A DNA stretch of 64,000 nt from Methylohalobius crimeensis 10Ki (GTDB taxonomy: Bacteria; Pseudomonadota; Gammaproteobacteria; Methylococcales; Methylothermaceae). The notes under the pieces were generated by a model. That model did no database searches and had not been told where the DNA came from. It worked only from the letters and a program-made list of their open reading frames with translations. Positions 1-64,000 of this stretch are shown here, piece by piece. The translations under genes and the position numbers were made by a program. Location: positions 496,001 to 560,000 of the forward strand of contig NZ_ATXB01000001.1 of NCBI RefSeq assembly GCF_000421465.1. Reading direction: 5' to 3'. Position 1 is the stretch's first letter, and every line of letters begins with the position of its first letter.

Positions 1-359
1 CAAAGCCCAAGCCTGAAGAACCGCGCTTCACTTTCTATACCATGCTGCCGGAAAAGGAAGTCGTGATTCCGGACGGGGAGGTGCGCGCGCGCAAACGCGC
101 CGAAAGCTTGGGTACGGCCAAGCCGGACAATTACCTCATTCAAGCCGGATCCTTCCGCAATTACGAGGACGCCGACCGCCTCAAGGCGCAACTGGCGCTG
201 CTGGGGGTGGAGTCGCGCATCGAAAAGGCCGAGATCGGCGGCGCGGTCTGGCACCGGGTGCGCATGGGGCCCTTCCAGAGTATCCGCGAGGTTCAATCGA
301 TCCGGGCCCGGCTGCGCGAGCATCGAATCGACAGCGTGGTGCAAACGGCTAAGCGATGA
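1..359 (+). CDS. SPOR-domain (FtsN-like) cell-division protein, 5' partial
   Basis: The reading frame is open from base 3, so the start lies left of the window; 118 residues are visible. The C-terminal ~75 residues form a SPOR domain (YLIQAGSFRNYEDADRLKAQ, then a conserved RVRMGPF), which binds denuded peptidoglycan glycan strands at the septum. Just before it is FTFYTMLPEKEV, a motif I know from the short FtsN-like proteins encoded after argS in gammaproteobacteria. The usual N-terminal membrane anchor is outside the window. An internal ATG at 42 falls inside this conserved motif and is unlikely to be the start. Family assignment is firm; the exact septal role is inferred. Confidence 0.85.
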   Translation, partial: KPKPEEPRFTFYTMLPEKEVVIPDGEVRARKRAESLGTAKPDNYLIQAGSFRNYEDADRLKAQLALLGVESRIEKAEIGGAVWHRVRMGPFQSIREVQSIRARLREHRIDSVVQTAKR

Positions 360-513
360 AGCTTTGGATAACCAAGACCCGCCAGCCTTTATGCATCATC
401 TGAATGCGATCTACGCCTACCAGCCTTTCTGGGCGCGCTATTGAACATTGGATTGTATTCCGGGTGTGACTCGCTTACACTCTAACGGTAGTTATCTATC
501 CATTTTCTAGACG

Positions 514-1704
514 ATGTTACACGGTTTGTTTGAACTTTCTTGGTGGGGCTATTTTCTCGTCGTTCTTTCCCTAACGCATATTACCATCGCCGCGGTGACT
601 ATCTATCTTCACCGCTGTCAGGCCCACCGGGCGTTGGATTTGCATCCCATCGTCAGTCACTTCTTTCGTTTCTGGCTGTGGCTGACCACCAGCATGCGCA
701 CTCAGGATTGGGCCGCGATTCACCGCAAGCACCACGCCAAATGCGAAACCACCGAAGATCCTCACAGTCCCCAGCAGCTCGGCATCAAGAAAGTTCTGCT
801 GGAGGGCGCCGAACTGTACCGCGCCGCCGCTGCCGACCGGGATGCCATCGAGCGATACGGATGGGGGACGCCGGACGATTGGCTGGAGCGTCATGTGTAC
901 GGCCATCAAATAATGTCCCAGCTGGGCATTGCCCTCATGTTCTTTATCGACGTGGCGGCTTTCGGAGCGATCGGCATCACCGTCTGGGCGATTCAGATGC
1001 TGTGGATTCCTTTCTGGGCCGCCGGCGTGATCAACGGAGTGGGACACTATCTGGGCTACCGCAACTTCGAGACCACCGATTCGGCGACCAACCTGATCCC
1101 GTGGGGCATCCTGATCGGGGGCGAGGAGCTGCACAACAACCATCATGCCTATCCCTCCTCGGCCAAGTTGTCCAACAAGTGGTGGGAGTTCGATTTGGGA
1201 TGGTTGTATATCCGTTTGCTTGCTTTGATACGGTTGGCAAGAGTCAAGCGAGTCGCGCCGAGGATTCAAATTCAACCTCATCGCCGGGCGACGCTCGACG
1301 GTGATACCGTGCAGGCGCTGATGAGAAACCGTTTCCACGTCTTGACTCTGTACGCCCGCACGGTGGTCCTGCCGGTGTTGAAAAGGGAATACCGGTGCGC
1401 CGACCGCAAGCTTCGCAAATCCCTGAAGCAAGTCAAGCCATTGTTGGTGCGCGAGGATATTCTATTGCTGAAGCCTTGCAAGGAACAGGTGATCCTCGCT
1501 GCCATCGGGGACAACGAGCGCCTGCAAACCGTCTATCGCTTCAAGCTCCGGTTGAAGGAAATCTGGACCCGCCACGGCTTGTATTCCGAAACCCGTCTCG
1601 AACGCTTGAGAACCTGGTGCCAGGAAGCTGAGCAGTCGGGCATCGATGCGCTGCACGAGTTTGCCGTCTTGCTGCGCGGTTATACCTTCCGCCCGGCTCG
1701 CTAG
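514..1704 (+). CDS. Membrane fatty-acid desaturase (DesA / acyl-CoA delta-9 type)
   Basis: This is a 396-residue di-iron membrane desaturase that would put a cis double bond into acyl chains of phospholipids or acyl-CoA. All three histidine boxes are visible: HRCQAH near residue 33, HRKHH near residue 70 and HNNHH near residue 207. Hydrophobic segments lie before the first box and between the second and third. A basic ~150-residue C-terminal extension follows the last box. The length is close to that of Pseudomonas DesA, a phospholipid desaturase, from memory. No strong Shine-Dalgarno is seen before the ATG. It stands alone, with 154 nt before it and about 300 nt after it. Confidence 0.9.
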   Translation: MLHGLFELSWWGYFLVVLSLTHITIAAVTIYLHRCQAHRALDLHPIVSHFFRFWLWLTTSMRTQDWAAIHRKHHAKCETTEDPHSPQQLGIKKVLLEGAELYRAAAADRDAIERYGWGTPDDWLERHVYGHQIMSQLGIALMFFIDVAAFGAIGITVWAIQMLWIPFWAAGVINGVGHYLGYRNFETTDSATNLIPWGILIGGEELHNNHHAYPSSAKLSNKWWEFDLGWLYIRLLALIRLARVKRVAPRIQIQPHRRATLDGDTVQALMRNRFHVLTLYARTVVLPVLKREYRCADRKLRKSLKQVKPLLVREDILLLKPCKEQVILAAIGDNERLQTVYRFKLRLKEIWTRHGLYSETRLERLRTWCQEAEQSGIDALHEFAVLLRGYTFRPAR

Positions 1705-2010
1705 AACCTGTCGACGTTCACTACTCCGATCGAAGGGCTGGTTTCGTCCGGCCCCACCGTGTTTTATCGATTTTCCTATCCTTATGATATGCTTTTTCAA
1801 GAGGGTGGCTACCGAGGTTTGGATGAACCGCCTCTGCTTTGGCTATGTAAATCAGTTCTACATCAATCCTTCAATCGAGTAGAGGCTCATAAAGGGAACA
1901 TCCCCCTCCCATAATTGCGGCACACAAGCAAGCCTGGGGAGGTTGACATGGATTCTTGCCGGCTCTGCTTCCGTGTTGTCAACCGCCTCTAAAACAACAA
2001 GGAGTAGGAT
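1705..2010 (+). promoter_or_regulatory. Intergenic region upstream of the sucrose operon with an inverted repeat
   Basis: This 306-nt gap holds no convincing gene. Its notable element is a perfect 8-bp inverted repeat, GGTTGACA at 1941-1948 and TGTCAACC at 1977-1984, with a 28-nt spacer. The left arm contains a consensus -35 hexamer (TTGACA), but no good -10 follows at normal spacing. Another possible -10 (TATGAT, 1783-1788) has a poor -35. A strong Shine-Dalgarno (AAGGAG) lies just before the ATG at 2011. The repeat may be an operator for an osmotic or sugar-responsive regulator; this is inference only. Confidence 0.4.
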
Positions 2011-2913
2011 ATGGCGTCGGTGCGAAGGCCACTGATTTACGGGGAAGTGTTGTTCGATTGTTTCGAGGACGGCGACTGCGTCCTGGGGGGCGCCCCTTTC
2101 AATGTCGCCTGGCATCTCCAGGGGTTCGGACTCGAACCCTGTTTCGTCTCCCGTATCGGTCGCGACGACCTGGGAAAGCAGGTGCGGGAGACCATGCTGC
2201 GTTGGGGGATGGATCTCCGTTTCCTGCAGGAAGATCCGCAAAAGCCGACCGGACGGGTTCAGGTCGCCCTGCAGGAAGGGCAACCCAGCTTCGATATATT
2301 GCCCGACCAGGCTTACGATCGCATCGACCCCAATGGCGTGCTGGCGGCCTGTGCCGGCGACAATTTCAGCCTCATGTATCACGGCTCCCTGATCGCGCGC
2401 ACCGACGCCGGCTGGGCGGCGTTGGAACATGTGAAGCGTGATTTGCAATTGCCGGTATTCATGGACATCAACTTGCGCGAGCCGTGGTGGCGGATGGATC
2501 GGGTAAAAGCGCTTCTGGATCATTCGCGGTGGCTCAAGCTCAACGACGATGAATTGACCGCACTGGCGGCGCCCTCTTCTTTGCAGAGCGAAGGGCAAAC
2601 GGATGCGGCGCGTCGCTTGCTAACCGCTCACGGGCTCGATTTCGTCGTGGTGACTTTAGGCGCCGAGGGAGGGTTGCTGGTCAAGGAGAAAGAACGGTGG
2701 ACGGTGCCCCCCGCACCGGTAAGCCGGTTGGCGGATACCGTGGGCGCCGGCGACGGTTTCAGCGCCGTCATGGTTCTGGGTTTGATGCGTGATTGGGGTC
2801 TGGAGGTGACTCTCAAGCGGGCCAATACTTTCGCCGCCGCCCTCTGTGCCCAGAAGGGCGCCACCGCCGAGAATCCTTCCCTGTACCGGCGCTTTTTGGA
2901 GGCATGGCAATGA
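2011..2913 (+). CDS. fruK: PfkB-family fructokinase of the sucrose operon
   Basis: A 300-residue ribokinase/PfkB-family sugar kinase, predicted to phosphorylate fructose to fructose 6-phosphate. The N-terminal substrate motif (GGAPFNVAWHL near residue 31) and the C-terminal anion-hole signature DTVGAGDGFSAV near residue 243 are both intact, with the catalytic Asp in GAGD. An AAGGAG ribosome site precedes the ATG. Its stop overlaps the start of the sucrose-phosphate synthase gene (ATGA). Fructokinase genes accompany sps and spp in the sucrose clusters of halotolerant methanotrophs (established for Methylotuvimicrobium alcaliphilum). Here it would re-activate fructose released by the downstream sucrose synthase. 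Sugar specificity is inferred from context. Confidence 0.9.
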   Translation: MASVRRPLIYGEVLFDCFEDGDCVLGGAPFNVAWHLQGFGLEPCFVSRIGRDDLGKQVRETMLRWGMDLRFLQEDPQKPTGRVQVALQEGQPSFDILPDQAYDRIDPNGVLAACAGDNFSLMYHGSLIARTDAGWAALEHVKRDLQLPVFMDINLREPWWRMDRVKALLDHSRWLKLNDDELTALAAPSSLQSEGQTDAARRLLTAHGLDFVVVTLGAEGGLLVKEKERWTVPPAPVSRLADTVGAGDGFSAVMVLGLMRDWGLEVTLKRANTFAAALCAQKGATAENPSLYRRFLEAWQ

Positions 2914-5075
2914 AGCAAAGGGATGGACTCTATATCGTCCTGATCAGCGTGCACGGGCTGATCCGCGGCAAGGATCTGGAACTCGGCCGCGACGCCGATA
3001 CCGGCGGTCAGGTGCTTTACGTGGTGGAACTGGCGCGCCATCTGGCCGAGCATCCCGACGTGGCGCAGGTGGATTTGCTCACCCGCCGCGTCCAGGACGC
3101 CAAAATTTCTTCCGACTACGCCCGCCCCGAGGAATCCTTGAGCGACAAGGCCCGCATCGTACGGGTGACCTGCGGCCCCCGCCGTTATCTATACAAGGAG
3201 ACCCTGTGGCCCTATCTGGATACCTTCGTGGATCACGCCCTTTTGCATATCCGGTCGGTGGGAAGGGTCCCCGATGTGATTCACGCCCATTACGCCGATG
3301 CCGGCTATGCCGGCGCGCGTCTGGCTTCGCTGCTGGGCGTGCCGCTCGTCTATACCGGCCATTCCCTGGGGCGAGTCAAGCGCGAGCGCCTTCAGGCGAG
3401 GGGGTTGAAACCCAAGACCATCGAAGACCGCTACAATATCTCGCAGCGGATCGAAGCCGAGGAATTCGCTCTGGATACTGCGGCCTTCGTGGTCGCCAGC
3501 ACGCGCCAGGAGGTGGAAGAGCAGTACGCCCTGTACGATAACTATCAGCCTCGCGACATGGGGGTGATTCCGCCGGGCGTGGATTTGTCCCGCTTTCAGC
3601 CGCCTCGCCGCGGCGAGTCTTGGCCGTCGATTTTCGACGAGCTGTCCCGCTTCCTGACGCGTCCCCGCAAACCCATGATCCTCGCGCTGGCTCGTGCCGA
3701 CGAGCGCAAAAACCACACCGGCCTGATCCGCGCCTATGGGGAAAATCCCGAACTGCAGGAAGCGGCCAATCTGGTCCTGGTGGCCGGCAATCGGGAGGAT
3801 ATCAAAACCCTGGAACGCGGCCCCCGGGAGGTGCTGACCCAGATTCTGCTGGCGGTGGATCGCTACGACCTATACGGCAAATGCGCCTATCCCAAGCATC
3901 ATCAATCCGAAGACGTGCCCGATCTATATCGCATCGCCGCCCGGACCCGGGGCGTTTTCGTCAACCCGGCGCTCACCGAGCCTTTCGGCCTGACGCTGGT
4001 GGAGGCGGCCGCCAGCGGCTTGCCCATTGTCGCCACCGAGGACGGCGGGCCGCGGGATATCGTCCGGCACTGCCGCAACGGGATGCTGGTGGATCCCCTG
4101 GATACCGAGGCCATGGGCCGAACCTTGCAGGAGGCGCTCGCCCAAAAAGACCGCTGGCGGCGCTGGGCGCGCAGCGGCCTCCGGGGCGTCCATCGCCATT
4201 ACAGTTGGCAGGCGCACGTGGAAAAATATCTGCGTCAGCTGCATCGGGTCATCGGTAAGCGCCAGCGCGCACGTCGCGCGCCCACCCCCAGCCGTCTGCC
4301 CACGGTGGAGCGGCTTTTGATCAGCGACATCGACAATACCCTGATCGGCGGAAGCCGGGAAGCCGTGGAAGCGCTCATGAACCGTTTGCGAACCAATTCG
4401 GTGCGACCGGGATTCGGCATCGCCACCGGTCGGCGCGTGGAGGCGGCGGTCAAGGTCCTGAAGGAATGGGGCGTGCCCCGGCCGGATGTGCTCATCAGCG
4501 CCGTCGGCAGCGAAATCCATTATGGCCACCTGGGCCGGCGCTTGTTGGAGGAAGAAGCCTGGAAGCGGCATATCGACTATCGCTGGAAGCCCAAGGCCGT
4601 GCACGAGGCGATGATCAATCTGCCCGGCTTGACCCTGCAGCCGCGCAGCGAGCAGCGCGCGCATAAGATCAGCTATTACATGGAGCCGGGCAAGGCGCCG
4701 TCGGTGGCGGAGATCAAGCGTCACTTGCGCCGGCTCGATCTGCACGCCAATGTGATCTATTCCCACCAAGCCTTCCTCGACGTGCTGCCCATCCGCGCCT
4801 CCAAGGGATTGGCGATCCGCTTTCTCGCCTGGCGCTGGGGCTTGCCCTTGGAGCGAATCCTGGTGGCGGGGGATTCCGGCAACGACGCGGAAATGCTGGT
4901 GGGGGATACCCTGGGCGTGGTGGTCGGCAACTACAGCCCTGAACTGGAGCGCTTGCGGGGCAAGCCGCGGATTTATTTCGCCGAGGCGACCTATGCCGGC
5001 GGGATATTGGAGGGACTCGACTATTACCATTTCCTGGGAAGTATGGATTTGCCTGAAGAAACCGAGGATTTTTGA
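2910..5075 (+). CDS. sps: Bifunctional sucrose-phosphate synthase / sucrose-phosphate phosphatase
   Basis: A 721-residue fusion. Residues 1 to ~465 are a GT4, GT-B-fold sucrose-phosphate synthase: [12 protein letters not shown] near residue 30 and the nucleotide-sugar E-x7-E motif EPFGLTLVE near residue 357. From ~470 a HAD-type phosphatase follows, with motif I DIDNTL, the [10 protein letters not shown] segment and motif [12 protein letters not shown]. Together they would make sucrose 6-phosphate from a nucleotide glucose and fructose 6-phosphate and then dephosphorylate it. The ATG at 2910 is chosen because GGAGG sits 7 nt upstream and the start overlaps the fruK stop; an ATG at 2904 lies closer to the ribosome site. 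In M. alcaliphilum the two activities are separate genes. Confidence 0.92.
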
Positions 5076-7462
5076 TGGAAGAACTTTCTGATTTGCTGTC
5101 CGTCAAGCACGATGCTTTCTATCTCTTGTTGCGGCGCTACGTAGCGATCGATCGCGCTTTTTTGCTGCGTTCGGATTTGTGGGACGAATTTCAGTCCTTT
5201 TGCGCCGAGGTTGGCTCGGAAGGCGTCTGCGATCCCGCCTTTTCCCGGGTAATCTCGCGCATGCAGGAAGCCGCCATGGATTCTCCCTGGCTGTGCGTGG
5301 CCATGCGCCCGCGTATCGGCAGATGGCGGTATATCCGCTTTCACGTGGAAGCAATGGAGCACGAGGAGATTCCGGTGCGCGACTACCTCGCCTTCAAGGA
5401 ACGCTTGGTGGAAGGGCGCGACGCCGGCGAGGATTGGGTGATGGAGATCGACTTCGGCCCCTTCAATCGGGATTTCCCGCGCATGGTGGAATCGCGCTCC
5501 ATCGGCCGCGGGGTGGAGTTTCTCAATCGCCGGCTGTCCAGCCAATTGTTCCAGGAGGTCGGCAAGGGGGAGCGCTGGCTGTTGGAGTTTCTGCGGGTCC
5601 ACCAAATCGACGGACGTCAGCTCATGCTGGGGGAAACCATCCGCGACGTGCCCACCTTGCGCCGGGCGCTGCGCCAAGCGGAGGATTACCTCTCCGGCCA
5701 GTCGCCGGAGGCGGAGTGGGACACGGTGGGTCAGCGTTTGCGGAGTCTCGGTTTCGAGGCCGGCTGGGGGCGCACGGCAAGCCGGATGCGAGACACCCTG
5801 CATCTGCTCAGTGACATCCTGGAGGCGCCCGACCCGGCCAACCTGGAGCGGTTTCTCGGCCGCATCCCCATGATTTTCAAGCTGGCCATCTTTTCGGTGC
5901 ACGGTTATTTCGGCCAGGCCAATGTCCTGGGGCGGCCGGATACCGGCGGCCAGGTGGTCTACATTCTCGATCAGGTGCAGGCCCTGGAGAAGGAAATGCG
6001 CCGCCGCTTGGATGAACAGGGGCTGGACATCACTCCCCGCATCCTGGTAGTGAGTCGACTGATTCCCGAGGCCGCCGGCACCGCTTGCGATCAGCATCTG
6101 GAACATATCGTCGGCACGGAAAACGCCTATATCCTGCGGGTGCCCTTCCGGAGCGAATCCGGCGAAGTGGTGCCCCATTGGATTTCCCGCTTCGAAATCT
6201 GGCCCTATCTGGAACGCTTCACCCTGGAAGCGGAAAAAGAGATGTTGGCCGAACTCGGGGGCCGGCCGGATCTGGTGATCGGCAACTATTCCGACGGCAA
6301 TCTGGTGGCCACTTTGATGGCGCAGCGCCTGGGAATCACCCAATGCAACATCGCCCACGCTCTGGAGAAGCCCAAATACCTGTTCTCGGATCTGTATTGG
6401 CGGGACAACGACGACGCCTATCATTTCTCCTGCCAGTTCACCGCCGATCTCATCTCCATGAACGCGGCCGACTTCATCATCACCAGCACCTATCAGGAGA
6501 TCGCCGGTCGCGAGGACACGGTGGGGCAATATGAAAGCTATCAGACTTTCACCATGCCCGGCCTCTACCGGGTTTTGAACGGGGTGAACATCTTCGATCC
6601 CAAATTCAATATCGTCTCCCCCGGGGCCAATGAAAATACCTATTTTCCCCATACCGAAAAGGCGCATCGCCTCGCCAGCTTGCATGCCGAAATCGAGGAT
6701 CTCATTTTAGGCGGTCCCCGGGAGGATGCCCGGGGCGTGTTGAAAGAGTCGGACCGGCCCTTGGTGTTTACCATGGCGCGCTTGGACCGGATCAAAAACA
6801 TCACCGGGTTGGTGGAGTGGTTTGCCCGGGACGAACCACTGCGCAGCCAGGCGAATCTTCTGGTCATCGCCGGTTATGTGGATGCTTCCCATTCCGGCGA
6901 CAAGGAGGAGGCCGAGCAGATCGGGATTATGCATGAACTCATGGACCGCTACGGTCTGGACGATCAGGTGCGATGGCTCGGAACGCGCCTGGACAAGCCC
7001 TTGGCCGGCGAACTCTATCGCTACATCGCCGACCGCCGCGGGGTGTTCGTCCAACCGGCCTTGTTCGAGGCTTTCGGTTTGACCGTGATCGAAGCCATGA
7101 TTTCCGGTTTGCCCACCTTCGCCACCCGCTACGGGGGGCCGTTGGAAATCATCGAGCACGGGGTATCGGGATTCCATATCGATCCCAATCACGGCGAGGA
7201 AGCCGCGCGGCTGATCCGCAATTTTCTCGCCCGGGCGGCGGAAAATCCGGAGGAATGGCGGCATATTTCCGACGCCGGGATCGAGCGGATCAAAGGCCGT
7301 TATACCTGGTCCCTGTACGCCGAGCGCATCATGACCTTGTCGCGGATTTACGGTTTCTGGAAATACATCACCAACCTGGAGCGGGACGAAACCCGGCGCT
7401 ACCTCGAAGTGATCTACGGACTTCAGTACCGCCCCTTGGCGGCGGCGATCGGCAGGGATTGA
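5075..7462 (+). CDS. Sucrose synthase (SuSy, GT4)
   Basis: A 795-residue protein, the usual size for sucrose synthase, which reversibly converts sucrose plus NDP into NDP-glucose and fructose. The N-terminal ~260 residues match the SuSy-specific regulatory region rather than SPS. The GT-B core starts near residue 272 ([20 protein letters not shown]), and the E-x7-E motif EAFGLTVIE lies near residue 664. The ATG at 5075 overlaps the preceding stop (TGATG) and has GAGG 7 nt upstream; a TTG one codon earlier is less likely. SuSy is uncommon in bacteria but known from Nitrosomonas and Acidithiobacillus. Its place directly after sps-spp suggests sucrose recycling to NDP-glucose, perhaps for glycogen. 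Confidence 0.92.
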
Positions 7463-7548
7463 TCCAGCCACAATTGAAATGGAACCGGCGGGAATGTTCA
7501 GGATCGTTCTCGCCGTCCTTTGTCTATCCAACCTGCTAATTGCGGCTA

Positions 7549-7577
7549 TTGTCGTTCTCCCCCTGGCTTGCTAAAAT
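7549..7577 (+). promoter_or_regulatory. Sigma-70-type promoter of the metal-efflux operon
   Basis: TTGTCG (4 of 6 consensus) at 7549-7554 and TAAAAT (5 of 6) at 7572-7577 are separated by exactly 17 nt. It lies 28 nt upstream of the GTG start at 7605 and is the only good promoter in the gap after the sucrose operon, so the efflux genes are probably an independent transcription unit. Confidence 0.55.
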
Positions 7578-7604
7578 AGCATCAAGTATCTCTTGGAGGC
7601 TAGC

Positions 7605-7988
7605 GTGCCTAGCGTGCCCTATTTGCGAATCCTCGCCCTCTTGCTGATAAGCCTGCCGCAGGCGTTCATGCCCCTGCTGCATGCGCATGTGGGTGAGGAC
7701 GGTTCGCCTCGGGTCGTGCACGTGCCCGGATGGGAGCCTTACTTCCAAGAAACCGACGAATCCGCTCTGAAAGGAAATTCCCTGGCCTCCGGTTGGCAGG
7801 GGGTGGTGGTTCGCTCGGATGGCGGGATTCGCCGCCAAATCTTGGCTTGTCCGCCCTTGGTCGCGCTGCCCGTCGAACCGATTCCGGATATTGTCGAACC
7901 AAGGCTCCGTCCACCTCGTCGGGGGCCGCCACGAATCGCGGCATTCGATTTCACCCTCTCTGCCTACCCTCGCGCTCCTCCCGCCTAA
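7605..7988 (+). CDS. Small secreted protein of the metal-efflux operon, unknown function
   Basis: A 127-residue protein with an N-terminal signal peptide (RILALLLISLPQAF) and a mature start containing HAHVGED, which could bind metal. The C-terminal third is Pro/Arg rich. I do not recognise a named family; similar small exported proteins often precede RND metal-efflux genes. The start is taken as GTG 7605 because GGAGG (7595-7599) lies 5 nt before it; a second GTG at 7614 is possible. It precedes the outer-membrane channel gene by 85 nt on the same strand. A periplasmic metal-binding or sensing role is only an inference. Confidence 0.65.
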   Translation: MPSVPYLRILALLLISLPQAFMPLLHAHVGEDGSPRVVHVPGWEPYFQETDESALKGNSLASGWQGVVVRSDGGIRRQILACPPLVALPVEPIPDIVEPRLRPPRRGPPRIAAFDFTLSAYPRAPPA

Positions 7989-8073
7989 ATTCTCTTCTTG
8001 TCGTTGTCGTCGCCTGCGTGTTCCTGGAAACTTGGCGGCGAATCTGGTTGTTTCTACTGAGAAGAGAACCGCA

Positions 8074-9375
8074 ATGTGTATTGAAAAATTGCGATTGCCG
8101 GCGGTGCTTCTTTGCGCCGCGCAATTGATCGCCGGGATACCTCCTTCGGTGCGGGCGGAAACGTCTCCGCCTCCGGTAGGAGACAGCATGCTGATCCCCC
8201 ATGTGGATGAACTGGAATACGATCCGGCCTTGACCCTGGGTGAAGTGGTCCAAACCACCGTGACCCATTTTCCCCGCACCCATCTGGCGCGCGCCTTCGA
8301 CGAAGAGGCCCGGGCCTGGGATCGGCGGGCCAATGGGTGGCTGGCCGGCCCGACCCTGTTCGGTGTCACCTACAGCGGCGATCAGGTGGGGGACGACAGC
8401 GGCCAATGGTCGCTGGATACCGATTTGACCTTCATGATCTGGAAATGGGGCCAGCGCGCCGCCGCCGAGGAAGTGGCGGGGGAAGCGGCGCGTTATGCCC
8501 GGCTTTACCAAAAGGCGCTGTATTTGCAGGTGGCCGGTAGCGTCCGCGAGGCGCTTTGGGATCTGGAATTGAAGCGGGTGGCATACGAGACCGCCGACCA
8601 AGTATTGGCGGTGAGCGAAAAGCTCACCGAGGCGGTACGCAAGCGGGTGGATGCCGGGGATTTGCCCCGCACCGATTTATTGTTGGCCAAGACCGACTTC
8701 CTCCAGCATCGTTCCCAGGCGATGTCAGCGGAGGCCGAATGGATGCACGCCCGCAGGCGCTACTTGAATTTGACCCGAATCGACCGCGCCCCGGCGGATT
8801 TCGAGGAAGCACTCAGCGCCCGGCAAAGCATCTCGGTGGAGCATCCCTTGCTGACGGCCGCGTCGGCGCGGATCGAAGAGGAAAAAGCGCGGCTTCGCTT
8901 CACCCGCTTCGAGTCGGATACCGGCAACCAGCAGATTTATTTTTCCGTAGGCAGCCGGCACCAGCACACCACCCGCGGCGGTCCCAGTTTGAACGGCATC
9001 GCCGCCAATCTCACCGTCCCTTTCGGGGGCGGTGCCTACCAAGCGCCCAACGTGGCCGCCGTCCGTACCGCCTTGGCCGAGGCCGAGACCCGGCGGGGCG
9101 AATTGTATCGCAAGTTGGAGCGGGATCTGCACGAAACCGAACACATTCTGCAGGTGGACCGGGTGCAGTTGGAGCAGGCCGAGACCCGGCGTCAATTGGC
9201 GCAGGCCAATCTGGATTTGAGCCGCAAGGCGTTCGAGGCCGGGGAGATGAATCTGATCGATCTGCTCAAGGTCCAGGTGTTCGCCCAGGAGGCGTTGCGC
9301 GATGCCCAGCGCTGGCGGGTCCAGGTACAGCGGGACATCGCCCGTTATAACCAAGCGGTGGGGGAATTGCCATGA
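8074..9375 (+). CDS. Outer-membrane efflux protein (TolC / CzcC-CusC family)
   Basis: A 433-residue outer-membrane factor of a tripartite RND efflux system. The ATG at 8074 gives a signal peptide of about 28 residues (LPAVLLCAAQLIAG, cleavage near VRA-ET). The rest has the two-fold repeated helical outer-membrane efflux architecture, with long amphipathic segments at residues ~110-210 and ~320-430. The reading frame is open further upstream, but only the 8074 start gives an export signal. Its stop overlaps the start of the adaptor gene (ATGA at 9372-9375), so the two are translationally coupled. It would form the trimeric exit duct for metal ions pumped by the downstream permease. Confidence 0.88.
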   Translation: MCIEKLRLPAVLLCAAQLIAGIPPSVRAETSPPPVGDSMLIPHVDELEYDPALTLGEVVQTTVTHFPRTHLARAFDEEARAWDRRANGWLAGPTLFGVTYSGDQVGDDSGQWSLDTDLTFMIWKWGQRAAAEEVAGEAARYARLYQKALYLQVAGSVREALWDLELKRVAYETADQVLAVSEKLTEAVRKRVDAGDLPRTDLLLAKTDFLQHRSQAMSAEAEWMHARRRYLNLTRIDRAPADFEEALSARQSISVEHPLLTAASARIEEEKARLRFTRFESDTGNQQIYFSVGSRHQHTTRGGPSLNGIAANLTVPFGGGAYQAPNVAAVRTALAEAETRRGELYRKLERDLHETEHILQVDRVQLEQAETRRQLAQANLDLSRKAFEAGEMNLIDLLKVQVFAQEALRDAQRWRVQVQRDIARYNQAVGELP

Positions 9376-10463
9376 TGAACTGGATGACTGCAATCGGATT
9401 GCTTGGCTTGGGTTTGACGGCGGCGGTTGCTGCGGAATTACCCGTTTTGTCTTTGGATGCGGCCCAAATCGATCGATTGGGTCTGCAGTGGACGGCGCCC
9501 GAATCGGTTCACGAAATTCCGCTGGGGTTGGTGCCGGCGCAGGTCACCGTTCCGCCGCAGGCCGAAACGGTGGTCAGCGCGCCTTTGGCCGGTCTGGTGG
9601 AGGCGGTGCAGGTGACTCGGGGAGAGTCGGTGACCGCGGGGCAGGCGGTGGCGCGCCTCAACTGTCCGGAACTTTTGACCCATCAACAGCACTTTCTCGA
9701 CGCTTGGCAGGAAGTGCAAGTCGCCGAAGCCCGTTACGCCCGGGAAAAGCCTTTGTATTCAGAGGGGATTATTGCCAAGAGCCGGTGGCTCGAAACCCGC
9801 AAAACCCTGCGTCAGACCCGGACCGCCTTCGAGCAGGCGCGGGAAGCGCTGGCGCTTATGGGAATGAGGTCGAATGCCATCGACCGCTTGCTGAAGACCG
9901 GTCGACTGGACAGCGTGCTGGCGTTAAAGGCGCCGGCGACGGGCGTGGTCACGGCCCGGGAAGCCGTGGTCGGGCAGCGATTGGAACGCTTGATGCCTCT
10001 TTTGACCATCACCGGGACCGAAGAATTATGGCTGGAAATGGCGGTGCCGGTGGCGCAGGCCGAAAGGCTCGAGTCGGGAGCGAGCGTGGAAACGGATGCG
10101 CGGGTCGCATCGGGCAGGGTGTTTCTGATCGGCGGCGCGGTGGACCCGGAGACGCAAACCGTGTTGGTGCGCGCCCGTTTGATCGATCCGAAAGACTTGA
10201 AGCCGGGGCGAAAACTGTCGGTGTGGTTGTACGAGTCCTCCGCCGATGCGGTGTGGAAAGCTCCCCAGGCGGCGGTGGTGGAACATCAGCAGCAGCACTA
10301 CGTGTTCGTGCGCACGCCGGAAGGCTTCCGGGTTCGGCCGGTGACCCTGGCGGGCGAGACGGCCGAGGCGGTATTTATCCGGGAAGGTCTCCGGAAAGGA
10401 GAGCTGCTGGTCAGCCGGGGCGTGGCCGCGCTCAAGGCGGCCTGGTTGGGCGAGGAGGAATGA
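9372..10463 (+). CDS. RND efflux periplasmic adaptor (CzcB/CusB/HlyD family)
   Basis: A 363-residue membrane-fusion protein with a signal peptide (LLGLGLTAAVAA) linking the RND pump to its outer-membrane channel. The lipoyl/barrel-sandwich halves flank a coiled-coil hairpin: SAPLAGLVEAVQVTRGESV near residue 60 and LKAPATGVVTAREAVVGQRL near residue 185, with a helical hairpin between them. A beta-barrel and a membrane-proximal domain follow. No extended His- or Met-rich metal-binding N-terminus of the CusB type is apparent, so the substrate metal cannot be told from this gene. Two consecutive ATGs (9372, 9375) could both serve as start. One nucleotide separates its stop from the permease ATG. 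Confidence 0.88.
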   Translation: MMNWMTAIGLLGLGLTAAVAAELPVLSLDAAQIDRLGLQWTAPESVHEIPLGLVPAQVTVPPQAETVVSAPLAGLVEAVQVTRGESVTAGQAVARLNCPELLTHQQHFLDAWQEVQVAEARYAREKPLYSEGIIAKSRWLETRKTLRQTRTAFEQAREALALMGMRSNAIDRLLKTGRLDSVLALKAPATGVVTAREAVVGQRLERLMPLLTITGTEELWLEMAVPVAQAERLESGASVETDARVASGRVFLIGGAVDPETQTVLVRARLIDPKDLKPGRKLSVWLYESSADAVWKAPQAAVVEHQQQHYVFVRTPEGFRVRPVTLAGETAEAVFIREGLRKGELLVSRGVAALKAAWLGEEE

Positions 10464-10464
10464 G

Positions 10465-13400
10465 ATGGGTGGATTGATTCGGTTTTCCCTCACCCAGCGC
10501 CTGTTGATGCTGTTGGCGGTGGTGGTGCTGGCGGGCCTGGGCTGGAACGCCGCCCGCAATCTTCCCATCGACGCCTTTCCCGACGTGTCCATTCCCCAGG
10601 TGAAGGTGATCGTCAAGGCGCCCGGCATGACCCCGGAAGAAGTGGAGTCCCGCATCACCCTTCCCGTCGAGTTGGAGCTTTTGGGGCTGCCTCACCAGAA
10701 AATGCTGCGTTCCATCGCCAAATACGCCCTCACCGATATTACCATCGACTTTGAGGAAGGGACCGACGTCTATTGGGCGCGCCAGCAGGTGGCCGAGCGT
10801 CTCAACAACGTGTGGGGAGCGTTGCCGGCGGGAGTGACCGGGGGCATCGCGCCGCTGACCACCCCATTGGGGGAGATGTTCATGTTTACCATCGAAGGGG
10901 AGACCCTAAACCTGATGGAAAAGCGCCGCTTGCTGGATTGGGTTCTCCGGCCGGCTTTGCGCACCGTCTCCGGCGTGGCCGATGTGAACGCGCTGGGGGG
11001 CTATGTGCGCAGCTTCGAAGTCCATCCCCGAGCGGACAAACTGGCGGCGGTCGGCGTGACCTTGGATCAAGTGGCCGCGGCTTTGACAAGCAACAACCGC
11101 AATTTCGGTTCCGGTCGGCTGGAGGTGGGGGAGGAAGCCTTGTTGGTCCGCTCCCGGGGACGGATTCAGACCTTGTCCGATGTGCGCCGGATCGTGGTGG
11201 CGGAAAGAGACGGCGTTCCGGTGACCGTCGGCGATGTGTGCCAAGTGCGCATCGGTGCCCTGACCCGCTACGGCGCGTTGAGCGAAAACGGAACCGGCGA
11301 GGCGGTGGAGGGCTTGGTCTTGGGCCTGCGCGGCGCCAATGCCCGCCAAGTGGTGGAAGGCGTGCGCGCCAAACTGGACCAAATCGCCCCGACCCTCCCC
11401 CCGGGAATCCAGATCAAGGAGCTCTACGATCGGGGCAAGCTGGTGGATCGGGCCGTCCATACGGTGGTCAAGGCGTTGACCGAGGCGATCGTGCTGGTGC
11501 TGGTATTGCTAATTTTGTTTTTGGGGGATTTGCGCGCCGCGGTGACGGTGGCGCTGATTTTGCCCCTGGCGGCCTTGTTTACGTTTTTTCTCATGCGCCG
11601 GTTCGGCCTCTCCGCCAATCTCATGAGCCTCGGGGGGTTGGCGATCGCCATCGGGATGCTGGTGGACGCGGCGGTGGTGGTGGTGGAAAACATCGCCACC
11701 TATCTTAGCCATGAGGACAAGACCTCTCGGCTGCCGGACTTGCATATCATTTATCGGGCCGTCAGGGAGGTGGCGGCGCCGGTGACTTCGGGGATTTTGA
11801 TCATCGTGATCGTGTTTCTGCCCTTGCTGACCCTGCAAGGACTGGAAGGGAAGCTGTTCATTCCGGTGGCCTTGACCATCGTTTTCGCGCTTGCCGGCTC
11901 CTTGATTCTGTCTTTGACCGTGATCCCGGTGCTGGCGTCCTATATTTTGAAACAGCTTCCCCACCGGGAGCCCTGGTTGCCGCGGGTGTTGCATCGCCTC
12001 TACGAACCGGTGCTGCATTGGAGTTTGGCCCACGGACGAGTGGTATTGATCGGCGCCGGAATCGGCTTGGTGGTGGCCGCCGGGCTCTACACCCAAATCG
12101 GCAAGACCTTCATGCCGGAGATGGACGAGGGGGACATCGTCATCCAGACCGAAAAACTGCCTTCCATCAATCTGGAACAGACGGTGCGCTTGGACCAGGC
12201 GATCCAAAAAGCGCTGCTGGAAGAAGTGCCGGAGGTGAAGCGGGTGGTCAGCCGGGTGGGGGCGGACGAAATCGGCCTGGATCCCATGGGGCTGAACGAG
12301 ACCGACCACTTCTTGGTGCTCAAGCCCCGTGAAGCATGGGAAGCGCCCGACAAACCAGCCTTGATCGACAAGCTGCGCGAGGTGATGAGACAGTTCCCGG
12401 GAATCGTCTTCGGTTTCACCCAGCCGATTCAGATGCGGGTGACCGAGATGCTCACCGGGGTGCGCGGCGATGTGGCGGTGAAGCTGTTCGGCAGCGACCT
12501 GGAGACTTTGAATCGCAAAGCCGAAGAGCTGGTTCAGGTGATTCAGCAAGTACCCGGCGCGGTGGATGTGATGACCCGCCGCAACGAAGGGGTACAGTAT
12601 CTGGATATCGTCATCGATCGTCTCGCCGCCGGTCGCATGGGGCTCGACGGGGATACCTTGGGTCGCTTGCTGCGCAGCCAGATCGAGGGGTTGCGAATGG
12701 GCATCGTGCAAGAGGGCGTCCAGCGCACGCCTCTCTTGTTGCGGGGACCGGGAGATCCCGACCAGGTGCGCAACCTGCAGGTGACGCTTCCCGACGGTCG
12801 GGTCATTCCGCTCTCGGCGGTGGCCCGCTTGGAGAAACGGGAGGGTGTGGTGTCCGTCCGGCGGGAACGCGGGCAGCGCTACGCGGTGATTCGCGCCAAT
12901 GTTCGCGGCCGCGACCTGGTGGGTTTCGTGGCCGAGGCGCGGCGCAAAGTGGCCGAAAAGGTCCAATTGCCCACTGGGTATTTTCTGGAGTGGGGCGGCC
13001 AGTTCGAGAATCAGCAGCGCGCCGCCCGGCGTTTGGCGCTGGTGATACCGGCCGCCATCGGGCTGATCTTTCTGCTCCTGTTCTCCACTTTCGGTTCGGT
13101 GCGCCAGGCGCTGCTGGTGTTGGGCAATATTCCCCTGGCCCTGATCGGCGGCGTGGTGGGGCTGTGGCTGTCCGGCGAGTACTTGTCGGTGCCCGCGTCG
13201 GTGGGATTCATCGCCTTGCTGGGGATCGCGGTCCTGAACGGCGTGATGTTGGTGACTTATTTCAATCAGCTCCGCGCCCTGGGGCGGCCCATCGAGCGAG
13301 TCGTGGTGGAAGGGGCGATGCGCCGTCTCAGGCCGGTGCTGATGACCGCAAGCATCGCCGCCTTCGGTCTGGTACCGCTCTTGTTCGCCACCGGTCCGGG

Positions 13401-13515
13401 TTCGGAAATCCAACGTCCCCTGGCCATCGTCGTGATCGGGGGATTGGTGACTTCCACCGCCTTGACCTTGATCGTGCTGCCCATTCTCTATCGTCGTTTC
13501 GGAGGAGCGTCATGA
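10465..13515 (+). CDS. Heavy-metal efflux RND permease (CzcA/CusA, HME family)
   Basis: A 1016-residue inner-membrane proton/metal antiporter with the RND plan: TM1 near residue 10-28, a large periplasmic loop, TM2-6, a second loop, TM7-12. HME features include DAFPDVSIPQVKV in the first loop and the TM4 stretch GMLVDAAVVVVENI with an acidic residue for proton relay. MRVTEMLTGVRGDVAVKLFG opens the second pore subdomain. It assembles as a trimer with the adaptor and outer-membrane protein encoded just upstream. Whether it exports Cu/Ag, Co/Zn/Cd or another metal cannot be decided from sequence alone. Its stop overlaps the start of the DUF3240 gene (ATGA). Confidence 0.93.
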   Translation: MGGLIRFSLTQRLLMLLAVVVLAGLGWNAARNLPIDAFPDVSIPQVKVIVKAPGMTPEEVESRITLPVELELLGLPHQKMLRSIAKYALTDITIDFEEGTDVYWARQQVAERLNNVWGALPAGVTGGIAPLTTPLGEMFMFTIEGETLNLMEKRRLLDWVLRPALRTVSGVADVNALGGYVRSFEVHPRADKLAAVGVTLDQVAAALTSNNRNFGSGRLEVGEEALLVRSRGRIQTLSDVRRIVVAERDGVPVTVGDVCQVRIGALTRYGALSENGTGEAVEGLVLGLRGANARQVVEGVRAKLDQIAPTLPPGIQIKELYDRGKLVDRAVHTVVKALTEAIVLVLVLLILFLGDLRAAVTVALILPLAALFTFFLMRRFGLSANLMSLGGLAIAIGMLVDAAVVVVENIATYLSHEDKTSRLPDLHIIYRAVREVAAPVTSGILIIVIVFLPLLTLQGLEGKLFIPVALTIVFALAGSLILSLTVIPVLASYILKQLPHREPWLPRVLHRLYEPVLHWSLAHGRVVLIGAGIGLVVAAGLYTQIGKTFMPEMDEGDIVIQTEKLPSINLEQTVRLDQAIQKALLEEVPEVKRVVSRVGADEIGLDPMGLNETDHFLVLKPREAWEAPDKPALIDKLREVMRQFPGIVFGFTQPIQMRVTEMLTGVRGDVAVKLFGSDLETLNRKAEELVQVIQQVPGAVDVMTRRNEGVQYLDIVIDRLAAGRMGLDGDTLGRLLRSQIEGLRMGIVQEGVQRTPLLLRGPGDPDQVRNLQVTLPDGRVIPLSAVARLEKREGVVSVRRERGQRYAVIRANVRGRDLVGFVAEARRKVAEKVQLPTGYFLEWGGQFENQQRAARRLALVIPAAIGLIFLLLFSTFGSVRQALLVLGNIPLALIGGVVGLWLSGEYLSVPASVGFIALLGIAVLNGVMLVTYFNQLRALGRPIERVVVEGAMRRLRPVLMTASIAAFGLVPLLFATGPGSEIQRPLAIVVIGGLVTSTALTLIVLPILYRRFGGAS

Positions 13516-13814
13516 CGCCGCTTTATCTCATAACCTTGCTGGCGGGTCCCGATCTGGAGGAGCCGGTGGTGGATTGGCTGCTGCGCTATGAGGCCCGATA
13601 CGGTTTCACCAGCACCCCGGTACACGGCCATTCCAGCCGTCTGGAGGGGCTGAGCCTGGCCGAGCAAGTGACCGGACGCAAGCGTCAGGTCCGTTTCCAA
13701 ATGTGCGTGGACGAGGCGGAGAAAAATCTTCTCCTCGATCGTTTGAAAAAGGATTTTTCCCAAAGCGGGATTCGCTATTGGGTGATGCCGGTATGGGAGG
13801 AGGGAGAGGTTTGA
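13512..13814 (+). CDS. DUF3240 family protein, last gene of the efflux operon
   Basis: A 100-residue soluble protein beginning MTPLYLITLLAGPDLEEPVV. It looks like the DUF3240 family, a small ferredoxin-like-fold group repeatedly found behind czcA-type permease genes; this is recognition from memory. The start at 13512 overlaps the permease stop by 4 nt, and GGAGGA lies 6-11 nt upstream inside the permease gene. No export signal is visible, so it should be cytoplasmic. The fold resembles PII-like signalling proteins, and a regulatory role on the pump is conceivable but unproven. Confidence 0.75.
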   Translation: MTPLYLITLLAGPDLEEPVVDWLLRYEARYGFTSTPVHGHSSRLEGLSLAEQVTGRKRQVRFQMCVDEAEKNLLLDRLKKDFSQSGIRYWVMPVWEEGEV

Positions 13815-13868
13815 GTCATTCTCGCTGGAGCGGTTTGTGGGGAGAATTTCACCCTATGCCTTTTCCCT

Positions 13869-13897
13869 TTGTCAAAACCCCATGGGCCGGGTAAAGT
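13869..13897 (+). promoter_or_regulatory. Sigma-70-type promoter of mdh
   Basis: TTGTCA (5 of 6 consensus) at 13869-13874 and TAAAGT (4 of 6) at 13892-13897 with a 17-nt spacer. It lies about 90 nt upstream of the mdh ATG in the gap after the efflux operon. Confidence 0.5.
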
Positions 13898-13987
13898 AAT
13901 GGCTCATATCAAAGGTTGGCATGTGAACCTAGACTCCGTTCTCTCCGTGAGTGTCAACAGAACCTAATTCAATCCGGGAGACGCAAG

Positions 13988-14962
13988 ATGAAGCCAGTAC
14001 GCATCGCGGTGACGGGTGCAGCCGGACAGATCAGCTATTCCTTATTGTTTCGCATTGCGGCGGGCGAACTCCTGGGGCCCGGGAAGCCGGTGATTCTCCA
14101 ACTTCTGGAAATCAAGGAAATGGCGGAGGTGATGACCGGCACGGTCATGGAATTGCACGATTGCGCCTTTCCCTTGCTGCAGGACGTCGTGGTGACCGAC
14201 GATCCGGACGTCGCCTTCCGGGATGCGGACTTGGTTTTCTTGGTGGGCGCCAAACCCCGCGGGCCGGGGATGGCGCGCAAGGACTTGTTGGCTGCCAACG
14301 CGGGTATTTTCGCAACCCAGGGAAAAGCGCTGAACCATTCGGCCAAGCGGGATGCGAAAGTCCTGATCGTGGGTAATCCGGCCAACAGCAATGCCTTGAT
14401 TGCGATCCGCAACGCGCCGGATCTGGAATCCCGAAATTTCGCCGCCATGACCTGCCTGGATCACAACCGCGCGGTGGGTATGCTGGCCCGGCATTGTCAA
14501 GTGCCGGTGACTGACGTGCAGCGGATCGCGATTTGGGGGAATCATTCCCTGACTCAGTTTCCCGATTTGGTCCACGCCCGGGTGCAGGGCGAACCGGCAC
14601 TGGAAAGGGTGGATTGGGACTGGTACGTGAAGACCTTCATTCCGGCGATCGAGCAGCGCGGCTCCGAGGTGATTCGTCTACGGGGGCGTTCCAGTGCTGC
14701 GTCCGCGGCTCACGCCGCCTTGACGCACATGCGTCACTGGGTGTTCGGTACCCCGCCCGACGACTGGGCCAGCATGGGCGTGCTGAGTGACGGCAGTTAC
14801 GGCATCAGCGAAGGAATCGTGTACTCTTTTCCGGTCACTGTGGAAGAAGGCCGTTGGCAAATCGTGTCGGGATTGGAGATCGACGATTTTTGCCGCGAGC
14901 GCATGACGGTGACGGAAAAAGAACTGCTGGAAGAGCGGGAAGCGGTTAAGGCGTTGTTGTAG
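13988..14962 (+). CDS. mdh: Malate dehydrogenase
   Basis: A 324-residue NAD-dependent malate dehydrogenase interconverting malate and oxaloacetate in the TCA/serine-cycle pool. The N-terminal Rossmann motif [17 protein letters not shown], the mobile-loop arginines ([12 protein letters not shown]), NPAN and the catalytic-histidine motif [10 protein letters not shown] are all present. The sequence resembles the Thermus/cytosolic type rather than the E. coli type. The ATG at 13988 is chosen because GGGAG lies 7 nt upstream and the protein then begins right at the Rossmann strand; the frame remains open to 13916 but lacks a ribosome site there. It is monocistronic or reads into the cytochrome gene. 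Confidence 0.93.
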
Positions 14963-14963
14963 G

Positions 14964-14969
14964 TATAAT
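14964..14969 (+). promoter_or_regulatory. Consensus -10 box before cytochrome c4
   Basis: A perfect TATAAT directly after the mdh stop, 43 nt upstream of the cytochrome c4 ATG. No good -35 is found at 16-18 nt, so the promoter would need an activator or an upstream element. It may let the cytochrome be transcribed separately from mdh. Confidence 0.35.
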
Positions 14970-15011
14970 AAACCACTTTATTGAAATCCAATTTGGGGGA
15001 GAGAATTGAAG

Positions 15012-15623
15012 ATGAAACATCAGGCGTTGTGGGCGGGCATTCTCGGAGCAGCGGTGCTGACGATGGGGCAAGCGGCCGTGGCGGCGGGAGACCCCGAAGC
15101 CGGCAAGGCTAAATTCTATACTTGCCAGGGTTGCCACAGTATTCCCGGTTATACCAATGCCTATCCGACGTACCACGTGCCCAAGATCGGCGGTCAAAAC
15201 GAAGCCTACGTCATCAGCGCATTGAAAGCCTACAAGGATGGCAGCAGAACCCATGGCAGCATGCAAGGCAACGCCGGCTCCCTGAGCGAGCAGGATATGG
15301 CCGACTTGGCCGCCTACGTGGCCCAATTCGGAAGCAATAAACGATCAGGCCCGATTACCGGCGATCCGGTGGCGGGCAAAGCGTTGACCGAAAAATGCGC
15401 CAGTTGCCACGGCGAGGACGGCAATCCGCCGGCGCCCAATTTCCCGCGTTTTGCCGGCCAATACGAAAGTTATTTGATCAATAGCTTGCTGTCCTACCAA
15501 AGTGGAAAACGTAAGCACCCCATCATGCAAGCCATGGTTCAGGGCTTGTCGGAGGAGGATATCCGCAACCTGGCCGCCTATTATGCCAGCCAGGCGGGTT
15601 TGGGTATCGTCGAAAGGGATTGA
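15012..15623 (+). CDS. Di-haem cytochrome c4
   Basis: A 203-residue exported cytochrome with a signal peptide (ILGAAVLTMGQAAVAAG) and two class-I c-type domains, each with a CxxCH haem site: CQGCH at residue 38 and CASCH at residue 129. Distal Met candidates are in the segments after each site (for example HGSMQGNAGSLS and HPIMQAM). Duplicated ~90-residue halves and this length are typical of cytochrome c4, a periplasmic electron donor to terminal oxidases. ATG 15012 is preferred over an in-frame TTG at 15006, since a purine-rich GGGGGAGAGAA run lies upstream. In a methanotroph it would link quinol oxidation to cytochrome oxidase. Confidence 0.9.
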   Translation: MKHQALWAGILGAAVLTMGQAAVAAGDPEAGKAKFYTCQGCHSIPGYTNAYPTYHVPKIGGQNEAYVISALKAYKDGSRTHGSMQGNAGSLSEQDMADLAAYVAQFGSNKRSGPITGDPVAGKALTEKCASCHGEDGNPPAPNFPRFAGQYESYLINSLLSYQSGKRKHPIMQAMVQGLSEEDIRNLAAYYASQAGLGIVERD

Positions 15624-15650
15624 TCCCACTTATATTGCAGCCTCGCTCCA

Positions 15651-16334
15651 GTGCCGAGACGATTGTGGCTACTGACGCTGTTCGTGGCGGTTCTCGCGGG
15701 TTTGGCCGGATTCTGGCAGTGGTTGGCAATGACCGACACCGTCACGCCCCGCATGTTGCGCGCCGGTCTCGCCTGGCTCACCGGTTTGGCCGACCGGGAT
15801 TGGATGCCGGCGGTGATTTTGTTGAGCTATCTCGTGGGGTCACTGGTGGTGTTTCCGCTCAGCATTCTGGTGGCGGCCACCGGCATGATCTACGGCGCCA
15901 TCTGGGGATTCGTCTACGCGTTGACGGGCACCTTGCTCGGCTCAACGGTTACCTATTGGGTGGGGTGGGCGTTGGGACGCAAGGCGCTGGCGCGGCACGG
16001 CGGCAAGTGGCTCAATCGGCTCGCTCGAATCCTGGCCCGGCGCGGCGTGCGTACCATGGCCATCGTTTCCCTATTGCCGCTGGCGCCTTTCACCCTCACC
16101 AACATGGCCGCCGGGGCGTTTCATCTCCGGTTCCGAGACTATCTGCTCGGCACCGTGATCGGCATTGTCCCGGGGCTGTTTGCGATGACGGTGATCGGCG
16201 GCCAGCTCGCTTCCTTGATTGAAGCCGAAGACGTGGGAACCGTGGTGGGGGCGGTGCTGGTTATTTCTCTGGTCGTGCTCGGTATCGCGGCTCTGCGCCA
16301 TTTTATCGAACCCCGGGAACGCGAGCTGGAATAA
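15651..16334 (+). CDS. TVP38/TMEM64 (VTT, DedA-like) membrane protein
   Basis: A 227-residue inner-membrane protein with about six hydrophobic segments. The VTT-domain signature is visible: FPLSILVAATGMIYGAIWGF near residue 65, followed by GSTVTYWVGWALGR and SLLPLAPFTLTNMAAGAF. VTT/DedA proteins are lipid scramblases or flippases in several systems; the substrate here is unknown. The start is GTG at 15651, with no clear Shine-Dalgarno; it begins 27 nt after the cytochrome c4 stop and may be cotranscribed. The stop codon abuts a palindromic repeat element. Confidence 0.8.
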   Translation: MPRRLWLLTLFVAVLAGLAGFWQWLAMTDTVTPRMLRAGLAWLTGLADRDWMPAVILLSYLVGSLVVFPLSILVAATGMIYGAIWGFVYALTGTLLGSTVTYWVGWALGRKALARHGGKWLNRLARILARRGVRTMAIVSLLPLAPFTLTNMAAGAFHLRFRDYLLGTVIGIVPGLFAMTVIGGQLASLIEAEDVGTVVGAVLVISLVVLGIAALRHFIEPRERELE

Positions 16335-16487
16335 GAGCTTGCTTACCAATTGCTATGGGGTATCGGTCATTCGTCCTCAGGGACGCTGCAAGTCCGTCCC
16401 TGGACGCTCGGGACTCGGCCATCCCGGTCGAGTACGCCCTTCGGACGAACGCCCGATACCCGCCTTTTCGGATTTGTAAATAAGCTC
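16335..16487 (+). repeat. Palindromic repeat element, copy A of the 29-nt core family
   Basis: About 150 bp with imperfect inverted ends (GAGCTTGCTTAC at 16335-16346, GTAAATAAGCTC at 16476-16487). Inside is a 19-nt imperfect inverted repeat, 17 of 19 paired (16358-16376 with 16443-16461). At 16381-16409, on the minus strand, it carries the degenerate core GAGCGTNCAKGGAYG followed by KAYTTRCAGCGTSY, also found near 31432-31460 and 51939-51967. It is non-coding and lies between the VTT gene and a second repeat. Confidence 0.7.
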
Positions 16488-16491
16488 TAAC

Positions 16492-16733
16492 AGTCTGTTT
16501 CAAAACTCGATATACCGTACAAGCCTATGAGGCATGACGTCTCCTTAATTTCCTCTCCGTCCGGGAATGACGCAAGAAGCATCCCTTCTCCCGCTGGCGG
16601 GAGAAGGTTGGATGAGGGTGGATCTAATTGAAATGAAAGACTTTTTTATTTGGCCACCCTCTCCCGCCAGCGGGAGAGAGGGATAATGGCATTCGCGATT
16701 TCCCTGACCCTCACACGCGTTTTGAAACAGACT
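16492..16733 (+). repeat. MITE-like element with 15-bp terminal inverted repeats, copy E1
   Basis: A 242-bp non-coding element bounded by perfect 15-bp inverted ends (AGTCTGTTTCAAAAC at 16492-16506; its complement at 16719-16733). Internally it has two copies of the palindrome CTCCCGCYRGCGGGAG (near 16588 and 16661) flanking a block at 16601-16639 that recurs almost exactly at 36998-37036. It fills the gap between convergent genes. No transposase is present, so it would be a non-autonomous element or REP-like sequence. Confidence 0.75.
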
Positions 16734-16745
16734 CTAAGCGATTCT

Positions 16746-17672
16746 TTACTGCCGGGCGACGTTTAGGTAGCGGCGCAGGAACAATTCCGGATCCACCTTG
16801 GTTCGGTTGAGATAGACGTTCATATGTAGATGGGGGCCGGTCACCCGTCCGGTGGCGCCGACGGCGCCGAGGATGTCGCCGCGCTGAACGGTCTGGCCGG
16901 TTTCCACGTCGATCCGGGACATGTGGAAGTAGCCGCTGATCAGCCCCTGGCCGTGCTCCAGAAACACCGCGTTGCCGGTAAAGAAAAAATCACCCGTGCC
17001 GATTACTTCGCCGTCCGCCGGGGCCTTGATCGGCGTTCCCTTGGGAGTGACGATGTCGAGTCCGCTGTGGGGGTTTCTCGGTTGATCGTTGAAAAAGCGG
17101 CGCAGGCCGAAGGGGCTGCCGATACGCCCGCGGACCGGTAGGTGGAAATCGGTATCCACCTCGTCGCGATCGGTTCGGGCGGACAGAATCCTTCCCAGGA
17201 TTTTACGCTCCCGCTTGATGCGGGCCAGATCTTCCGGCGGCGGAGAGACGTAATTTTCCTTGCCCTTGGGGAGGGTAATGTATTGGGCGGGGTATTCCTT
17301 GGGCTTTACCTCGAATGCCAAAGCCTCCGTGCCGTCGGCGCGGCGTACCCGAATTTCATGGGGGCCGGTCTTCGTGCCGAGGGGAATGCCCACCAGGGCG
17401 GTCCAGCGTCCTTCGTTTTCGATCACCAGGACCGATTTGTCGGCGAAGGTCGCGTGCGGAAGCTGCCCCTTTGCCTCCCCCAGATCCAAAACCGCGATTC
17501 CCCCCGGCACCGGGGAGTGGGCGGGGAGCGGTTGGGCGCCGGCGGAATGCCCCAGCAGGGCGAATGCAAGCAGGGCCATCCAGGCAAGGATTGAGGAACA
17601 GCGGTTGGGCAAAACACTTGGCGGTCGAAAGATCCTGTTTTCACTCGCTTGCAAGGCTATCCGGTCACTCAT
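16746..17672 (-). CDS. M23-family (LytM) peptidoglycan endopeptidase
   Basis: A 308-residue exported zinc metallopeptidase. A hydrophobic segment (ILAWMALLAFALLGHSAGA) follows a ~27-residue lead, so the functional start might be an internal Met at residue 32. The C-terminal M23 domain keeps the zinc ligands: H202 and D206 in HSGLDIV and H283 in GPHLHMNVYL, plus the catalytic H281. A beta-rich N-terminal domain precedes it. It should cleave peptide cross-links in murein or activate amidases. Its start overlaps the xseA stop by 8 nt. I recall the same xseA-M23 pairing in Pseudomonas. Confidence 0.88.
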   Translation of the reverse strand: MSDRIALQASENRIFRPPSVLPNRCSSILAWMALLAFALLGHSAGAQPLPAHSPVPGGIAVLDLGEAKGQLPHATFADKSVLVIENEGRWTALVGIPLGTKTGPHEIRVRRADGTEALAFEVKPKEYPAQYITLPKGKENYVSPPPEDLARIKRERKILGRILSARTDRDEVDTDFHLPVRGRIGSPFGLRRFFNDQPRNPHSGLDIVTPKGTPIKAPADGEVIGTGDFFFTGNAVFLEHGQGLISGYFHMSRIDVETGQTVQRGDILGAVGATGRVTGPHLHMNVYLNRTKVDPELFLRRYLNVARQ

Positions 17673-19065
17673 CTTCTATCACCTCTTTGACTTCACAGAG
17701 TAATTGCCCTTGGGCCAGGCGGGCTCGTATGTGATCGCCGGCTTGCATTTGCCGAGCCTCGGTCAACACGTGGCCGGTTTCCGCATCGGTCGCGATGGCG
17801 TAACCGCGTCCCAAGGTGGCCAGGGGGCTGACCGTGTCCAAGGCCCGGCTCAACTCGCCTAAATATTGCTTGTGCCTGTCCAGTCGGCGGCCTTGGGCTT
17901 CGTGGAGACGCCGATCCAGATATTCGACTTGGATTCGGGTCCGGATCAGCCGGTCCGCCGGATGATGGCGCGCCAGCCGGGCCAGCCGGGTTTCCAGGCG
18001 TTGCCGCCGGGAAGCCAGTTGGCTTTGGAGGGCTCGCTGGCAGCGCAATGTCACTTCGTCCAGGCGCTGCATCTTTTCCGTCAGGCGTCGGGCGGGATGG
18101 GTTTGCCGAAGCCGGGTGGTCAGCCAGCGCAGCTGTTGCCCCAGTTGGCGACGGTGGCGCTGGAACCAGAGGCTTATCCGATTTTCCAGCGCCACCAGAT
18201 GGCGGTGCAGGGCTTCGCTGTCGGGGCTGACGGTTTCGGCGGCGGCCGAGGGCGTGGGCGCACGGTGGTCGGCGGCGAAATCGGCGATGGTGAAGTCGAT
18301 TTCGTGACCGACCCCGGCGACCACCGGAATCCGGCTGGCATGGATGGCGCGCGCCACCATTTCCTCGTTGAAGGCCCACAAATCCTCCAGGGAGCCACCG
18401 CCGCGCACCAGCAGCAATACGTCGCATTCGTGTCGCCGGTTGGCTGTTTCAAGGGCGCGGGCGATCTCGTATTTGGCCGATTCCCCTTGAACCTGGCACG
18501 GATAGAGAATCACTTCCAGTCCGGAAAAACGGCGCCTGAGTACGGTCAGCACGTCGCGGACGGCGGCGCCACTGGGGGAGGTTATCACGCCGAGCCGCTC
18601 GGGCCAGGGAGGAAGGGAACGCTTGTGTTCCGGCGCAAACAAACCTTCGCCATGGAGGCGCTGCTTCAAGGCTTCGAAGGCCCGCCGCAGGGCGCCGTCG
18701 CCGGCCTCTTCCATGGATTCGACCACTAACTGGAAATCGCCGCGGGGCTCAAAAAGACTGACCTGAGCCCGGACCAGCACGTGATTTCCGTTGGCGGGGA
18801 TGAAATTCAGCCTGCGATTGTGTTGCCGGAACATGGCGCAACGAACCTGGGCTTCGCCATCCTTGAGGGTGAAGTACCAATGTCCGGAAGCGGGGCGCGC
18901 CAGGTTGGACACTTCTCCCTCGATCCAGAGGCGGGGAAAGTTGTCGGTCAGCAGCCATTTCACCTCGCGGTTGAGGCGGCTGACGGTATAGACGTCGCGC
19001 TTGATTTCAAATGTCTCGGCGATCGATTCGGACTCGGACGGGAAATCCGGTGGCACCGCGACCAT
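17665..19065 (-). CDS. xseA: Exodeoxyribonuclease VII large subunit
   Basis: A 466-residue catalytic subunit that degrades single-stranded DNA to oligonucleotides together with XseB. The N-terminal OB-fold (LWIEGEVSNLARPASGHWYF), the catalytic core with LGVITSPSGAAVRDVL, VRGGGSLEDLWAFN and AGVGHEIDFTIADFAADHRA, and the long C-terminal coiled coil are all present. The length matches the family. The ATG overlaps the hslR stop by 1 nt (TGATG), and the stop overlaps the M23 gene start, so the three genes look like one operon. xseB is not in this window. Confidence 0.95.
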   Translation of the reverse strand: MVAVPPDFPSESESIAETFEIKRDVYTVSRLNREVKWLLTDNFPRLWIEGEVSNLARPASGHWYFTLKDGEAQVRCAMFRQHNRRLNFIPANGNHVLVRAQVSLFEPRGDFQLVVESMEEAGDGALRRAFEALKQRLHGEGLFAPEHKRSLPPWPERLGVITSPSGAAVRDVLTVLRRRFSGLEVILYPCQVQGESAKYEIARALETANRRHECDVLLLVRGGGSLEDLWAFNEEMVARAIHASRIPVVAGVGHEIDFTIADFAADHRAPTPSAAAETVSPDSEALHRHLVALENRISLWFQRHRRQLGQQLRWLTTRLRQTHPARRLTEKMQRLDEVTLRCQRALQSQLASRRQRLETRLARLARHHPADRLIRTRIQVEYLDRRLHEAQGRRLDRHKQYLGELSRALDTVSPLATLGRGYAIATDAETGHVLTEARQMQAGDHIRARLAQGQLLCEVKEVIEDE

Positions 19066-19460
19066 CAGTCCACGGCTCGCTTGAAGCGGTGAATCTGGCG
19101 CCGCTGCCGTTTATCCGGGCGGCGCAGGGGCTGGCCCGAGGCGTTTTTCTCGGCGCGTCGGCGGGCGACTTCCTCCTGGCGCCGGGCGTGACTCGCCGGA
19201 TCCTCCTCGTACAGCAGGACGGCTTCCTTGGCGGGTCGGCGTTGGGGGTTGAGTGCGGTGACGGTGATGGTCCAAACGTAGGGTTCCTTGGTGATCTCCA
19301 GTCGGACGCCGACGCCGATTTCCTTGCTCGGTTTGACCCGCTGGCCGTCCACGTGCACCTTGCCGCCCTTGACCGCCTCGGCCGCCAATGACCGGGTTTT
19401 GAAAAAGCGCGCCGCCCAGAGCCACTTGTCCAGGCGCATTTTGGTTAAGGCTTCGTTCAT
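19065..19460 (-). CDS. hslR: Heat-shock protein 15, S4 RNA-binding ribosome-recycling factor
   Basis: A 131-residue S4-domain protein. The S4 motif is at the N-terminus (MRLDKWLWAARFFKTRSLA, then GGKVHVDGQRVKPS), followed by a basic tail. Hsp15 binds 50S subunits carrying stalled nascent chains and helps recycle them. The start at 19460 lacks a strong ribosome site; an in-frame Met seven residues in (19439) begins exactly at the S4 domain and is a credible alternative. I saw no convincing sigma-32 promoter upstream, in contrast to the Hsp20 gene. It is the first gene of the hslR-xseA-M23 unit. Confidence 0.9.
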   Translation of the reverse strand: MNEALTKMRLDKWLWAARFFKTRSLAAEAVKGGKVHVDGQRVKPSKEIGVGVRLEITKEPYVWTITVTALNPQRRPAKEAVLLYEEDPASHARRQEEVARRRAEKNASGQPLRRPDKRQRRQIHRFKRAVD

Positions 19461-19594
19461 GGGAATCGGTTCAGAGTAACGCTTGCGATTGAGAATACAC
19501 CGATAAACGAGGAGAATAACGCAGTTTTAGGGTCGTGGTCGAATTCTGTCAAAGGGGAAAGTGAATGAAAAATTATCAGGATAGAGAATTTTCA

Positions 19595-19659
19595 CGCACT
19601 TTAGTGCGCCTGGCGCAACTGAAGGTTGCCCGTAAGGGTGGCGTACAGGGAGGTACGCC
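19595..19659 (+). promoter_or_regulatory. Hairpin-rich 5' leader with the ribosome site in a hairpin loop
   Basis: Four short stems are packed into 65 nt directly before the ATG at 19660: CGCAC-TTTA-GTGCG (19595-19608), GCAAC-TGAAG-GTTGC, CCC-GTAA-GGG (19629-19638, GNRA-type loop) and GGCGTAC-AGGGAG-GTACGCC (19640-19659). The last stem ends at the base before the start codon, and its loop holds the AGGGAG Shine-Dalgarno. Such an arrangement can control translation of the potassium-channel operon. No known riboswitch class was recognised. Confidence 0.5.
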
Positions 19660-20043
19660 ATGAACTTGGAAAAAGTCGTCTTCGGCTTTTTTATCGTGTT
19701 GGCCTTCACGCTGAATTTCGGGTTTTTTCTGGGTGAAATGGATAACCCCCAGTATCATCAGGTCTATGAGCTGTTCGTGGTGGTGGTGGTGAATTTGATC
19801 GCCACCGTGCTCAAACTGGGAGATCGTACCCAGATCGGCGCGATTCTCCTTTCCACCAGCCTGGTGGCGGATCTGGAGCTGATTTCCGCCGCCATCTACT
19901 GGACCGTCGTGGTTCATATCACCGAGTCCGGCTTGACGCCGGATGTGACTGCCACGATCGTCTCCCTGAGCGGGGGAGCGTTGATGGCCAATATCGTCTC
20001 GGTCATCATGGTGGTGTCGGAAACCCTGATGCTGCGCCGCTGA
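19660..20043 (+). CDS. Small four-helix membrane protein upstream of a K+ channel (DUF6394-like)
   Basis: A 127-residue protein with four hydrophobic segments (residues ~5-25, ~38-55, ~60-85, ~100-122) and few charges. I think it belongs to the DUF6394 family, known to me as a neighbour of TrkA-domain potassium channels; this is from memory and unchecked. The ATG follows directly after a hairpin carrying the ribosome site. Its stop overlaps the channel start by 1 nt (TGATG), so the two are coupled. An accessory-subunit or channel-assembly role is inferred only from this pairing. Confidence 0.75.
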   Translation: MNLEKVVFGFFIVLAFTLNFGFFLGEMDNPQYHQVYELFVVVVVNLIATVLKLGDRTQIGAILLSTSLVADLELISAAIYWTVVVHITESGLTPDVTATIVSLSGGALMANIVSVIMVVSETLMLRR

Positions 20044-21809
20044 TGGCTCTGTTTAGCCCTCCCCGCGCCCAGCGAGTGACTTTTCTCGTTCTCCGGGAAA
20101 TGCGCACTCCCATGTTGGTATTGATCTCCACCTATGCCTTCGCCATTTTGGGGATGACCTTGATGCCCGGGAAGGACGGCGGGCACATGAGCGTTTTTCA
20201 CGCGTTCTACTTTGTCATGTATACCGCCACCACGACGGGGTTCGGCGAACTTCCGCAGGAGTTCAGCAATGCCCAGCGGTTGTGGGCGGTGGTGTGTTTG
20301 TTCATTACGGTGGTGGGTTGGTTGTATGCCGTTGGCGCTATCATTCGTCTGTTACAGAACGTTTATTTTCAACGTACCCTGGCGGAAGGCCGGTTCACGC
20401 GTGCGGTGCAGCGTCTACCGAGAGATTTCTTCATCGTTTGCGGATTCGGCGACACCGGCAGTATTTTGACCCGGGGACTCAGTAACGCCGGCATTTCGGC
20501 CGCGATCCTGGAAAAGGATGATGTCCGGATCAAGGCACTGCAACTGCGCGACTATACGGTGCCCATGCCGGGTCTATGCTGCGACGCCACCCTGCCGCAA
20601 CATCTGTTGGAAGCGGGTTTGCAATCGCCCCATTGTCAAGGATTGGTGGCGCTGACCCACAACGAGGAAGCCAACCTCAAAATCGCCGCGGTGGCCCGTT
20701 TGCTCAATCCGTCGGTGCGTATCATCGTCATGTCGGGTTCGGAGATGCACGAGGAAACGGTGGCGACTTTGGGGCGGCGGACCCACTTCGTGGACCCGTT
20801 CAAGACCTTCGCCAAGGAGTTGGGGGCGGCGATCTGCAATCCCTATCTCTATTTGTTCAACGAGTGGTTGGCGCGGGCCAAGGGCGCCGCTTTGGACAAG
20901 GAAATCACTCCCCTTCCCAAGGGGCATTGGATCATCTGCGGCTTCGGGCGCATGGGGCGGGAAGTCCATAAAGTCATGACCGAATACGGCTTGTCGGTGG
21001 CGGTCATCGACGAAGGCGAGCCCGGTAGCGAATATCCCATGGATATCTTTATCCGCGGCAGCGCGACCGCCAAAACCTTGAAGGCGGGAGGGATCGAGCG
21101 GGCGGTGGGGGTGGTTGCGGCCACCGATGACGACGGCCGCAACCTGAGTATCTTGATCAACGCCCGCGCCTTGAATCCCAAGGTGTTTATGATCGTGCGC
21201 CAGAACCGCCATCAGAACGAACTGGCTTTCAGCGCCGCCAAGGCCGACATCATCATGCAGCCGTCCTTGATTGCCGCGCGGCGCGTTTTGTTCATGTTGA
21301 CCGCCCCGTTGCTCAGGCGGTTCTTTATCGATTTATTGGAGAGTCATGCCACTCATCCGGAAAGAATTACGGATTTGATCAAACGCCTGCGGCACGTCTT
21401 GGGCGCCGAGCCACCCCATCTGTTTACCTTGAAAATACTCGACGAGCAGTCACCCGCCCTCTGGGGTGCTTTAGGCGGCGATGTGGAAATCAGTCTGGGG
21501 GACTTGTTGCGCGATCCCAGGGATCGCCGGGTATCCCTGCATACCGTTCCCCTGGTGGTGCGTTCCGACGATGGGGTTACCTATATGCCCGCGAAAAGTT
21601 TCCGTTTGCGTCGCAACGATCGGGTGCTGTTGTGCGGCACGGAGGCGGCTCATCGTATGCTGGAAGCGACGGTCCACAACGAATACACCTTGTATTATCT
21701 GGTCACCGGGCGGGACAAGCCCAGAGCTTATTGGATGCGTTGGCTACGCAGAGGGCAAGGCAAGGATCCGCATAACGGTTGGCCCAAAAGTATTCTCTCC
21801 AATGAGTAG
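20043..21809 (+). CDS. Potassium channel with two RCK (TrkA-N) domains
   Basis: A 588-residue two-TM channel. TM1 is near residue 22-40, a pore helix and filter follow (TATTTGFGELP near residue 60-70), and TM2 is near 80-100. Two Rossmann-type RCK domains come next, with CGFGDTG near residue 133 and CGFGRMG near residue 300, and each is followed by an acidic strand end (ILEKDD, VIDEGE). The filter reads TTTGFG instead of the canonical TVGYG. Tandem RCK domains in one chain resemble GsuK/MthK-type channels gated by nucleotides or Ca2+. With the upstream membrane protein it likely controls K+ flux, consistent with osmoadaptation. Confidence 0.88.
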   Translation: MALFSPPRAQRVTFLVLREMRTPMLVLISTYAFAILGMTLMPGKDGGHMSVFHAFYFVMYTATTTGFGELPQEFSNAQRLWAVVCLFITVVGWLYAVGAIIRLLQNVYFQRTLAEGRFTRAVQRLPRDFFIVCGFGDTGSILTRGLSNAGISAAILEKDDVRIKALQLRDYTVPMPGLCCDATLPQHLLEAGLQSPHCQGLVALTHNEEANLKIAAVARLLNPSVRIIVMSGSEMHEETVATLGRRTHFVDPFKTFAKELGAAICNPYLYLFNEWLARAKGAALDKEITPLPKGHWIICGFGRMGREVHKVMTEYGLSVAVIDEGEPGSEYPMDIFIRGSATAKTLKAGGIERAVGVVAATDDDGRNLSILINARALNPKVFMIVRQNRHQNELAFSAAKADIIMQPSLIAARRVLFMLTAPLLRRFFIDLLESHATHPERITDLIKRLRHVLGAEPPHLFTLKILDEQSPALWGALGGDVEISLGDLLRDPRDRRVSLHTVPLVVRSDDGVTYMPAKSFRLRRNDRVLLCGTEAAHRMLEATVHNEYTLYYLVTGRDKPRAYWMRWLRRGQGKDPHNGWPKSILSNE

Positions 21810-21836
21810 GTTCCTAGTCATTCCAGATACTTATTG

Positions 21837-21862
21837 GGAGCCGGAGCGACTTCTCCGGCTCC
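21837..21862. terminator. Bidirectional terminator-like hairpin between the K+ channel gene and ispH
   Basis: GGAGCCGGAG (21837-21846) and CTCCGGCTCC (21853-21862) form a perfect 10-bp GC-rich stem with a 6-nt loop. It sits between convergent genes. There is no clear T-run on either side. Confidence 0.55.
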
Positions 21863-21892
21863 TCTCCAGATGTCCTCAGAGCCTGAAGGGGT

Positions 21893-22843
21893 TTAACCGG
21901 CCGCCATGCGTTGCAGGCCGCGCGGAATCGAAAAGGTGACGGTTTCTTCCACCCCTGATCTTTCCTCGGCGACCTGCCCCCCCCAGCCGCAAAGTTTTTC
22001 CACCACTTGCTGAACCAGGATTTCCGGTGCCGAGGCGCCCGCGGTGACCCCTACCGTTTCGGCGCCCTCGATCCACTCGCGCCGTAATTGGGCGGCGTCG
22101 TCGAGCAGGTAGGCCGGGATGCCCAACTTGTCCGCGATTTCCCGCAGACGATTGGAATTGGAGCTGTTGGGAGATCCCACCACCAACATCACGTCGCAAT
22201 GATTGGCGAGATTTTTGACCGCTTCCTGCCGATTTTGGGTGGCATAGCAGATGTCTTCTTTTTTGGGGCCGAGGATGTTGGGAAAACGTCGTTTCAGCGC
22301 CTCCACGATGGCTTGGGTATCGTCCATGGACAGGGTGGTCTGAGTGACGTAAGCGAGATGATCGGGATCGTTGACCTGGAGTTTCTCCACGTCTTCGGGC
22401 GTTTCCACCAAATAGATGCCTCCGTTGGGGTTGCCGGTGTGGTACTGGCCCATGGTGCCTTCCACTTCCGGGTGTCCGGCGTGGCCGATGAAGATGAGCT
22501 CGCGTCCCTCTTTGGCCAGTTTGTGGACTTCGATATGAACCTTGGTGACCAAGGGGCAGGTGGCGTCGAAGACCTGAAGATCGCGTTTTTGCGCTTCCTC
22601 TTGGATTTTTTTCGACACGCCGTGGGCGCTGAAAATGAGGGTCGCCCCCTCGGGGACCTCGGTCAATTCTTCGATGAAGACCGCACCTCGTTGACGCAGA
22701 TTGTCCACCACGTAGCGGTTGTGTACGACCTCGTGACGGACGTAAACTGGAGCGCCGAAGGCGTCGATGGCGCGCTCGACGATTTCAATGGCCCGATCGA
22801 CACCGGCACAAAAGCCTCTGGGATTGGCGAGTAAGATTTGCAT
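21893..22843 (-). CDS. ispH: 4-hydroxy-3-methylbut-2-enyl diphosphate reductase
   Basis: A 316-residue Fe-S enzyme of the final MEP-pathway step, making IPP and DMAPP. The three cluster cysteines are at C12 ([10 protein letters not shown]), C96 (FDATCPLV) and C199 (EDICYATQ). Further motifs are [26 protein letters not shown] and [11 protein letters not shown]. The length is typical. It is transcribed away from hfq, with a 188-nt gap between the two starts that must hold both promoters. Confidence 0.96.
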
Positions 22844-23031
22844 AAGGTCTACCTTCCGGAACTGTTTTCAATCATAATGCGGGCGAACCTAAACTTAGGG
22901 CCAAACGAACTGTCTATGATAGTGGCGAATAGCCAATTTGGGTAGAATTTGTTTTAATTTAGTCTACCTCGAGGCGGTTGGGGGGTGGCGATTAGAATGA
23001 GCCGCAACCTGAAGAATAAGGAGAAACTAGG

Positions 23032-23277
23032 ATGTCTAAGGGCCAGAATTTACAAGATCCCTTCCTGAATACCCTGCGCAAGGAACACGTTCCCGTGTCC
23101 ATTTACTTGGTCAACGGGATCAAGCTGCAGGGCAAGGTCGATTCGTTCGATCAATACGTGATCATGCTTAAGAATTCCGTCAACCAGATGGTCTACAAGC
23201 ATGCCATTTCCACCATCGTGCCGGCACGGCCGGTGCGGATTCCTCATGGCACCGACGAGGGTAACAAAATCGAATGA
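23032..23277 (+). CDS. hfq: RNA chaperone Hfq
   Basis: An 81-residue Sm-like protein that pairs small RNAs with mRNAs. Sm1 ([20 protein letters not shown], then [20 protein letters not shown]) and Sm2 ([10 protein letters not shown]) motifs are intact; the short C-terminal tail is typical of non-enteric Hfq. The AAGGAGAAACTAGG ribosome site precedes the ATG. It begins the conserved hfq-hflX-hflK-hflC-hisZ-purA series; miaA, often directly upstream, is not adjacent here. Confidence 0.97.
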
Positions 23278-23316
23278 TTGTGCTACGACGTAGGCGCCCG
23301 CTCCGATTTCCGGCAG

Positions 23317-24597
23317 ATGCAGTTGTTTGAACGTCCCGGGGCCGGAGAGCACGCGGTCCTGGTCCATATCGCCACTACCTTCGACGCGGAGGATTTGGCC
23401 GAACTGGAAGCTTTGGCCCAAACCGCCGGCGCGCAGCCGGTGGCCGTGGTGCAGGGGAGCCGCCGGCAACCGGATCCCCGCTTTTTCATCGGCAAGGGAA
23501 AGCTGGAAGAGCTGAGCCGGGCGGTCGCCGAATACCAGGCCGAGCTGGTGCTTTTCAATCACGCCTTGTCGCCCAGCCAGGAGCGGAATTTGGAAAAAGC
23601 GCTAGGGGTTCGGGTGGTGGATCGCACCGGTTTGATCCTGGATATTTTCGCCCAGCGCGCCCGTTCCTACGAAGGCAAGCTGCAGGTGGAGTTGGCTCAA
23701 TTGCGCCATATGGCCACTCGGCTGGTGCGGGGCTGGACCCACCTGGAGCGCCAGAAAGGGGGGATCGGCTTGCGCGGTCCGGGGGAAACCCAATTGGAGA
23801 CCGACCGCCGGTTGATCGGGCAGCGCATCCGTCAGATTCAACAACGTTTGCGCAAGGTGGAAAAACAGCGTGAGCAAAGTCGAAGCGCGCGCAAGAAGGC
23901 CGAGCTGCCCACCGTGGCCCTGGTGGGATACACCAATGCCGGCAAATCGACGCTGTTCAATGCGTTAACCACTGCTCACGTCTACGCCGCCGATCAGTTG
24001 TTCGCCACCCTGGATTCCACCTTGCGTCGAATCCAACTGGAGTGGGGGAATATCATTTTGGCCGATACCGTCGGCTTCATCCGTCACTTGCCCCATGAGC
24101 TAGTGGCGGCTTTTCGCTCCACTTTGCAGGAAACCTGCGAAGCGGAAGTGATATTGCATGTGATCGATGCCAGCGCGCCCCAGCGCCAGGCCAATATAGA
24201 AGCGGTTTATTCCGTGCTGGGGGAACTCGGCGTCGAGCGTGAACGGGTGATCGAGGTCTACAATAAAACCGACCGAATCGGTCGGACCCCGCGCTTGGAA
24301 AGAGATTCCGAGGGGCGGCCGCGGCGAGTTTGGTTATCGGCCCGGACCGGGGAAGGCTTCGATCTGCTCTGGGAGGCCCTGGTCGAGGTATTGGCGGATG
24401 ATAGGGTGCATGCCGAAGTCCATCTTTCCCCGCGGGAAGGCGGATTGCGCGCGCGTCTATTCTCCCTCGGGCGAGTCCTGAAGGATGAGGTGGACGAGCA
24501 AGGAGGCTGGAATATGGAAGTGGAATTGCCGGCAAGATACCGGGGTGTGCTCGAGGCCATTGACGGTTATCATTGCCGCAGCGAACGGGTCCATTGA
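23317..24597 (+). CDS. hflX: Ribosome-associated GTPase HflX
   Basis: A 426-residue GTPase that splits stalled or heat-damaged ribosomes. The N-terminal HflX domain has HALSPSQERNLE and DRTGLILDIFAQRA; a coiled linker follows (GGIGLRGPGETQLETDRR). The G domain has GYTNAGKSTLFNAL (P-loop), DTVGFIRHLP (G3) and NKTD (G4). ATG 23317 is selected by alignment with E. coli HflX (MFDRYDAGEQAVLVH versus MQLFERPGAGEHAVLVH). The frame is open back to the hfq stop, and a TTG at 23278 is possible. No clear Shine-Dalgarno precedes 23317. Confidence 0.93.
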   Translation: MQLFERPGAGEHAVLVHIATTFDAEDLAELEALAQTAGAQPVAVVQGSRRQPDPRFFIGKGKLEELSRAVAEYQAELVLFNHALSPSQERNLEKALGVRVVDRTGLILDIFAQRARSYEGKLQVELAQLRHMATRLVRGWTHLERQKGGIGLRGPGETQLETDRRLIGQRIRQIQQRLRKVEKQREQSRSARKKAELPTVALVGYTNAGKSTLFNALTTAHVYAADQLFATLDSTLRRIQLEWGNIILADTVGFIRHLPHELVAAFRSTLQETCEAEVILHVIDASAPQRQANIEAVYSVLGELGVERERVIEVYNKTDRIGRTPRLERDSEGRPRRVWLSARTGEGFDLLWEALVEVLADDRVHAEVHLSPREGGLRARLFSLGRVLKDEVDEQGGWNMEVELPARYRGVLEAIDGYHCRSERVH

Positions 24598-24699
24598 AAA
24601 CTGAAAATTGATTGAATGCTAAGATAACCGATCCTGTGTGCGATGTGGGGGGCCGGCATTGGCCGGGATTGCCGTTGAACAACGATTAGGAGTGTATGC

Positions 24700-25878
24700 A
24701 TGTCCTGGAATGAACCGGGTGGAGGAAAAAAAGATCCTTGGAGTGGGCAAGAGCAGCCGGGAGGTCCTCCGGATCTGGAGGAAATCATCCGCTCGCTTCA
24801 AGAGCGTTTCGGCCGCCTTTTCGGAGGAGGTGGCGGCGAGGGGGGAACTCCGCCGCCTTTCTTCCTGATAGGGCTGATTCTCGGCGGTATTATTGTCCTT
24901 TGGCTGTTCGCCGGCTTTTACATTATCGACGAAGGTAAGCGGGGCGTGGTGACGCGTTTCGGTCGCTATACCGAAACCACCTTGCCCGGGCTTCACTGGC
25001 ACATCCCTTTTCCTGTGGAAAATGTGGAGCGCGTCGATATCAGTCAACAGCGCTTTTTGGAATTGGGCTATCGCACCGGGGTCGGGTCCGTTCCCCAGGA
25101 AGCCCTGATGCTGACCGAGGACGAAAATATCGTCAACGTCCATTTGGCCGTACAGTACAACATCGGCGATGCTCGCGATTTCCTGTTTAACATCCGCGCT
25201 CCGGAAACCACCCTCAAGGAAGTGGTCGAAAGTTCCCTCCGGGAAGTGGTGGGTCGAAATACCATGGATTTTGTCCTCACCGAAGGTCGCAGCGAAGTCG
25301 CCGCCGACGTCAAGACGCTGGCGCAAAAAATCATGAGCAGCTATCAGGCGGGGGTCGAAATCCAGACCGTCAACTTGGTGGACGCGCAGCCCCCCGAGGA
25401 AGTGCAGGGCGCCTTCGAGGACGCCATCAAGGCACGCGAGGATCGCCAGCGCTATATCAACGAGTCGCAGGCCTATGCCAACGAGATTATCCCCAAGGCC
25501 CGCGGTGAGGCGGCCCGGATTTTGGAACAGGCTCAGGGTTACAAGCAAAAGACGATCGCCAAGGCGCAAGGGGAGGCCAGCCGTTTCGAGCAGGTATTGA
25601 CCGAATACGAGCTCGCGCCGGAAGTGACCCGGACGCGTCTGTATCTGGATGCGCTCGAGTCGGTTCTGGGTAAGACCGAGACGGTCATGGTCGATGTGGA
25701 AGGCGGCAATAATTTGCTTTATTTGCCCTTGGATCGCAGACCAGGGTCTCAGGCTGCATTGTCCGGTTTGCTGGAAGGCGCCAACACGAAGAGCTCGGCG
25801 TCGACCCAAGGTAATGGACAATCGCAGCAGACGCCGCTGCGGCAAGTGAACCGCGGTCGTTTCGAAAGGGGAAGATAA
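24700..25878 (+). CDS. hflK: Membrane protease regulator HflK
   Basis: A 392-residue SPFH/prohibitin-domain protein that forms the HflKC cage around FtsH. A Gly/Pro-rich cytoplasmic lead precedes a single TM segment (FLIGLILGGIIVLWLFAGFY near residue 55-78). The SPFH domain (IDEGKRGVVTRFGRYTETT) and a long coiled coil follow. It overlaps hflC at 1 nt (stop TAATG). A gap of about 100 nt after hflX may hold a separate promoter. Confidence 0.95.
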   Translation: MSWNEPGGGKKDPWSGQEQPGGPPDLEEIIRSLQERFGRLFGGGGGEGGTPPPFFLIGLILGGIIVLWLFAGFYIIDEGKRGVVTRFGRYTETTLPGLHWHIPFPVENVERVDISQQRFLELGYRTGVGSVPQEALMLTEDENIVNVHLAVQYNIGDARDFLFNIRAPETTLKEVVESSLREVVGRNTMDFVLTEGRSEVAADVKTLAQKIMSSYQAGVEIQTVNLVDAQPPEEVQGAFEDAIKAREDRQRYINESQAYANEIIPKARGEAARILEQAQGYKQKTIAKAQGEASRFEQVLTEYELAPEVTRTRLYLDALESVLGKTETVMVDVEGGNNLLYLPLDRRPGSQAALSGLLEGANTKSSASTQGNGQSQQTPLRQVNRGRFERGR

Positions 25879-26753
25879 TGGCACAGACGAAAATCGGCTT
25901 GGGAATCCTGATTCTGGTTTTGGTGATCGGCTATGCGTCGGTATTCACCGTCCATGAAACCGAGCGGGCGATCAAATTCCGTTTCGGCGAAATCGTTCGA
26001 TATGACTATGAGCCGGGGTTGCATTGGAAGGTGCCGGTCCCGGTTTGGAATGCGGTCAAAAAATTTGACGCCCGCGTTTTGACCCTGGAGTCAAAACCGG
26101 AGCGATTCCTGACTTCGGAAAAGAAGAACGTGATCGTCGATTCGTTCGTCAAGTGGCGAATCGAGGACGTCAAACGGTTTTATACGACGTTGGCGGGGAA
26201 TGTTCGGCAGGCCAATATCCGCCTGGATCAAGTCATCAAAGACGAGCTTCGCAGTCAATTCGGTAAGCGGACCATCCATCAGGTGGTGTCCACCGATCGG
26301 GATATCATCCGCCAGCTGTTGCTCAAGGCCACCATTCCGATCGCGGATAAGCTGGGGATCGAAATTTTCGACATTCGGATCAAACGGATCGATCTGCCGT
26401 CGCAAGTATCCAGCTCCGTTTACGCCCGGATGCGTTCCGAGCGGGAACGGGTGGCGCGGGAATTCCGTTCCGAAGGGAAGGAAGCGGCCGAACGGATCGA
26501 GGCCGAGGCCGATCGCCAACGCGAGGTGATCGTGGCCGAAGCCCAGCGCGAAGCCGACAAGCTTCGCGGGGAAGGGGATGCCGTGGCTACGGAAGTTTAC
26601 GCCAAGGCGCATGACAAGAATCGTGAGTTCTTCTCCTTCTATCGCAGCCTGAATGCGTACAAGAAGACGTTCGCTCAGCCAGGCGATATGATCGTCTTGG
26701 ATCCGACTTCGGACTTCTTCCGCTATTTCAAGCGCGAACAACCCCCACGCTGA
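25878..26753 (+). CDS. hflC: Membrane protease regulator HflC
   Basis: A 291-residue SPFH-domain partner of HflK. It has an N-terminal signal-anchor (GILILVLVIGYASVFTVHET), an SPFH domain (RAIKFRFGEIVRYDYEPGLH) and a coiled coil ending in an Ala/Glu/Arg-rich helix (ERIEAEADRQREVIVAEAQR). The ATG overlaps the hflK stop, so the two subunits are coupled for 1:1 assembly. A rho-independent terminator follows its stop. Confidence 0.95.
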   Translation: MAQTKIGLGILILVLVIGYASVFTVHETERAIKFRFGEIVRYDYEPGLHWKVPVPVWNAVKKFDARVLTLESKPERFLTSEKKNVIVDSFVKWRIEDVKRFYTTLAGNVRQANIRLDQVIKDELRSQFGKRTIHQVVSTDRDIIRQLLLKATIPIADKLGIEIFDIRIKRIDLPSQVSSSVYARMRSERERVAREFRSEGKEAAERIEAEADRQREVIVAEAQREADKLRGEGDAVATEVYAKAHDKNREFFSFYRSLNAYKKTFAQPGDMIVLDPTSDFFRYFKREQPPR

Positions 26754-26783
26754 GTCTGGGGAAGGGGTTAAGAAGCGTGAGCT

Positions 26784-26819
26784 CCGGCTGCGGGGATCTG
26801 CCCTGCAGCCGGCCTTTTG
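26784..26819 (+). terminator. Rho-independent terminator after hflC
   Basis: CCGGCTGCGGGG (26784-26795), a 5-nt loop ATCTG and CCCTGCAGCCGG (26801-26812) form a 12-bp stem with one G-T pair, followed by CCTTTTG. It separates the hfl genes from hisZ-purA. Confidence 0.75.
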
Positions 26820-26843
26820 TGTGTACAAGATTGCGTTAGTTTC

Positions 26844-29386
<2,543 letters not shown>

Positions 29387-29449
29387 ATCGGCTGTTGGCC
29401 GGGGTGATGGGTGCGTTAAATCTTCGGGCATGTCCGCTGGAAAATATAT

Positions 29450-29465
29450 ACCTGTAATTGCAGGT
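29450..29465. promoter_or_regulatory. Palindrome ACCTG-N6-CAGGT upstream of the peroxidase gene
   Basis: The perfect 5-bp dyad ACCTGTAATTGCAGGT lies in an AT-rich stretch (ATATAT before, TTTATAAAT after), 95 nt upstream of the di-haem peroxidase start. Its size suits a dimeric regulator near a promoter. No regulator family was identified. Confidence 0.35.
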
Positions 29466-29559
29466 TTATAAATGCGTGTGCTTCAATATGAAAGTACCCG
29501 AATAAGAATCAAAATCCTCATGCGAGCCTTGAGGGTTCATCATAAAAGGAGGCTGAGAC

Positions 29560-30597
29560 ATGTTCGACATGAAACCTTTGTTGACCGTAGTGGCGTTGGC
29601 GAGCGTCACCCATTCGGCGGGAGCGATCCAGTGGCAGCCGCTGCCGGAGGAGGCACCGGCGCCGGCCGACAATCCCACCACGCCGGCCAAGGTCGAATTG
29701 GGGAAAATCCTCTATTTCGATCCGCGTCTGTCTTCCACCGGGACCTTCTCGTGCAATTCCTGTCACAACGTGATGGCGGGCGGGGACGACAACCGTCCAT
29801 TTGCCGCCGGGGTTCACGGTCAAACCGGGGGACGCAGCGCGCCGACCGTTTGGAATTCCGCTTTTCACGCGACCCAATTCTGGGACGGGCGCGCGGCCAG
29901 CCTCGAGGATCAAGCGCGCGGTCCGGTCACCAACCCCGTCGAAATGGGCATGAAGGGTTGGGATGACGTGGTCGCCCGTTTGAAGCAGGTTCCCGGCTAT
30001 CCCGATTTGTTTAAGGAGGCATTCGGCGCCGATGCCGAAATCACCGAGGACAACGCGGTCAAGGCGATCGCCGCATACGAGCGCACCTTGATCACGCCCA
30101 ACAGCCCCTACGATCGTTATGTAAAGGGCGACAAGTCCGCTTTGTCGGAGCAACAAGTGCGGGGGATGCAGACCTTCGCCGAGGTGGGGTGCGTCGGCTG
30201 CCACTCGGGTCCGGCTTTCAGCGGTCAGATGAAGCAGGGGGCCGGCGTGTTCCAGAAATTCCCCGTCTTCGATAACGCCTTTTTCGAGCGCAAGTACAAC
30301 TTCAAGGAAGATCTGGGTCGCTACGAGGTGACCCAGGACGATGCCGACAAGCACCTGTTCAAGGTGCCGACCTTGCGCAACGTCGCTTTGACCGCACCTT
30401 ATTTCCATAACGGTTCGGTCAAGACCTTGGATCAGGCGGTTCGGGTGATGGGTAAACTGCAGCTCAATCGGAGTCTGACCGATCAGCAGGTGGAAGACAT
30501 CTCGGCGTTCCTGAACGGCTTGACCGGAGAATTCCCCGAACAGGAGATGCCGCGTCTGCCGGTGACTCCGGGAAAGACCTTCGACTACGTCAAATAA
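29560..30597 (+). CDS. Di-haem cytochrome c peroxidase / MauG family
   Basis: A 345-residue periplasmic protein with a signal peptide (LLTVVALASVTHSAGA) and two CxxCH sites, CNSCH at residue 65 and CVGCH at residue 211. Other bacterial peroxidase features are GKILYFDPRLSSTGTFSCNS, FWDGRA and KVPTLRNVALTAPYFHNG. The group reduces hydrogen peroxide with electrons from c-type cytochromes, while MauG relatives modify proteins. A classic AAGGAGG site lies 7 nt upstream of the ATG. The gene is monocistronic and ends before a hairpin. Copper-regulated peroxidases of this superfamily are known in methanotrophs, but specific function is undecided. Confidence 0.9.
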   Translation: MFDMKPLLTVVALASVTHSAGAIQWQPLPEEAPAPADNPTTPAKVELGKILYFDPRLSSTGTFSCNSCHNVMAGGDDNRPFAAGVHGQTGGRSAPTVWNSAFHATQFWDGRAASLEDQARGPVTNPVEMGMKGWDDVVARLKQVPGYPDLFKEAFGADAEITEDNAVKAIAAYERTLITPNSPYDRYVKGDKSALSEQQVRGMQTFAEVGCVGCHSGPAFSGQMKQGAGVFQKFPVFDNAFFERKYNFKEDLGRYEVTQDDADKHLFKVPTLRNVALTAPYFHNGSVKTLDQAVRVMGKLQLNRSLTDQQVEDISAFLNGLTGEFPEQEMPRLPVTPGKTFDYVK

Positions 30598-30609
30598 TCC
30601 ATGACTGGA

Positions 30610-30633
30610 GGGGCGGACACGTAGGTCTGCCCC
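30610..30633. terminator. Hairpin between the peroxidase and methyltransferase genes
   Basis: GGGGCGGAC (30610-30618) pairs with GTCTGCCCC (30625-30633), 9 bp with one G-T pair and a 6-nt loop. It lies between convergent genes and can end transcription from both sides. There is no marked T-run. Confidence 0.5.
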
Positions 30634-30653
30634 CACCCAGCGCCTGTCGCGGT

Positions 30654-31337
30654 TCAGAGCAACCGGCCGTGAACGGCCAGATGACGATCGCTGACTTTTT
30701 CCACTCGAAAATCTTCCAACCCGGCCGCGCGTAATTGATCTCCAATTTCGGCCGGGGTAAAGGCGGCACAGAGGGAGTTGTAAAAGTCCCGGCGTAAAAT
30801 TTCCGGCGCCTCCGCCGTGTATCGCGCCACCAGTTGGCGGGCTTTTTCCTTGCTTGCCGGTCTTGCCAGATCCATCATCAAGACCGCCGCTCCCGGAAAT
30901 CCCCGGCGACGGATTTCCCGCCACAAAATGGTGGGATCCGGGAGGTGGTGGAGCAGGCTGTTGCTGAGGATCGTGTCGTAGCGGCGAGGCAATCGTTCGG
31001 TGGGAATGCGTGCCTTGCGGAAATCCACCCCCGGGACGAGCGCCGGTCGGCGGTTTCGCCTGCGGCGGGCGATGGCCAGCATCGCCTCCGCGCCGTCGAT
31101 GCCGGTCAGTCGGCAGTCCGGATGGCGTTCGGCGAAACTGAGCGTGATCTCTCCGGGACCGCAGCCGATGTCCAATCCATGTGCGGGTCGATGACCGGGG
31201 AAGTAACGCTCGAACAATTCCAAAAACAGGGTATTGGCCTCCTGGAAATCGGCCTCGGCATAGGCTTTGGCCTGAAGCGGTTCGTCCATCAACTCGGGTT
31301 CGGGGATTCGGATCCGCAGATCGTCATGGCTATGCAT
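30654..31337 (-). CDS. Class I SAM-dependent methyltransferase, substrate unknown
   Basis: A 227-residue Rossmann methyltransferase. Motif I is GLDIGCGPGEITLSFAE near residue 54, motif II ends in GIDGAEAMLAIARR, and a YDTILSNSLLHHLPDP motif IV/V segment follows. The family resembles small-molecule methyltransferases of the Methyltransf_11/25 type. It stands alone, convergent with the peroxidase gene and next to repeat copy B. No substrate can be assigned. Confidence 0.8.
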   Translation of the reverse strand: MHSHDDLRIRIPEPELMDEPLQAKAYAEADFQEANTLFLELFERYFPGHRPAHGLDIGCGPGEITLSFAERHPDCRLTGIDGAEAMLAIARRRRNRRPALVPGVDFRKARIPTERLPRRYDTILSNSLLHHLPDPTILWREIRRRGFPGAAVLMMDLARPASKEKARQLVARYTAEAPEILRRDFYNSLCAAFTPAEIGDQLRAAGLEDFRVEKVSDRHLAVHGRLL

Positions 31338-31357
31338 GAGAGAGGCTCCAAAACTTG

Positions 31358-31516
31358 GGCTCTGTTGACATTTGCAAGGAAGAGCCGGAGAGAGCGCTCC
31401 GGGACCGTTCGCAGCAGGGATGCTGCGATTCGAGCGTACATGGATGTATTTACAGCGTGTTCCGGAGCGCTCTCTCCGGCTCCCTCAATGAGTGTTTGGA
31501 ACAACTAAATGTCAAC
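31358..31516 (+). repeat. Palindromic MITE-like element, copy B
   Basis: A 159-bp element with inverted ends (TTGACATTT near the left, AAATGTCAA at the right). A perfect 21-bp inverted repeat (31382-31402 with 31462-31482, reading GAGCCGGAGAGAGCGCTC plus CGG) encloses a 59-nt loop containing the shared 29-nt core at 31432-31460. It closely matches copy C at 51852-52012. It fills the gap between the methyltransferase gene and miaB and holds no gene. Confidence 0.8.
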
Positions 31517-31616
31517 CCATCTTGGGCCAATTGTCGCCTACAAACGTCCCCCAGGGCAACACGGCAGTTTGATATAATTGCCTGCTTTCCGATTTTGATG
31601 TTTGATGGGATTTCAC

Positions 31617-32939
31617 ATGGCCCAAAAGCTTTATATCCAGACCTTCGGTTGCCAGATGAACGAATACGATTCGGGCAAGATGGGAGACGTGCTGCGCCAA
31701 TCCCACGGTCTGGAACGGACTCTCGATCCCGAGGAAGCCGATGTCTTGCTGCTGAATACCTGTTCCGTGCGGGAGAAGGCGCAGGAAAAGGTGTTTTCCC
31801 TCTTGGGCCGCTGGCGGCCGCTGAAAAAACGGCGGCCCGAGGTCATCATCGGCGTCGGCGGCTGTGTCGCCAGCCAGGAAGGCGAAACGGTCCAACAGCG
31901 AGCGCCCTATGTGGACATCGTCTTCGGTCCCCAGACTCTGCATCGCCTGCCGGAACTGTTGGAGCGGGTGCGTCGGGAGCGGCGGTCGGTCATGGACATC
32001 TCCTTTCCCGAAATCGAAAAATTCGATGCCTTGCCTCAGCCTCGCGCCGAGGGGGCGAAAGCGTACGTTTCGGTGATGGAAGGCTGCAGCAAGTACTGCA
32101 CCTATTGTGTGGTGCCTTATACCCGAGGCGCCGAAGTCAGCCGACCGGTGCGCGATGTGATCGAAGAGATCGAGGATTTAGCGCAGCAGGGAGTGAAAGA
32201 GGTCAACCTGCTAGGACAAAACGTCAACGCCTATCGGGGCGAGAGTGAAGACGGCGAGGAGACCGACTTGGCGCTGTTGTTGTTCGAAGTGGCCGCCATC
32301 GACGGGATCGAGCGGATCCGCTTTACCACTTCCCACCCGGCCGAGTTCGACGACAATCTGATCGAGGCGTTCGCCTCGATCCCGCAATTGGTCGATCATC
32401 TGCACCTGCCGGTTCAGTCGGGCAGCGACGCGGTATTGGCCCGAATGAAGCGCGGCTATACACGGCGCGAATACATGGAGAAAATCGAACGCCTGCGCCA
32501 GGTCCGGCCCAACCTTTCCTTGTCATCGGATTTCATCGTGGGCTTTCCCGGCGAGACGGAGGAAGAGTTCGAGCAAACCATGGATTTGATCGAACGGGTG
32601 GGATTCGATCATTCCTACAGTTTCATCTATAGTCCCCGCCCCGGAACCCCGGCGACCGAGCTGCCCGACGATGTGCCCCCGGCGGTGAAAAAAGCCCGCC
32701 TCAGCCGGCTGCAGCAGAGAATCCAGTCGATGGCCGCGGATATTTCCCGCGAAATGGTGGGCACCCGTCCCAGGATTCTGGTGGAAGGGGCTTCCCGAAA
32801 GAATCCGCGGGAATTGTGCGGACGCACCGAAAACAACCGGGTGGTGAACTTTCAGGGACCGTCTTCCTTGGTGGGACGCTTTGCCGAGGTGGTCATCGCC
32901 GACGCGCTGCCGAACTCCTTGCGGGGGCGATTGGTCTAA
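31617..32939 (+). CDS. miaB: tRNA-2-methylthio-N6-isopentenyladenosine synthase
   Basis: A 440-residue radical-SAM methylthiotransferase acting at A37 of tRNAs reading U-starting codons. The N-terminal domain holds three cluster cysteines ([20 protein letters not shown]). The radical SAM motif is CSKYCTYC near residue 155, and a C-terminal TRAM domain ends the protein. A -10-like TATAAT is at 31573-31578. An ATG at 31605 is an alternative start, but [15 protein letters not shown] at 31617 fits the family. It heads the miaB-ybeZ-ybeY-ybeX-lnt series. Confidence 0.95.
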
Positions 32940-32982
32940 GTTATGCTGAGGAAAACTTGGATAGAGGTGTTAAACCAGCCCT

Positions 32983-34002
32983 ATGGGGCTTAATTCTTAC
33001 CCATTGACAGACGAATCTACCACGCTGCAAATTACCTTGGAGCCCGCGGATAACCGGCGTTTGGCCAATCTTTGCGGGCAATACGACGAAAACCTGAAAC
33101 AAATCGAACAACGCCTCGGCGTGGAAATCGCCAGCCGCGGCAATCGATTCCGGATCATTGGCTTGAGTCAGCCGGCGGAAGCGGCTTCCCTCCTTATCCG
33201 CAACTTGTTTCAAGCGACCACTTCGGAAACCATCACTCCCGAGCACGTGCATTTGTCGCTGCAAAACTCCAGCGTCAATGCGCTATTGGATGCGGAGGAG
33301 GCGTCCGAGGTCGAAGCGCCGGTCGTCATCCGTACGCGCAAGGCGTTGATCAAAGCGCGGGGACCCAACCAGCAACGTTATTTGAAAAACATTCTTTCTC
33401 TCGACGTCAACTTCGGCATCGGGCCGGCGGGAACGGGAAAAACCTATCTGGCGGTGGCCTGTGCGGTGGCGGCATTGGAAGAAGAAGTGGTCAAACGCTT
33501 GGTATTGACCCGTCCGGCGGTGGAAGCCGGGGAACGGTTGGGATTTCTGCCGGGCGATATGGCGCAGAAGGTCGACCCCTACCTGCGGCCGCTTTACGAT
33601 GCGCTGTATGAAATGCTGGGTTTCGACCGCGTCCTGAAACTGATCGAACGCAATGTCATCGAGGTGGCGCCGTTGGCTTTCATGCGCGGGCGGACCCTGA
33701 ACGACTCGTTCATCATCCTGGACGAGGCTCAAAATACCACCATCGAACAGATCAAAATGTTTCTGACCCGGGTGGGGTTCGGTTCCACCGCGGTGATCAC
33801 CGGGGACGTGACCCAGGTGGATTTGCCCAAAGGTCGGCCCTCGGGACTCAAGCACGTGCTCGAGGTCCTGAAAGGGGTCGAGGGAATCGGTTTTACCTAT
33901 TTCGATGCGAACGACGTGGTGCGCCACCCCTTGGTCCAGCGCATCGTCGCCGCCTACGAGGCCCATGAGAAACGGCAGCAACGTTTGGCGTCAGGAGATT
34001 GA
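32983..34002 (+). CDS. ybeZ: PhoH-like ATPase YbeZ
   Basis: A 339-residue P-loop protein of the PhoH family. Walker A is [11 protein letters not shown] near residue 147 and Walker B is [11 protein letters not shown] near residue 243; an N-terminal KH-like region precedes the ATPase core. It acts with YbeY in ribosome and rRNA quality control. Its stop is directly followed by the ybeY start (GTG at 34004). Confidence 0.93.
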
Positions 34003-34003
34003 C

Positions 34004-34468
34004 GTGACCGCTTGCGTCGATATTCAGATCCGGTGCGATCACCCTTGTCCATCCGAGGAGAAGCTGCGCCAATGGGTCGATGCGGCTTTAGAGGGAAAGT
34101 CGGCCGAAGTTTCCCTGGCGATCGTGGACGAGGCGGAAATCACCGTCCTCAACCAGCGCTATCGCCATCGGAACCGTCCCACCAATGTCCTCAGCTTTCC
34201 GTTCGAAGCCCCCGCCGGCGTGCCGCTGGCGTTTCTCGGAGACGTGGTGATCTGCGCGCCGGTGGTCGCTCGCGAGGCGCAAGCCCAGGGCAAGACGGAA
34301 GCGGCTCACTGGGCCCATATGGTGGTCCATGGGGTGCTGCATTTGCGCGGTTTCGACCATATCGCTACGGAGGAGGCGGAAATGATGGAGTCCCTCGAAA
34401 GGAAAATTTTGTCCCAGCTGGGTTTTGAAGATCCCTATTTGTCGATTGAGGTAATTGAACGATCATGA
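34004..34468 (+). CDS. ybeY: Endoribonuclease YbeY
   Basis: A 154-residue zinc metallo-RNase needed for 16S rRNA 3'-end maturation and 70S quality control. The zinc motif HGVLHLRGFDH (H-x3-H-x5-H) is intact, with RPTNVLSFPFE before it. Start is GTG 34004, chosen because AGGAG lies 6 nt upstream and only 1 nt separates it from the ybeZ stop. The frame is open upstream inside ybeZ, but that part is a shadow. Its stop overlaps the ybeX start by 4 nt. Confidence 0.94.
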   Translation: MTACVDIQIRCDHPCPSEEKLRQWVDAALEGKSAEVSLAIVDEAEITVLNQRYRHRNRPTNVLSFPFEAPAGVPLAFLGDVVICAPVVAREAQAQGKTEAAHWAHMVVHGVLHLRGFDHIATEEAEMMESLERKILSQLGFEDPYLSIEVIERS

Positions 34469-35334
34469 ACGACGAGCAGGCCGATGAGATAAGCGACTCA
34501 AAAAATTGGGTCGAACGTTTGAGTCATTTCTTTTCCGGCGAACCCAAGACCCGCGACGATTTGATGGAAATCTTGCGGGATGCTCAAAAACGCGAACTCC
34601 TCGACAGCGAGGCCTTGCCCATGATCGAAGGGGTGTTGAAGGTCTCCGAATTGCGGGTGCGCGACGTGATGGTGCCGCGGGCGCAGATGGCCGTACTCCA
34701 TCAAGACGCTTCCCTGGAAGACATTCTCTCGGTGGTAATCGATACCGCCCATTCCCGATTCCCGGTGAGCGGCGAAGACCGCAGCCAGGTGGTTGGGATT
34801 TTGTTGGCCAAGGATTTGCTGCCCTACGTCCTGCGCCGGAAATTCAACATTCCCGTCAAAAGACTGATGCGGCGCGCCTTGTTCGTTCCCGAAAGCAAGC
34901 GTCTCAACGTGATGTTGCGCGAGTTCCGGATGCGCCGCCAACACATGGCCATCGTCATCGACGAGTACGGCGCCGCCGCGGGTCTGGTGACGATCGAGAA
35001 TATTCTGGAACAAATCGTGGGAGATATCGCCGACGAACACGATCTGGAGGAAGAGTACATCTTCCGGCGCAGCAATCGAGTCTTTACCGTCAAGGCGATT
35101 ACCCCGATCGAAGAGTTCAATGCCTATTTCGATACCGACTTCAGCGCCGAGGATTTCGATACCATCGGCGGGATGATCGTCCACACCTTGGGATACGTCC
35201 CCAAGCGGGGGGAACAGGTGGCATTGGATTCGTTCTTGTTCGAGGTGCTGCGCGCCAACAAGCGCCGAGTCCATTTATTGAAGGTGAAGCTGAAGGAGCC
35301 CGACACGAAGCACGGCTACGACATGGAGGCCTGA
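34465..35334 (+). CDS. ybeX: CBS-domain/CorC-type transporter-associated protein YbeX
   Basis: A 289-residue soluble CorC/HlyC-family protein. It carries two CBS domains (VRDVMVPRAQMAVL through the LMRRALFVPES region, and an MAIVIDEYGAAAGLVTIEN segment) and a C-terminal CorC_HlyC domain (DFDTIGGMIVHTLGYVPKRG). The family is linked to Mg/Co efflux and ribosome metabolism. It overlaps ybeY at the start and ends 2 nt before the lnt GTG. Confidence 0.9.
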   Translation: MNDEQADEISDSKNWVERLSHFFSGEPKTRDDLMEILRDAQKRELLDSEALPMIEGVLKVSELRVRDVMVPRAQMAVLHQDASLEDILSVVIDTAHSRFPVSGEDRSQVVGILLAKDLLPYVLRRKFNIPVKRLMRRALFVPESKRLNVMLREFRMRRQHMAIVIDEYGAAAGLVTIENILEQIVGDIADEHDLEEEYIFRRSNRVFTVKAITPIEEFNAYFDTDFSAEDFDTIGGMIVHTLGYVPKRGEQVALDSFLFEVLRANKRRVHLLKVKLKEPDTKHGYDMEA

Positions 35335-35336
35335 TT

Positions 35337-36881
35337 GTGCTGGCCGGTTATCGGGCCCAATTGTTCCAGGCGCTGATTGCAGGTGCCTTGCTTCCTTTCG
35401 CTTTCGCCCCCTATGGCCAGTCATGGCTGGCGCCTCTGGTTTTGGCCTGGCTTTTCCATCTGATATGGCGGCAGACGCCTTGCCCGCGTCGGGCGTTCGC
35501 CCTGGGCTATCTATTCGGCCTGGGGCAATTCGGGGTCGGGGTTTGGTGGGTGTATGTGAGCATGCATCGATACAGCGGCGCCGGGGTTGCGGCGGCGGGC
35601 GGGTTGACGGTGCTGCTGGTCGCCTTTCTCGCCTTGTATCCGGCCGTGGCGAGCGCGTTCACCGGTTGGTTGTTCAAGCGCAACGCAAAGGGCTGGGAAG
35701 CCGACCCCGCGAACTGGCGGCCGATGTTGGTCTTGCCGTCCATATGGATTGGGGTGGAATGGTTGCGAGGATGGCTGTTGACCGGTTTTCCCTGGCTCGA
35801 GGTGGGCTACAGCCAGATCGATGCCCCCCTGGCCGGATTCGCGCCCTTGGTGGGGGAATACGGAACCGGCTGGCTGACCGTGCTGACCGCCGCAGTGCTG
35901 TGGGCGATTTGGCGCGCGAAAGCTCTCCCAACGCAAAATCGCCAAGCGGGCCATTGGGTCGCGGTGGCGGTAATCCTCTGGCTGGCGGGGGCGGGTTTCA
36001 AAGCCGTTCCTTGGACCCAACCCGCCGGCGATCCTTTTCGAGTCGCTCTCCTTCAGGGCGATATTTCCCAAGATCTCAAGTGGCGGCCGGAGACCCGAAG
36101 GCGGATTTTGGCCGCCTATCTGGACATGACCCGCCGGAACTGGGGGGCGGATTTGATCGTCTGGCCGGAGACCGCCGTGCCGGCGTTTTATCATCAAGTT
36201 CGGGAAGGATTGTTCCTGCCTCTGGAGCGGGAAGCCGCAGCTCGGGGAAGCGATTTGCTCGTCGGCGTGCCGATGCTGGAATCGGCGACGGATCGTTACT
36301 ACAACGCCTTGATCGGTCTGGGCGAGGCATCCGGACGTTACTATAAGCGGCATTTGGTGCCGTTCGGGGAGTTTTTGCCCTTGCGTTCGCTTTTGGGGTT
36401 CATTCTGGAGGTGCTCCAAATTCCCCTGTCCGACTTCAGTGCCGGCGACGACGATCAAGCATTGATCGTAGCGGCCGGTTTTCCGGTGGCGGCGACCATC
36501 TGCTACGAGGATGCCTTCGCCCGCGACGCCTTGGTGGGACTGCCGGAGGCCGCCTACATGGTCAATGTCAGCAACGACGCTTGGTTCGGCGATACGATCG
36601 CGCCCCATCAGCACCTGCAAATGGCCAGAATGCGGGCATTGGAAGGGGGGCGCTATTTGCTCCGCGCCACCAACACCGGGATCACCGCAGTGATCGATTC
36701 AAGGGGGAAGGTGAAGGCGCAGGCGGCTTCTTTCGTTCGGACTTCCTTGACGGAAACCATCGTTCCCTTGGCCGGAGCGACCCCCTATGTGATTTGGGGC
36801 GATTGGCCATTGTGGCTGGGGATGTTGGGAATCTTGGGTTGGGTGGTGTTCGATCGAAAGAAGGGCAATGCAACCGAATAG
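35337..36881 (+). CDS. lnt: Apolipoprotein N-acyltransferase
   Basis: A 514-residue inner-membrane enzyme that adds the third acyl chain to lipoproteins. N-terminal TM segments (residues ~1-215) precede a periplasmic nitrilase-like domain with the catalytic triad E278 (WPETAVP), K337 (YYKRHLVPFGE) and C389 (ICYED); the E. coli triad is E267, K335, C387. A final TM segment ends the protein. Start GTG 35337 is chosen because GGAGG lies 7 nt upstream and the ybeX stop is adjacent. The end of the gene is followed by repeat material. Confidence 0.95.
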   Translation: MLAGYRAQLFQALIAGALLPFAFAPYGQSWLAPLVLAWLFHLIWRQTPCPRRAFALGYLFGLGQFGVGVWWVYVSMHRYSGAGVAAAGGLTVLLVAFLALYPAVASAFTGWLFKRNAKGWEADPANWRPMLVLPSIWIGVEWLRGWLLTGFPWLEVGYSQIDAPLAGFAPLVGEYGTGWLTVLTAAVLWAIWRAKALPTQNRQAGHWVAVAVILWLAGAGFKAVPWTQPAGDPFRVALLQGDISQDLKWRPETRRRILAAYLDMTRRNWGADLIVWPETAVPAFYHQVREGLFLPLEREAAARGSDLLVGVPMLESATDRYYNALIGLGEASGRYYKRHLVPFGEFLPLRSLLGFILEVLQIPLSDFSAGDDDQALIVAAGFPVAATICYEDAFARDALVGLPEAAYMVNVSNDAWFGDTIAPHQHLQMARMRALEGGRYLLRATNTGITAVIDSRGKVKAQAASFVRTSLTETIVPLAGATPYVIWGDWPLWLGMLGILGWVVFDRKKGNATE

Positions 36882-37123
36882 ATGGGGTTCTGTTTTTTGA
36901 TACCACCCTCCTCACCCCGACCCTTGTATGTTTTGTGACAGACTCGTTCGGAAAGAGTGTCGCACAAAAGTATGGGTCCCCTTCTCCCTCTTGGAGGGAG
37001 AAGGTTAGGATGAGGGTGGATCTAATTGAAATAAAAGGTATTTTGTGATTTAAACCACCCTCACCCTGGCCCTCTCCCGCCAGCGGGAGAGGGAGATAGG
37101 AGGGTTTGTGAAACGTCTGCGGA
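36882..37123. repeat. Intergenic repeat region with element E2 (copy of E1 interior)
   Basis: A 242-nt gap between convergent lnt and mtd genes. Bases 36998-37036 repeat the E1 block at 16601-16639 almost exactly (GAGAAGGTTRGGATGAGGGT, then GGATCTAATTGAAAT). A palindrome CCCTCTCCCGC-CA-GCGGGAGAGGG lies at 37070-37093. A degenerate left part includes a second dyad near 36981-37002. The terminal inverted repeats of E1 are decayed here. No gene is present. Confidence 0.7.
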
Positions 37124-38029
37124 TTACACCAATCTCCGGGCCCGGGTGAAGGCTTCCCGGAAGTCGAAGTACACGTGTTCTTCGGTGCGGAGAAGATCCC
37201 GCAGCATGGCGTTCTGAAGCTTGTATTTGATGCCGCCCACGGCCAGGGGGCCGACGCTCACCGCATCGGGGCTGTTGGGCGTGGTGGACAGGGGAGCGCC
37301 CATGTCCTTCGCTTTCACGCCTTCGACTCCCGCCGGCGGGACGGCGTTGACGTCTCCGACCACTTTCAGCCGGGTGGTATCTTCGAGCATTTCCTTATCC
37401 AATACCTGGATGCCGGCCTTGGTGGTATTGAAGAGGATGTCGGCGCGGTTGACCAGCCACGACTTGCTGGCGCCGGAACTGGAAAAAGTGCCTTTCAGAT
37501 GGCAGCCGCAGCGACGGCTGTATTCCGCGGCGGTCTGCATGGCGGTGTCCAGGCTCAAATGGTCCACCAGGGTTACGTCGGCCCCGGCCAGGGAGGCGAT
37601 GACCCCGGTGGAGATGCCCACCGGTCCGGTGCCGCCGAAAACAACTGCCCGGCAGTCTTTCATTTCCAGGTCGTGTTTTTCCTTGAGCTGCTTCTCCACC
37701 GAGGCGACCAAGGCGGTGGCGGTGGTGAAGGCGCCGGAAGGATCGGCCAGAACCGATACCTCGAACGGCGGGACCATGGCTTTCTTGACGGTTTCCATCA
37801 TATCCAGGGCGATACCGATGTCGCGGCCACCGATGAAAATAGCGGTTTCCTTCACTCCCTTGGGTACGCGGGAAAAGATGATGTCCTGGGTCAGGCCGTA
37901 AACCTGGTCCGGCGACACGTTGGCGTGGGGGAAAATCATGTCGAAGCCCGCGTCCACCGCCATGTTGATGTCGAAGGGGCTGACTTGGGGGCGGGGGCTT
38001 AACATGTGGAGTACGGTTCGGGTGGTCAT
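37124..38029 (-). CDS. Methylene-H4MPT dehydrogenase family paralogue (MtdB/MtdC-like)
   Basis: A 301-residue protein of the methylotroph Mtd family. Shared family blocks are MLSPRPQVSPFDINMAVDAG, PPFEVSVLADPSGAFTTATA, the Rossmann loop GGTGPVGIS and DVNAVPPAGVEGV. After the second Rossmann strand it reads TLVDHLSLD, with an Asp where NADP enzymes have Gly-Arg, suggesting NAD preference. Compared with the neighbour upstream it is the more divergent copy. It lies 21 nt after that gene and is probably cotranscribed. It may be a second dehydrogenase (MtdC type), an isoenzyme or a pterin-related enzyme; the reaction is inferred. Confidence 0.8.
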   Translation of the reverse strand: MTTRTVLHMLSPRPQVSPFDINMAVDAGFDMIFPHANVSPDQVYGLTQDIIFSRVPKGVKETAIFIGGRDIGIALDMMETVKKAMVPPFEVSVLADPSGAFTTATALVASVEKQLKEKHDLEMKDCRAVVFGGTGPVGISTGVIASLAGADVTLVDHLSLDTAMQTAAEYSRRCGCHLKGTFSSSGASKSWLVNRADILFNTTKAGIQVLDKEMLEDTTRLKVVGDVNAVPPAGVEGVKAKDMGAPLSTTPNSPDAVSVGPLAVGGIKYKLQNAMLRDLLRTEEHVYFDFREAFTRARRLV

Positions 38030-38050
38030 GAATCGTTAGCCTCGTGGAAA

Positions 38051-38959
38051 TTAGCGTTTGGACTGGATGAAATCGCGGGCGACGGCAAAGGCCTGATCGT
38101 AATGGAGATAAACCGGCTTGTCGGTTTCGCGCATCTGCTTCAGAAGCCGGTGATGGGCCTGATATTTGACGTTGCCGATGGCAAGCGCGCCGATGCCCAC
38201 GGCACCGCCGGAAGAACCCGGAATGGCTGCGCCGTCCGCCATCGCATCGATGCCGGCGATCCCGGCGGGGGGGACGGCGTTGACGTCGGCGGCGACCTTC
38301 AGATGGGGGGCGGCGGCGACCTGATCGGCGCTCAGCAATTGGATGCCGGCGGCACCGGTGGCGAAGATGAGATCGGCTTCGGGAAGCAAGGAATCCAACC
38401 GGTCGTTGCCTTCACCGCCGATCGAGGTCTTCCCTTCGCCGAAGCATTCATTGCAAAGTTTGGCGATGCGTTCGGATTTTTCTTTTTGCCGCCCCATGAT
38501 GGTGACCTCGCAACCGGCCTTGGCGCATAGGACGGCGGCGATTTGTCCCACCGGACCGGTACCGGCGAGAATCAACACGCGTTTGCCGGCCAGTTCGGTA
38601 TCGAATTTGTCGGCCAGCTCGCGCTCGGCGGCGGCCACCATCGCCGCGGCGGTGGTGAAAGCACCCGACGGGTCGGCGAGCACGGAGATTTCAAACGGCG
38701 GCACCATGGCGCCTTGGGCGCTTTGGAGCATCTTGACCGCCATTTCCGGATCGCGTCCGCCGATGAAAGCGGCGGTCCGCTTGACCCCTTTGGGACCACG
38801 CGAGAAGATCGAGTCTTGGATGAGATTTTGGACTTCGTCTTCGGCCACGTTCAAATACGGCATCGTCACTTGCCAGCCGGCATCTTGCGCCATGTTGACG
38901 TCGAAAGGGCTTAAGTTCTTTTCGGTGGTGATCATGTGCAAGATATAGGGTTTTTCCAT
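38051..38959 (-). CDS. mtdB: NAD(P)-dependent methylene-tetrahydromethanopterin dehydrogenase MtdB
   Basis: A 302-residue dehydrogenase oxidising methylene-H4MPT to methenyl-H4MPT in formaldehyde oxidation. It matches Methylobacterium MtdB in FDVNMAQDAG, VPPFEISVLADPSGAFTTAA, DVNAVPPAGIAGID and VGIGALAIGNVKYQ. The Rossmann loop is AGTGPVGQI, and the second strand ends in MGRQKEKSER, the Gly-Arg pattern that MtdA uses for NADP. The ATG at 38959 is preferred (AAGGG about 10 nt upstream; MEKPYILHM fits the family start) over an upstream ATG at 39031. It is divergent from a RibD-like gene. Confidence 0.9.
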   Translation of the reverse strand: MEKPYILHMITTEKNLSPFDVNMAQDAGWQVTMPYLNVAEDEVQNLIQDSIFSRGPKGVKRTAAFIGGRDPEMAVKMLQSAQGAMVPPFEISVLADPSGAFTTAAAMVAAAERELADKFDTELAGKRVLILAGTGPVGQIAAVLCAKAGCEVTIMGRQKEKSERIAKLCNECFGEGKTSIGGEGNDRLDSLLPEADLIFATGAAGIQLLSADQVAAAPHLKVAADVNAVPPAGIAGIDAMADGAAIPGSSGGAVGIGALAIGNVKYQAHHRLLKQMRETDKPVYLHYDQAFAVARDFIQSKR

Positions 38960-39019
38960 GAGCTCGGCCCTTGTTTCTGTTACGTTTAAAGATATTTCTT
39001 CAATTATTACGTGGCAGCT

Positions 39020-39856
39020 ATGCAAAAACAAATTTTTTGCCTTTACCCGCCACCGTTCAGCGAAGTCCCGCTGAAGGGTTTATATCTCGGTCATCGCCTG
39101 TTCGAATTGGGGCTATCGGGGCGTCCTCGCCCTTTCGTGTATGCCAATTTTCTCGCCAGCCTCGACGGCCGCATCGCTTTGGAGGACATGCGCACCGGTC
39201 AGCCCTATTTGCCCAAGAGTTTGACCACGCCGGCGGATTTCCGTCTGTTCCTGGAGTTGGAGGCCCAGGCCGATTGTCTCATCACCCACGGCGGCTATCT
39301 GCGCGCATTGGCCGAAGGCACCCTGGGCAACATTCTCCAACTGGGAGCGCATCCGGCGGGCGAGGATTTGGTCGCCTGGCGCCAGTCCCAAGGACTGAAG
39401 CCTCAACCGGCGATCGCCATCGCCAGCGGCAGCCTGGATTTCGTGATTCCCGAGTCGGTACGGATACATCATCAGCCCGTCTACCTCTTTACCGGCGAAG
39501 GGGCCGATCCGGTCCGGGTCGAAGCCTGGCGCAAGGAGGGCTATCCGGTGATTTTCGCCGGTTCCGGCCGTTTGGTGGAAGGCCGGCGTTTGATTTCGAT
39601 CCTGGGGCAATTGGGGTATCGTAGCATTTATCTGATTGCCGGTCCCGCCATGCTGGATACCGTCCTGCGCAGCGGCCAATTGGATCGATTATATCAAACC
39701 ATCACCCATCAGCTCATGGGGGGCGAGGCATTTCGGACCATGTTGCCGGGACCGGAGTTGGGGCTGATCGGCCATCTCCGCTTGCGTTCCCTCTACTACG
39801 ATCCGGCCGGTCCCGGCGGAGCGGGGCAATGGTTCGCCCAGTTCGACAGTCAGTAA
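39020..39856 (+). CDS. RibD C-terminal-domain (DHFR-fold) reductase
   Basis: A 278-residue protein with the RibD_C reductase fold: RPFVYANFLASLDGRIALED near residue 30 and late LIAGPAMLDTVLRSGQLDRL and YQTITHQLMGGEAFRTML. It lacks the zinc deaminase half of RibD. Divergent placement from mtdB suggests a role in H4MPT biosynthesis or reduction; DmrA, the methylotroph dihydromethanopterin reductase, has the related DHFR fold. This is inference; a riboflavin-pathway reductase is the alternative. GTG 39011 is an alternative start; neither has a strong ribosome site. The 3' end overlaps the next gene on the other strand by 7 nt. Confidence 0.75.
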   Translation: MQKQIFCLYPPPFSEVPLKGLYLGHRLFELGLSGRPRPFVYANFLASLDGRIALEDMRTGQPYLPKSLTTPADFRLFLELEAQADCLITHGGYLRALAEGTLGNILQLGAHPAGEDLVAWRQSQGLKPQPAIAIASGSLDFVIPESVRIHHQPVYLFTGEGADPVRVEAWRKEGYPVIFAGSGRLVEGRRLISILGQLGYRSIYLIAGPAMLDTVLRSGQLDRLYQTITHQLMGGEAFRTMLPGPELGLIGHLRLRSLYYDPAGPGGAGQWFAQFDSQ

Positions 39857-40383
39857 CGGGCCGCCTGTCGTTCCGCCTCCCGGGCGCCGGACGGATCGCT
39901 GTTCAAGCGTCTGGCTTGGGCGATGAGCCGCCAGTTGCCACGCAGGAGGTCCTTGTCTCCGCTCGCCAGGCTGATGGATTTCTTGGCCAGCTCTTCCGCC
40001 AACCGGGGCTGGTGCTGTTCCAGGCGCAGCCGGGCCAAGTGGTGCCAAAGTTCGGGGTTGCGGGGTTGAATTCTCAAAGCGCGTTCCAAGCGTGTGGCTG
40101 CCCGCTCCAAGTCCCCTTGTTGGCGGTCGGATTCCGCTTGTTGCATCAAGGCGATCACCGCGGGAGAAGCCTCCACCGTAGGCGCGGGAGGCGTCTCCGC
40201 CGGCACCGGTGCGGGTTCGGGAGTCGGCGGTGGAGGAGGCTGGGGATATGTCTGCGCCTCTGGGGGGGGCGTCGGTGAAGAAGGATAGTCCGGGGCGGGT
40301 GTCTGCGGCGCGAAAACGGGATCCAGGGAGCAGGCGCTTTGCAGCAAAGCCAAGACGATGAGGGCAATCAGGCGTGAAAGCAC
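39850..40383 (-). CDS. Pro-rich TPR lipoprotein, function unknown
   Basis: A 177-residue predicted lipoprotein. The signal peptide ends in a lipobox (LLQSAC), so Cys18 would be acylated. Residues ~25-75 form a Pro/Ala/Glu linker that could span the periplasm. Residues ~80-150 contain a TPR-like helical pair (DLERAATRLERALRIQPRNP). Similar lipoproteins act as protein-interaction scaffolds, but no specific role can be given. It follows the duplicated membrane protein by 9 nt and is probably in one operon with it. Confidence 0.75.
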   Translation of the reverse strand: MLSRLIALIVLALLQSACSLDPVFAPQTPAPDYPSSPTPPPEAQTYPQPPPPPTPEPAPVPAETPPAPTVEASPAVIALMQQAESDRQQGDLERAATRLERALRIQPRNPELWHHLARLRLEQHQPRLAEELAKKSISLASGDKDLLRGNWRLIAQARRLNSDPSGAREAERQAARY

Positions 40384-40392
40384 AGCGTGTTC

Positions 40393-40866
40393 CTATGATT
40401 CGGAACCCGGCTCGGGGGCAGCGGGTTGGGGAAATTCCCGTGGCTTAATGGAGGATTCCGGGGCGGGAGTGGGTGGCCGCTTCTTTTTAGGGCCATAGTA
40501 GACACCTTGTAGGGTCATGAACCCCATGAAAAGGAGGGCGGCGATGGCCATCACCCATATCCGGTCGAGTTTGGGGGTCCCGAACACCCAGCTGGGGTTG
40601 ATCAGGCCGAGTACGAGAAACAGAATGGAAAACAGGATCAAGGCATGAATCGCGGCGATCGGTGGGGGCGACCCCACTTTGAGGCCGTAGCCGAAGTAAC
40701 ACCCCATGAAAATCACCGAACCGATGGCGAACATGAAAAACGGTTTGGGCGCCTTCATCCAGAACAGGAACCAGCCCGGTTTGATCACCCCCGCCACCAG
40801 CAAAATCAGGGATATAATCACCGCCGATTGAAATATCAGCAGACTGGTGCTGTGAATTTCTTGCAT
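40393..40866 (-). CDS. Four-TM membrane protein with an internal duplication, unknown
   Basis: A 157-residue integral membrane protein I do not recognise. It consists of two similar two-TM units: VAGVIKPGWFLFWMKAPKP then FFMFAIGSVIFMGCYF, and LVLGLINPSWVFGTPKLDR then IWVMAIAALLFMGFMT. Both keep a G-I-x-P-x-W turn before the second helix. A Lys/Pro-rich cytoplasmic or periplasmic tail of ~35 residues ends the protein. It is followed by the TPR lipoprotein gene. No catalytic residues are apparent. Confidence 0.7.
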   Translation of the reverse strand: MQEIHSTSLLIFQSAVIISLILLVAGVIKPGWFLFWMKAPKPFFMFAIGSVIFMGCYFGYGLKVGSPPPIAAIHALILFSILFLVLGLINPSWVFGTPKLDRIWVMAIAALLFMGFMTLQGVYYGPKKKRPPTPAPESSIKPREFPQPAAPEPGSES

Positions 40867-41046
40867 GGTTGTTTCTCCTCCAGGCAGATTATAGGTATAG
40901 GTATTTGGCGATCAAGGAGCCGATCCGGCAGATTAGGCATAAATGCCGATTAAATCAACCGCAACCGAGGGAAGAATCGAGTGATATTTTCTCCGACCGT
41001 TCGATCGCGGTAAGATGAAAACCGATTCCACACCTCGGAGGCAGTC

Positions 41047-41733
41047 ATGAGCCGCTTGCAAGATCCCCGTGTTCCACCCACCGTTTTAGCCCCAGTGGCG
41101 TCCGAGATTGAAGATTATTTGCGCGGTCTGGCGGAACCGCGTACCGACGATCCGGTTCTCACCGAGATGGAAGCTCGGGCCAAGGCCCACGAGTTTCCTA
41201 TCATCGGTCGTTTGGTGGGGGGATTTATCAAGCAGATGGCGGCGATGATCGGTGCCCGGCGGATATTCGAGTTCGGCAGCGGTTACGGTTATTCGGCCTG
41301 GTGGTTCGCCCACGCGATAGGACCCGGCGGAGAAGTGTATTGCACCGATGGCGCGGCGGCCAACCGCGATCTGGCCGAGGGCTACTTGCGCCGCGCCGGT
41401 TTGTGGGATCGAATCCACTTTCAGACGGGTCGGGCCCAAACCTTGTTCGAACGGGTACCGGGGGCGTTCGACATTTGCTATAACGATGTGGATAAAGGCG
41501 ATTATCCGGAAGTTTGGCGGTTGGCGCGCGAGCGTATCCGGCCGGGCGGTCTTTATATTGCCGATAATACCCTGTGGTATGGACGGGTGGCGGTGGACGA
41601 TTTCGTGGACGTGGTTCCCGGCTGGACCGAGGCGATTCGCGAACACAACCGCTTGATCTTCGAAGACCCGGACTTCGAAGCCTTCATCAACCCCATCCGC
41701 GACGGCGTTTTGGTGGCGCGGCGATTGCGCTGA
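41047..41733 (+). CDS. SAM-dependent O-methyltransferase (class I, COG4122-like)
   Basis: A 228-residue methyltransferase related to metal-dependent caffeoyl-CoA/catechol O-methyltransferases. Motif I is IFEFGSGYGYSAWWFA near residue 73, and YNDVDKGDYPEVW plus GGLYIADNTLWYGRV carry the likely metal-binding and catalytic positions. A GGAGG ribosome site lies 5 nt before the ATG. Neighbours give no clue to the substrate. Confidence 0.85.
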   Translation: MSRLQDPRVPPTVLAPVASEIEDYLRGLAEPRTDDPVLTEMEARAKAHEFPIIGRLVGGFIKQMAAMIGARRIFEFGSGYGYSAWWFAHAIGPGGEVYCTDGAAANRDLAEGYLRRAGLWDRIHFQTGRAQTLFERVPGAFDICYNDVDKGDYPEVWRLARERIRPGGLYIADNTLWYGRVAVDDFVDVVPGWTEAIREHNRLIFEDPDFEAFINPIRDGVLVARRLR

Positions 41734-41779
41734 GTCCGGCCAGAATGACTGGTTGTGCCGCGTTTTCGGGGGCCGCTTT

Positions 41780-42214
41780 TCAGGTTTTTTCCGGCGGAGA
41801 AAGTAACTCCCGCAATCTTGCGGCAAAGTCTCGTTTAAGCCTCCCCCGGTCGACCTGAACCCGGCCTGATCGTTTTGCCGCGACCCAAATGGCATCGGGA
41901 AAGGTGGCGTCTTCTTGCCAGCGTGGAATGACATGCCAATGAAGATGGGACACTTGGTTGCCCAGACTGGCGAGATTGACTTTGTCGGGCCGGGCCGTTT
42001 CCCTCAGCGCGGCCTCGGCGGCGAAAACCACCGCCATCAATTCTTGACGCTCGGATTCCGGCAGATCGGTCATTTCTTGTCGATGGGAATTGAGAATGAC
42101 ACGACAATAGCCGGGATAATCGTCGTCCTCGACCCAGAGAACGCGGCACAACGCGTTTCGCCACAAAATATCGGCGGATTCGGATTGGCACAAAGGGCAG
42201 GCGGTTGTAGGCAT
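41780..42214 (-). CDS. HIT-family nucleotide hydrolase
   Basis: A 144-residue protein with the histidine-triad motif HLHWHVI near residue 92 and an N-terminal CPLC pair typical of zinc-binding HIT proteins. The family cleaves AMP-linked or dinucleoside-polyphosphate substrates. It lies 6 nt downstream of rdgB on the same strand, and rph precedes that, so a nucleotide-cleanup operon is likely. Confidence 0.88.
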   Translation of the reverse strand: MPTTACPLCQSESADILWRNALCRVLWVEDDDYPGYCRVILNSHRQEMTDLPESERQELMAVVFAAEAALRETARPDKVNLASLGNQVSHLHWHVIPRWQEDATFPDAIWVAAKRSGRVQVDRGRLKRDFAARLRELLSPPEKT

Positions 42215-42220
42215 CGGCAG

Positions 42221-42828
42221 CTAGTTTCTCCATCTGCGGATCAATTGCTGCAAAGCCTTTCCCCGGTGGCTCAGGCGATTTTTCTCCTCCGCCGACAATT
42301 GCGCCGCGGTGCGGTCCAAGTCGGGGAGATAGAACACCGGGTCGTAGCCGAAGCCGCCTTGGCCCCGGGGCGATTCGGTGATGCGGCCTTCCCAAGCGCC
42401 CTCGACGATCAGCGGGCTGGGGTCGTAAGGGTGGCGTAGAAAGACCAGTACGCAGCGGAAGCGCGCGCCGCGCTCCTCGCCCTCGAAACCTTCCAAGGCC
42501 TGCAGCAGCTTGCTAGTGTTGGCCTGATCGTCGGCATCGCCGCCGGCGTAACGGGCCGAGTGAATGCCGGGCGCGCCGGCCAGTGCCTCTACCTCCAGAC
42601 CGGAGTCGTCGGCCAGTGCCGGCAGTCCGGTATAACGGGCGGCGTTCCTGGCTTTGAGCAGCGCATTCTCCACGAAGGTGGGCGCCGTCTCCTCGATGGA
42701 GGCAACGGCGAAGGCATTCTGGGGGAGCACCCGAATGGCCCGGGAGGCCAGCATGGTTTGGATTTCTCGCGCCTTGCCCCGGTTGTCGCTGGCCAGAACG
42801 ATGCGCTGGGACTCCGATACCGACGAGC

Positions 42829-42832
<4 letters not shown>
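42221..42832 (-). CDS. rdgB: dITP/XTP pyrophosphatase (RdgB/HAM1)
   Basis: A 203-residue enzyme removing non-canonical purine NTPs such as ITP and XTP. It has [16 protein letters not shown] at the N-terminus, [20 protein letters not shown] and [13 protein letters not shown], which are the substrate- and metal-binding motifs. The start overlaps the rph stop by 4 nt. The rph-rdgB order is common in proteobacteria. Confidence 0.95.
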
Positions 42833-43557
<725 letters not shown>

Positions 43558-43633
43558 GAATGAATCCTTGAAACGATGAAAATATCGAGAGTATACCTTG
43601 GAATCATGGATTTCTCCTCCCGACATGGCCGAG

Positions 43634-43672
43634 GCAAGCAGTTCCCAACTCGAATTTTCAGAGACTGCTTGC
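43634..43672 (-). terminator. Hairpin downstream of the glycosyltransferase gene
   Basis: A 9-bp perfect inverted repeat (GCAAGCAGT at 43634-43642, ACTGCTTGC at 43664-43672) with a 21-nt loop that can pair internally (CTC with GAG). It lies 48 nt past the stop of the GT4 gene and 77 nt before rph. It may end the GT-glycosidase operon or act as an operator for rph. Confidence 0.35.
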
Positions 43673-43719
43673 AAAGTTGACCCGGCCCCCTTTTGAAATA
43701 AGCGGTTGTAAACAGCTTC

Positions 43720-45006
43720 TTAAAATTGTTTTTTCAAGGGCTCCCCGCTGACCAGGGCGGTTCCTGCCGCTTCCATCATTTGCCGGCCGATTTCCCATTC
43801 GATTTTGATGCGTCGCAGCAATGGGTCCCATCCCTCCATGCTTTCTTTCGGCTGCGGTTGCCTGGTAGTGGTCAGTTGCCGATAACAGGCCAGGGCTTGG
43901 TCGGCGGTGCGGGTCAAGGAAAAATGTTCGGCGGTTTCTCTCGCCATCTCGATGAGTTGTTGCCGTCTAGGAGGGGGGACGAAAAAAATCCACTCCAGGG
44001 CCGCGGAGAATTCGGCGGTGTCTTCGTGAAGCACCAAACGCCCGTTCTGTCGATCCCTCACCACCTCGCGGCTGCCGGGGGCGTCCAAGGCCACGATCGG
44101 CACCCCGGCGGCCATCGCCTCCACCAGGACCAGGCCCTGGGTTTCGCTTTGGGAGGCGAAGGCGAATACGTCCATGGCGTGATAGGCATCGATCAATTCT
44201 TGTTCCACCAAAACCCCCAGGCAATGAAAGCGATCGAGGAGTCTCCGGAAACGGCAGCGGCTTCGGATTTCCTCCTCGCCCGGCCCGCGCCCGGCGACTA
44301 GAAAATGGGCGCGGGGGTGGCGGGTCAGAAAGTCGGCCACCGCCTCGGTCAGAAAGCCCAGATTTTTCTCCGGCGCCAGTCGGCCCACGTGGCCGATGAC
44401 GAAATCCTCCTCCGGAATGTTCAGGCGTTTGCGGAGCGTGGCCCGATCCCCCCGGGCGAAATGTTCGATTCGAATGCCGGTGGGAACGATTTCGATGGGG
44501 CGTTTGACGCCGCGCTGTTGGAGTAATTCGGCGATGCTCTCGCTGGGGGCGAACACCAGATCGCATTGATTGGCGTAGCGGGTGGCCAGTTCGATCACGA
44601 AACGTCTCAGGGCGGGCGAATTCATCGGCACATAGTGGGTATAGAACTCATACCGGGTGTGATGGGTGAACACCAGCGGCAGATCGCGGGTGCGGGCTTC
44701 CCGCAGGGCGGTCATGCCCAGCAAATAGGGATGGTGGGCGTGGATCAGGTCGGGACGGAATGCCTCCAGGGCGTCGTCCAGATCGCTGAATACCGGTAGG
44801 ACCGCGGCAAAGTCGCTGCCGTTGAAATTTTGGATCGCCGGCACTCGCACCACATCCGTTTCCTCTCCGGGAGACCCGGAAAATTCCGGCGCCACCACCA
44901 GGACCCTATGCCCCTGGCGCCGGTACTCCTCGGTAAACGAAGCGACCGAACGGGCGACACCCCCCACGTGAGGCAGGTACGTATTGGTCATCATCACGAT
45001 GTTCAT
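43720..45006 (-). CDS. GT4-family glycosyltransferase
   Basis: A 428-residue retaining GT-B glycosyltransferase. The N-terminal half starts MNIVMMTNTYLPHVGGVARS, with HAHHPYLLG and FTHHTRYEFYTHYVP. The nucleotide-sugar half has GHVGRLAPEKNLGFL and the E-x7-E-type motif ETQGLVLVEAMAAGVP. It resembles diacylglycerol glucosyltransferases and mannosyltransferases of the GT4 group. The ATG at 45006 overlaps the stop of the preceding gene by 4 nt. The coupled glycosidase-like gene suggests a shared glycan or glycoside, but no product is assigned. Confidence 0.85.
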   Translation of the reverse strand: MNIVMMTNTYLPHVGGVARSVASFTEEYRRQGHRVLVVAPEFSGSPGEETDVVRVPAIQNFNGSDFAAVLPVFSDLDDALEAFRPDLIHAHHPYLLGMTALREARTRDLPLVFTHHTRYEFYTHYVPMNSPALRRFVIELATRYANQCDLVFAPSESIAELLQQRGVKRPIEIVPTGIRIEHFARGDRATLRKRLNIPEEDFVIGHVGRLAPEKNLGFLTEAVADFLTRHPRAHFLVAGRGPGEEEIRSRCRFRRLLDRFHCLGVLVEQELIDAYHAMDVFAFASQSETQGLVLVEAMAAGVPIVALDAPGSREVVRDRQNGRLVLHEDTAEFSAALEWIFFVPPPRRQQLIEMARETAEHFSLTRTADQALACYRQLTTTRQPQPKESMEGWDPLLRRIKIEWEIGRQMMEAAGTALVSGEPLKKQF

Positions 45007-47234
45007 AGCACCACCTCTCGTTGGCCCGGTTCGACCGCGCAGGGTTCGTAGCCGGGTAGATGAACGATGATCGGCGGCTGCCGGCGGTGCCAGCGGCCTT
45101 CCCAAGAAACGCGGATGCGACCGCCCGCGATTTCTTCCACGCAGACCCGAACCGCTCCGAAGGCGGTCGGCGAAGGGCCGAAGCGTGCCGGCCGGCCCGG
45201 TTCCAGCCAGGAACGGGAAACGCCGTCGGCGAGAATCAACTGATGCCCTTCCTCGCGCACGAAGCAGCTGCGGATCATCAGCAGCCATTCCGCCGCCGCC
45301 CATACGTGTTGACCGTCCCCCATGCAACCCCCCAAGGTGCGGGGATGAATGGCCTCGGGCCACTGCCCGGTGGGGGAAGCCAGGACGGCGATCGTTTTGA
45401 TCAAATCCAGATAGCGCGTATCCCCCGCCCGCAGCAATACTTGCGCCACATGGAGGGTCAAATAGGGGTTGATGCCGGAGTGGATCATATCCTGAAAGAA
45501 ACCGCCCTTGACGAAGCAGCTGTCGAGCAAAAATTCCACCGTATCCAGCAAGCGGGGGTCGCGGGGGGAATACAGTTGCAAGGGATAACCGGCGGCCAGG
45601 GAACCGATGGCGCCGGCGTCCAGCCGCCGCGACGGTGCGGCCGGCATGGCGGGACGACCGAGGCGGGCGGCGGCGAGGCCGAGGCTGCGGTCGATCGCGC
45701 TATGGAAACGCTCGGTTTCGGCGGCGAAGGTTCGGGCCAGCTCGGGGTCGAAATGCTCGATCAATCGGGCCGCGTTCTCGAGGCCGGCGACGCTCCAAAA
45801 ATCGTCCCAATAGTAGTAATCGTTGGGACCCAGGTGTTCGGCGCTGAATCCGGCCGGCATCAGGCCGGCGTGGGGTGAACCATCTTCCGCTAACCGTTTA
45901 CGGAGGATCCAGCGGCCGCCGCGGCGTATCGCCCTTTCCCATTCCGGTTTGGGCGGGCGGCCGGTCAATTCGCAGAAACGGCCGAAAATCCACAGCGCCT
46001 CGCCGTTGGCGTCCCATTCTCCTTCTTGGGAGTGGAAGTAACCTTGGTGGTCCTGGCGCTCCGGGAAGCGGTCGAGGATGCTTTCCGCGCGTTCGGTCAG
46101 TCCGGTGCAGAGCAGTCCGTGGAGGATGAAGGCGGCGTCCCGGAACCAGAAGCGGCGATAGGTGTAAGGGCCCGGATACACATCCCCGGGTGAGTGCAGG
46201 ATCAAACTGGTCAGCGCGGTGTCGTAAAGCGCCCGGATCGTTTCATCCGTGACTTCGAGCCGGCAGGACTGACGTCTTTCCCGCTCCCAGGCGCTTGCGT
46301 TCAAGCCGGTGGAGGCGGATGAGGGCAGCGCAATTCGGGCTTGGATGCGACGGTTTCGGTTCGGTTCCAGGCGGAATAAAGCGGCGGCGGTGGCCATGCC
46401 CACATTGCAGCTCACCGCCGTTTGCTCCTCCCGATCCAGCAAGGTCAAGGCGACGTCGCCGGCGTGATAGTCGGAAGTCGCGTGACGCTCGGCCGGCGTA
46501 TCGAAATCGATGGCGGTGGTATCGTCCACCCGCCAGCCGCGCCGGTCGGAGGTCAGTTCGATTTTATGGATGAAGCTGATCCCTTCCGGATTGTAGGGGC
46601 GCAAGGCCAATACCGCCCAGGCGGGCTGAGAGGCGAGCGCGTTCAGTTCCAGGCAGAGGATGGGGCGGCCGTTTTCCAGCACGACGCGGGTGCGGGTTTG
46701 CAGGGCGAGATCCTTCTCCCAGGTGTCTGTTAGGATGGCGGGGACGGGTTCTTGAACCAGCGTCTGCCGGCAATCGCGGCTTCGCGACGGTAAAAGCCGG
46801 TCGCCGGTGTCGGTGACGATCCAGCTGTCCACCGACCAGCCGTCGTACAAAGGCGTCACCAGACCGCGCGGGTCGACGAGGGGGTATTCGCCGTAGTCGG
46901 GCCAGCCGAGGGCGGTCCAATTGCGATGGGTGAGATTGATGTGGCTGATGGAGAAAGCGCGGGGGATGAAGGATTCGTCGCCGGGGTCGAATTGACGCTC
47001 GATCCAATAGGGCCAGATCCAATCCAGATTGTGCTGAATCACCCGGCTGTTGATCAGGCCGCGGGCGTGGAACACCATGCCCGCCCGCAACAGTTCGATG
47101 GGTTCGCCCACTTCCGACGGCTTGGCGAAGCGGCGCAGTTTGGCCACGAGCGCCAAGGGATCGATGAAGCCGTGAGTGCGGGCCAAATAGCGGATGATGA
47201 ATCGCCACGGAAACCACTTCACCCACATCGCCAT
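45003..47234 (-). CDS. Six-hairpin glycosidase-like protein (GH15-like), unknown substrate
   Basis: A 743-residue protein with no signal peptide. The central and C-terminal part (from ~residue 345) looks like an (alpha/alpha)6-barrel glycosidase: PYTYRRFWFRDAAFILHGLL, GYFHSQEGEWDANGEALWIF, DYYYWDDFWSVAGLENAARL and GGFFQDMIHSGINPYLTLHV. The N-terminal ~320 residues are beta-rich, as in GH15 and related maltose/trehalose enzymes. Acidic residues suited to catalysis are present, but I cannot assign the family with certainty. ATG 47234 is chosen, with a GGAG about 10 nt upstream; a Met two codons later is possible. It is coupled to the GT4 gene by a 4-nt overlap. Confidence 0.75.
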   Translation of the reverse strand: MAMWVKWFPWRFIIRYLARTHGFIDPLALVAKLRRFAKPSEVGEPIELLRAGMVFHARGLINSRVIQHNLDWIWPYWIERQFDPGDESFIPRAFSISHINLTHRNWTALGWPDYGEYPLVDPRGLVTPLYDGWSVDSWIVTDTGDRLLPSRSRDCRQTLVQEPVPAILTDTWEKDLALQTRTRVVLENGRPILCLELNALASQPAWAVLALRPYNPEGISFIHKIELTSDRRGWRVDDTTAIDFDTPAERHATSDYHAGDVALTLLDREEQTAVSCNVGMATAAALFRLEPNRNRRIQARIALPSSASTGLNASAWERERRQSCRLEVTDETIRALYDTALTSLILHSPGDVYPGPYTYRRFWFRDAAFILHGLLCTGLTERAESILDRFPERQDHQGYFHSQEGEWDANGEALWIFGRFCELTGRPPKPEWERAIRRGGRWILRKRLAEDGSPHAGLMPAGFSAEHLGPNDYYYWDDFWSVAGLENAARLIEHFDPELARTFAAETERFHSAIDRSLGLAAARLGRPAMPAAPSRRLDAGAIGSLAAGYPLQLYSPRDPRLLDTVEFLLDSCFVKGGFFQDMIHSGINPYLTLHVAQVLLRAGDTRYLDLIKTIAVLASPTGQWPEAIHPRTLGGCMGDGQHVWAAAEWLLMIRSCFVREEGHQLILADGVSRSWLEPGRPARFGPSPTAFGAVRVCVEEIAGGRIRVSWEGRWHRRQPPIIVHLPGYEPCAVEPGQREVVL

Positions 47235-47402
47235 CGGTTTCCATCTCCGGCGATCCAAACGGCGGCAATCAAGGGTTCGAGGAAGGCGGTTCCCGGCGGG
47301 AAAGCGTTGCCTTGCATAGTCTGTTGCCCGAAGTCGGTCGCGAGTCAAAATCGAAGCCGGGCCCGAGCATCGAGATGTCCGACCCGCTTTCCAATTGCAA
47401 CG

Positions 47403-47432
47403 ATTATCCGTGTTTTGCGTCTAATTTGTCCA
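47403..47432 (-). promoter_or_regulatory. Possible promoter of the glycosidase-GT4 operon
   Basis: Read on the minus strand, TGGACA (5 of 6 consensus) at 47432-47427 is followed after 18 nt by GATAAT (5 of 6) at 47408-47403. It lies ~170 nt upstream of the glycosidase ATG; the rest of the 280-nt gap (47235-47514) shows nothing else clear. Confidence 0.4.
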
Positions 47433-47514
47433 CAATCCTACTTTTCTTGCATATTGCAATTCAATGAACGTTACCGCATTATCGATTGCCGACTGTAGTA
47501 TTCGGCGCAGACCG

Positions 47515-47793
47515 ATGAAAACAATTCTGACAAAAATCGGTCGGGCGATTCGGCGTCGCTTATCGCTCAAGGTTTTGATCGGCGGACGGGTCGGAGCCGT
47601 GGCCTGGGGCTTGTCGAGCGCCGGTGCGGTGGCGGTCCTGATTTGGGGCATCAAGACGGTCGCCATCCCCATGTTGATGCTCAAGACCGCCTCTTGGGGC
47701 CTTTGGGGGGCGGGCGTGCTGCGCCAGTTCCAGCTGCGCAAGGCGGCCTTGAATCAAGCCGATCGCGAAGCTAACGGGGATCGGAATACTTGA
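47515..47793 (+). CDS. Small hypothetical protein with a hydrophobic core
   Basis: A 92-residue candidate with a basic amphipathic N-terminus and a hydrophobic, Gly/Ala-rich middle (VAWGLSSAGAVAVLIWGI, then VAIPMLMLKTASWGLWGAG), likely one or two membrane helices. An upstream in-frame ATG at 47464 would add 17 residues. No strong ribosome site is seen at either start. It overlaps the 3' end of the HTTM-DCC gene on the other strand by 23 nt. Unknown function; it may not be expressed. Confidence 0.45.
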   Translation: MKTILTKIGRAIRRRLSLKVLIGGRVGAVAWGLSSAGAVAVLIWGIKTVAIPMLMLKTASWGLWGAGVLRQFQLRKAALNQADREANGDRNT

Positions 47794-49687
47794 TCCGAGT
47801 TGGCAAGGCTTCCCGAAGGGTCATTTCCATCACTTGGTCTCGCCAGATAATCTCGCCCACGTCCCGCCAGGGTTGGGATAGATTCCAGCGGCGCAGCTCC
47901 GGCTCCCAGTCCGCCGGCATTCGAATCGGCTTGGCTTTGAGGCGGAAGCGGGCATCGTCAAGATCGAATCCCAGGCGAAGGCCGTAAAAGGCGGTTACTT
48001 TCTCCAGGAATTTTTCCAGCCGGCGTTTGTCGAGCTTGGGGGTGACGGCGATATTGGCCCACATGGAATGAACCCGCCCCCAGTTGGGTGAGATCAGGCG
48101 CCCTTCCCGGTTGACGAACGGCAGCCAGTGCTCTTTCCCGTCCCGGTCCAAGTAGGTGATCGCGAAGATCTGCTCGTATCCCTTGAAGTGGTCGTCCAGA
48201 TACAGGGCGTGGGGGGTGATGCCCAGGAAGGCGTGAGATACCGACACCAGCATATTGCTCAACGGCCCCAAGGGGCCGAGTCGGTCGGCAAGGCCGAAGC
48301 GGTAGAGCAGGCCGTAATGAAGGGTGCTGTTGAGCTGAAGGAGCAGCAGCACCACCAGCATCCTGGACAAGCGGAACGCCTGCCGGCGAGAGGACCCCAG
48401 CCAGGCTTCCCAATTATTGCGGAGCGGGGATTCCTTCCCCGATGCGGGAAGACAGGCGGCATCGCAGATCAGCCGCTGGCGGCTGTCGGCGATGCGCCGA
48501 TAGATATGCGCCGCCAGGGAATAGATGCCCGGCAGGCGCAGCACCCAGGCCAGAGGGCGAAGGTAGCCCATCGCTTTCAGAATCGCCAGATAGGTGTCTA
48601 TTCCCCGGTAGCGCCGACCTTCCGGGTCGACGGCGTATAAATCCGCCAGGAGTTCGGATGGGTCGATATCCGCCAGGACTGGTTCTTGGGCGGCGTGGGT
48701 TTGGAGATCGCGAAACACCACGCAGCGGCGCAGGTCGAAGTGTTCCACCGCCAGTACCGTCCGCCAGCACAGGGGGCATTGACCGTCGTAGAAGACGGTC
48801 AGGCGTGGTTCGGCCGAGCGCCAACTCTCCCCGATCCGGCGCCACCAGCCGAACGGCACCAGCAGCGCGTAGTGAATCAGCATCCCCAGACCGAAGGGAT
48901 AAATGTTGAAGGACAGGGTAATGCCGCCGTGAAACAAGGTCCCCAGAATTAAAAACGGAACCCGGAAACGGCGATGCCAGAATAAGAAGGGGAACAGGAA
49001 CTGAAAGCCGATGATGGTATAGGTGATGGCGCGCTGGAGCCATTCCAGTTCCAGCAGCCAGCGCATGCTGAGCGGAGAGACGTAATACGGATGGGAGGAG
49101 GGAAGCCACGCGCCCATGCCGTTGCGCCAGTGTTCGGCGAACAGTTTATGGATGGCCGAATCGAAATACAGCAGTCCCAGGGAAATGAGCAGCGGCAGAT
49201 AATAGGCCAGGATCGGGACCGTCCGGGGAGGCTCGAAGCGCTGTCCCAAGGTCGAGGTTTGAAGCTTCAGACGCAGATTGTCCAGGGACAGGGCCCGCCA
49301 GGACGGCAGAAAGACGAGCAGCAGCCCCGAGGAGATCATCAGTTGATCGAAACCGCCGTCGAAGTCCCGCCACATGGGGGTGAAACTGGTAAACAGCACC
49401 CAAAACAGGTAATTGACCGCCGCGCACAGCCGCGTTCTCAACCCCAGGGTCAAGCCCAGCGCCGCGGTTCCCCAAAGCAAGAGAAAGAGGGAAATCAGGG
49501 GCGGACCCGGATCGAGATACGGCGTTTCGTCGAAAATCAGGTGGCGGAAGAAATAAAGAAAGGCGATTTCCTGCAGTGCCACCAAGCCGTAGCCGATCCG
49601 GAAGATTCCCAAGCCGGTGGCAGGGACTCGGCGGCGGAGGCCTTTTTCCAACCAGTCGGTCAAGGTAGCGAGCGGTGAATAACTCAT
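47771..49687 (-). CDS. HTTM-domain membrane protein fused to a DCC thiol-disulfide oxidoreductase domain
   Basis: A 638-residue membrane protein. Residues ~20-285 hold about six TM segments with an HTTM (vitamin-K-carboxylase-like) pattern, for example FDSAIHKLFAEHWRNGMGAW. At ~residue 297 a DUF393/DCC domain begins with the VFYDGQCPLCWRTV motif, a DxxC-xx-C thioredoxin-like active site. The C-terminal ~200 residues include another TM and a soluble tail. HTTM-DCC fusions exist but the reaction is unknown; membrane redox or a modification role is guessed. Its start overlaps the GreB-like stop by 4 nt. Confidence 0.82.
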   Translation of the reverse strand: MSYSPLATLTDWLEKGLRRRVPATGLGIFRIGYGLVALQEIAFLYFFRHLIFDETPYLDPGPPLISLFLLLWGTAALGLTLGLRTRLCAAVNYLFWVLFTSFTPMWRDFDGGFDQLMISSGLLLVFLPSWRALSLDNLRLKLQTSTLGQRFEPPRTVPILAYYLPLLISLGLLYFDSAIHKLFAEHWRNGMGAWLPSSHPYYVSPLSMRWLLELEWLQRAITYTIIGFQFLFPFLFWHRRFRVPFLILGTLFHGGITLSFNIYPFGLGMLIHYALLVPFGWWRRIGESWRSAEPRLTVFYDGQCPLCWRTVLAVEHFDLRRCVVFRDLQTHAAQEPVLADIDPSELLADLYAVDPEGRRYRGIDTYLAILKAMGYLRPLAWVLRLPGIYSLAAHIYRRIADSRQRLICDAACLPASGKESPLRNNWEAWLGSSRRQAFRLSRMLVVLLLLQLNSTLHYGLLYRFGLADRLGPLGPLSNMLVSVSHAFLGITPHALYLDDHFKGYEQIFAITYLDRDGKEHWLPFVNREGRLISPNWGRVHSMWANIAVTPKLDKRRLEKFLEKVTAFYGLRLGFDLDDARFRLKAKPIRMPADWEPELRRWNLSQPWRDVGEIIWRDQVMEMTLREALPTRIKYSDPR

Positions 49688-50187
49688 GATTTCCCGTCCC
49701 GGTGGATGGCGATCACTTCCAGTTCCACGTCTCCCGCCGGTCGGCGCCAGGTGACCAGGTCGCCGACGCGGGCGTCGAAAAGGGCTCGGGCGAGGGGGGA
49801 TACCCAGCTGATGCAGCCGCGCGTTGCATCGGCCTCGTCTTCGCCCACGATGTGGTAGATATGGCGCTTATCCGCGTCGTCCAGCACTTCTACCCAGGCG
49901 CCGAAGTGGACTCGGTCCGAAGGTTGGGCGCTGGAATCCACCACCACCGCTGATTCGAGGCGTTTTTCCAGATAGCGGATCTCGCGTTGAACGACCGGCA
50001 GTTCCTGGCGGGCGCTCAAGTCGTCGCGGCGGTTCAATTCCGATTGATGCTTCAAATGTTGCGCCAGCCGCGCTTGCAATTGCTTGAAGCCGTCGGGAGT
50101 CACGTAATTGGTGTGGGAGCTGATCGGTTTGTCGGGCAGTTCCTCGACCGCTTCGGCGTTATCTTCTTTGACGAAGGCACGACTCAT
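49684..50187 (-). CDS. GreA/GreB-family elongation factor with a variant coiled-coil tip
   Basis: A 167-residue RNA polymerase secondary-channel protein. The C-terminal GreA/B globular domain is clear (VHFGAWVEVLDDADKRHIYH, then SPLARALFDARVGDLVTWRRP). The N-terminal coiled coil reads RRDDLSARQELPVVQREIRY, where canonical Gre factors have GD-x-x-EN-A-(E/D)-Y; the catalytic Glu is missing, so transcript-cleavage stimulation may be lost. ATG 50187 (MSRAFVKEDN) is chosen over an upstream in-frame start, with an AGAGG ribosome site. It is coupled to the HTTM-DCC gene. Confidence 0.85.
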   Translation of the reverse strand: MSRAFVKEDNAEAVEELPDKPISSHTNYVTPDGFKQLQARLAQHLKHQSELNRRDDLSARQELPVVQREIRYLEKRLESAVVVDSSAQPSDRVHFGAWVEVLDDADKRHIYHIVGEDEADATRGCISWVSPLARALFDARVGDLVTWRRPAGDVELEVIAIHRDGKS

Positions 50188-50436
50188 AATGGGTTGACCT
50201 CTAAGAATAATGGAGACGATAAATTCCGGAGGAGCCACCGACCTACAGACATTGCCGGCAGATCCGGTCGAATTGACAACGACCCGAACGCGGTATTAGA
50301 TCGGCAAGGATATTCCGTTTTTCGGGAGAAGGGCTCCGAGGGGGCACGACTCGATCTGTGTTAACCATAAAAATTCTGCTAATTATATCATTAGGCTTAG
50401 GGTTTTCTGATTTCAGGTGGGGTGGTTGGAGAGACC

Positions 50437-50868
50437 ATGAAAGCAGCGGCCGGATTGTCGGCGATCTTCGGATTGATCGCCGTCGTAACGGGAATAAAGT
50501 TCTTGCTGGCGAATGACCGGTCGTTCCTCGTCGGGGTATTTTTTGCCCTTGCCCTGATGTCGATCTTGGTCATTCTCTGGCGTGGCTGGCGGCGGCAGCG
50601 TGAAAAGAAGCGTTCTAACGCGGCGCGCACTCTGGTGGGCCGGCGGGCGGAAGTCCGCCAAAGAATCCCGGTGGGTAGACGTGGCGACGTCCTGATCGAC
50701 GGGGTTTTGTGGTTGGCGATCGCGGCCGGGAAGGACAAGGCGTTGCAGCGAGGCGATCGGGTGCGGGTGAGCCGAGTAAAAGGTGCGTTGTTGGTGGTCG
50801 AGCCGTTGGCAGGGGAAGCTGAAAAATCGCCGGCGCCCCCTAAAGAGCGCCGGCAATCCGGCTGCTGA
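50437..50868 (+). CDS. NfeD-like membrane protein with an OB-fold tail
   Basis: A 143-residue protein with two N-terminal TM segments (LSAIFGLIAVVTGIKFLL and FLVGVFFALALMSILVILW) and a small OB-like beta domain (residues ~65-125: RTLVGRRAEVRQRIPVGR through VRVSRVKGALLVVEPL). This resembles NfeD-type proteins that modulate membrane proteases or SPFH proteins. The ATG at 50437 has GGAGAG upstream. A TTGACA at 50274-50279 in the 250-nt gap before it might be a -35, but the matching -10 is weak. Exact function unknown. Confidence 0.65.
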   Translation: MKAAAGLSAIFGLIAVVTGIKFLLANDRSFLVGVFFALALMSILVILWRGWRRQREKKRSNAARTLVGRRAEVRQRIPVGRRGDVLIDGVLWLAIAAGKDKALQRGDRVRVSRVKGALLVVEPLAGEAEKSPAPPKERRQSGC

Positions 50869-50871
50869 AAT

Positions 50872-51327
50872 TTAGGCGGTTTTGACGGTAATTTTCTTGG
50901 GCTGCACTTCGGCTTTTTTGGGGATCGTGATGATCAACACGCCTTGTTCGTAATTGGCCTGGATTTTATCCGCATCGACGGAGTCGGGAAGGGCGAAGCG
51001 GCGGAAGAAGCCGCCGTAAACCCGTTCGACGCGCTTATAGTCTTCCTGTTCCTCCTTGGCTTCGGTTTCCCGGTGGCCCTTGATGGTCAGAATGCTGTTC
51101 TCCAGCGTGATTTCGATATCGTCCGGCTTGACGCCCGGGAGATCCGCATGGACCACGTATTGATTGGCTTTTTCCTTGATATCCACCGCAGGCGCCCATT
51201 CGGCGGCGGCGGGCATTTCCTCTCCTCCGCGTACCATGTCGCTGCGCATGCTTTCGAATGACCGCTCCAGCTCTCGTTGCAGTTGATTCAGAAAAGTCCA
51301 AGGTTCATAGCGAGTGATTTGAGCCAT
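50872..51327 (-). CDS. Small heat-shock protein, Hsp20 family
   Basis: A 151-residue alpha-crystallin-domain chaperone holding unfolded proteins. The domain spans residues ~45-140 (VDIKEKANQYVVHADLPGVK, then ILTIKGHRETEAKEEQED). The C-terminus has an I-x-I-like VLIITIPKKAEVQPKKI. ATG 51327 has GGAGG upstream. A sigma-32-like promoter lies directly upstream (51368-51396). The gene ends 4 nt before the convergent NfeD-like stop. Confidence 0.95.
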   Translation of the reverse strand: MAQITRYEPWTFLNQLQRELERSFESMRSDMVRGGEEMPAAAEWAPAVDIKEKANQYVVHADLPGVKPDDIEITLENSILTIKGHRETEAKEEQEDYKRVERVYGGFFRRFALPDSVDADKIQANYEQGVLIITIPKKAEVQPKKITVKTA

Positions 51328-51367
51328 AACGTTTGCCTCCATAACCAATCGTTTCATTACAACTGGA

Positions 51368-51396
51368 ATATGGAGGCGCGGGGAGAAATTTCAATG
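51368..51396 (-). promoter_or_regulatory. Sigma-32 (heat-shock) promoter of hsp20
   Basis: Read on the minus strand: CATTGAAA (51396-51389) versus -35 consensus CTTGAAA, a 13-nt spacer, and CTCCATAT (51375-51368) versus -10 consensus CCCCATNT. It lies between the gloA stop and the hsp20 start at 51327, leaving a ~35-nt leader. Both boxes differ from consensus by about one base. Confidence 0.7.
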
Positions 51397-51397
51397 C

Positions 51398-51790
51398 TCA
51401 ATCGCTACGATGGGGGCTGAGGAGCTCTATTTTGTAGCCGTCCGGGTCTTCCACGAAAGCCAGGACGGTATTGCCGTGCTTCATCGGGCCCGGTTCCCGG
51501 ACGACTTTTCCCCCGTGGGCGCGGATTTTTTCCGCGGCCGCGTAAACATCGTCCACTTCAATGGCGATGTGCCCGAAGCCGTCGCCTAGATCGTAGTTGG
51601 ATGTATCCCAATTGTGGGTCAGTTCCAGGACGGTCTTTTCCCCTTCGTTGCCATAACCGACGAAAGCCAGGGTAAAGCGACCTTCCGGATAGTCGCGCTG
51701 GCGCAACAGCTTCATTCCCAGGACTTCGGTATAGAAATGCAGGGATCGATCCAGGTCGCCGACCCGGAGCATGGTATGCAGGATACGCAT
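51398..51790 (-). CDS. gloA: Lactoylglutathione lyase (glyoxalase I)
   Basis: A 130-residue metalloenzyme that isomerises the methylglyoxal-glutathione adduct to lactoylglutathione. Metal ligands of E. coli GloA are conserved in context: H5 ([16 protein letters not shown]), Glu in VLELTHNWD, His in GHIAIEV and Glu in [18 protein letters not shown] ribosome site precedes the ATG. The short length is the Ni/Co-activated bacterial type. Confidence 0.95.
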
Positions 51791-51851
51791 CGTTCACCTC
51801 CCGAGCATTGGTTTCCGGTTCGCTCTTTCGTTCCGACTGACAGAATTCTAG

Positions 51852-52012
51852 GGACTATTGACATTTTGATAAACCCAGCGTTTATGGAGAGCCGGGGAGA
51901 GCGTTCCGGGACCGTTCGCAGCAGGGATGCTGCGATTCGAGCGTACAGGGAGGTATTCACAGTGTGTCCCGGAACGCTCTCCCCGGCTTCTGCTGCAGAT
52001 GTCAACAGAGCC
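51852..52012 (+). repeat. Palindromic MITE-like element, copy C
   Basis: A 161-bp element. Its right end ATGTCAACAGAGCC (51999-52012) is the exact complement of the left end of copy B (31358-31371). A long inverted repeat (GAGCCGGGGAGAGCGTTCC near 51890, complement near 51968-51988) encloses the shared core at 51939-51967. It lies between gloA and a lipoprotein gene and touches the latter's stop codon. Confidence 0.8.
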
Positions 52013-52431
52013 TAGTCTTGAGATTGTTCCGGTTCAGGCGCCGGATGGGCACTCTCGATGAGTTTTCCCATGCACTGCATGATGTACTGGGTGACACCCA
52101 ATGCCGCCGCGCTGGCTTTTTGCTCGGAACCGAACACGTCTTTGTATTTTTTGATCGTATCCAGCGCCTCGTCCGTCGTGCGGGTGGATTCGAAGGCGGC
52201 GTAGGCTTCCCAGTAAGGCTTGCGCGCCGGCGTGCCGCGGAAGCCGGGTAAGGTCTGGGCAATCTCGCTGGTGACGCATTCGGCCACTTCGTTGGGATCG
52301 AGATTGTAATCTTTCAAATCCGGGTCCGTGGCCAGGCGCGCGGCCAGTTTTTCCTGAAATTCATTGCGCTCCTTACTGGCACAGCCGCCCAGCAAAACGG
52401 CGGTGAGGGTGAGGATCAATAAGTTTTTCAT
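52012..52431 (-). CDS. Small lipoprotein, unknown function
   Basis: A 139-residue predicted lipoprotein: signal peptide LLILTLTAVLLGGC with Cys17 as acylation site. The mature part is charged and helical, with two further cysteines (VAECVTSE and YIMQCMGK) that could form a disulfide. I do not recognise the family. It follows rsmA by 44 nt on the same strand, and its stop codon touches repeat copy C. Confidence 0.7.
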   Translation of the reverse strand: MKNLLILTLTAVLLGGCASKERNEFQEKLAARLATDPDLKDYNLDPNEVAECVTSEIAQTLPGFRGTPARKPYWEAYAAFESTRTTDEALDTIKKYKDVFGSEQKASAAALGVTQYIMQCMGKLIESAHPAPEPEQSQD

Positions 52432-52475
52432 AATGGTCGCTTTGATCGATTGATAGTAAAGCCGGATATTATCAT

Positions 52476-53273
52476 CTAGCCGGCAATCGGGTGTACAGGG
52501 GCTTTTTCCATGGCTTGGCTGAGGCGACCGAAATCTTCCAGCGAAAGCGTCTCCGCCCGGGCGCGAGGATCGATCCCGCAGGCGTCGATGGTTTCCACCG
52601 GCAGCAAGGATTTCAAGGAATTACGCAAGGTTTTGCGGCGTTGCCCGAAGGCGGCCGTCACCACCTGTTTAAAACAGCTAAGATCGCCCACTTCCACCGG
52701 CGGAACCTCGTGGGGAGTCAGCCGGATCACCGCCGAAGTCACCTTGGGGGAAGGCTGAAAGCTCTCCGGTCCGACCGTGAAAAGCTTTTCCATGCGGCAA
52801 TGGTATTGGGCCATGACGCTGAGGCGCCCGTATTGCTTGTTGCCGGGAAGGGCGGCCAGGCGCTCGACCACCTCTTTCTGCAGCATGAACACCATTTCGG
52901 TGATCGCAGCCTTCTGTTCGAACAGGTGAAACAGTAGCGGTGTGGAGATATTGTAGGGCAGGTTACCCACCACCTTCAGGCGCTTTCCCGGGGCGGCCAG
53001 TTGCCTGAAGTCGAAAGCCAGGGCGTCGGCGGCATGGACGTGGAAATGCTGGTCTTCGAATTTCTCCTCTAGCCGTTCAATCAGGTCTCGATCGATTTCG
53101 ATCGCGTCCAGGCGGCGGCAATGGGGCAGCAGATACCGGGTCAGGGCCCCCTTGCCGGGGCCGATTTCCACAATGTGATCGTCCGGGCGCGGCGCGACAG
53201 CGGCTAGAATGCGAGTGAGGACCCGGCCGTCCCGGAGGAAGTTCTGGCCGAAGCGTTTTTTGGGTCTATGCAT
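52476..53273 (-). CDS. rsmA: 16S rRNA dimethyladenosine transferase
   Basis: A 265-residue methyltransferase (KsgA) that dimethylates A1518 and A1519 of 16S rRNA. Motifs are RFGQNFLRDGRVLTRI, IVEIGPGKGALTRYLL and the catalytic NLPYNISTPLLFHL. The start overlaps pdxA by 8 nt. It ends the lptD-surA-pdxA-rsmA series; apaG and apaH, which follow in E. coli, are absent. Confidence 0.96.
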   Translation of the reverse strand: MHRPKKRFGQNFLRDGRVLTRILAAVAPRPDDHIVEIGPGKGALTRYLLPHCRRLDAIEIDRDLIERLEEKFEDQHFHVHAADALAFDFRQLAAPGKRLKVVGNLPYNISTPLLFHLFEQKAAITEMVFMLQKEVVERLAALPGNKQYGRLSVMAQYHCRMEKLFTVGPESFQPSPKVTSAVIRLTPHEVPPVEVGDLSCFKQVVTAAFGQRRKTLRNSLKSLLPVETIDACGIDPRARAETLSLEDFGRLSQAMEKAPVHPIAG

Positions 53274-54243
53274 GTCGGCTGAGATCGATGGCGGTGGCGA
53301 CTGCTTCCTGGAGACTGCCGGCGTCGATCCGGCCGGTGCCGGCCAACTCCAGGGCGGTGCCGTGATCCACCGAGGTGCGGACGATCGGCAGGCCCAGGGT
53401 AATGTTCACCGCGTGGCCGAAGCCGGCGTATTTGAGCACCGGCAAGCCCTGATCGTGATACATGGCCAGGAAGGCGTCGCTTTGCTTCAGTTGGGGGGGA
53501 AGGAAGGCGGTATCGGCGGGCAAGGGGCCGGTCAGGCGCATCCCTTGGATGGATAGTTCTTTGATCACCGGCTGGATGATGTCGAGCTCTTCCCGGCCCA
53601 AATGCCCGCCTTCGCCGGCATGGGGGTTGAGACCCAGGACGGTGATCCGGGGGCGGCCGATCCCGAAACGGGCTTGCAGATCGTGGTGGAGGATTTCAAG
53701 GACGCTTCGAAGACGCTCGGGCGTGATGGCTTGCGGCACTTCCCGCAAGGGGAGATGGGTGGTGGCCAGGGCGACTCGGAGTGTCCCGGCAGTCAGCATC
53801 ATGACCGGATGGCCGCCGGTCAACTCGGCGATGAATTCGGTATGCCCGCTGAAGGAAATGCCGGCGTCGTTGATGACCCCCTTGTGGACCGGCGCGGTGA
53901 CCATCGCGTCGAAGCGGTCCTCCAGGCACCCTTGCGCGGCGGCTTCGATCAAAGCCAATACGTGACGGGCATTGGCCGGGTTCAACCGGCCGGCGGTGAC
54001 CGGGGCGGCCACGGGATACGGCTGGACCCAGAGGTGGCCGGGGCGATGGGGGTCGGTGGCCCGACCCGAGTGGAATTCCAACCGCAGGCCGAGCCGCTCG
54101 GCCCGATTTTCGAGTGTCTCGGGGTCGCCCAATACGGTCAAATAACAGGGCAGCGCCCGGCGGCCGAGTATTAGGCACAGATCCGGCCCGATGCCGGCGG
54201 GTTCGCCGGCCGTCAATGCCAGATGGGGTAATGGGTTATTCAT
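53266..54243 (-). CDS. pdxA: 4-hydroxythreonine-4-phosphate dehydrogenase
   Basis: A 325-residue NAD-dependent enzyme of pyridoxal-phosphate synthesis. It starts MNNPLPHLALTAGEPAGIGP and carries APVHKGVINDAG, FSGHTEFIAELTG, NPHAGEGGHLG and YHDQGLPVLKY with the metal-binding His residues. ATG 54243 is chosen over one six codons upstream, as it matches the family start. It overlaps surA by 8 nt. Confidence 0.95.
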   Translation of the reverse strand: MNNPLPHLALTAGEPAGIGPDLCLILGRRALPCYLTVLGDPETLENRAERLGLRLEFHSGRATDPHRPGHLWVQPYPVAAPVTAGRLNPANARHVLALIEAAAQGCLEDRFDAMVTAPVHKGVINDAGISFSGHTEFIAELTGGHPVMMLTAGTLRVALATTHLPLREVPQAITPERLRSVLEILHHDLQARFGIGRPRITVLGLNPHAGEGGHLGREELDIIQPVIKELSIQGMRLTGPLPADTAFLPPQLKQSDAFLAMYHDQGLPVLKYAGFGHAVNITLGLPIVRTSVDHGTALELAGTGRIDAGSLQEAVATAIDLSRHA

Positions 54244-55552
54244 CCAGGTTGACTTCCACATAAGCTTCGGCGCGCAATTTGCGCAGCCACAATTCGGTTT
54301 CTTCCTCGACTTTCCGCTGGGTGAGAATTTGGCGGGCGCGTTTTTTGCGGTATTCGAGCGTATCGTCGCGGGTCTTGCGTTCCAGAACCTGAATCAGGTG
54401 CCAGCCGAACGGTGTCTGGACGGGGTCCGAGAGTTCGCCTTCCTCGAGCTCGTTCATGGCGGCCGCGAACGGCGGCACCACCGCATCGGGTGTGATCCAC
54501 CCCAACTCCCCGCCCTTGGCGGCGGAGCCCGTGTCCTCGGAATAGGCCTGGGCGAGGGCGGAGAAATTCTCCCCCTTTCGGATACGCTCTGCGAGCAGCT
54601 TCAAACGTCGCCGCGCCTCTTCGTCGTCGATGATTTCATTGGTCTTGACGAGGATATGGCGCACGTGGCTTTCCGTCACCATGTGCGTGGTGTCGGTGCC
54701 TTTCGCGTCGATCAACTTGATGATGTGGAAACCGCTGGGGCTGCGGATCGGTCCCCGAATGTCGCCTTTTTCCATGTCGGGGACGATGTCGGCGAAAAGG
54801 GTGGGAATCGCCTCCCGCTTGCGCCAGCCCAAATCGCCGCCCTTCAGGGCTTGGGCGCCATCGGACATGCCGATGGCGGTTTGATGAAAGTCCAAACCCT
54901 GTTCGAGCTCGGCGACGATTTGTTGGGCCTTTTGCTGGGCTTGTTGGATTTTTTCCGGGGAAGCGGCGGCGGGGGTGGCGATGAGGATGTGGCCGAGGTG
55001 GTATTCTCCGCCCTTGGAGGAGGCGGTTTGACCTTCGGTTTCCAAAAAATGCGCGACTTCCCTGTCGCTGACCTGGATTTGGGCGTTTACCTGGCTGGCG
55101 CGCAGGCGGTTGAGCATGAGTTCCGTGCGCAGATCGTCTACGAACTGGGCGTAATTCATGCCCTCGTTTTCGATTGCGCGGCGGAAACTGTCCAGATCCA
55201 TTTGGTTGCGCCGAGCCAGGTCGAGTAAGGCCTGGCGCAAGGTTTCATCGTCTATTTGAATCCCCTGGCGCTGAGCCAACTGTAATTGCAGGCGGTGCAG
55301 GATCATCCGTTCGAGCACTTGCCGGCGCAGCACCTGATCCGGGGGCAACCGGGAGCCGCTGGCGCCGATTTGCCGTTTGATCGCCCCCACTTGGCGCATC
55401 AGCTCGCTTGCCAAAATCACGTCTTCCTCGGCTACCGCCACGATACGATCCAAAAGTTGGGGGGCGGCGGGAAGGGGTGAAGGGGTAAAGATACCCAGAC
55501 AGAAAAGCCAGGCCCGAAAGGGGATGAAATAGAAAAGCCGATTACATTTCAT
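54236..55552 (-). CDS. surA: Periplasmic chaperone / peptidyl-prolyl isomerase SurA
   Basis: A 438-residue outer-membrane-protein chaperone. It has a signal peptide (AWLFCLGIFTPSPLPAA), an N-terminal chaperone domain, two parvulin PPIase domains (YHLGHILIATP near residue 185 and ESHVRHILVKTNEI near residue 297) and a C-terminal helix. It lies directly downstream of lptD, its main client, with a 24-nt gap. Confidence 0.96.
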   Translation of the reverse strand: MKCNRLFYFIPFRAWLFCLGIFTPSPLPAAPQLLDRIVAVAEEDVILASELMRQVGAIKRQIGASGSRLPPDQVLRRQVLERMILHRLQLQLAQRQGIQIDDETLRQALLDLARRNQMDLDSFRRAIENEGMNYAQFVDDLRTELMLNRLRASQVNAQIQVSDREVAHFLETEGQTASSKGGEYHLGHILIATPAAASPEKIQQAQQKAQQIVAELEQGLDFHQTAIGMSDGAQALKGGDLGWRKREAIPTLFADIVPDMEKGDIRGPIRSPSGFHIIKLIDAKGTDTTHMVTESHVRHILVKTNEIIDDEEARRRLKLLAERIRKGENFSALAQAYSEDTGSAAKGGELGWITPDAVVPPFAAAMNELEEGELSDPVQTPFGWHLIQVLERKTRDDTLEYRKKRARQILTQRKVEEETELWLRKLRAEAYVEVNLDE

Positions 55553-55576
55553 ATCGTTGTTGCTTGATCCATTCGA

Positions 55577-58201
55577 TCAGTCGTCGAGGCGATAGCCGCG
55601 TACATTCCTTTCCAAGAACTCGTCGACCCGGGTGCCCAAGCTGACCAGCCCCTTGAGCTCCAGTTGGGCGAACACCGCGGTGTCCTCGTTGCGGTTCACG
55701 TCGCGGATGAAGCGCCGGCCGATCAGGCGCAGGCGCCAACAGCACGACTCCACTTCCACCCCGAGGAAGCTTTCCAGGGTGATCGCGTCGCGGAGCGAAT
55801 ATTGCCAGCGCCCCACCGCATGCAATCCTTGGTACAGCAGCCAGCGGAAGGAACCGTCCAGAATCTCCAGCTGATCGCGTCGGAAGCGGTAGCCGAAGTT
55901 GACGATGTAATCGTCGGTGTTTTTGTATTGCACCAGGGTTTCCCCTCGATCCAGGCGGTTTTCATAAGGGTCCCACTGCGCTGCGGAAAACCACGAGAAG
56001 GTATCCGTCGGCAACAGGTTCACTTCGGCGACGATGTTGGAGCCGCTGTCCGTTTCCGGTTCCTGCCCGGGGAAGGTCACGCGCCGGTCCTGGAAATAGT
56101 AGATCTGACCCAGACTGGCGCGCAAACGTTCCCGGCCGCTGTCGGATTCCAGCAGGCGCGAAGTGACGGCGACGGAAAGCTGATTGGCGTCGTTCAGGCG
56201 GTCGTGGCCGCTGAAACGGTTCTCGCGGAAGAGTTGATTGAAATTGAAGTCGAACACGGCGGTGTCGAACACCGGGATGTCGTCTTGATTGTCGTGTGGA
56301 ATATAGAGATAAAAGAGTCGCGGCTCCAGGGTCTGCAAGTAGTCCGGTCCCCAGGCTTTTTCCAGGAAAAGGCCCCCGTCCACCGAGGCTACCGGCAGGA
56401 TGCGGGAAATCTGATCGTTCTGGCCGGGAGATTGGCCCTGCAGCCAATATTGGGTGTAATCGAGGCCGATTTTGGGAACCAGGAAGGTGGCGGCGGTACG
56501 CCAGGGAATGCCGATGGTCGGACGCAAGTGCAGGCGTTGGCCGTCGACCCGTTCGTCCTGCTGAAAGTAGGAGAACTCGCTTTCCCAGCGCCCCACCGCC
56601 CAGGATGTCAGGCGCAGGTCCTTGGTCAACAGAAGTTGCGGTAGGCGCCGGTAGGGTTTGGCTTCATCCGGAATGTTGGGGTCGATGGTTTGCCAGTTTT
56701 CCAGTCGGCTCAGGAAATACCAGCCATTCCGGCGGTATTCCGCCCGTGCCTCGCTGCGGATTTGACGGTTGCTGGAGAGGGAGAGATTGTCCCCCAATTC
56801 GTTGATGTAATGGTTGTCGGAGACGTAGCGCAGATCGGCGAAGCTGGTCCAGTAGGGATTGAATCGCGTCTGGTTGAAGATGGCGACTTCCCCGCGGGTT
56901 TTTTTGCGTTGCTTATCGTAGGGCAAGAGTTCGCCGGCGAAAAAACCTCGGGTGTTGGGGGTTAGATAACGGAATTCCAGCCCGGCCATGAATCCCCGCT
57001 GCGATAGGACGCGCGGGGTGAAGGTCAGGTCGTAGTTGGGCGCCAGATTGAAGTAATAGGGGAGGGAAAAATCGATTCCGCTGGTATCCGAACGGCCGAA
57101 AGACGGGGGTAAAAAGCCGGTGATGCGGCGGTCGTCGATCGGATAACCGAAAAAGGGTGAATATAAGAACGGCACGTGCATGAATTCGAGCCACACGTGA
57201 TGACCGGCGGCCTTGCCGGTATCCCGATTGATGCGCAGGTCCTTGGCGTGCAGGACCCAATCCTCGGAGCCGATCGGGCACGTGGTATAGGCGACTTCGT
57301 GGTGGCGCGACAAGGCTTCGCTCTCGAAGCGGCTGCGGGCGGTGGTGCCGCGGGCCGGGGTGTTGCCAAGCACGAAATGGGTCCGGTCGAGCTTGGCCTT
57401 GTCGTGCTGCACATCCAGCCAGGCGCTGTCGCTGGCGAATACATAGCCGGCTTCTTCGTAAATCACGTTGCCCCAGGCGTTGAGGATCTGGGGATCGCGA
57501 TCGTAGGACAAGGCGTCGGACCAAAGTCGCTGCGGACCCCGTTCCGCTTTGACGTTGCCGGAGAAATACAATAGACCTTCGCCTAAGGATTGACTGAAAT
57601 CGGCCTCCAAATCCATAGGCAGACCGCGCCGGCTCGGGGCGGCTGCGAGTCCCGGCAGCGTGGCGTTGCGTCCCTGGCAATACGCCGGCCAGGGATCTTC
57701 CGGGAGGATTTGGGTGAGGCGCCAAAACATTTGTTCGTCCAGGGAGGAGAAGGTCGGGGACAATTCGTACCAGCCGCGCTGGCGACTCGCCACCAGCCGG
57801 GGTTTGCCCCCGGGGTCGGTGCCGATCAGTTTGCACCGCCAGTCGTCGCTTTCCGGATCGGATTCGCAGGTCCAGCCTTCCGAATCCGCTTGGCTCACTG
57901 CCGGCGGTGCCTGGGGCATTGCGGGCACTTGGCCGACGCGGATTTCAGGACCCGAGGCGGGTTCCGGCGCTGAAACGGCGGCGGTCTCGGATGGCGAAGG
58001 CGCTTCCCGAGGCAGGGGTTCGCTCACGGCGGGTTCGGTCGGTTGGGGCTTTTCCCCCTTGGTTACGCAGATCCATTCATCGCCCGAGAGACGGCAGTCC
58101 CACTCGGATACATTTGCGCCGGCGCCAATCTGAGGCAGAATGATCAGACAGGCCAGCAAAGCCAGCGGCAGGGTAAATCTCCCCGTAAGTTGGGACGGCA
58201 T
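55577..58201 (-). CDS. lptD: LPS-assembly outer-membrane protein LptD
   Basis: An 874-residue protein with a signal peptide (LALLACLIILPQIGAGA), an N-terminal jellyroll (OstA) from ~residue 200 (ADFSQSLGEGLLYFSGNVKA) and a C-terminal 26-strand barrel. It moves LPS to the outer leaflet together with LptE. The conserved adjacent cysteines appear as ESCCWRLRLIG near the end. The N-terminal extension has two W-x-C / W-x-C cysteine pairs (EWDCRLSGDEWICV and GWTCESDPESDDWRCK) separated by a Pro/Glu-rich linker. It is divergent from amgK across 79 nt. Confidence 0.95.
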   Translation of the reverse strand: MPSQLTGRFTLPLALLACLIILPQIGAGANVSEWDCRLSGDEWICVTKGEKPQPTEPAVSEPLPREAPSPSETAAVSAPEPASGPEIRVGQVPAMPQAPPAVSQADSEGWTCESDPESDDWRCKLIGTDPGGKPRLVASRQRGWYELSPTFSSLDEQMFWRLTQILPEDPWPAYCQGRNATLPGLAAAPSRRGLPMDLEADFSQSLGEGLLYFSGNVKAERGPQRLWSDALSYDRDPQILNAWGNVIYEEAGYVFASDSAWLDVQHDKAKLDRTHFVLGNTPARGTTARSRFESEALSRHHEVAYTTCPIGSEDWVLHAKDLRINRDTGKAAGHHVWLEFMHVPFLYSPFFGYPIDDRRITGFLPPSFGRSDTSGIDFSLPYYFNLAPNYDLTFTPRVLSQRGFMAGLEFRYLTPNTRGFFAGELLPYDKQRKKTRGEVAIFNQTRFNPYWTSFADLRYVSDNHYINELGDNLSLSSNRQIRSEARAEYRRNGWYFLSRLENWQTIDPNIPDEAKPYRRLPQLLLTKDLRLTSWAVGRWESEFSYFQQDERVDGQRLHLRPTIGIPWRTAATFLVPKIGLDYTQYWLQGQSPGQNDQISRILPVASVDGGLFLEKAWGPDYLQTLEPRLFYLYIPHDNQDDIPVFDTAVFDFNFNQLFRENRFSGHDRLNDANQLSVAVTSRLLESDSGRERLRASLGQIYYFQDRRVTFPGQEPETDSGSNIVAEVNLLPTDTFSWFSAAQWDPYENRLDRGETLVQYKNTDDYIVNFGYRFRRDQLEILDGSFRWLLYQGLHAVGRWQYSLRDAITLESFLGVEVESCCWRLRLIGRRFIRDVNRNEDTAVFAQLELKGLVSLGTRVDEFLERNVRGYRLDD

Positions 58202-58280
58202 CGTGGAATGATCGGTTTGGTCTTATTAGAGTTGCTGGAGACGGTTAGACGGTAGCGAAAAATGAAGTCGGCATTTTAAC

Positions 58281-59321
58281 ATGGAGAAAAGCAGGGTGAG
58301 ACCGGGGAATCGCGAGGCGGCGAGACGGGAAAACGGGGATGAGCGGACCCGAGAACTTCTGACCTGGATTCAGAGTGACTTGGAATTGGAGGTGAAATCT
58401 TGGGAACCGGTGGCGGGCGATGCCAGCGCACGCCGCTATTTTCGGGTACTGACGCCGGATCGGTCGTGGATCGTCATGGACGCGCCTTCGGACCGAACCC
58501 TCCCTCATTTCGTGGCGGTGGCGGCGCTGTTGCGGGATGCCGGGATACGGGTGCCGCAGATCCATGCCCGGCGGATCGACGAGGGTTTTTTGCTCCTGGA
58601 GGATTTCGGCGATACCACCTATTTTCGGGCGCTGGATCGAGATCGAGTGGAGAAGTTGTACGGCGATGCCCTGACCGCCCTGTTTCGTCTTCAGACTCGC
58701 ATCGACCCTGGCGATTGCGATCTCCCCCCCTATGACGACAGCTTGCTTCGGCGCGAATTGGAAATTTTTCGCGACTGGTTGTTGACGCGCTGGTTAAAGG
58801 TCAGCGTGCCTGAGGCAATCTGGCATTCCACCGTCGAAGGGCTGGTGGCCAGCGCCTTGGAGCAACCCCGGGTCTGCGTCCACCGGGACTATCACAGCCG
58901 CAATCTCATGGTGCTCCCCGGGCATGGTCCCGGTGTGCTGGATTTCCAGGATGCGGTGGTAGGGCCGGTGACCTACGATGTGGTATCCCTTCTGCGGGAC
59001 TGCTATCTGGCCTGGCCCGGCCCGCAAGTGGCGCGTTGGCGGGAGAACTACCGCCAGCGACTGGCGACCGCCGGGATCGATATTTCACCGCCGCAGTGGC
59101 GTCGCTGGTTCGATCGCATGGGCGCCCAGCGCCATCTCAAGGCGGCCGGCATATTTGCCCGTTTGTGGTTGCGCGACGGGCGGCCCGGCTATCTCAAGGA
59201 AATTCCCCGAACCCTCGACTATATCGTCGACGTGGGGCGCGAAGATAAAGAATTGCAGGCCTTGGGCGACTATTTGAACCGGGAGATACTGCCCCGAGTC
59301 GGGCAAAGGATAAGCCCATGA
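58281..59321 (+). CDS. amgK: N-acetylmuramate/N-acetylglucosamine kinase
   Basis: A 346-residue aminoglycoside-phosphotransferase-fold kinase for cell-wall recycling; it phosphorylates the anomeric carbon of MurNAc. It retains the catalytic HRDYHSRNLMVL (Brenner-type) and DFQDAVVGPVTYDVVSLLRD metal-binding motif. ATG 58281 gives a charged ~20-residue lead before the kinase domain; no internal in-frame start is better. It overlaps murU by 4 nt; the pair is divergent from lptD, as in Pseudomonas. Confidence 0.9.
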   Translation: MEKSRVRPGNREAARRENGDERTRELLTWIQSDLELEVKSWEPVAGDASARRYFRVLTPDRSWIVMDAPSDRTLPHFVAVAALLRDAGIRVPQIHARRIDEGFLLLEDFGDTTYFRALDRDRVEKLYGDALTALFRLQTRIDPGDCDLPPYDDSLLRRELEIFRDWLLTRWLKVSVPEAIWHSTVEGLVASALEQPRVCVHRDYHSRNLMVLPGHGPGVLDFQDAVVGPVTYDVVSLLRDCYLAWPGPQVARWRENYRQRLATAGIDISPPQWRRWFDRMGAQRHLKAAGIFARLWLRDGRPGYLKEIPRTLDYIVDVGREDKELQALGDYLNREILPRVGQRISP

Positions 59322-59998
59322 AAGCGATGATTCTGGCCGCCGGCCGCGGCGAGCGACTGCGGCCCTTGACCGATACGACTCCCAAACCGCTTCTCGAAGC
59401 GGGGGGCAGACCCCTGATCGTGCGCATGATCGAGCAGTTGGTCGCGGCCGGGATGACGGATCTGGTGATCAACCTGGGATACCGGGGCCGTCAGATTCAG
59501 GAAACCTTGGGAGGAGGCGATGCCTGGGGGGCGCGCATCGTCTATTCCCGTGAACCCGAAGCCGCGCTCGACACGGGGGGCGGTATCTTCAAAGCGCTTC
59601 CCCATTTGAGCGATCCCTGCCTGGTGGTGAACGGCGATGTGGCCACGGATTTTCCTTTCGCCGAACTGCCTCGGAATCCGCGCGGTCTGGCGCATTTGGT
59701 GCTGGTGCCCAATCCGCCGCATCATCCCGGCGGCGATTTCGCCCTGCGGGAAGGACGCGTGCTTCCCTCGGGTGTTTCCGAACCGACCTATACCTTTAGC
59801 GGAATCGGGATTTACAGCCACGCGCTTTTTTGCCATTGTCGACCGGGGCGTTTTGCCCTGGCGCCTTTGCTTCGTCGGGGGATTGCGGAAGGAAGCGTGA
59901 GTGGGCAATTGTATCGCGGATTTTGGAGCGATATCGGGACGCCGGAAAGATTGAAGGCATGGGATCGTGAATTAAAACGACGAGGAGGAGAACCATGA
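59318..59998 (+). CDS. murU: N-acetylmuramate 1-phosphate uridylyltransferase
   Basis: A 226-residue nucleotidyltransferase converting MurNAc-1-P to UDP-MurNAc. It has the pyrophosphorylase signature LAAGRGERLRPLTDTTPKPL, then VNGDVATDF and SGIGIYS; it lacks the C-terminal acetyltransferase domain of GlmU. Together with amgK it forms the fosfomycin-tolerant recycling branch known from Pseudomonas. Confidence 0.92.
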   Translation: MKAMILAAGRGERLRPLTDTTPKPLLEAGGRPLIVRMIEQLVAAGMTDLVINLGYRGRQIQETLGGGDAWGARIVYSREPEAALDTGGGIFKALPHLSDPCLVVNGDVATDFPFAELPRNPRGLAHLVLVPNPPHHPGGDFALREGRVLPSGVSEPTYTFSGIGIYSHALFCHCRPGRFALAPLLRRGIAEGSVSGQLYRGFWSDIGTPERLKAWDRELKRRGGEP

Positions 59999-60369
59999 GC
60001 CAACCGATTGAAGAAACCGAGACCCGGCAGGTCGAGGCACTTAAAAAGTGGGCGACGATCGGCTATGCCCTACAGGCGGTGTCGTTTATTGTCGGGATCA
60101 GTTATATCGCCGCGCTGATCGTCGCCTACCTCAAGCTCCCCGAGGCGCGCGGCACTTGGCTGGAGTCCCATTATCTCTGGCAGATCCGGACTTTTTGGTA
60201 CAGCCTGCTGTGGGGTGTCCTGGGGGGCATCTCCCTGATGTGGCTGGCGGGCTATATGATCCTGATCGCGGATATGATCTGGATGGTGTATCGGATCGTG
60301 GTGGGGTGGGTACGCTTGAGCGAGAATAAATCGGCGTATATTCAATCGCCGCCGGTCGGGGGGAGTTAA
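59995..60369 (+). CDS. Small membrane protein (DUF4870-like)
   Basis: A 124-residue protein with three hydrophobic segments (IGYALQAVSFIVGISYIAAL, YSLLWGVLGGISLMWLAG, MILIADMIWMVYRIVVGW). It resembles small DUF4870-type membrane proteins; assignment is from memory. Its start overlaps the murU stop by 4 nt (ATGA), so it is cotranscribed with the recycling genes. No role in recycling is known. Confidence 0.7.
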   Translation: MSQPIEETETRQVEALKKWATIGYALQAVSFIVGISYIAALIVAYLKLPEARGTWLESHYLWQIRTFWYSLLWGVLGGISLMWLAGYMILIADMIWMVYRIVVGWVRLSENKSAYIQSPPVGGS

Positions 60370-60382
60370 TTCTGCCGGAATC

Positions 60383-60426
60383 GGTGGATGCGCTGCGCTT
60401 AAGAGGTTAAGCGCAGCGCATCCACC
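60383..60426. terminator. Perfect 20-bp hairpin between convergent genes
   Basis: Bases 60383-60402 and 60407-60426 are perfectly complementary 20-mers (left arm begins GGTGGATGCGCTGC) with a GAGG loop. Located between convergent genes, it can terminate transcription in both directions; a short AAAA follows on the plus side. It is longer than most terminators and may be a repeat element. Confidence 0.65.
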
Positions 60427-60438
60427 AAAACTGAACGC

Positions 60439-61077
60439 CTAGTCGATCCGGGCCTCCAGCTGATAAATGTTGGGGATCTGCTCCGGCGCGCTGATGCAGA
60501 CGTCCAAATCCTTGAGCAGACCATCTTTGATGTCGTAAATCCAGCCGTGTACGGCCAGCGTCTGATTCCGTCGCCAAGCATTCTGGACGATGCTGGTGTG
60601 ACACACGTTGGCGACTTGCTGGATCACGTTCAATTCGCACAGTCGGTCGGCTCTCCGCTCCTCGGGTTCGTCTTCCAGAAGTTGGAGGTTATGGTGATAG
60701 GTATCCTTGATGAAGCGCAGCCAGTTGTCGATCAATCCGTGGGAGCCGCATTGCATCGCCGCGAGCACCCCGCCGCAACCGTAGTGGCCGCAAACGATCA
60801 CGTGCTTGACCTTGAGGACTTCCACCGCGTACTGGAGGACCGACAGCAGATTCATATCGCTGTGAATTACCAGATTGGCCACGTTGCGGTGCACGAACAA
60901 CTCTCCCGGCAGCAGACCCACCACCTCGTTGGCCGGAATTCGGCTGTCGGAACACCCGATCCACAGGTACTCGGGCGATTGTCCCCGGGATAATCGCTGG
61001 AAGAATCCGGGATTTTCCTTCTCGATGGTTTTCACCCAGCGGCGGTTATTGTCGAACAAATGTTGCAGTAAACGCAT
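60439..61077 (-). CDS. can: Beta-class carbonic anhydrase
   Basis: A 212-residue zinc enzyme interconverting CO2 and bicarbonate. Zinc and catalytic residues match E. coli Can: C42, D44, R46 (CSDSRIPANEVVGL) and H98, C101 (HYGCGGV). Ribosome site GAGGAG lies 8 nt upstream. It follows the SulP transporter by 21 nt, so the two are probably one operon. Confidence 0.95.
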   Translation of the reverse strand: MRLLQHLFDNNRRWVKTIEKENPGFFQRLSRGQSPEYLWIGCSDSRIPANEVVGLLPGELFVHRNVANLVIHSDMNLLSVLQYAVEVLKVKHVIVCGHYGCGGVLAAMQCGSHGLIDNWLRFIKDTYHHNLQLLEDEPEERRADRLCELNVIQQVANVCHTSIVQNAWRRNQTLAVHGWIYDIKDGLLKDLDVCISAPEQIPNIYQLEARID

Positions 61078-61098
61078 GGATCGTCTCCTCAGGTCCGA

Positions 61099-62718
61099 TT
61101 ATCGAATGGCGGCTTTCGGTACATTGGATGCTACGCCGGTTACCGGCGGGGTATGGGGAGGAAGGCTTCCCTCGATGGGAAGGCCGATCAAGGTCAAGTG
61201 AATATTCTTGAACTTGGCCTCGCTTTTGAAGTTATCGAGGATCTCCAATACATCGTGGTCGATGTAGCGGGCGTTGGAGCCGTCGATGATGACTTTCTTG
61301 TACGGAGGAATGCGGTTCAATTCCTTGAGCAGGTTGGCCTTGTTCAAAAATGTGACCTGCTCGGCAAGGGTGATCTGGACGCGGTGATCGGCTTCCTCCT
61401 CGTGACGGTAGTAATCGATTTTGAAGTTTTCCAGGAGCAGGAAGAAAATCGCAGTCGCCATGCCGATGCCGACCCCGATCAGCAAATCGGTGAACACCAG
61501 GCCGGCGATGGTCACCATGAAAGGAATGAACTGATACCAGCCGTCCCGATACATGCGCGTGAACAATTGGGGCTTGGCCAGTTTGTAGCCCACCAGCAGC
61601 AGGATCGCCGCCAGGCTGGCCAGAGGAATCCTATTCAACAGGAAGGGAAAGAAAAAAGCGCTGACCAACAGAAAGGTACCGTGGACCATCGTCGCCATTT
61701 TGGTTCTGCCCCCGGCTTGAATATTGGCCGAGCTTCGCACGATCACCTGGGTAATGGGGAGGCCGCCGATCAGGCCGGATGCCATATTGCCGGCACCCTG
61801 GGCGATGAGTTCGAGATTGGTGGGGGTGACGCGTTTATGGGGGTCGAGCTTGTCCACCGCCTCCACCGAAAGCAGGGTCTCCAGGCTCGCCACCACGGCC
61901 ACGATGACGCCCAGGGTAAAGATATGCGGATCGGTCACGGAGGTCAGGTCGGGGAAAGTAAAAAATTGCGGCAACTGACTCAAATCGTCCAGAACCGGCA
62001 GGGATACCAAATGTTCGCTGCGCACCGCCAGTTCAGGTGCGTACTGGTTGAAGGCCCAATTGACCACCGCCCCGGCGATCACCGCCATCAGGGGTCCGGG
62101 GAGCCACTGAAAAAGCTTTTGCCGTTTGAAGAACGGCATCTCCCAGGCGATCAAAATTGCCAAGCAAATGGCGCCGATCAGGGTGGCGCCCAGGTGGAAT
62201 GCACCCAGCATGTCCACCAAGGCAGACAAGGTGGTCTCGCCGCCGGGTTCCACGAAAGCAGTATCTCCTTCCCAATCGGTGTCGTAACCCACCAGGTGGG
62301 GAATTTGCTTGAGGGCGATGATGATTCCGATGCCCGACAGCATGCCGGTGATGACCGAGGAGGGAAAGTAATAACCGATGATGCCGGCGCGGAGAAAGCC
62401 GAGGGCAATTTGCAACATGCCGCCCAGGACCACGGCCGTCAAGAAAGCTTCGAATCCTATCTGTCCGACCGCCTCGAAGACGATCACCGCCAACCCCGCC
62501 GCGGGACCCGAGACCCCCAGCGGCGAACGGCTGAGCAAGGGGATGATCAGGCCGCCGATGATACCGGCGATGATGCCGGAAGACAGGGGCGCGCCCGAGG
62601 CCAGGGCGATTCCCAGGCAAAGCGGCACCGCCACCAGAAAAACCACCAATCCGGCGGGAAGGTCGTAACGCAAATTACGCCAAATTTTTAAATCGTCGTT
62701 GCGTTGCTGTGCTGGCAT
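61099..62718 (-). CDS. SulP-family anion transporter with STAS domain, candidate bicarbonate uptake
   Basis: A 539-residue SLC26/SulP transporter with ~12-14 TM segments from residue 20 to ~425 (for example LLSRSPLGVSGPAAGLAVIV and ASLETLLSVEAVDKLDPHKR), and a C-terminal STAS domain (KVIIDGSNARYIDHDVLEIL). SulP proteins carry sulfate, bicarbonate or dicarboxylates. The carbonic-anhydrase gene downstream favours bicarbonate. AAGGAGG lies 7 nt before the ATG. It is divergent from a LysR regulator gene. Confidence 0.85.
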   Translation of the reverse strand: MPAQQRNDDLKIWRNLRYDLPAGLVVFLVAVPLCLGIALASGAPLSSGIIAGIIGGLIIPLLSRSPLGVSGPAAGLAVIVFEAVGQIGFEAFLTAVVLGGMLQIALGFLRAGIIGYYFPSSVITGMLSGIGIIIALKQIPHLVGYDTDWEGDTAFVEPGGETTLSALVDMLGAFHLGATLIGAICLAILIAWEMPFFKRQKLFQWLPGPLMAVIAGAVVNWAFNQYAPELAVRSEHLVSLPVLDDLSQLPQFFTFPDLTSVTDPHIFTLGVIVAVVASLETLLSVEAVDKLDPHKRVTPTNLELIAQGAGNMASGLIGGLPITQVIVRSSANIQAGGRTKMATMVHGTFLLVSAFFFPFLLNRIPLASLAAILLLVGYKLAKPQLFTRMYRDGWYQFIPFMVTIAGLVFTDLLIGVGIGMATAIFFLLLENFKIDYYRHEEEADHRVQITLAEQVTFLNKANLLKELNRIPPYKKVIIDGSNARYIDHDVLEILDNFKSEAKFKNIHLTLIGLPIEGSLPPHTPPVTGVASNVPKAAIR

Positions 62719-62778
62719 CGCTTTCCTCCTTACGTTGTGGCCATACCGGCTATCTCCAATTTTGCTTAGAATAACCGC

Positions 62779-62802
62779 TTCGATGCATTAAAATAATTCG
62801 AA
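62779..62802. promoter_or_regulatory. Inverted repeat in the divergent sulP-lysR gap
   Basis: TTCGA (62779-62783) and TCGAA (62798-62802) form a dyad with a 14-nt AT-rich spacer in the 119-nt gap. Size and place suit a LysR-type operator between its own gene and the target operon, but the arms are short. Confidence 0.3.
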
Positions 62803-62837
62803 ATTTCCAGCTAACCTTTCTATTTTTACGAAGTATC

Positions 62838-63743
62838 GTGTCGATACCATTCAATTACAAGCATTTGTACTATTTTTGGGCGACCGCTCACGAGGGAAGC
62901 CTGACCGCCGCCGCCCAGCGTCTGCATCTCACCCCGCAGACCATCTGCGGTCAGCTTCAAGCCTTGGAGGAACGCCTCAACGCCGAATTGTTTCGGCGCC
63001 AAGGAAGGAATCTGGTGTTGACCGAAATGGGAAAGACCGTCTGGCGTTACGCCGATGAAATTTTTTCCCTGGGGCGGGAATTGGCCGAGGAAGTCCATCG
63101 GCAAACGGTGGCGCATCAACAGCACTTCGTCGTCGGCTTGACCGAATTCTTGCCCAAACTCATTGCTTATCAATTATTACGGCCGGTTTACACTTTATCG
63201 GAGGAACTGAGAATCCATTGTCATGAGGATCGGCTGGAGAAGCTGTTGGGTGATTTGGCCGCTCATAAATTGGATTTGGTGTTGAGTGACCGGTCTTTGC
63301 CGGAGGATGCGCCGGTGAGGGCCTGTGATCGCTTATTGGGCAAGAGCGGGGTGAGTTTTTTCTCCGCTCCGGAGTTGGCCGATGTGTATGCCCGGGATTT
63401 CCCCCCCGGTTTGGACGGCGCGCCCATGTTGATGATGGCGCCCGATACCCCGCTGCGGGGACATCTCCAGCAATGGTTCGAGGAGCTGGGCGTGCAGCCC
63501 CGGGTGGTGGGGGAGTTCGACGACAGCGCGTTGCTCAAAGTTTTCGGTCAGGCCGGCGTGGGTATTTTCTGTGCTCCCACGATCTTGGAAAAGGAGATCG
63601 TCGCTCAATATCAGGTTAAGGTGATCGGCCGCACTGACCAAGTGAGGGTGCATTTTTATGCCATTTATCACGAACGGCGCTCGGATCATCCGGCGGTGTT
63701 GGCCATTTGCCGAGAGCAGCTGGAAGGCGAGCTGCGTTTTTAG
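62838..63743 (+). CDS. LysR-family regulator, NhaR-like
   Basis: A 301-residue LysR-type regulator. The N-terminal HTH (FNYKHLYYFWATAHEGSLTA, then AAQRLHLTPQTICGQLQALE) closely follows the NhaR pattern; the C-terminal effector domain runs from ~residue 90. NhaR responds to Na+ in enterics. Here the gene is divergent from the SulP-carbonic anhydrase operon, which it may control, possibly in response to salt or inorganic carbon. Start is GTG 62838 with a weak ribosome site. Confidence 0.85.
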   Translation: MSIPFNYKHLYYFWATAHEGSLTAAAQRLHLTPQTICGQLQALEERLNAELFRRQGRNLVLTEMGKTVWRYADEIFSLGRELAEEVHRQTVAHQQHFVVGLTEFLPKLIAYQLLRPVYTLSEELRIHCHEDRLEKLLGDLAAHKLDLVLSDRSLPEDAPVRACDRLLGKSGVSFFSAPELADVYARDFPPGLDGAPMLMMAPDTPLRGHLQQWFEELGVQPRVVGEFDDSALLKVFGQAGVGIFCAPTILEKEIVAQYQVKVIGRTDQVRVHFYAIYHERRSDHPAVLAICREQLEGELRF

Positions 63744-63824
63744 GAGGCTTGATAGGCGAATAATTCACCGAGCGCCGGATTGATTATTGACCTCCGGATT
63801 GCCGCATGCTGCCGTGAAGATGAT

Positions 63825-64000
63825 TCAGGGGTGTTCTTCGGCCTCTTCGCCGATCTGCCATAATTCTTCAGAAACTTCAATGATCTTGCCCGTGGCCGCG
63901 TCGACTTCGACCTTGGTTTCACGCCCCGATTCGTCGGCGATGTCGATCTCATAGGACGCATCGCCATTGGACTCGATCTCGTATTCGATCTCCCGGACGG
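63825..64000 (-). CDS. PepSY-domain protein, 3' part only
   Basis: The minus strand is open from the right edge to a TGA at 63825-63827. It reads [20 protein letters not shown], then [20 protein letters not shown] and an acidic end EEAEEHP. This is the PepSY pattern (strand, then V-D-A-x-T-G-K-I). PepSY domains are found in periplasmic proteins and protease inhibitors or metal-binding relatives. The 5' end, including any signal peptide, is outside the window. Confidence 0.75.

Follow-up and report, generated by a model that had tools for sequence, protein, structure and literature searches.

Adjacent MtdB-kind genes with NADP-type and NAD-type signatures in a probable methane oxidiser and many of its relatives

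In the 64,000-nucleotide stretch of Methylohalobius crimeensis DNA that was analysed (the window), we found that two adjacent genes encoding methylene-H4MPT dehydrogenases of the MtdB kind carry opposite cofactor signatures, and this signature pair occurs across the host's order and is no peculiarity of the one genome. Judging from the protein sequences, it is highly probable that the upstream gene (U) yields NADPH and the downstream gene (D) yields NADH from methylene-H4MPT, so that the same carbon step would be carried out with opposite cofactor preference. As a gene predicted to yield NADPH and one predicted to yield NADH lie side by side in the host and in many relatives, these microbes may set the balance of their reducing power at this step. 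The features of the pair are as follows, in window positions.

38051..38959, minus strand: gene U, MtdB-kind methylene-H4MPT dehydrogenase, predicted NADP-type, 302 aa from ATG (open reading frame, Mpt_N, model)
38489..38494, minus strand: codons Gly156-Arg157 of U, NADP-type signature, then a loop one residue shorter (sequence, model strand, 38/38 in clade)
38030..38050, minus strand: U-D intergenic gap, 21 bp, from the U stop to the D start (open reading frame coordinates)
37124..38029, minus strand: gene D, MtdB-kind methylene-H4MPT dehydrogenase, predicted NAD-type, 301 aa (open reading frame, Mpt_N, model)
37559..37564, minus strand: codons Asp156-His157 of D, NAD-type signature (sequence, model strand, Asp in 52/53 in clade)

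Both proteins contain the Mpt_N domain (PF09176) above the Pfam cut-off of 27 bits (E 4.6e-33 for U and 1.3e-36 for D), which bears out the tandem Mtd genes claimed in a preliminary description of this DNA. In NCBIfam, no family was found above cut-off for either protein (0 families for D, and 21 for U, all below it). The sequence matches among solved structures, three each for U and D, were all MtdA. The structural models had a mean pLDDT of 94.2 for U (alignment of 28 sequences) and 93.4 for D (alignment of 29 sequences), and the best fold match was MtdA in both cases, namely 6tlk_A for U (Z 40.2, rmsd 1.7, 286 aligned) and 1lu9_A for D (Z 40.4, rmsd 1.7, 287 aligned). Across both models, the MtdA structures 6tlk and 1lu9 gave Z of 40.0-40.4 and rmsd of 1.6-1.9 over 284-287 residues, and the next family followed at Z of about 20.

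The two proteins share 42% identity. U is 49-58% identical to betaproteobacterial-type MtdB from 19 loci, one of them partial, whereas identity to M. extorquens MtdA is 33% for U and 34% for D; judged by sequence identity, U is an MtdB. Among 72 Mtd proteins, 30 columns have the same residue in 95% or more of the sequences, and both U and D keep all of these, including Asp20, Asp96, Thr102-103, Asp225/226, Asn227/228, and Lys265/268. Against four Methylothermaceae relatives, the dN of U and D was 0.10-0.20 and the dS 0.73-1.92 (NG86), the several dS values above 1 being rough; dN far below dS speaks for selection on both genes.

The 21-bp gap suggests that U and D are carried on one transcript. 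A promoter scan of 36850-39200 returned one match, inside D, with 0.8 expected by chance, and none before U; the promoter and terminator scans gave chance-level matches only. Just after D, at 37070-37093, lies an inverted repeat whose 11-base arms pair perfectly around a spacer of 2 bases (CCCTCTCCCGC-CA-GCGGGAGAGGG), which is the single match found to such a pattern in the window and is possibly a dispersed intergenic repeat.

By the established rule for Rossmann dehydrogenases, the NAD type has an Asp at the strand end, which contacts the hydroxyls of the ribose, whereas in the NADP type a Gly or Ser with Arg next to it accommodates and binds the 2'-phosphate. The second Rossmann strand comprises residues 151-156 in both models, which places the signature at the strand end, within the peptides VTIMGRQKEKS in U and VTLVDHLSLDT in D; the motifs quoted in the preliminary description, MGRQKEK and VDHLSLD, are indeed found there. 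The loop after the strand is shorter by one residue in U than in D and other MtdB, a length common to MtdA, which has Gly-Arg at residues 151-152 (position counted on from the alignment) and is labelled NADP-dependent in its PDB entry.

The distribution of these residues was evaluated in 151 rows, obtained from 157 aligned rows minus six near-identical ones; rows below 240 aa (the partial genes L070 D, L077 D, and L078), matches below 80 bits, and loci that duplicate the host genome (L001, L002, L003, and L088) had been left out. Gly-Arg and the short loop are present in all 38 rows of the U clade, and the short loop also in all 25 MtdA rows, with Ser-Arg in 17 and Gly-Arg in 8; the combination of Arg and short loop occurs in 0/88 of the remaining rows. 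The 53 rows of the D clade have Asp-His (43), Asp-Pro (9), or Ser-His (1), none with the short loop, and Asp156, found in 52/53 of them, occurs in 0/98 of the remaining rows. The sole D-clade protein with Ser at the strand end belongs to locus L024 (34-936), at a contig edge. The other MtdB (35 rows) comprise Ser-His (17), Gly-His (7), Gly-Tyr (3), Ala-His (2), His-His (2), Ser-Ser (2), Thr-His (1), and Ser-Arg (1), again with no short loop. The signature is thus not a matter of chance, given 38/38 and 52/53 in the two clades as compared to no Asp and one Arg in the 35 other MtdB.

We consider it rather unlikely that both genes encode ordinary MtdB that use NAD as well as NADP and are kept in two copies for dosage or growth conditions, with the signature being of little effect. 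Such dual use has a precedent, since M. extorquens has an MtdB that can work with NAD or NADP and an MtdA that acts with NADP, as stated in passages of two papers (PMC2991311, PMC3227643). The MtdB of L116 and L117 has VGHDG (Gly-His) at this site; it comes from two genomes in which MtdA shares 98% identity with the solved chain from M. extorquens. However, pure dosage would not preserve opposite decisive residues in 38/38 and 52/53 proteins, with Asp in 0/35 of the other MtdB, and the NAD(P)-linked activity in M. capsulatus, whose Texas strain has both genes (L017), would be explained equally well by U and D acting together. The strand-end residue is a predictor of cofactor preference, not of exclusivity. 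The division of NADP and NAD use between the genes, as proposed in the preliminary description, stands as a prediction, favoured by the strand-end residue, the MtdA-like loop length, the conservation across the order, and the Gly-His in M. extorquens-type MtdB.

The genome collection contained 75 loci encoding a relative of D. In 37 of them U precedes D, and in 15 it is an MtdA-like gene that precedes D; a further 20 show a single MtdB in the available sequence, and 3 have a D-like gene alone. The 37 U-D pairs are each on the same strand, with gaps of 18-709 nt (median 49). Of the three loci with D-like genes alone, two start at the edge of a contig (L024 and L051), and the third (L073, Hyphomicrobium, alphaproteobacterial) falls outside the D clade. 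An Arg-type partner was found just upstream of D in 52/52 loci with the upstream sequence covered (37 U and 15 MtdA-like). All 50 full-length D proteins with the upstream gene covered have Asp; the remaining two of the 52 are L070, which is partial with Asp seen, and L077, which is cut before the site.

A Mpt_N match was found in 277/301 genomes of the host's order, three per genome being common among the matches listed; 24 genomes had no such match, and 17 of the 20 listed are members of a single family (f6). With U as the query, at E up to 1e-15, we searched four genomes that had shown few matches (G056, G076, G171, and G175), all at least 98% complete. G056 has both U and D. G171 (99% complete) has an MtdA-type gene as well as D, and no U match was obtained at this threshold in G171 or in the genome of L024 (1.3 Mb), where the query matched nothing besides L024 itself; as D is at a contig start in both, loss and an assembly gap are indistinguishable. 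G076 and G175 (98% complete) gave one match each to the U query, of MtdA type by signature, and neither U nor D was found in them. These two loci (L138 in G175 and L139 in G076) come from assemblies of 520 and 280 contigs, and MtdB loss or assembly gaps may account for them. The U-D pair is widespread in the order; its universality is not claimed.

The pair is kept far more widely than its neighbour genes. The genes phoH, ybeY, lnt, and a close corC lie beside it in only four Methylothermaceae relatives among the 75 loci, many of which have little flanking DNA; a corC-like match of 27% is also present in L024. A gene for a RibD_C protein (PF01872, window 39011-39856) is divergent from U and accompanies U in the four Methylothermaceae relatives and L027 as well.

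Two other arrangements of the family were observed. Loci of the Methylophaga type (L036 4068-8019 and L052 4065-8038) have MtdA-like, GHMP-kinase-like, D, and ATP-grasp genes in succession, with Pfam names taken from L036 only; the combination of an MtdA-like protein (Ser-Arg) with a D-type MtdB is an apparently separate pairing of Arg type and Asp type. The Paraburkholderia caribensis MBA4 plasmid has two MtdB-like genes about 200 kb apart (L125 1501-2391 and L124 1501-2397), with Ser-Ser and Ser-His.

The host genome has two AMO/PmoA-family genes, three Fae, one Mch, and one PntB, and the AMO/PmoA, Fae, and Mch genes make it look like a methane oxidiser with an H4MPT route. Its nearest named relatives are Methylothermaceae MAGs, whose D is 82-85% identical. 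A third Mpt_N gene, at about 2.04 Mb of the own genome (G000 C1), shares 58% identity with the MtdA of M. extorquens and is arranged head to head with an FTCD_C gene of the Fch type. High identity and a place beside fch, the two marks of MtdA, are both found in this third gene and in neither U nor D; the divergent neighbour of U encodes the RibD_C protein, not fch. U can be ruled out as the host's MtdA, since the true one sits at this other locus and U is only 33% identical to the M. extorquens protein.

Three trees were built: one of the 151 rows, a second of 63 chosen proteins with the signature columns removed, and a third of 72 rows with MtdA. U formed one clade (SH-aLRT 100 with 151 proteins and 98 with 63), as did D together with the Methylophaga MtdB (100 and 100). 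U grouped weakly (90 and 85) with a mixed, mostly betaproteobacterial set of MtdB, the group labels being loose, as L092 (labelled 'alpha') and L123 from Thiodictyon (labelled 'beta') are of the class Gammaproteobacteria. Of the phylogeny that the preliminary description called for, the trees of 151 and 63 proteins place U and D among proteobacterial MtdB, but U and MtdA on one side of a branch were not rejected (p-AU 0.517, the held tree being 0.12 log units better) in the 72 rows without signature columns, where the MtdA branch is very long. In the 151-row tree, the length of this branch is 2.6.

The p-AU of 0.517 lends something to the view that one gene, most likely U, has another substrate, such as the methylene-tetrahydrofolate that MtdA can use, or is MtdC-like, as does the fact that Arg and the short loop are common to U and MtdA. 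On this comparison with MtdA and MtdB sequences, we nevertheless regard that as very improbable, because U is far closer to betaproteobacterial-type MtdB than to MtdA in the identities given above, and because the true MtdA is found elsewhere, beside its FTCD_C gene.

The term "paralogues" used in the preliminary description is not borne out in the sense of a tandem duplication, as U groups weakly with betaproteobacterial MtdB and D with Methylophaga MtdB. A recent event of this kind is unsupported, given the identity of 42% between the two proteins and their separate clades across the order. A deeper single origin may apply, since U and D constrained to one clade were not rejected (p-AU 0.345, 63 rows). 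On the sequences at hand, the pair may have arisen by a duplication within the Gammaproteobacteria followed by divergence of U and D, two MtdB of different descent may have been brought together, or U may branch near MtdA and have retained the NADP signature.

In the reading that we prefer, both U and D would convert methylene-H4MPT to methenyl-H4MPT. U would bind NADP, with Arg157 and the shortened loop holding the 2'-phosphate, and D would bind NAD, with Asp156 taking the free ribose hydroxyls and repelling a phosphate. Formaldehyde would enter the pathway on H4MPT, and its hydride would pass via U to NADP or via D to NAD, so that the split between NADPH for biosynthesis and NADH for respiration would be set by the amounts of the enzymes or by the free cofactors. 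The third enzyme, the true MtdA encoded beside the Fch-type gene, would serve the tetrahydrofolate branch. In this arrangement, methylene- and methenyl-H4MPT would link the pools of NADH and NADPH, a coupling that would have to be kept in check or would be put to use. The PntB transhydrogenase is another possible route between NADH and NADPH, which counts against the split.

A related but unlikely role for the pair is that of a soluble pterin-linked transhydrogenase, which would move hydride between the NAD and NADP pools via H4MPT. One enzyme would then use NADP to oxidise methylene-H4MPT and the other would use NADH to reduce methenyl-H4MPT, or the two roles would be exchanged, perhaps in mixed oligomers, with net formaldehyde oxidation setting the direction.

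If the division of cofactors between U and D is true, the pair would be a genetic valve for the choice between NADPH and NADH that many gammaproteobacterial methanotrophs share, and the single reaction with either cofactor that some models assign to "mtdB" would need to be split in two. The source of NADPH versus NADH in methanotrophs bears on metabolic models and engineering. We found no paper on a cofactor-split MtdB pair in the literature under open licence, to the extent that its texts were accessible; most subscription journals are outside this scope, and the absence is unproven.

Compared with known systems, U and D are like the M. extorquens-type MtdB in family, length, conserved residues, and place in the tree among proteobacterial MtdB. 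In contrast, the M. extorquens type is described as a dual-cofactor enzyme and has Gly-His in close relatives, whereas here there are separate Gly-Arg and Asp-His genes, which suggests two specialised enzymes as against one of dual use in other lineages. MtdA, an NADP-dependent enzyme acting on methylene-H4MPT and methylene-H4F, has the same fold (Z of about 40) and shares its Arg and short loop with U, while D has neither; the low identity of both proteins to it and the presence of the host's MtdA as a third gene set the pair apart. The planctomycete MtdC catalyses the same H4MPT reaction and, if its use of NADP holds, would resemble U; a passage of PMC3505017 describes it as a separate group. 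Two mtdB per genome are already in print for Methylocaldum strains, which have these genes in separate orthologue groups and one mtdA each, and thus the same gene count as here; the passage concerned (PMC10974252) is silent on cofactor signatures and tandem order.
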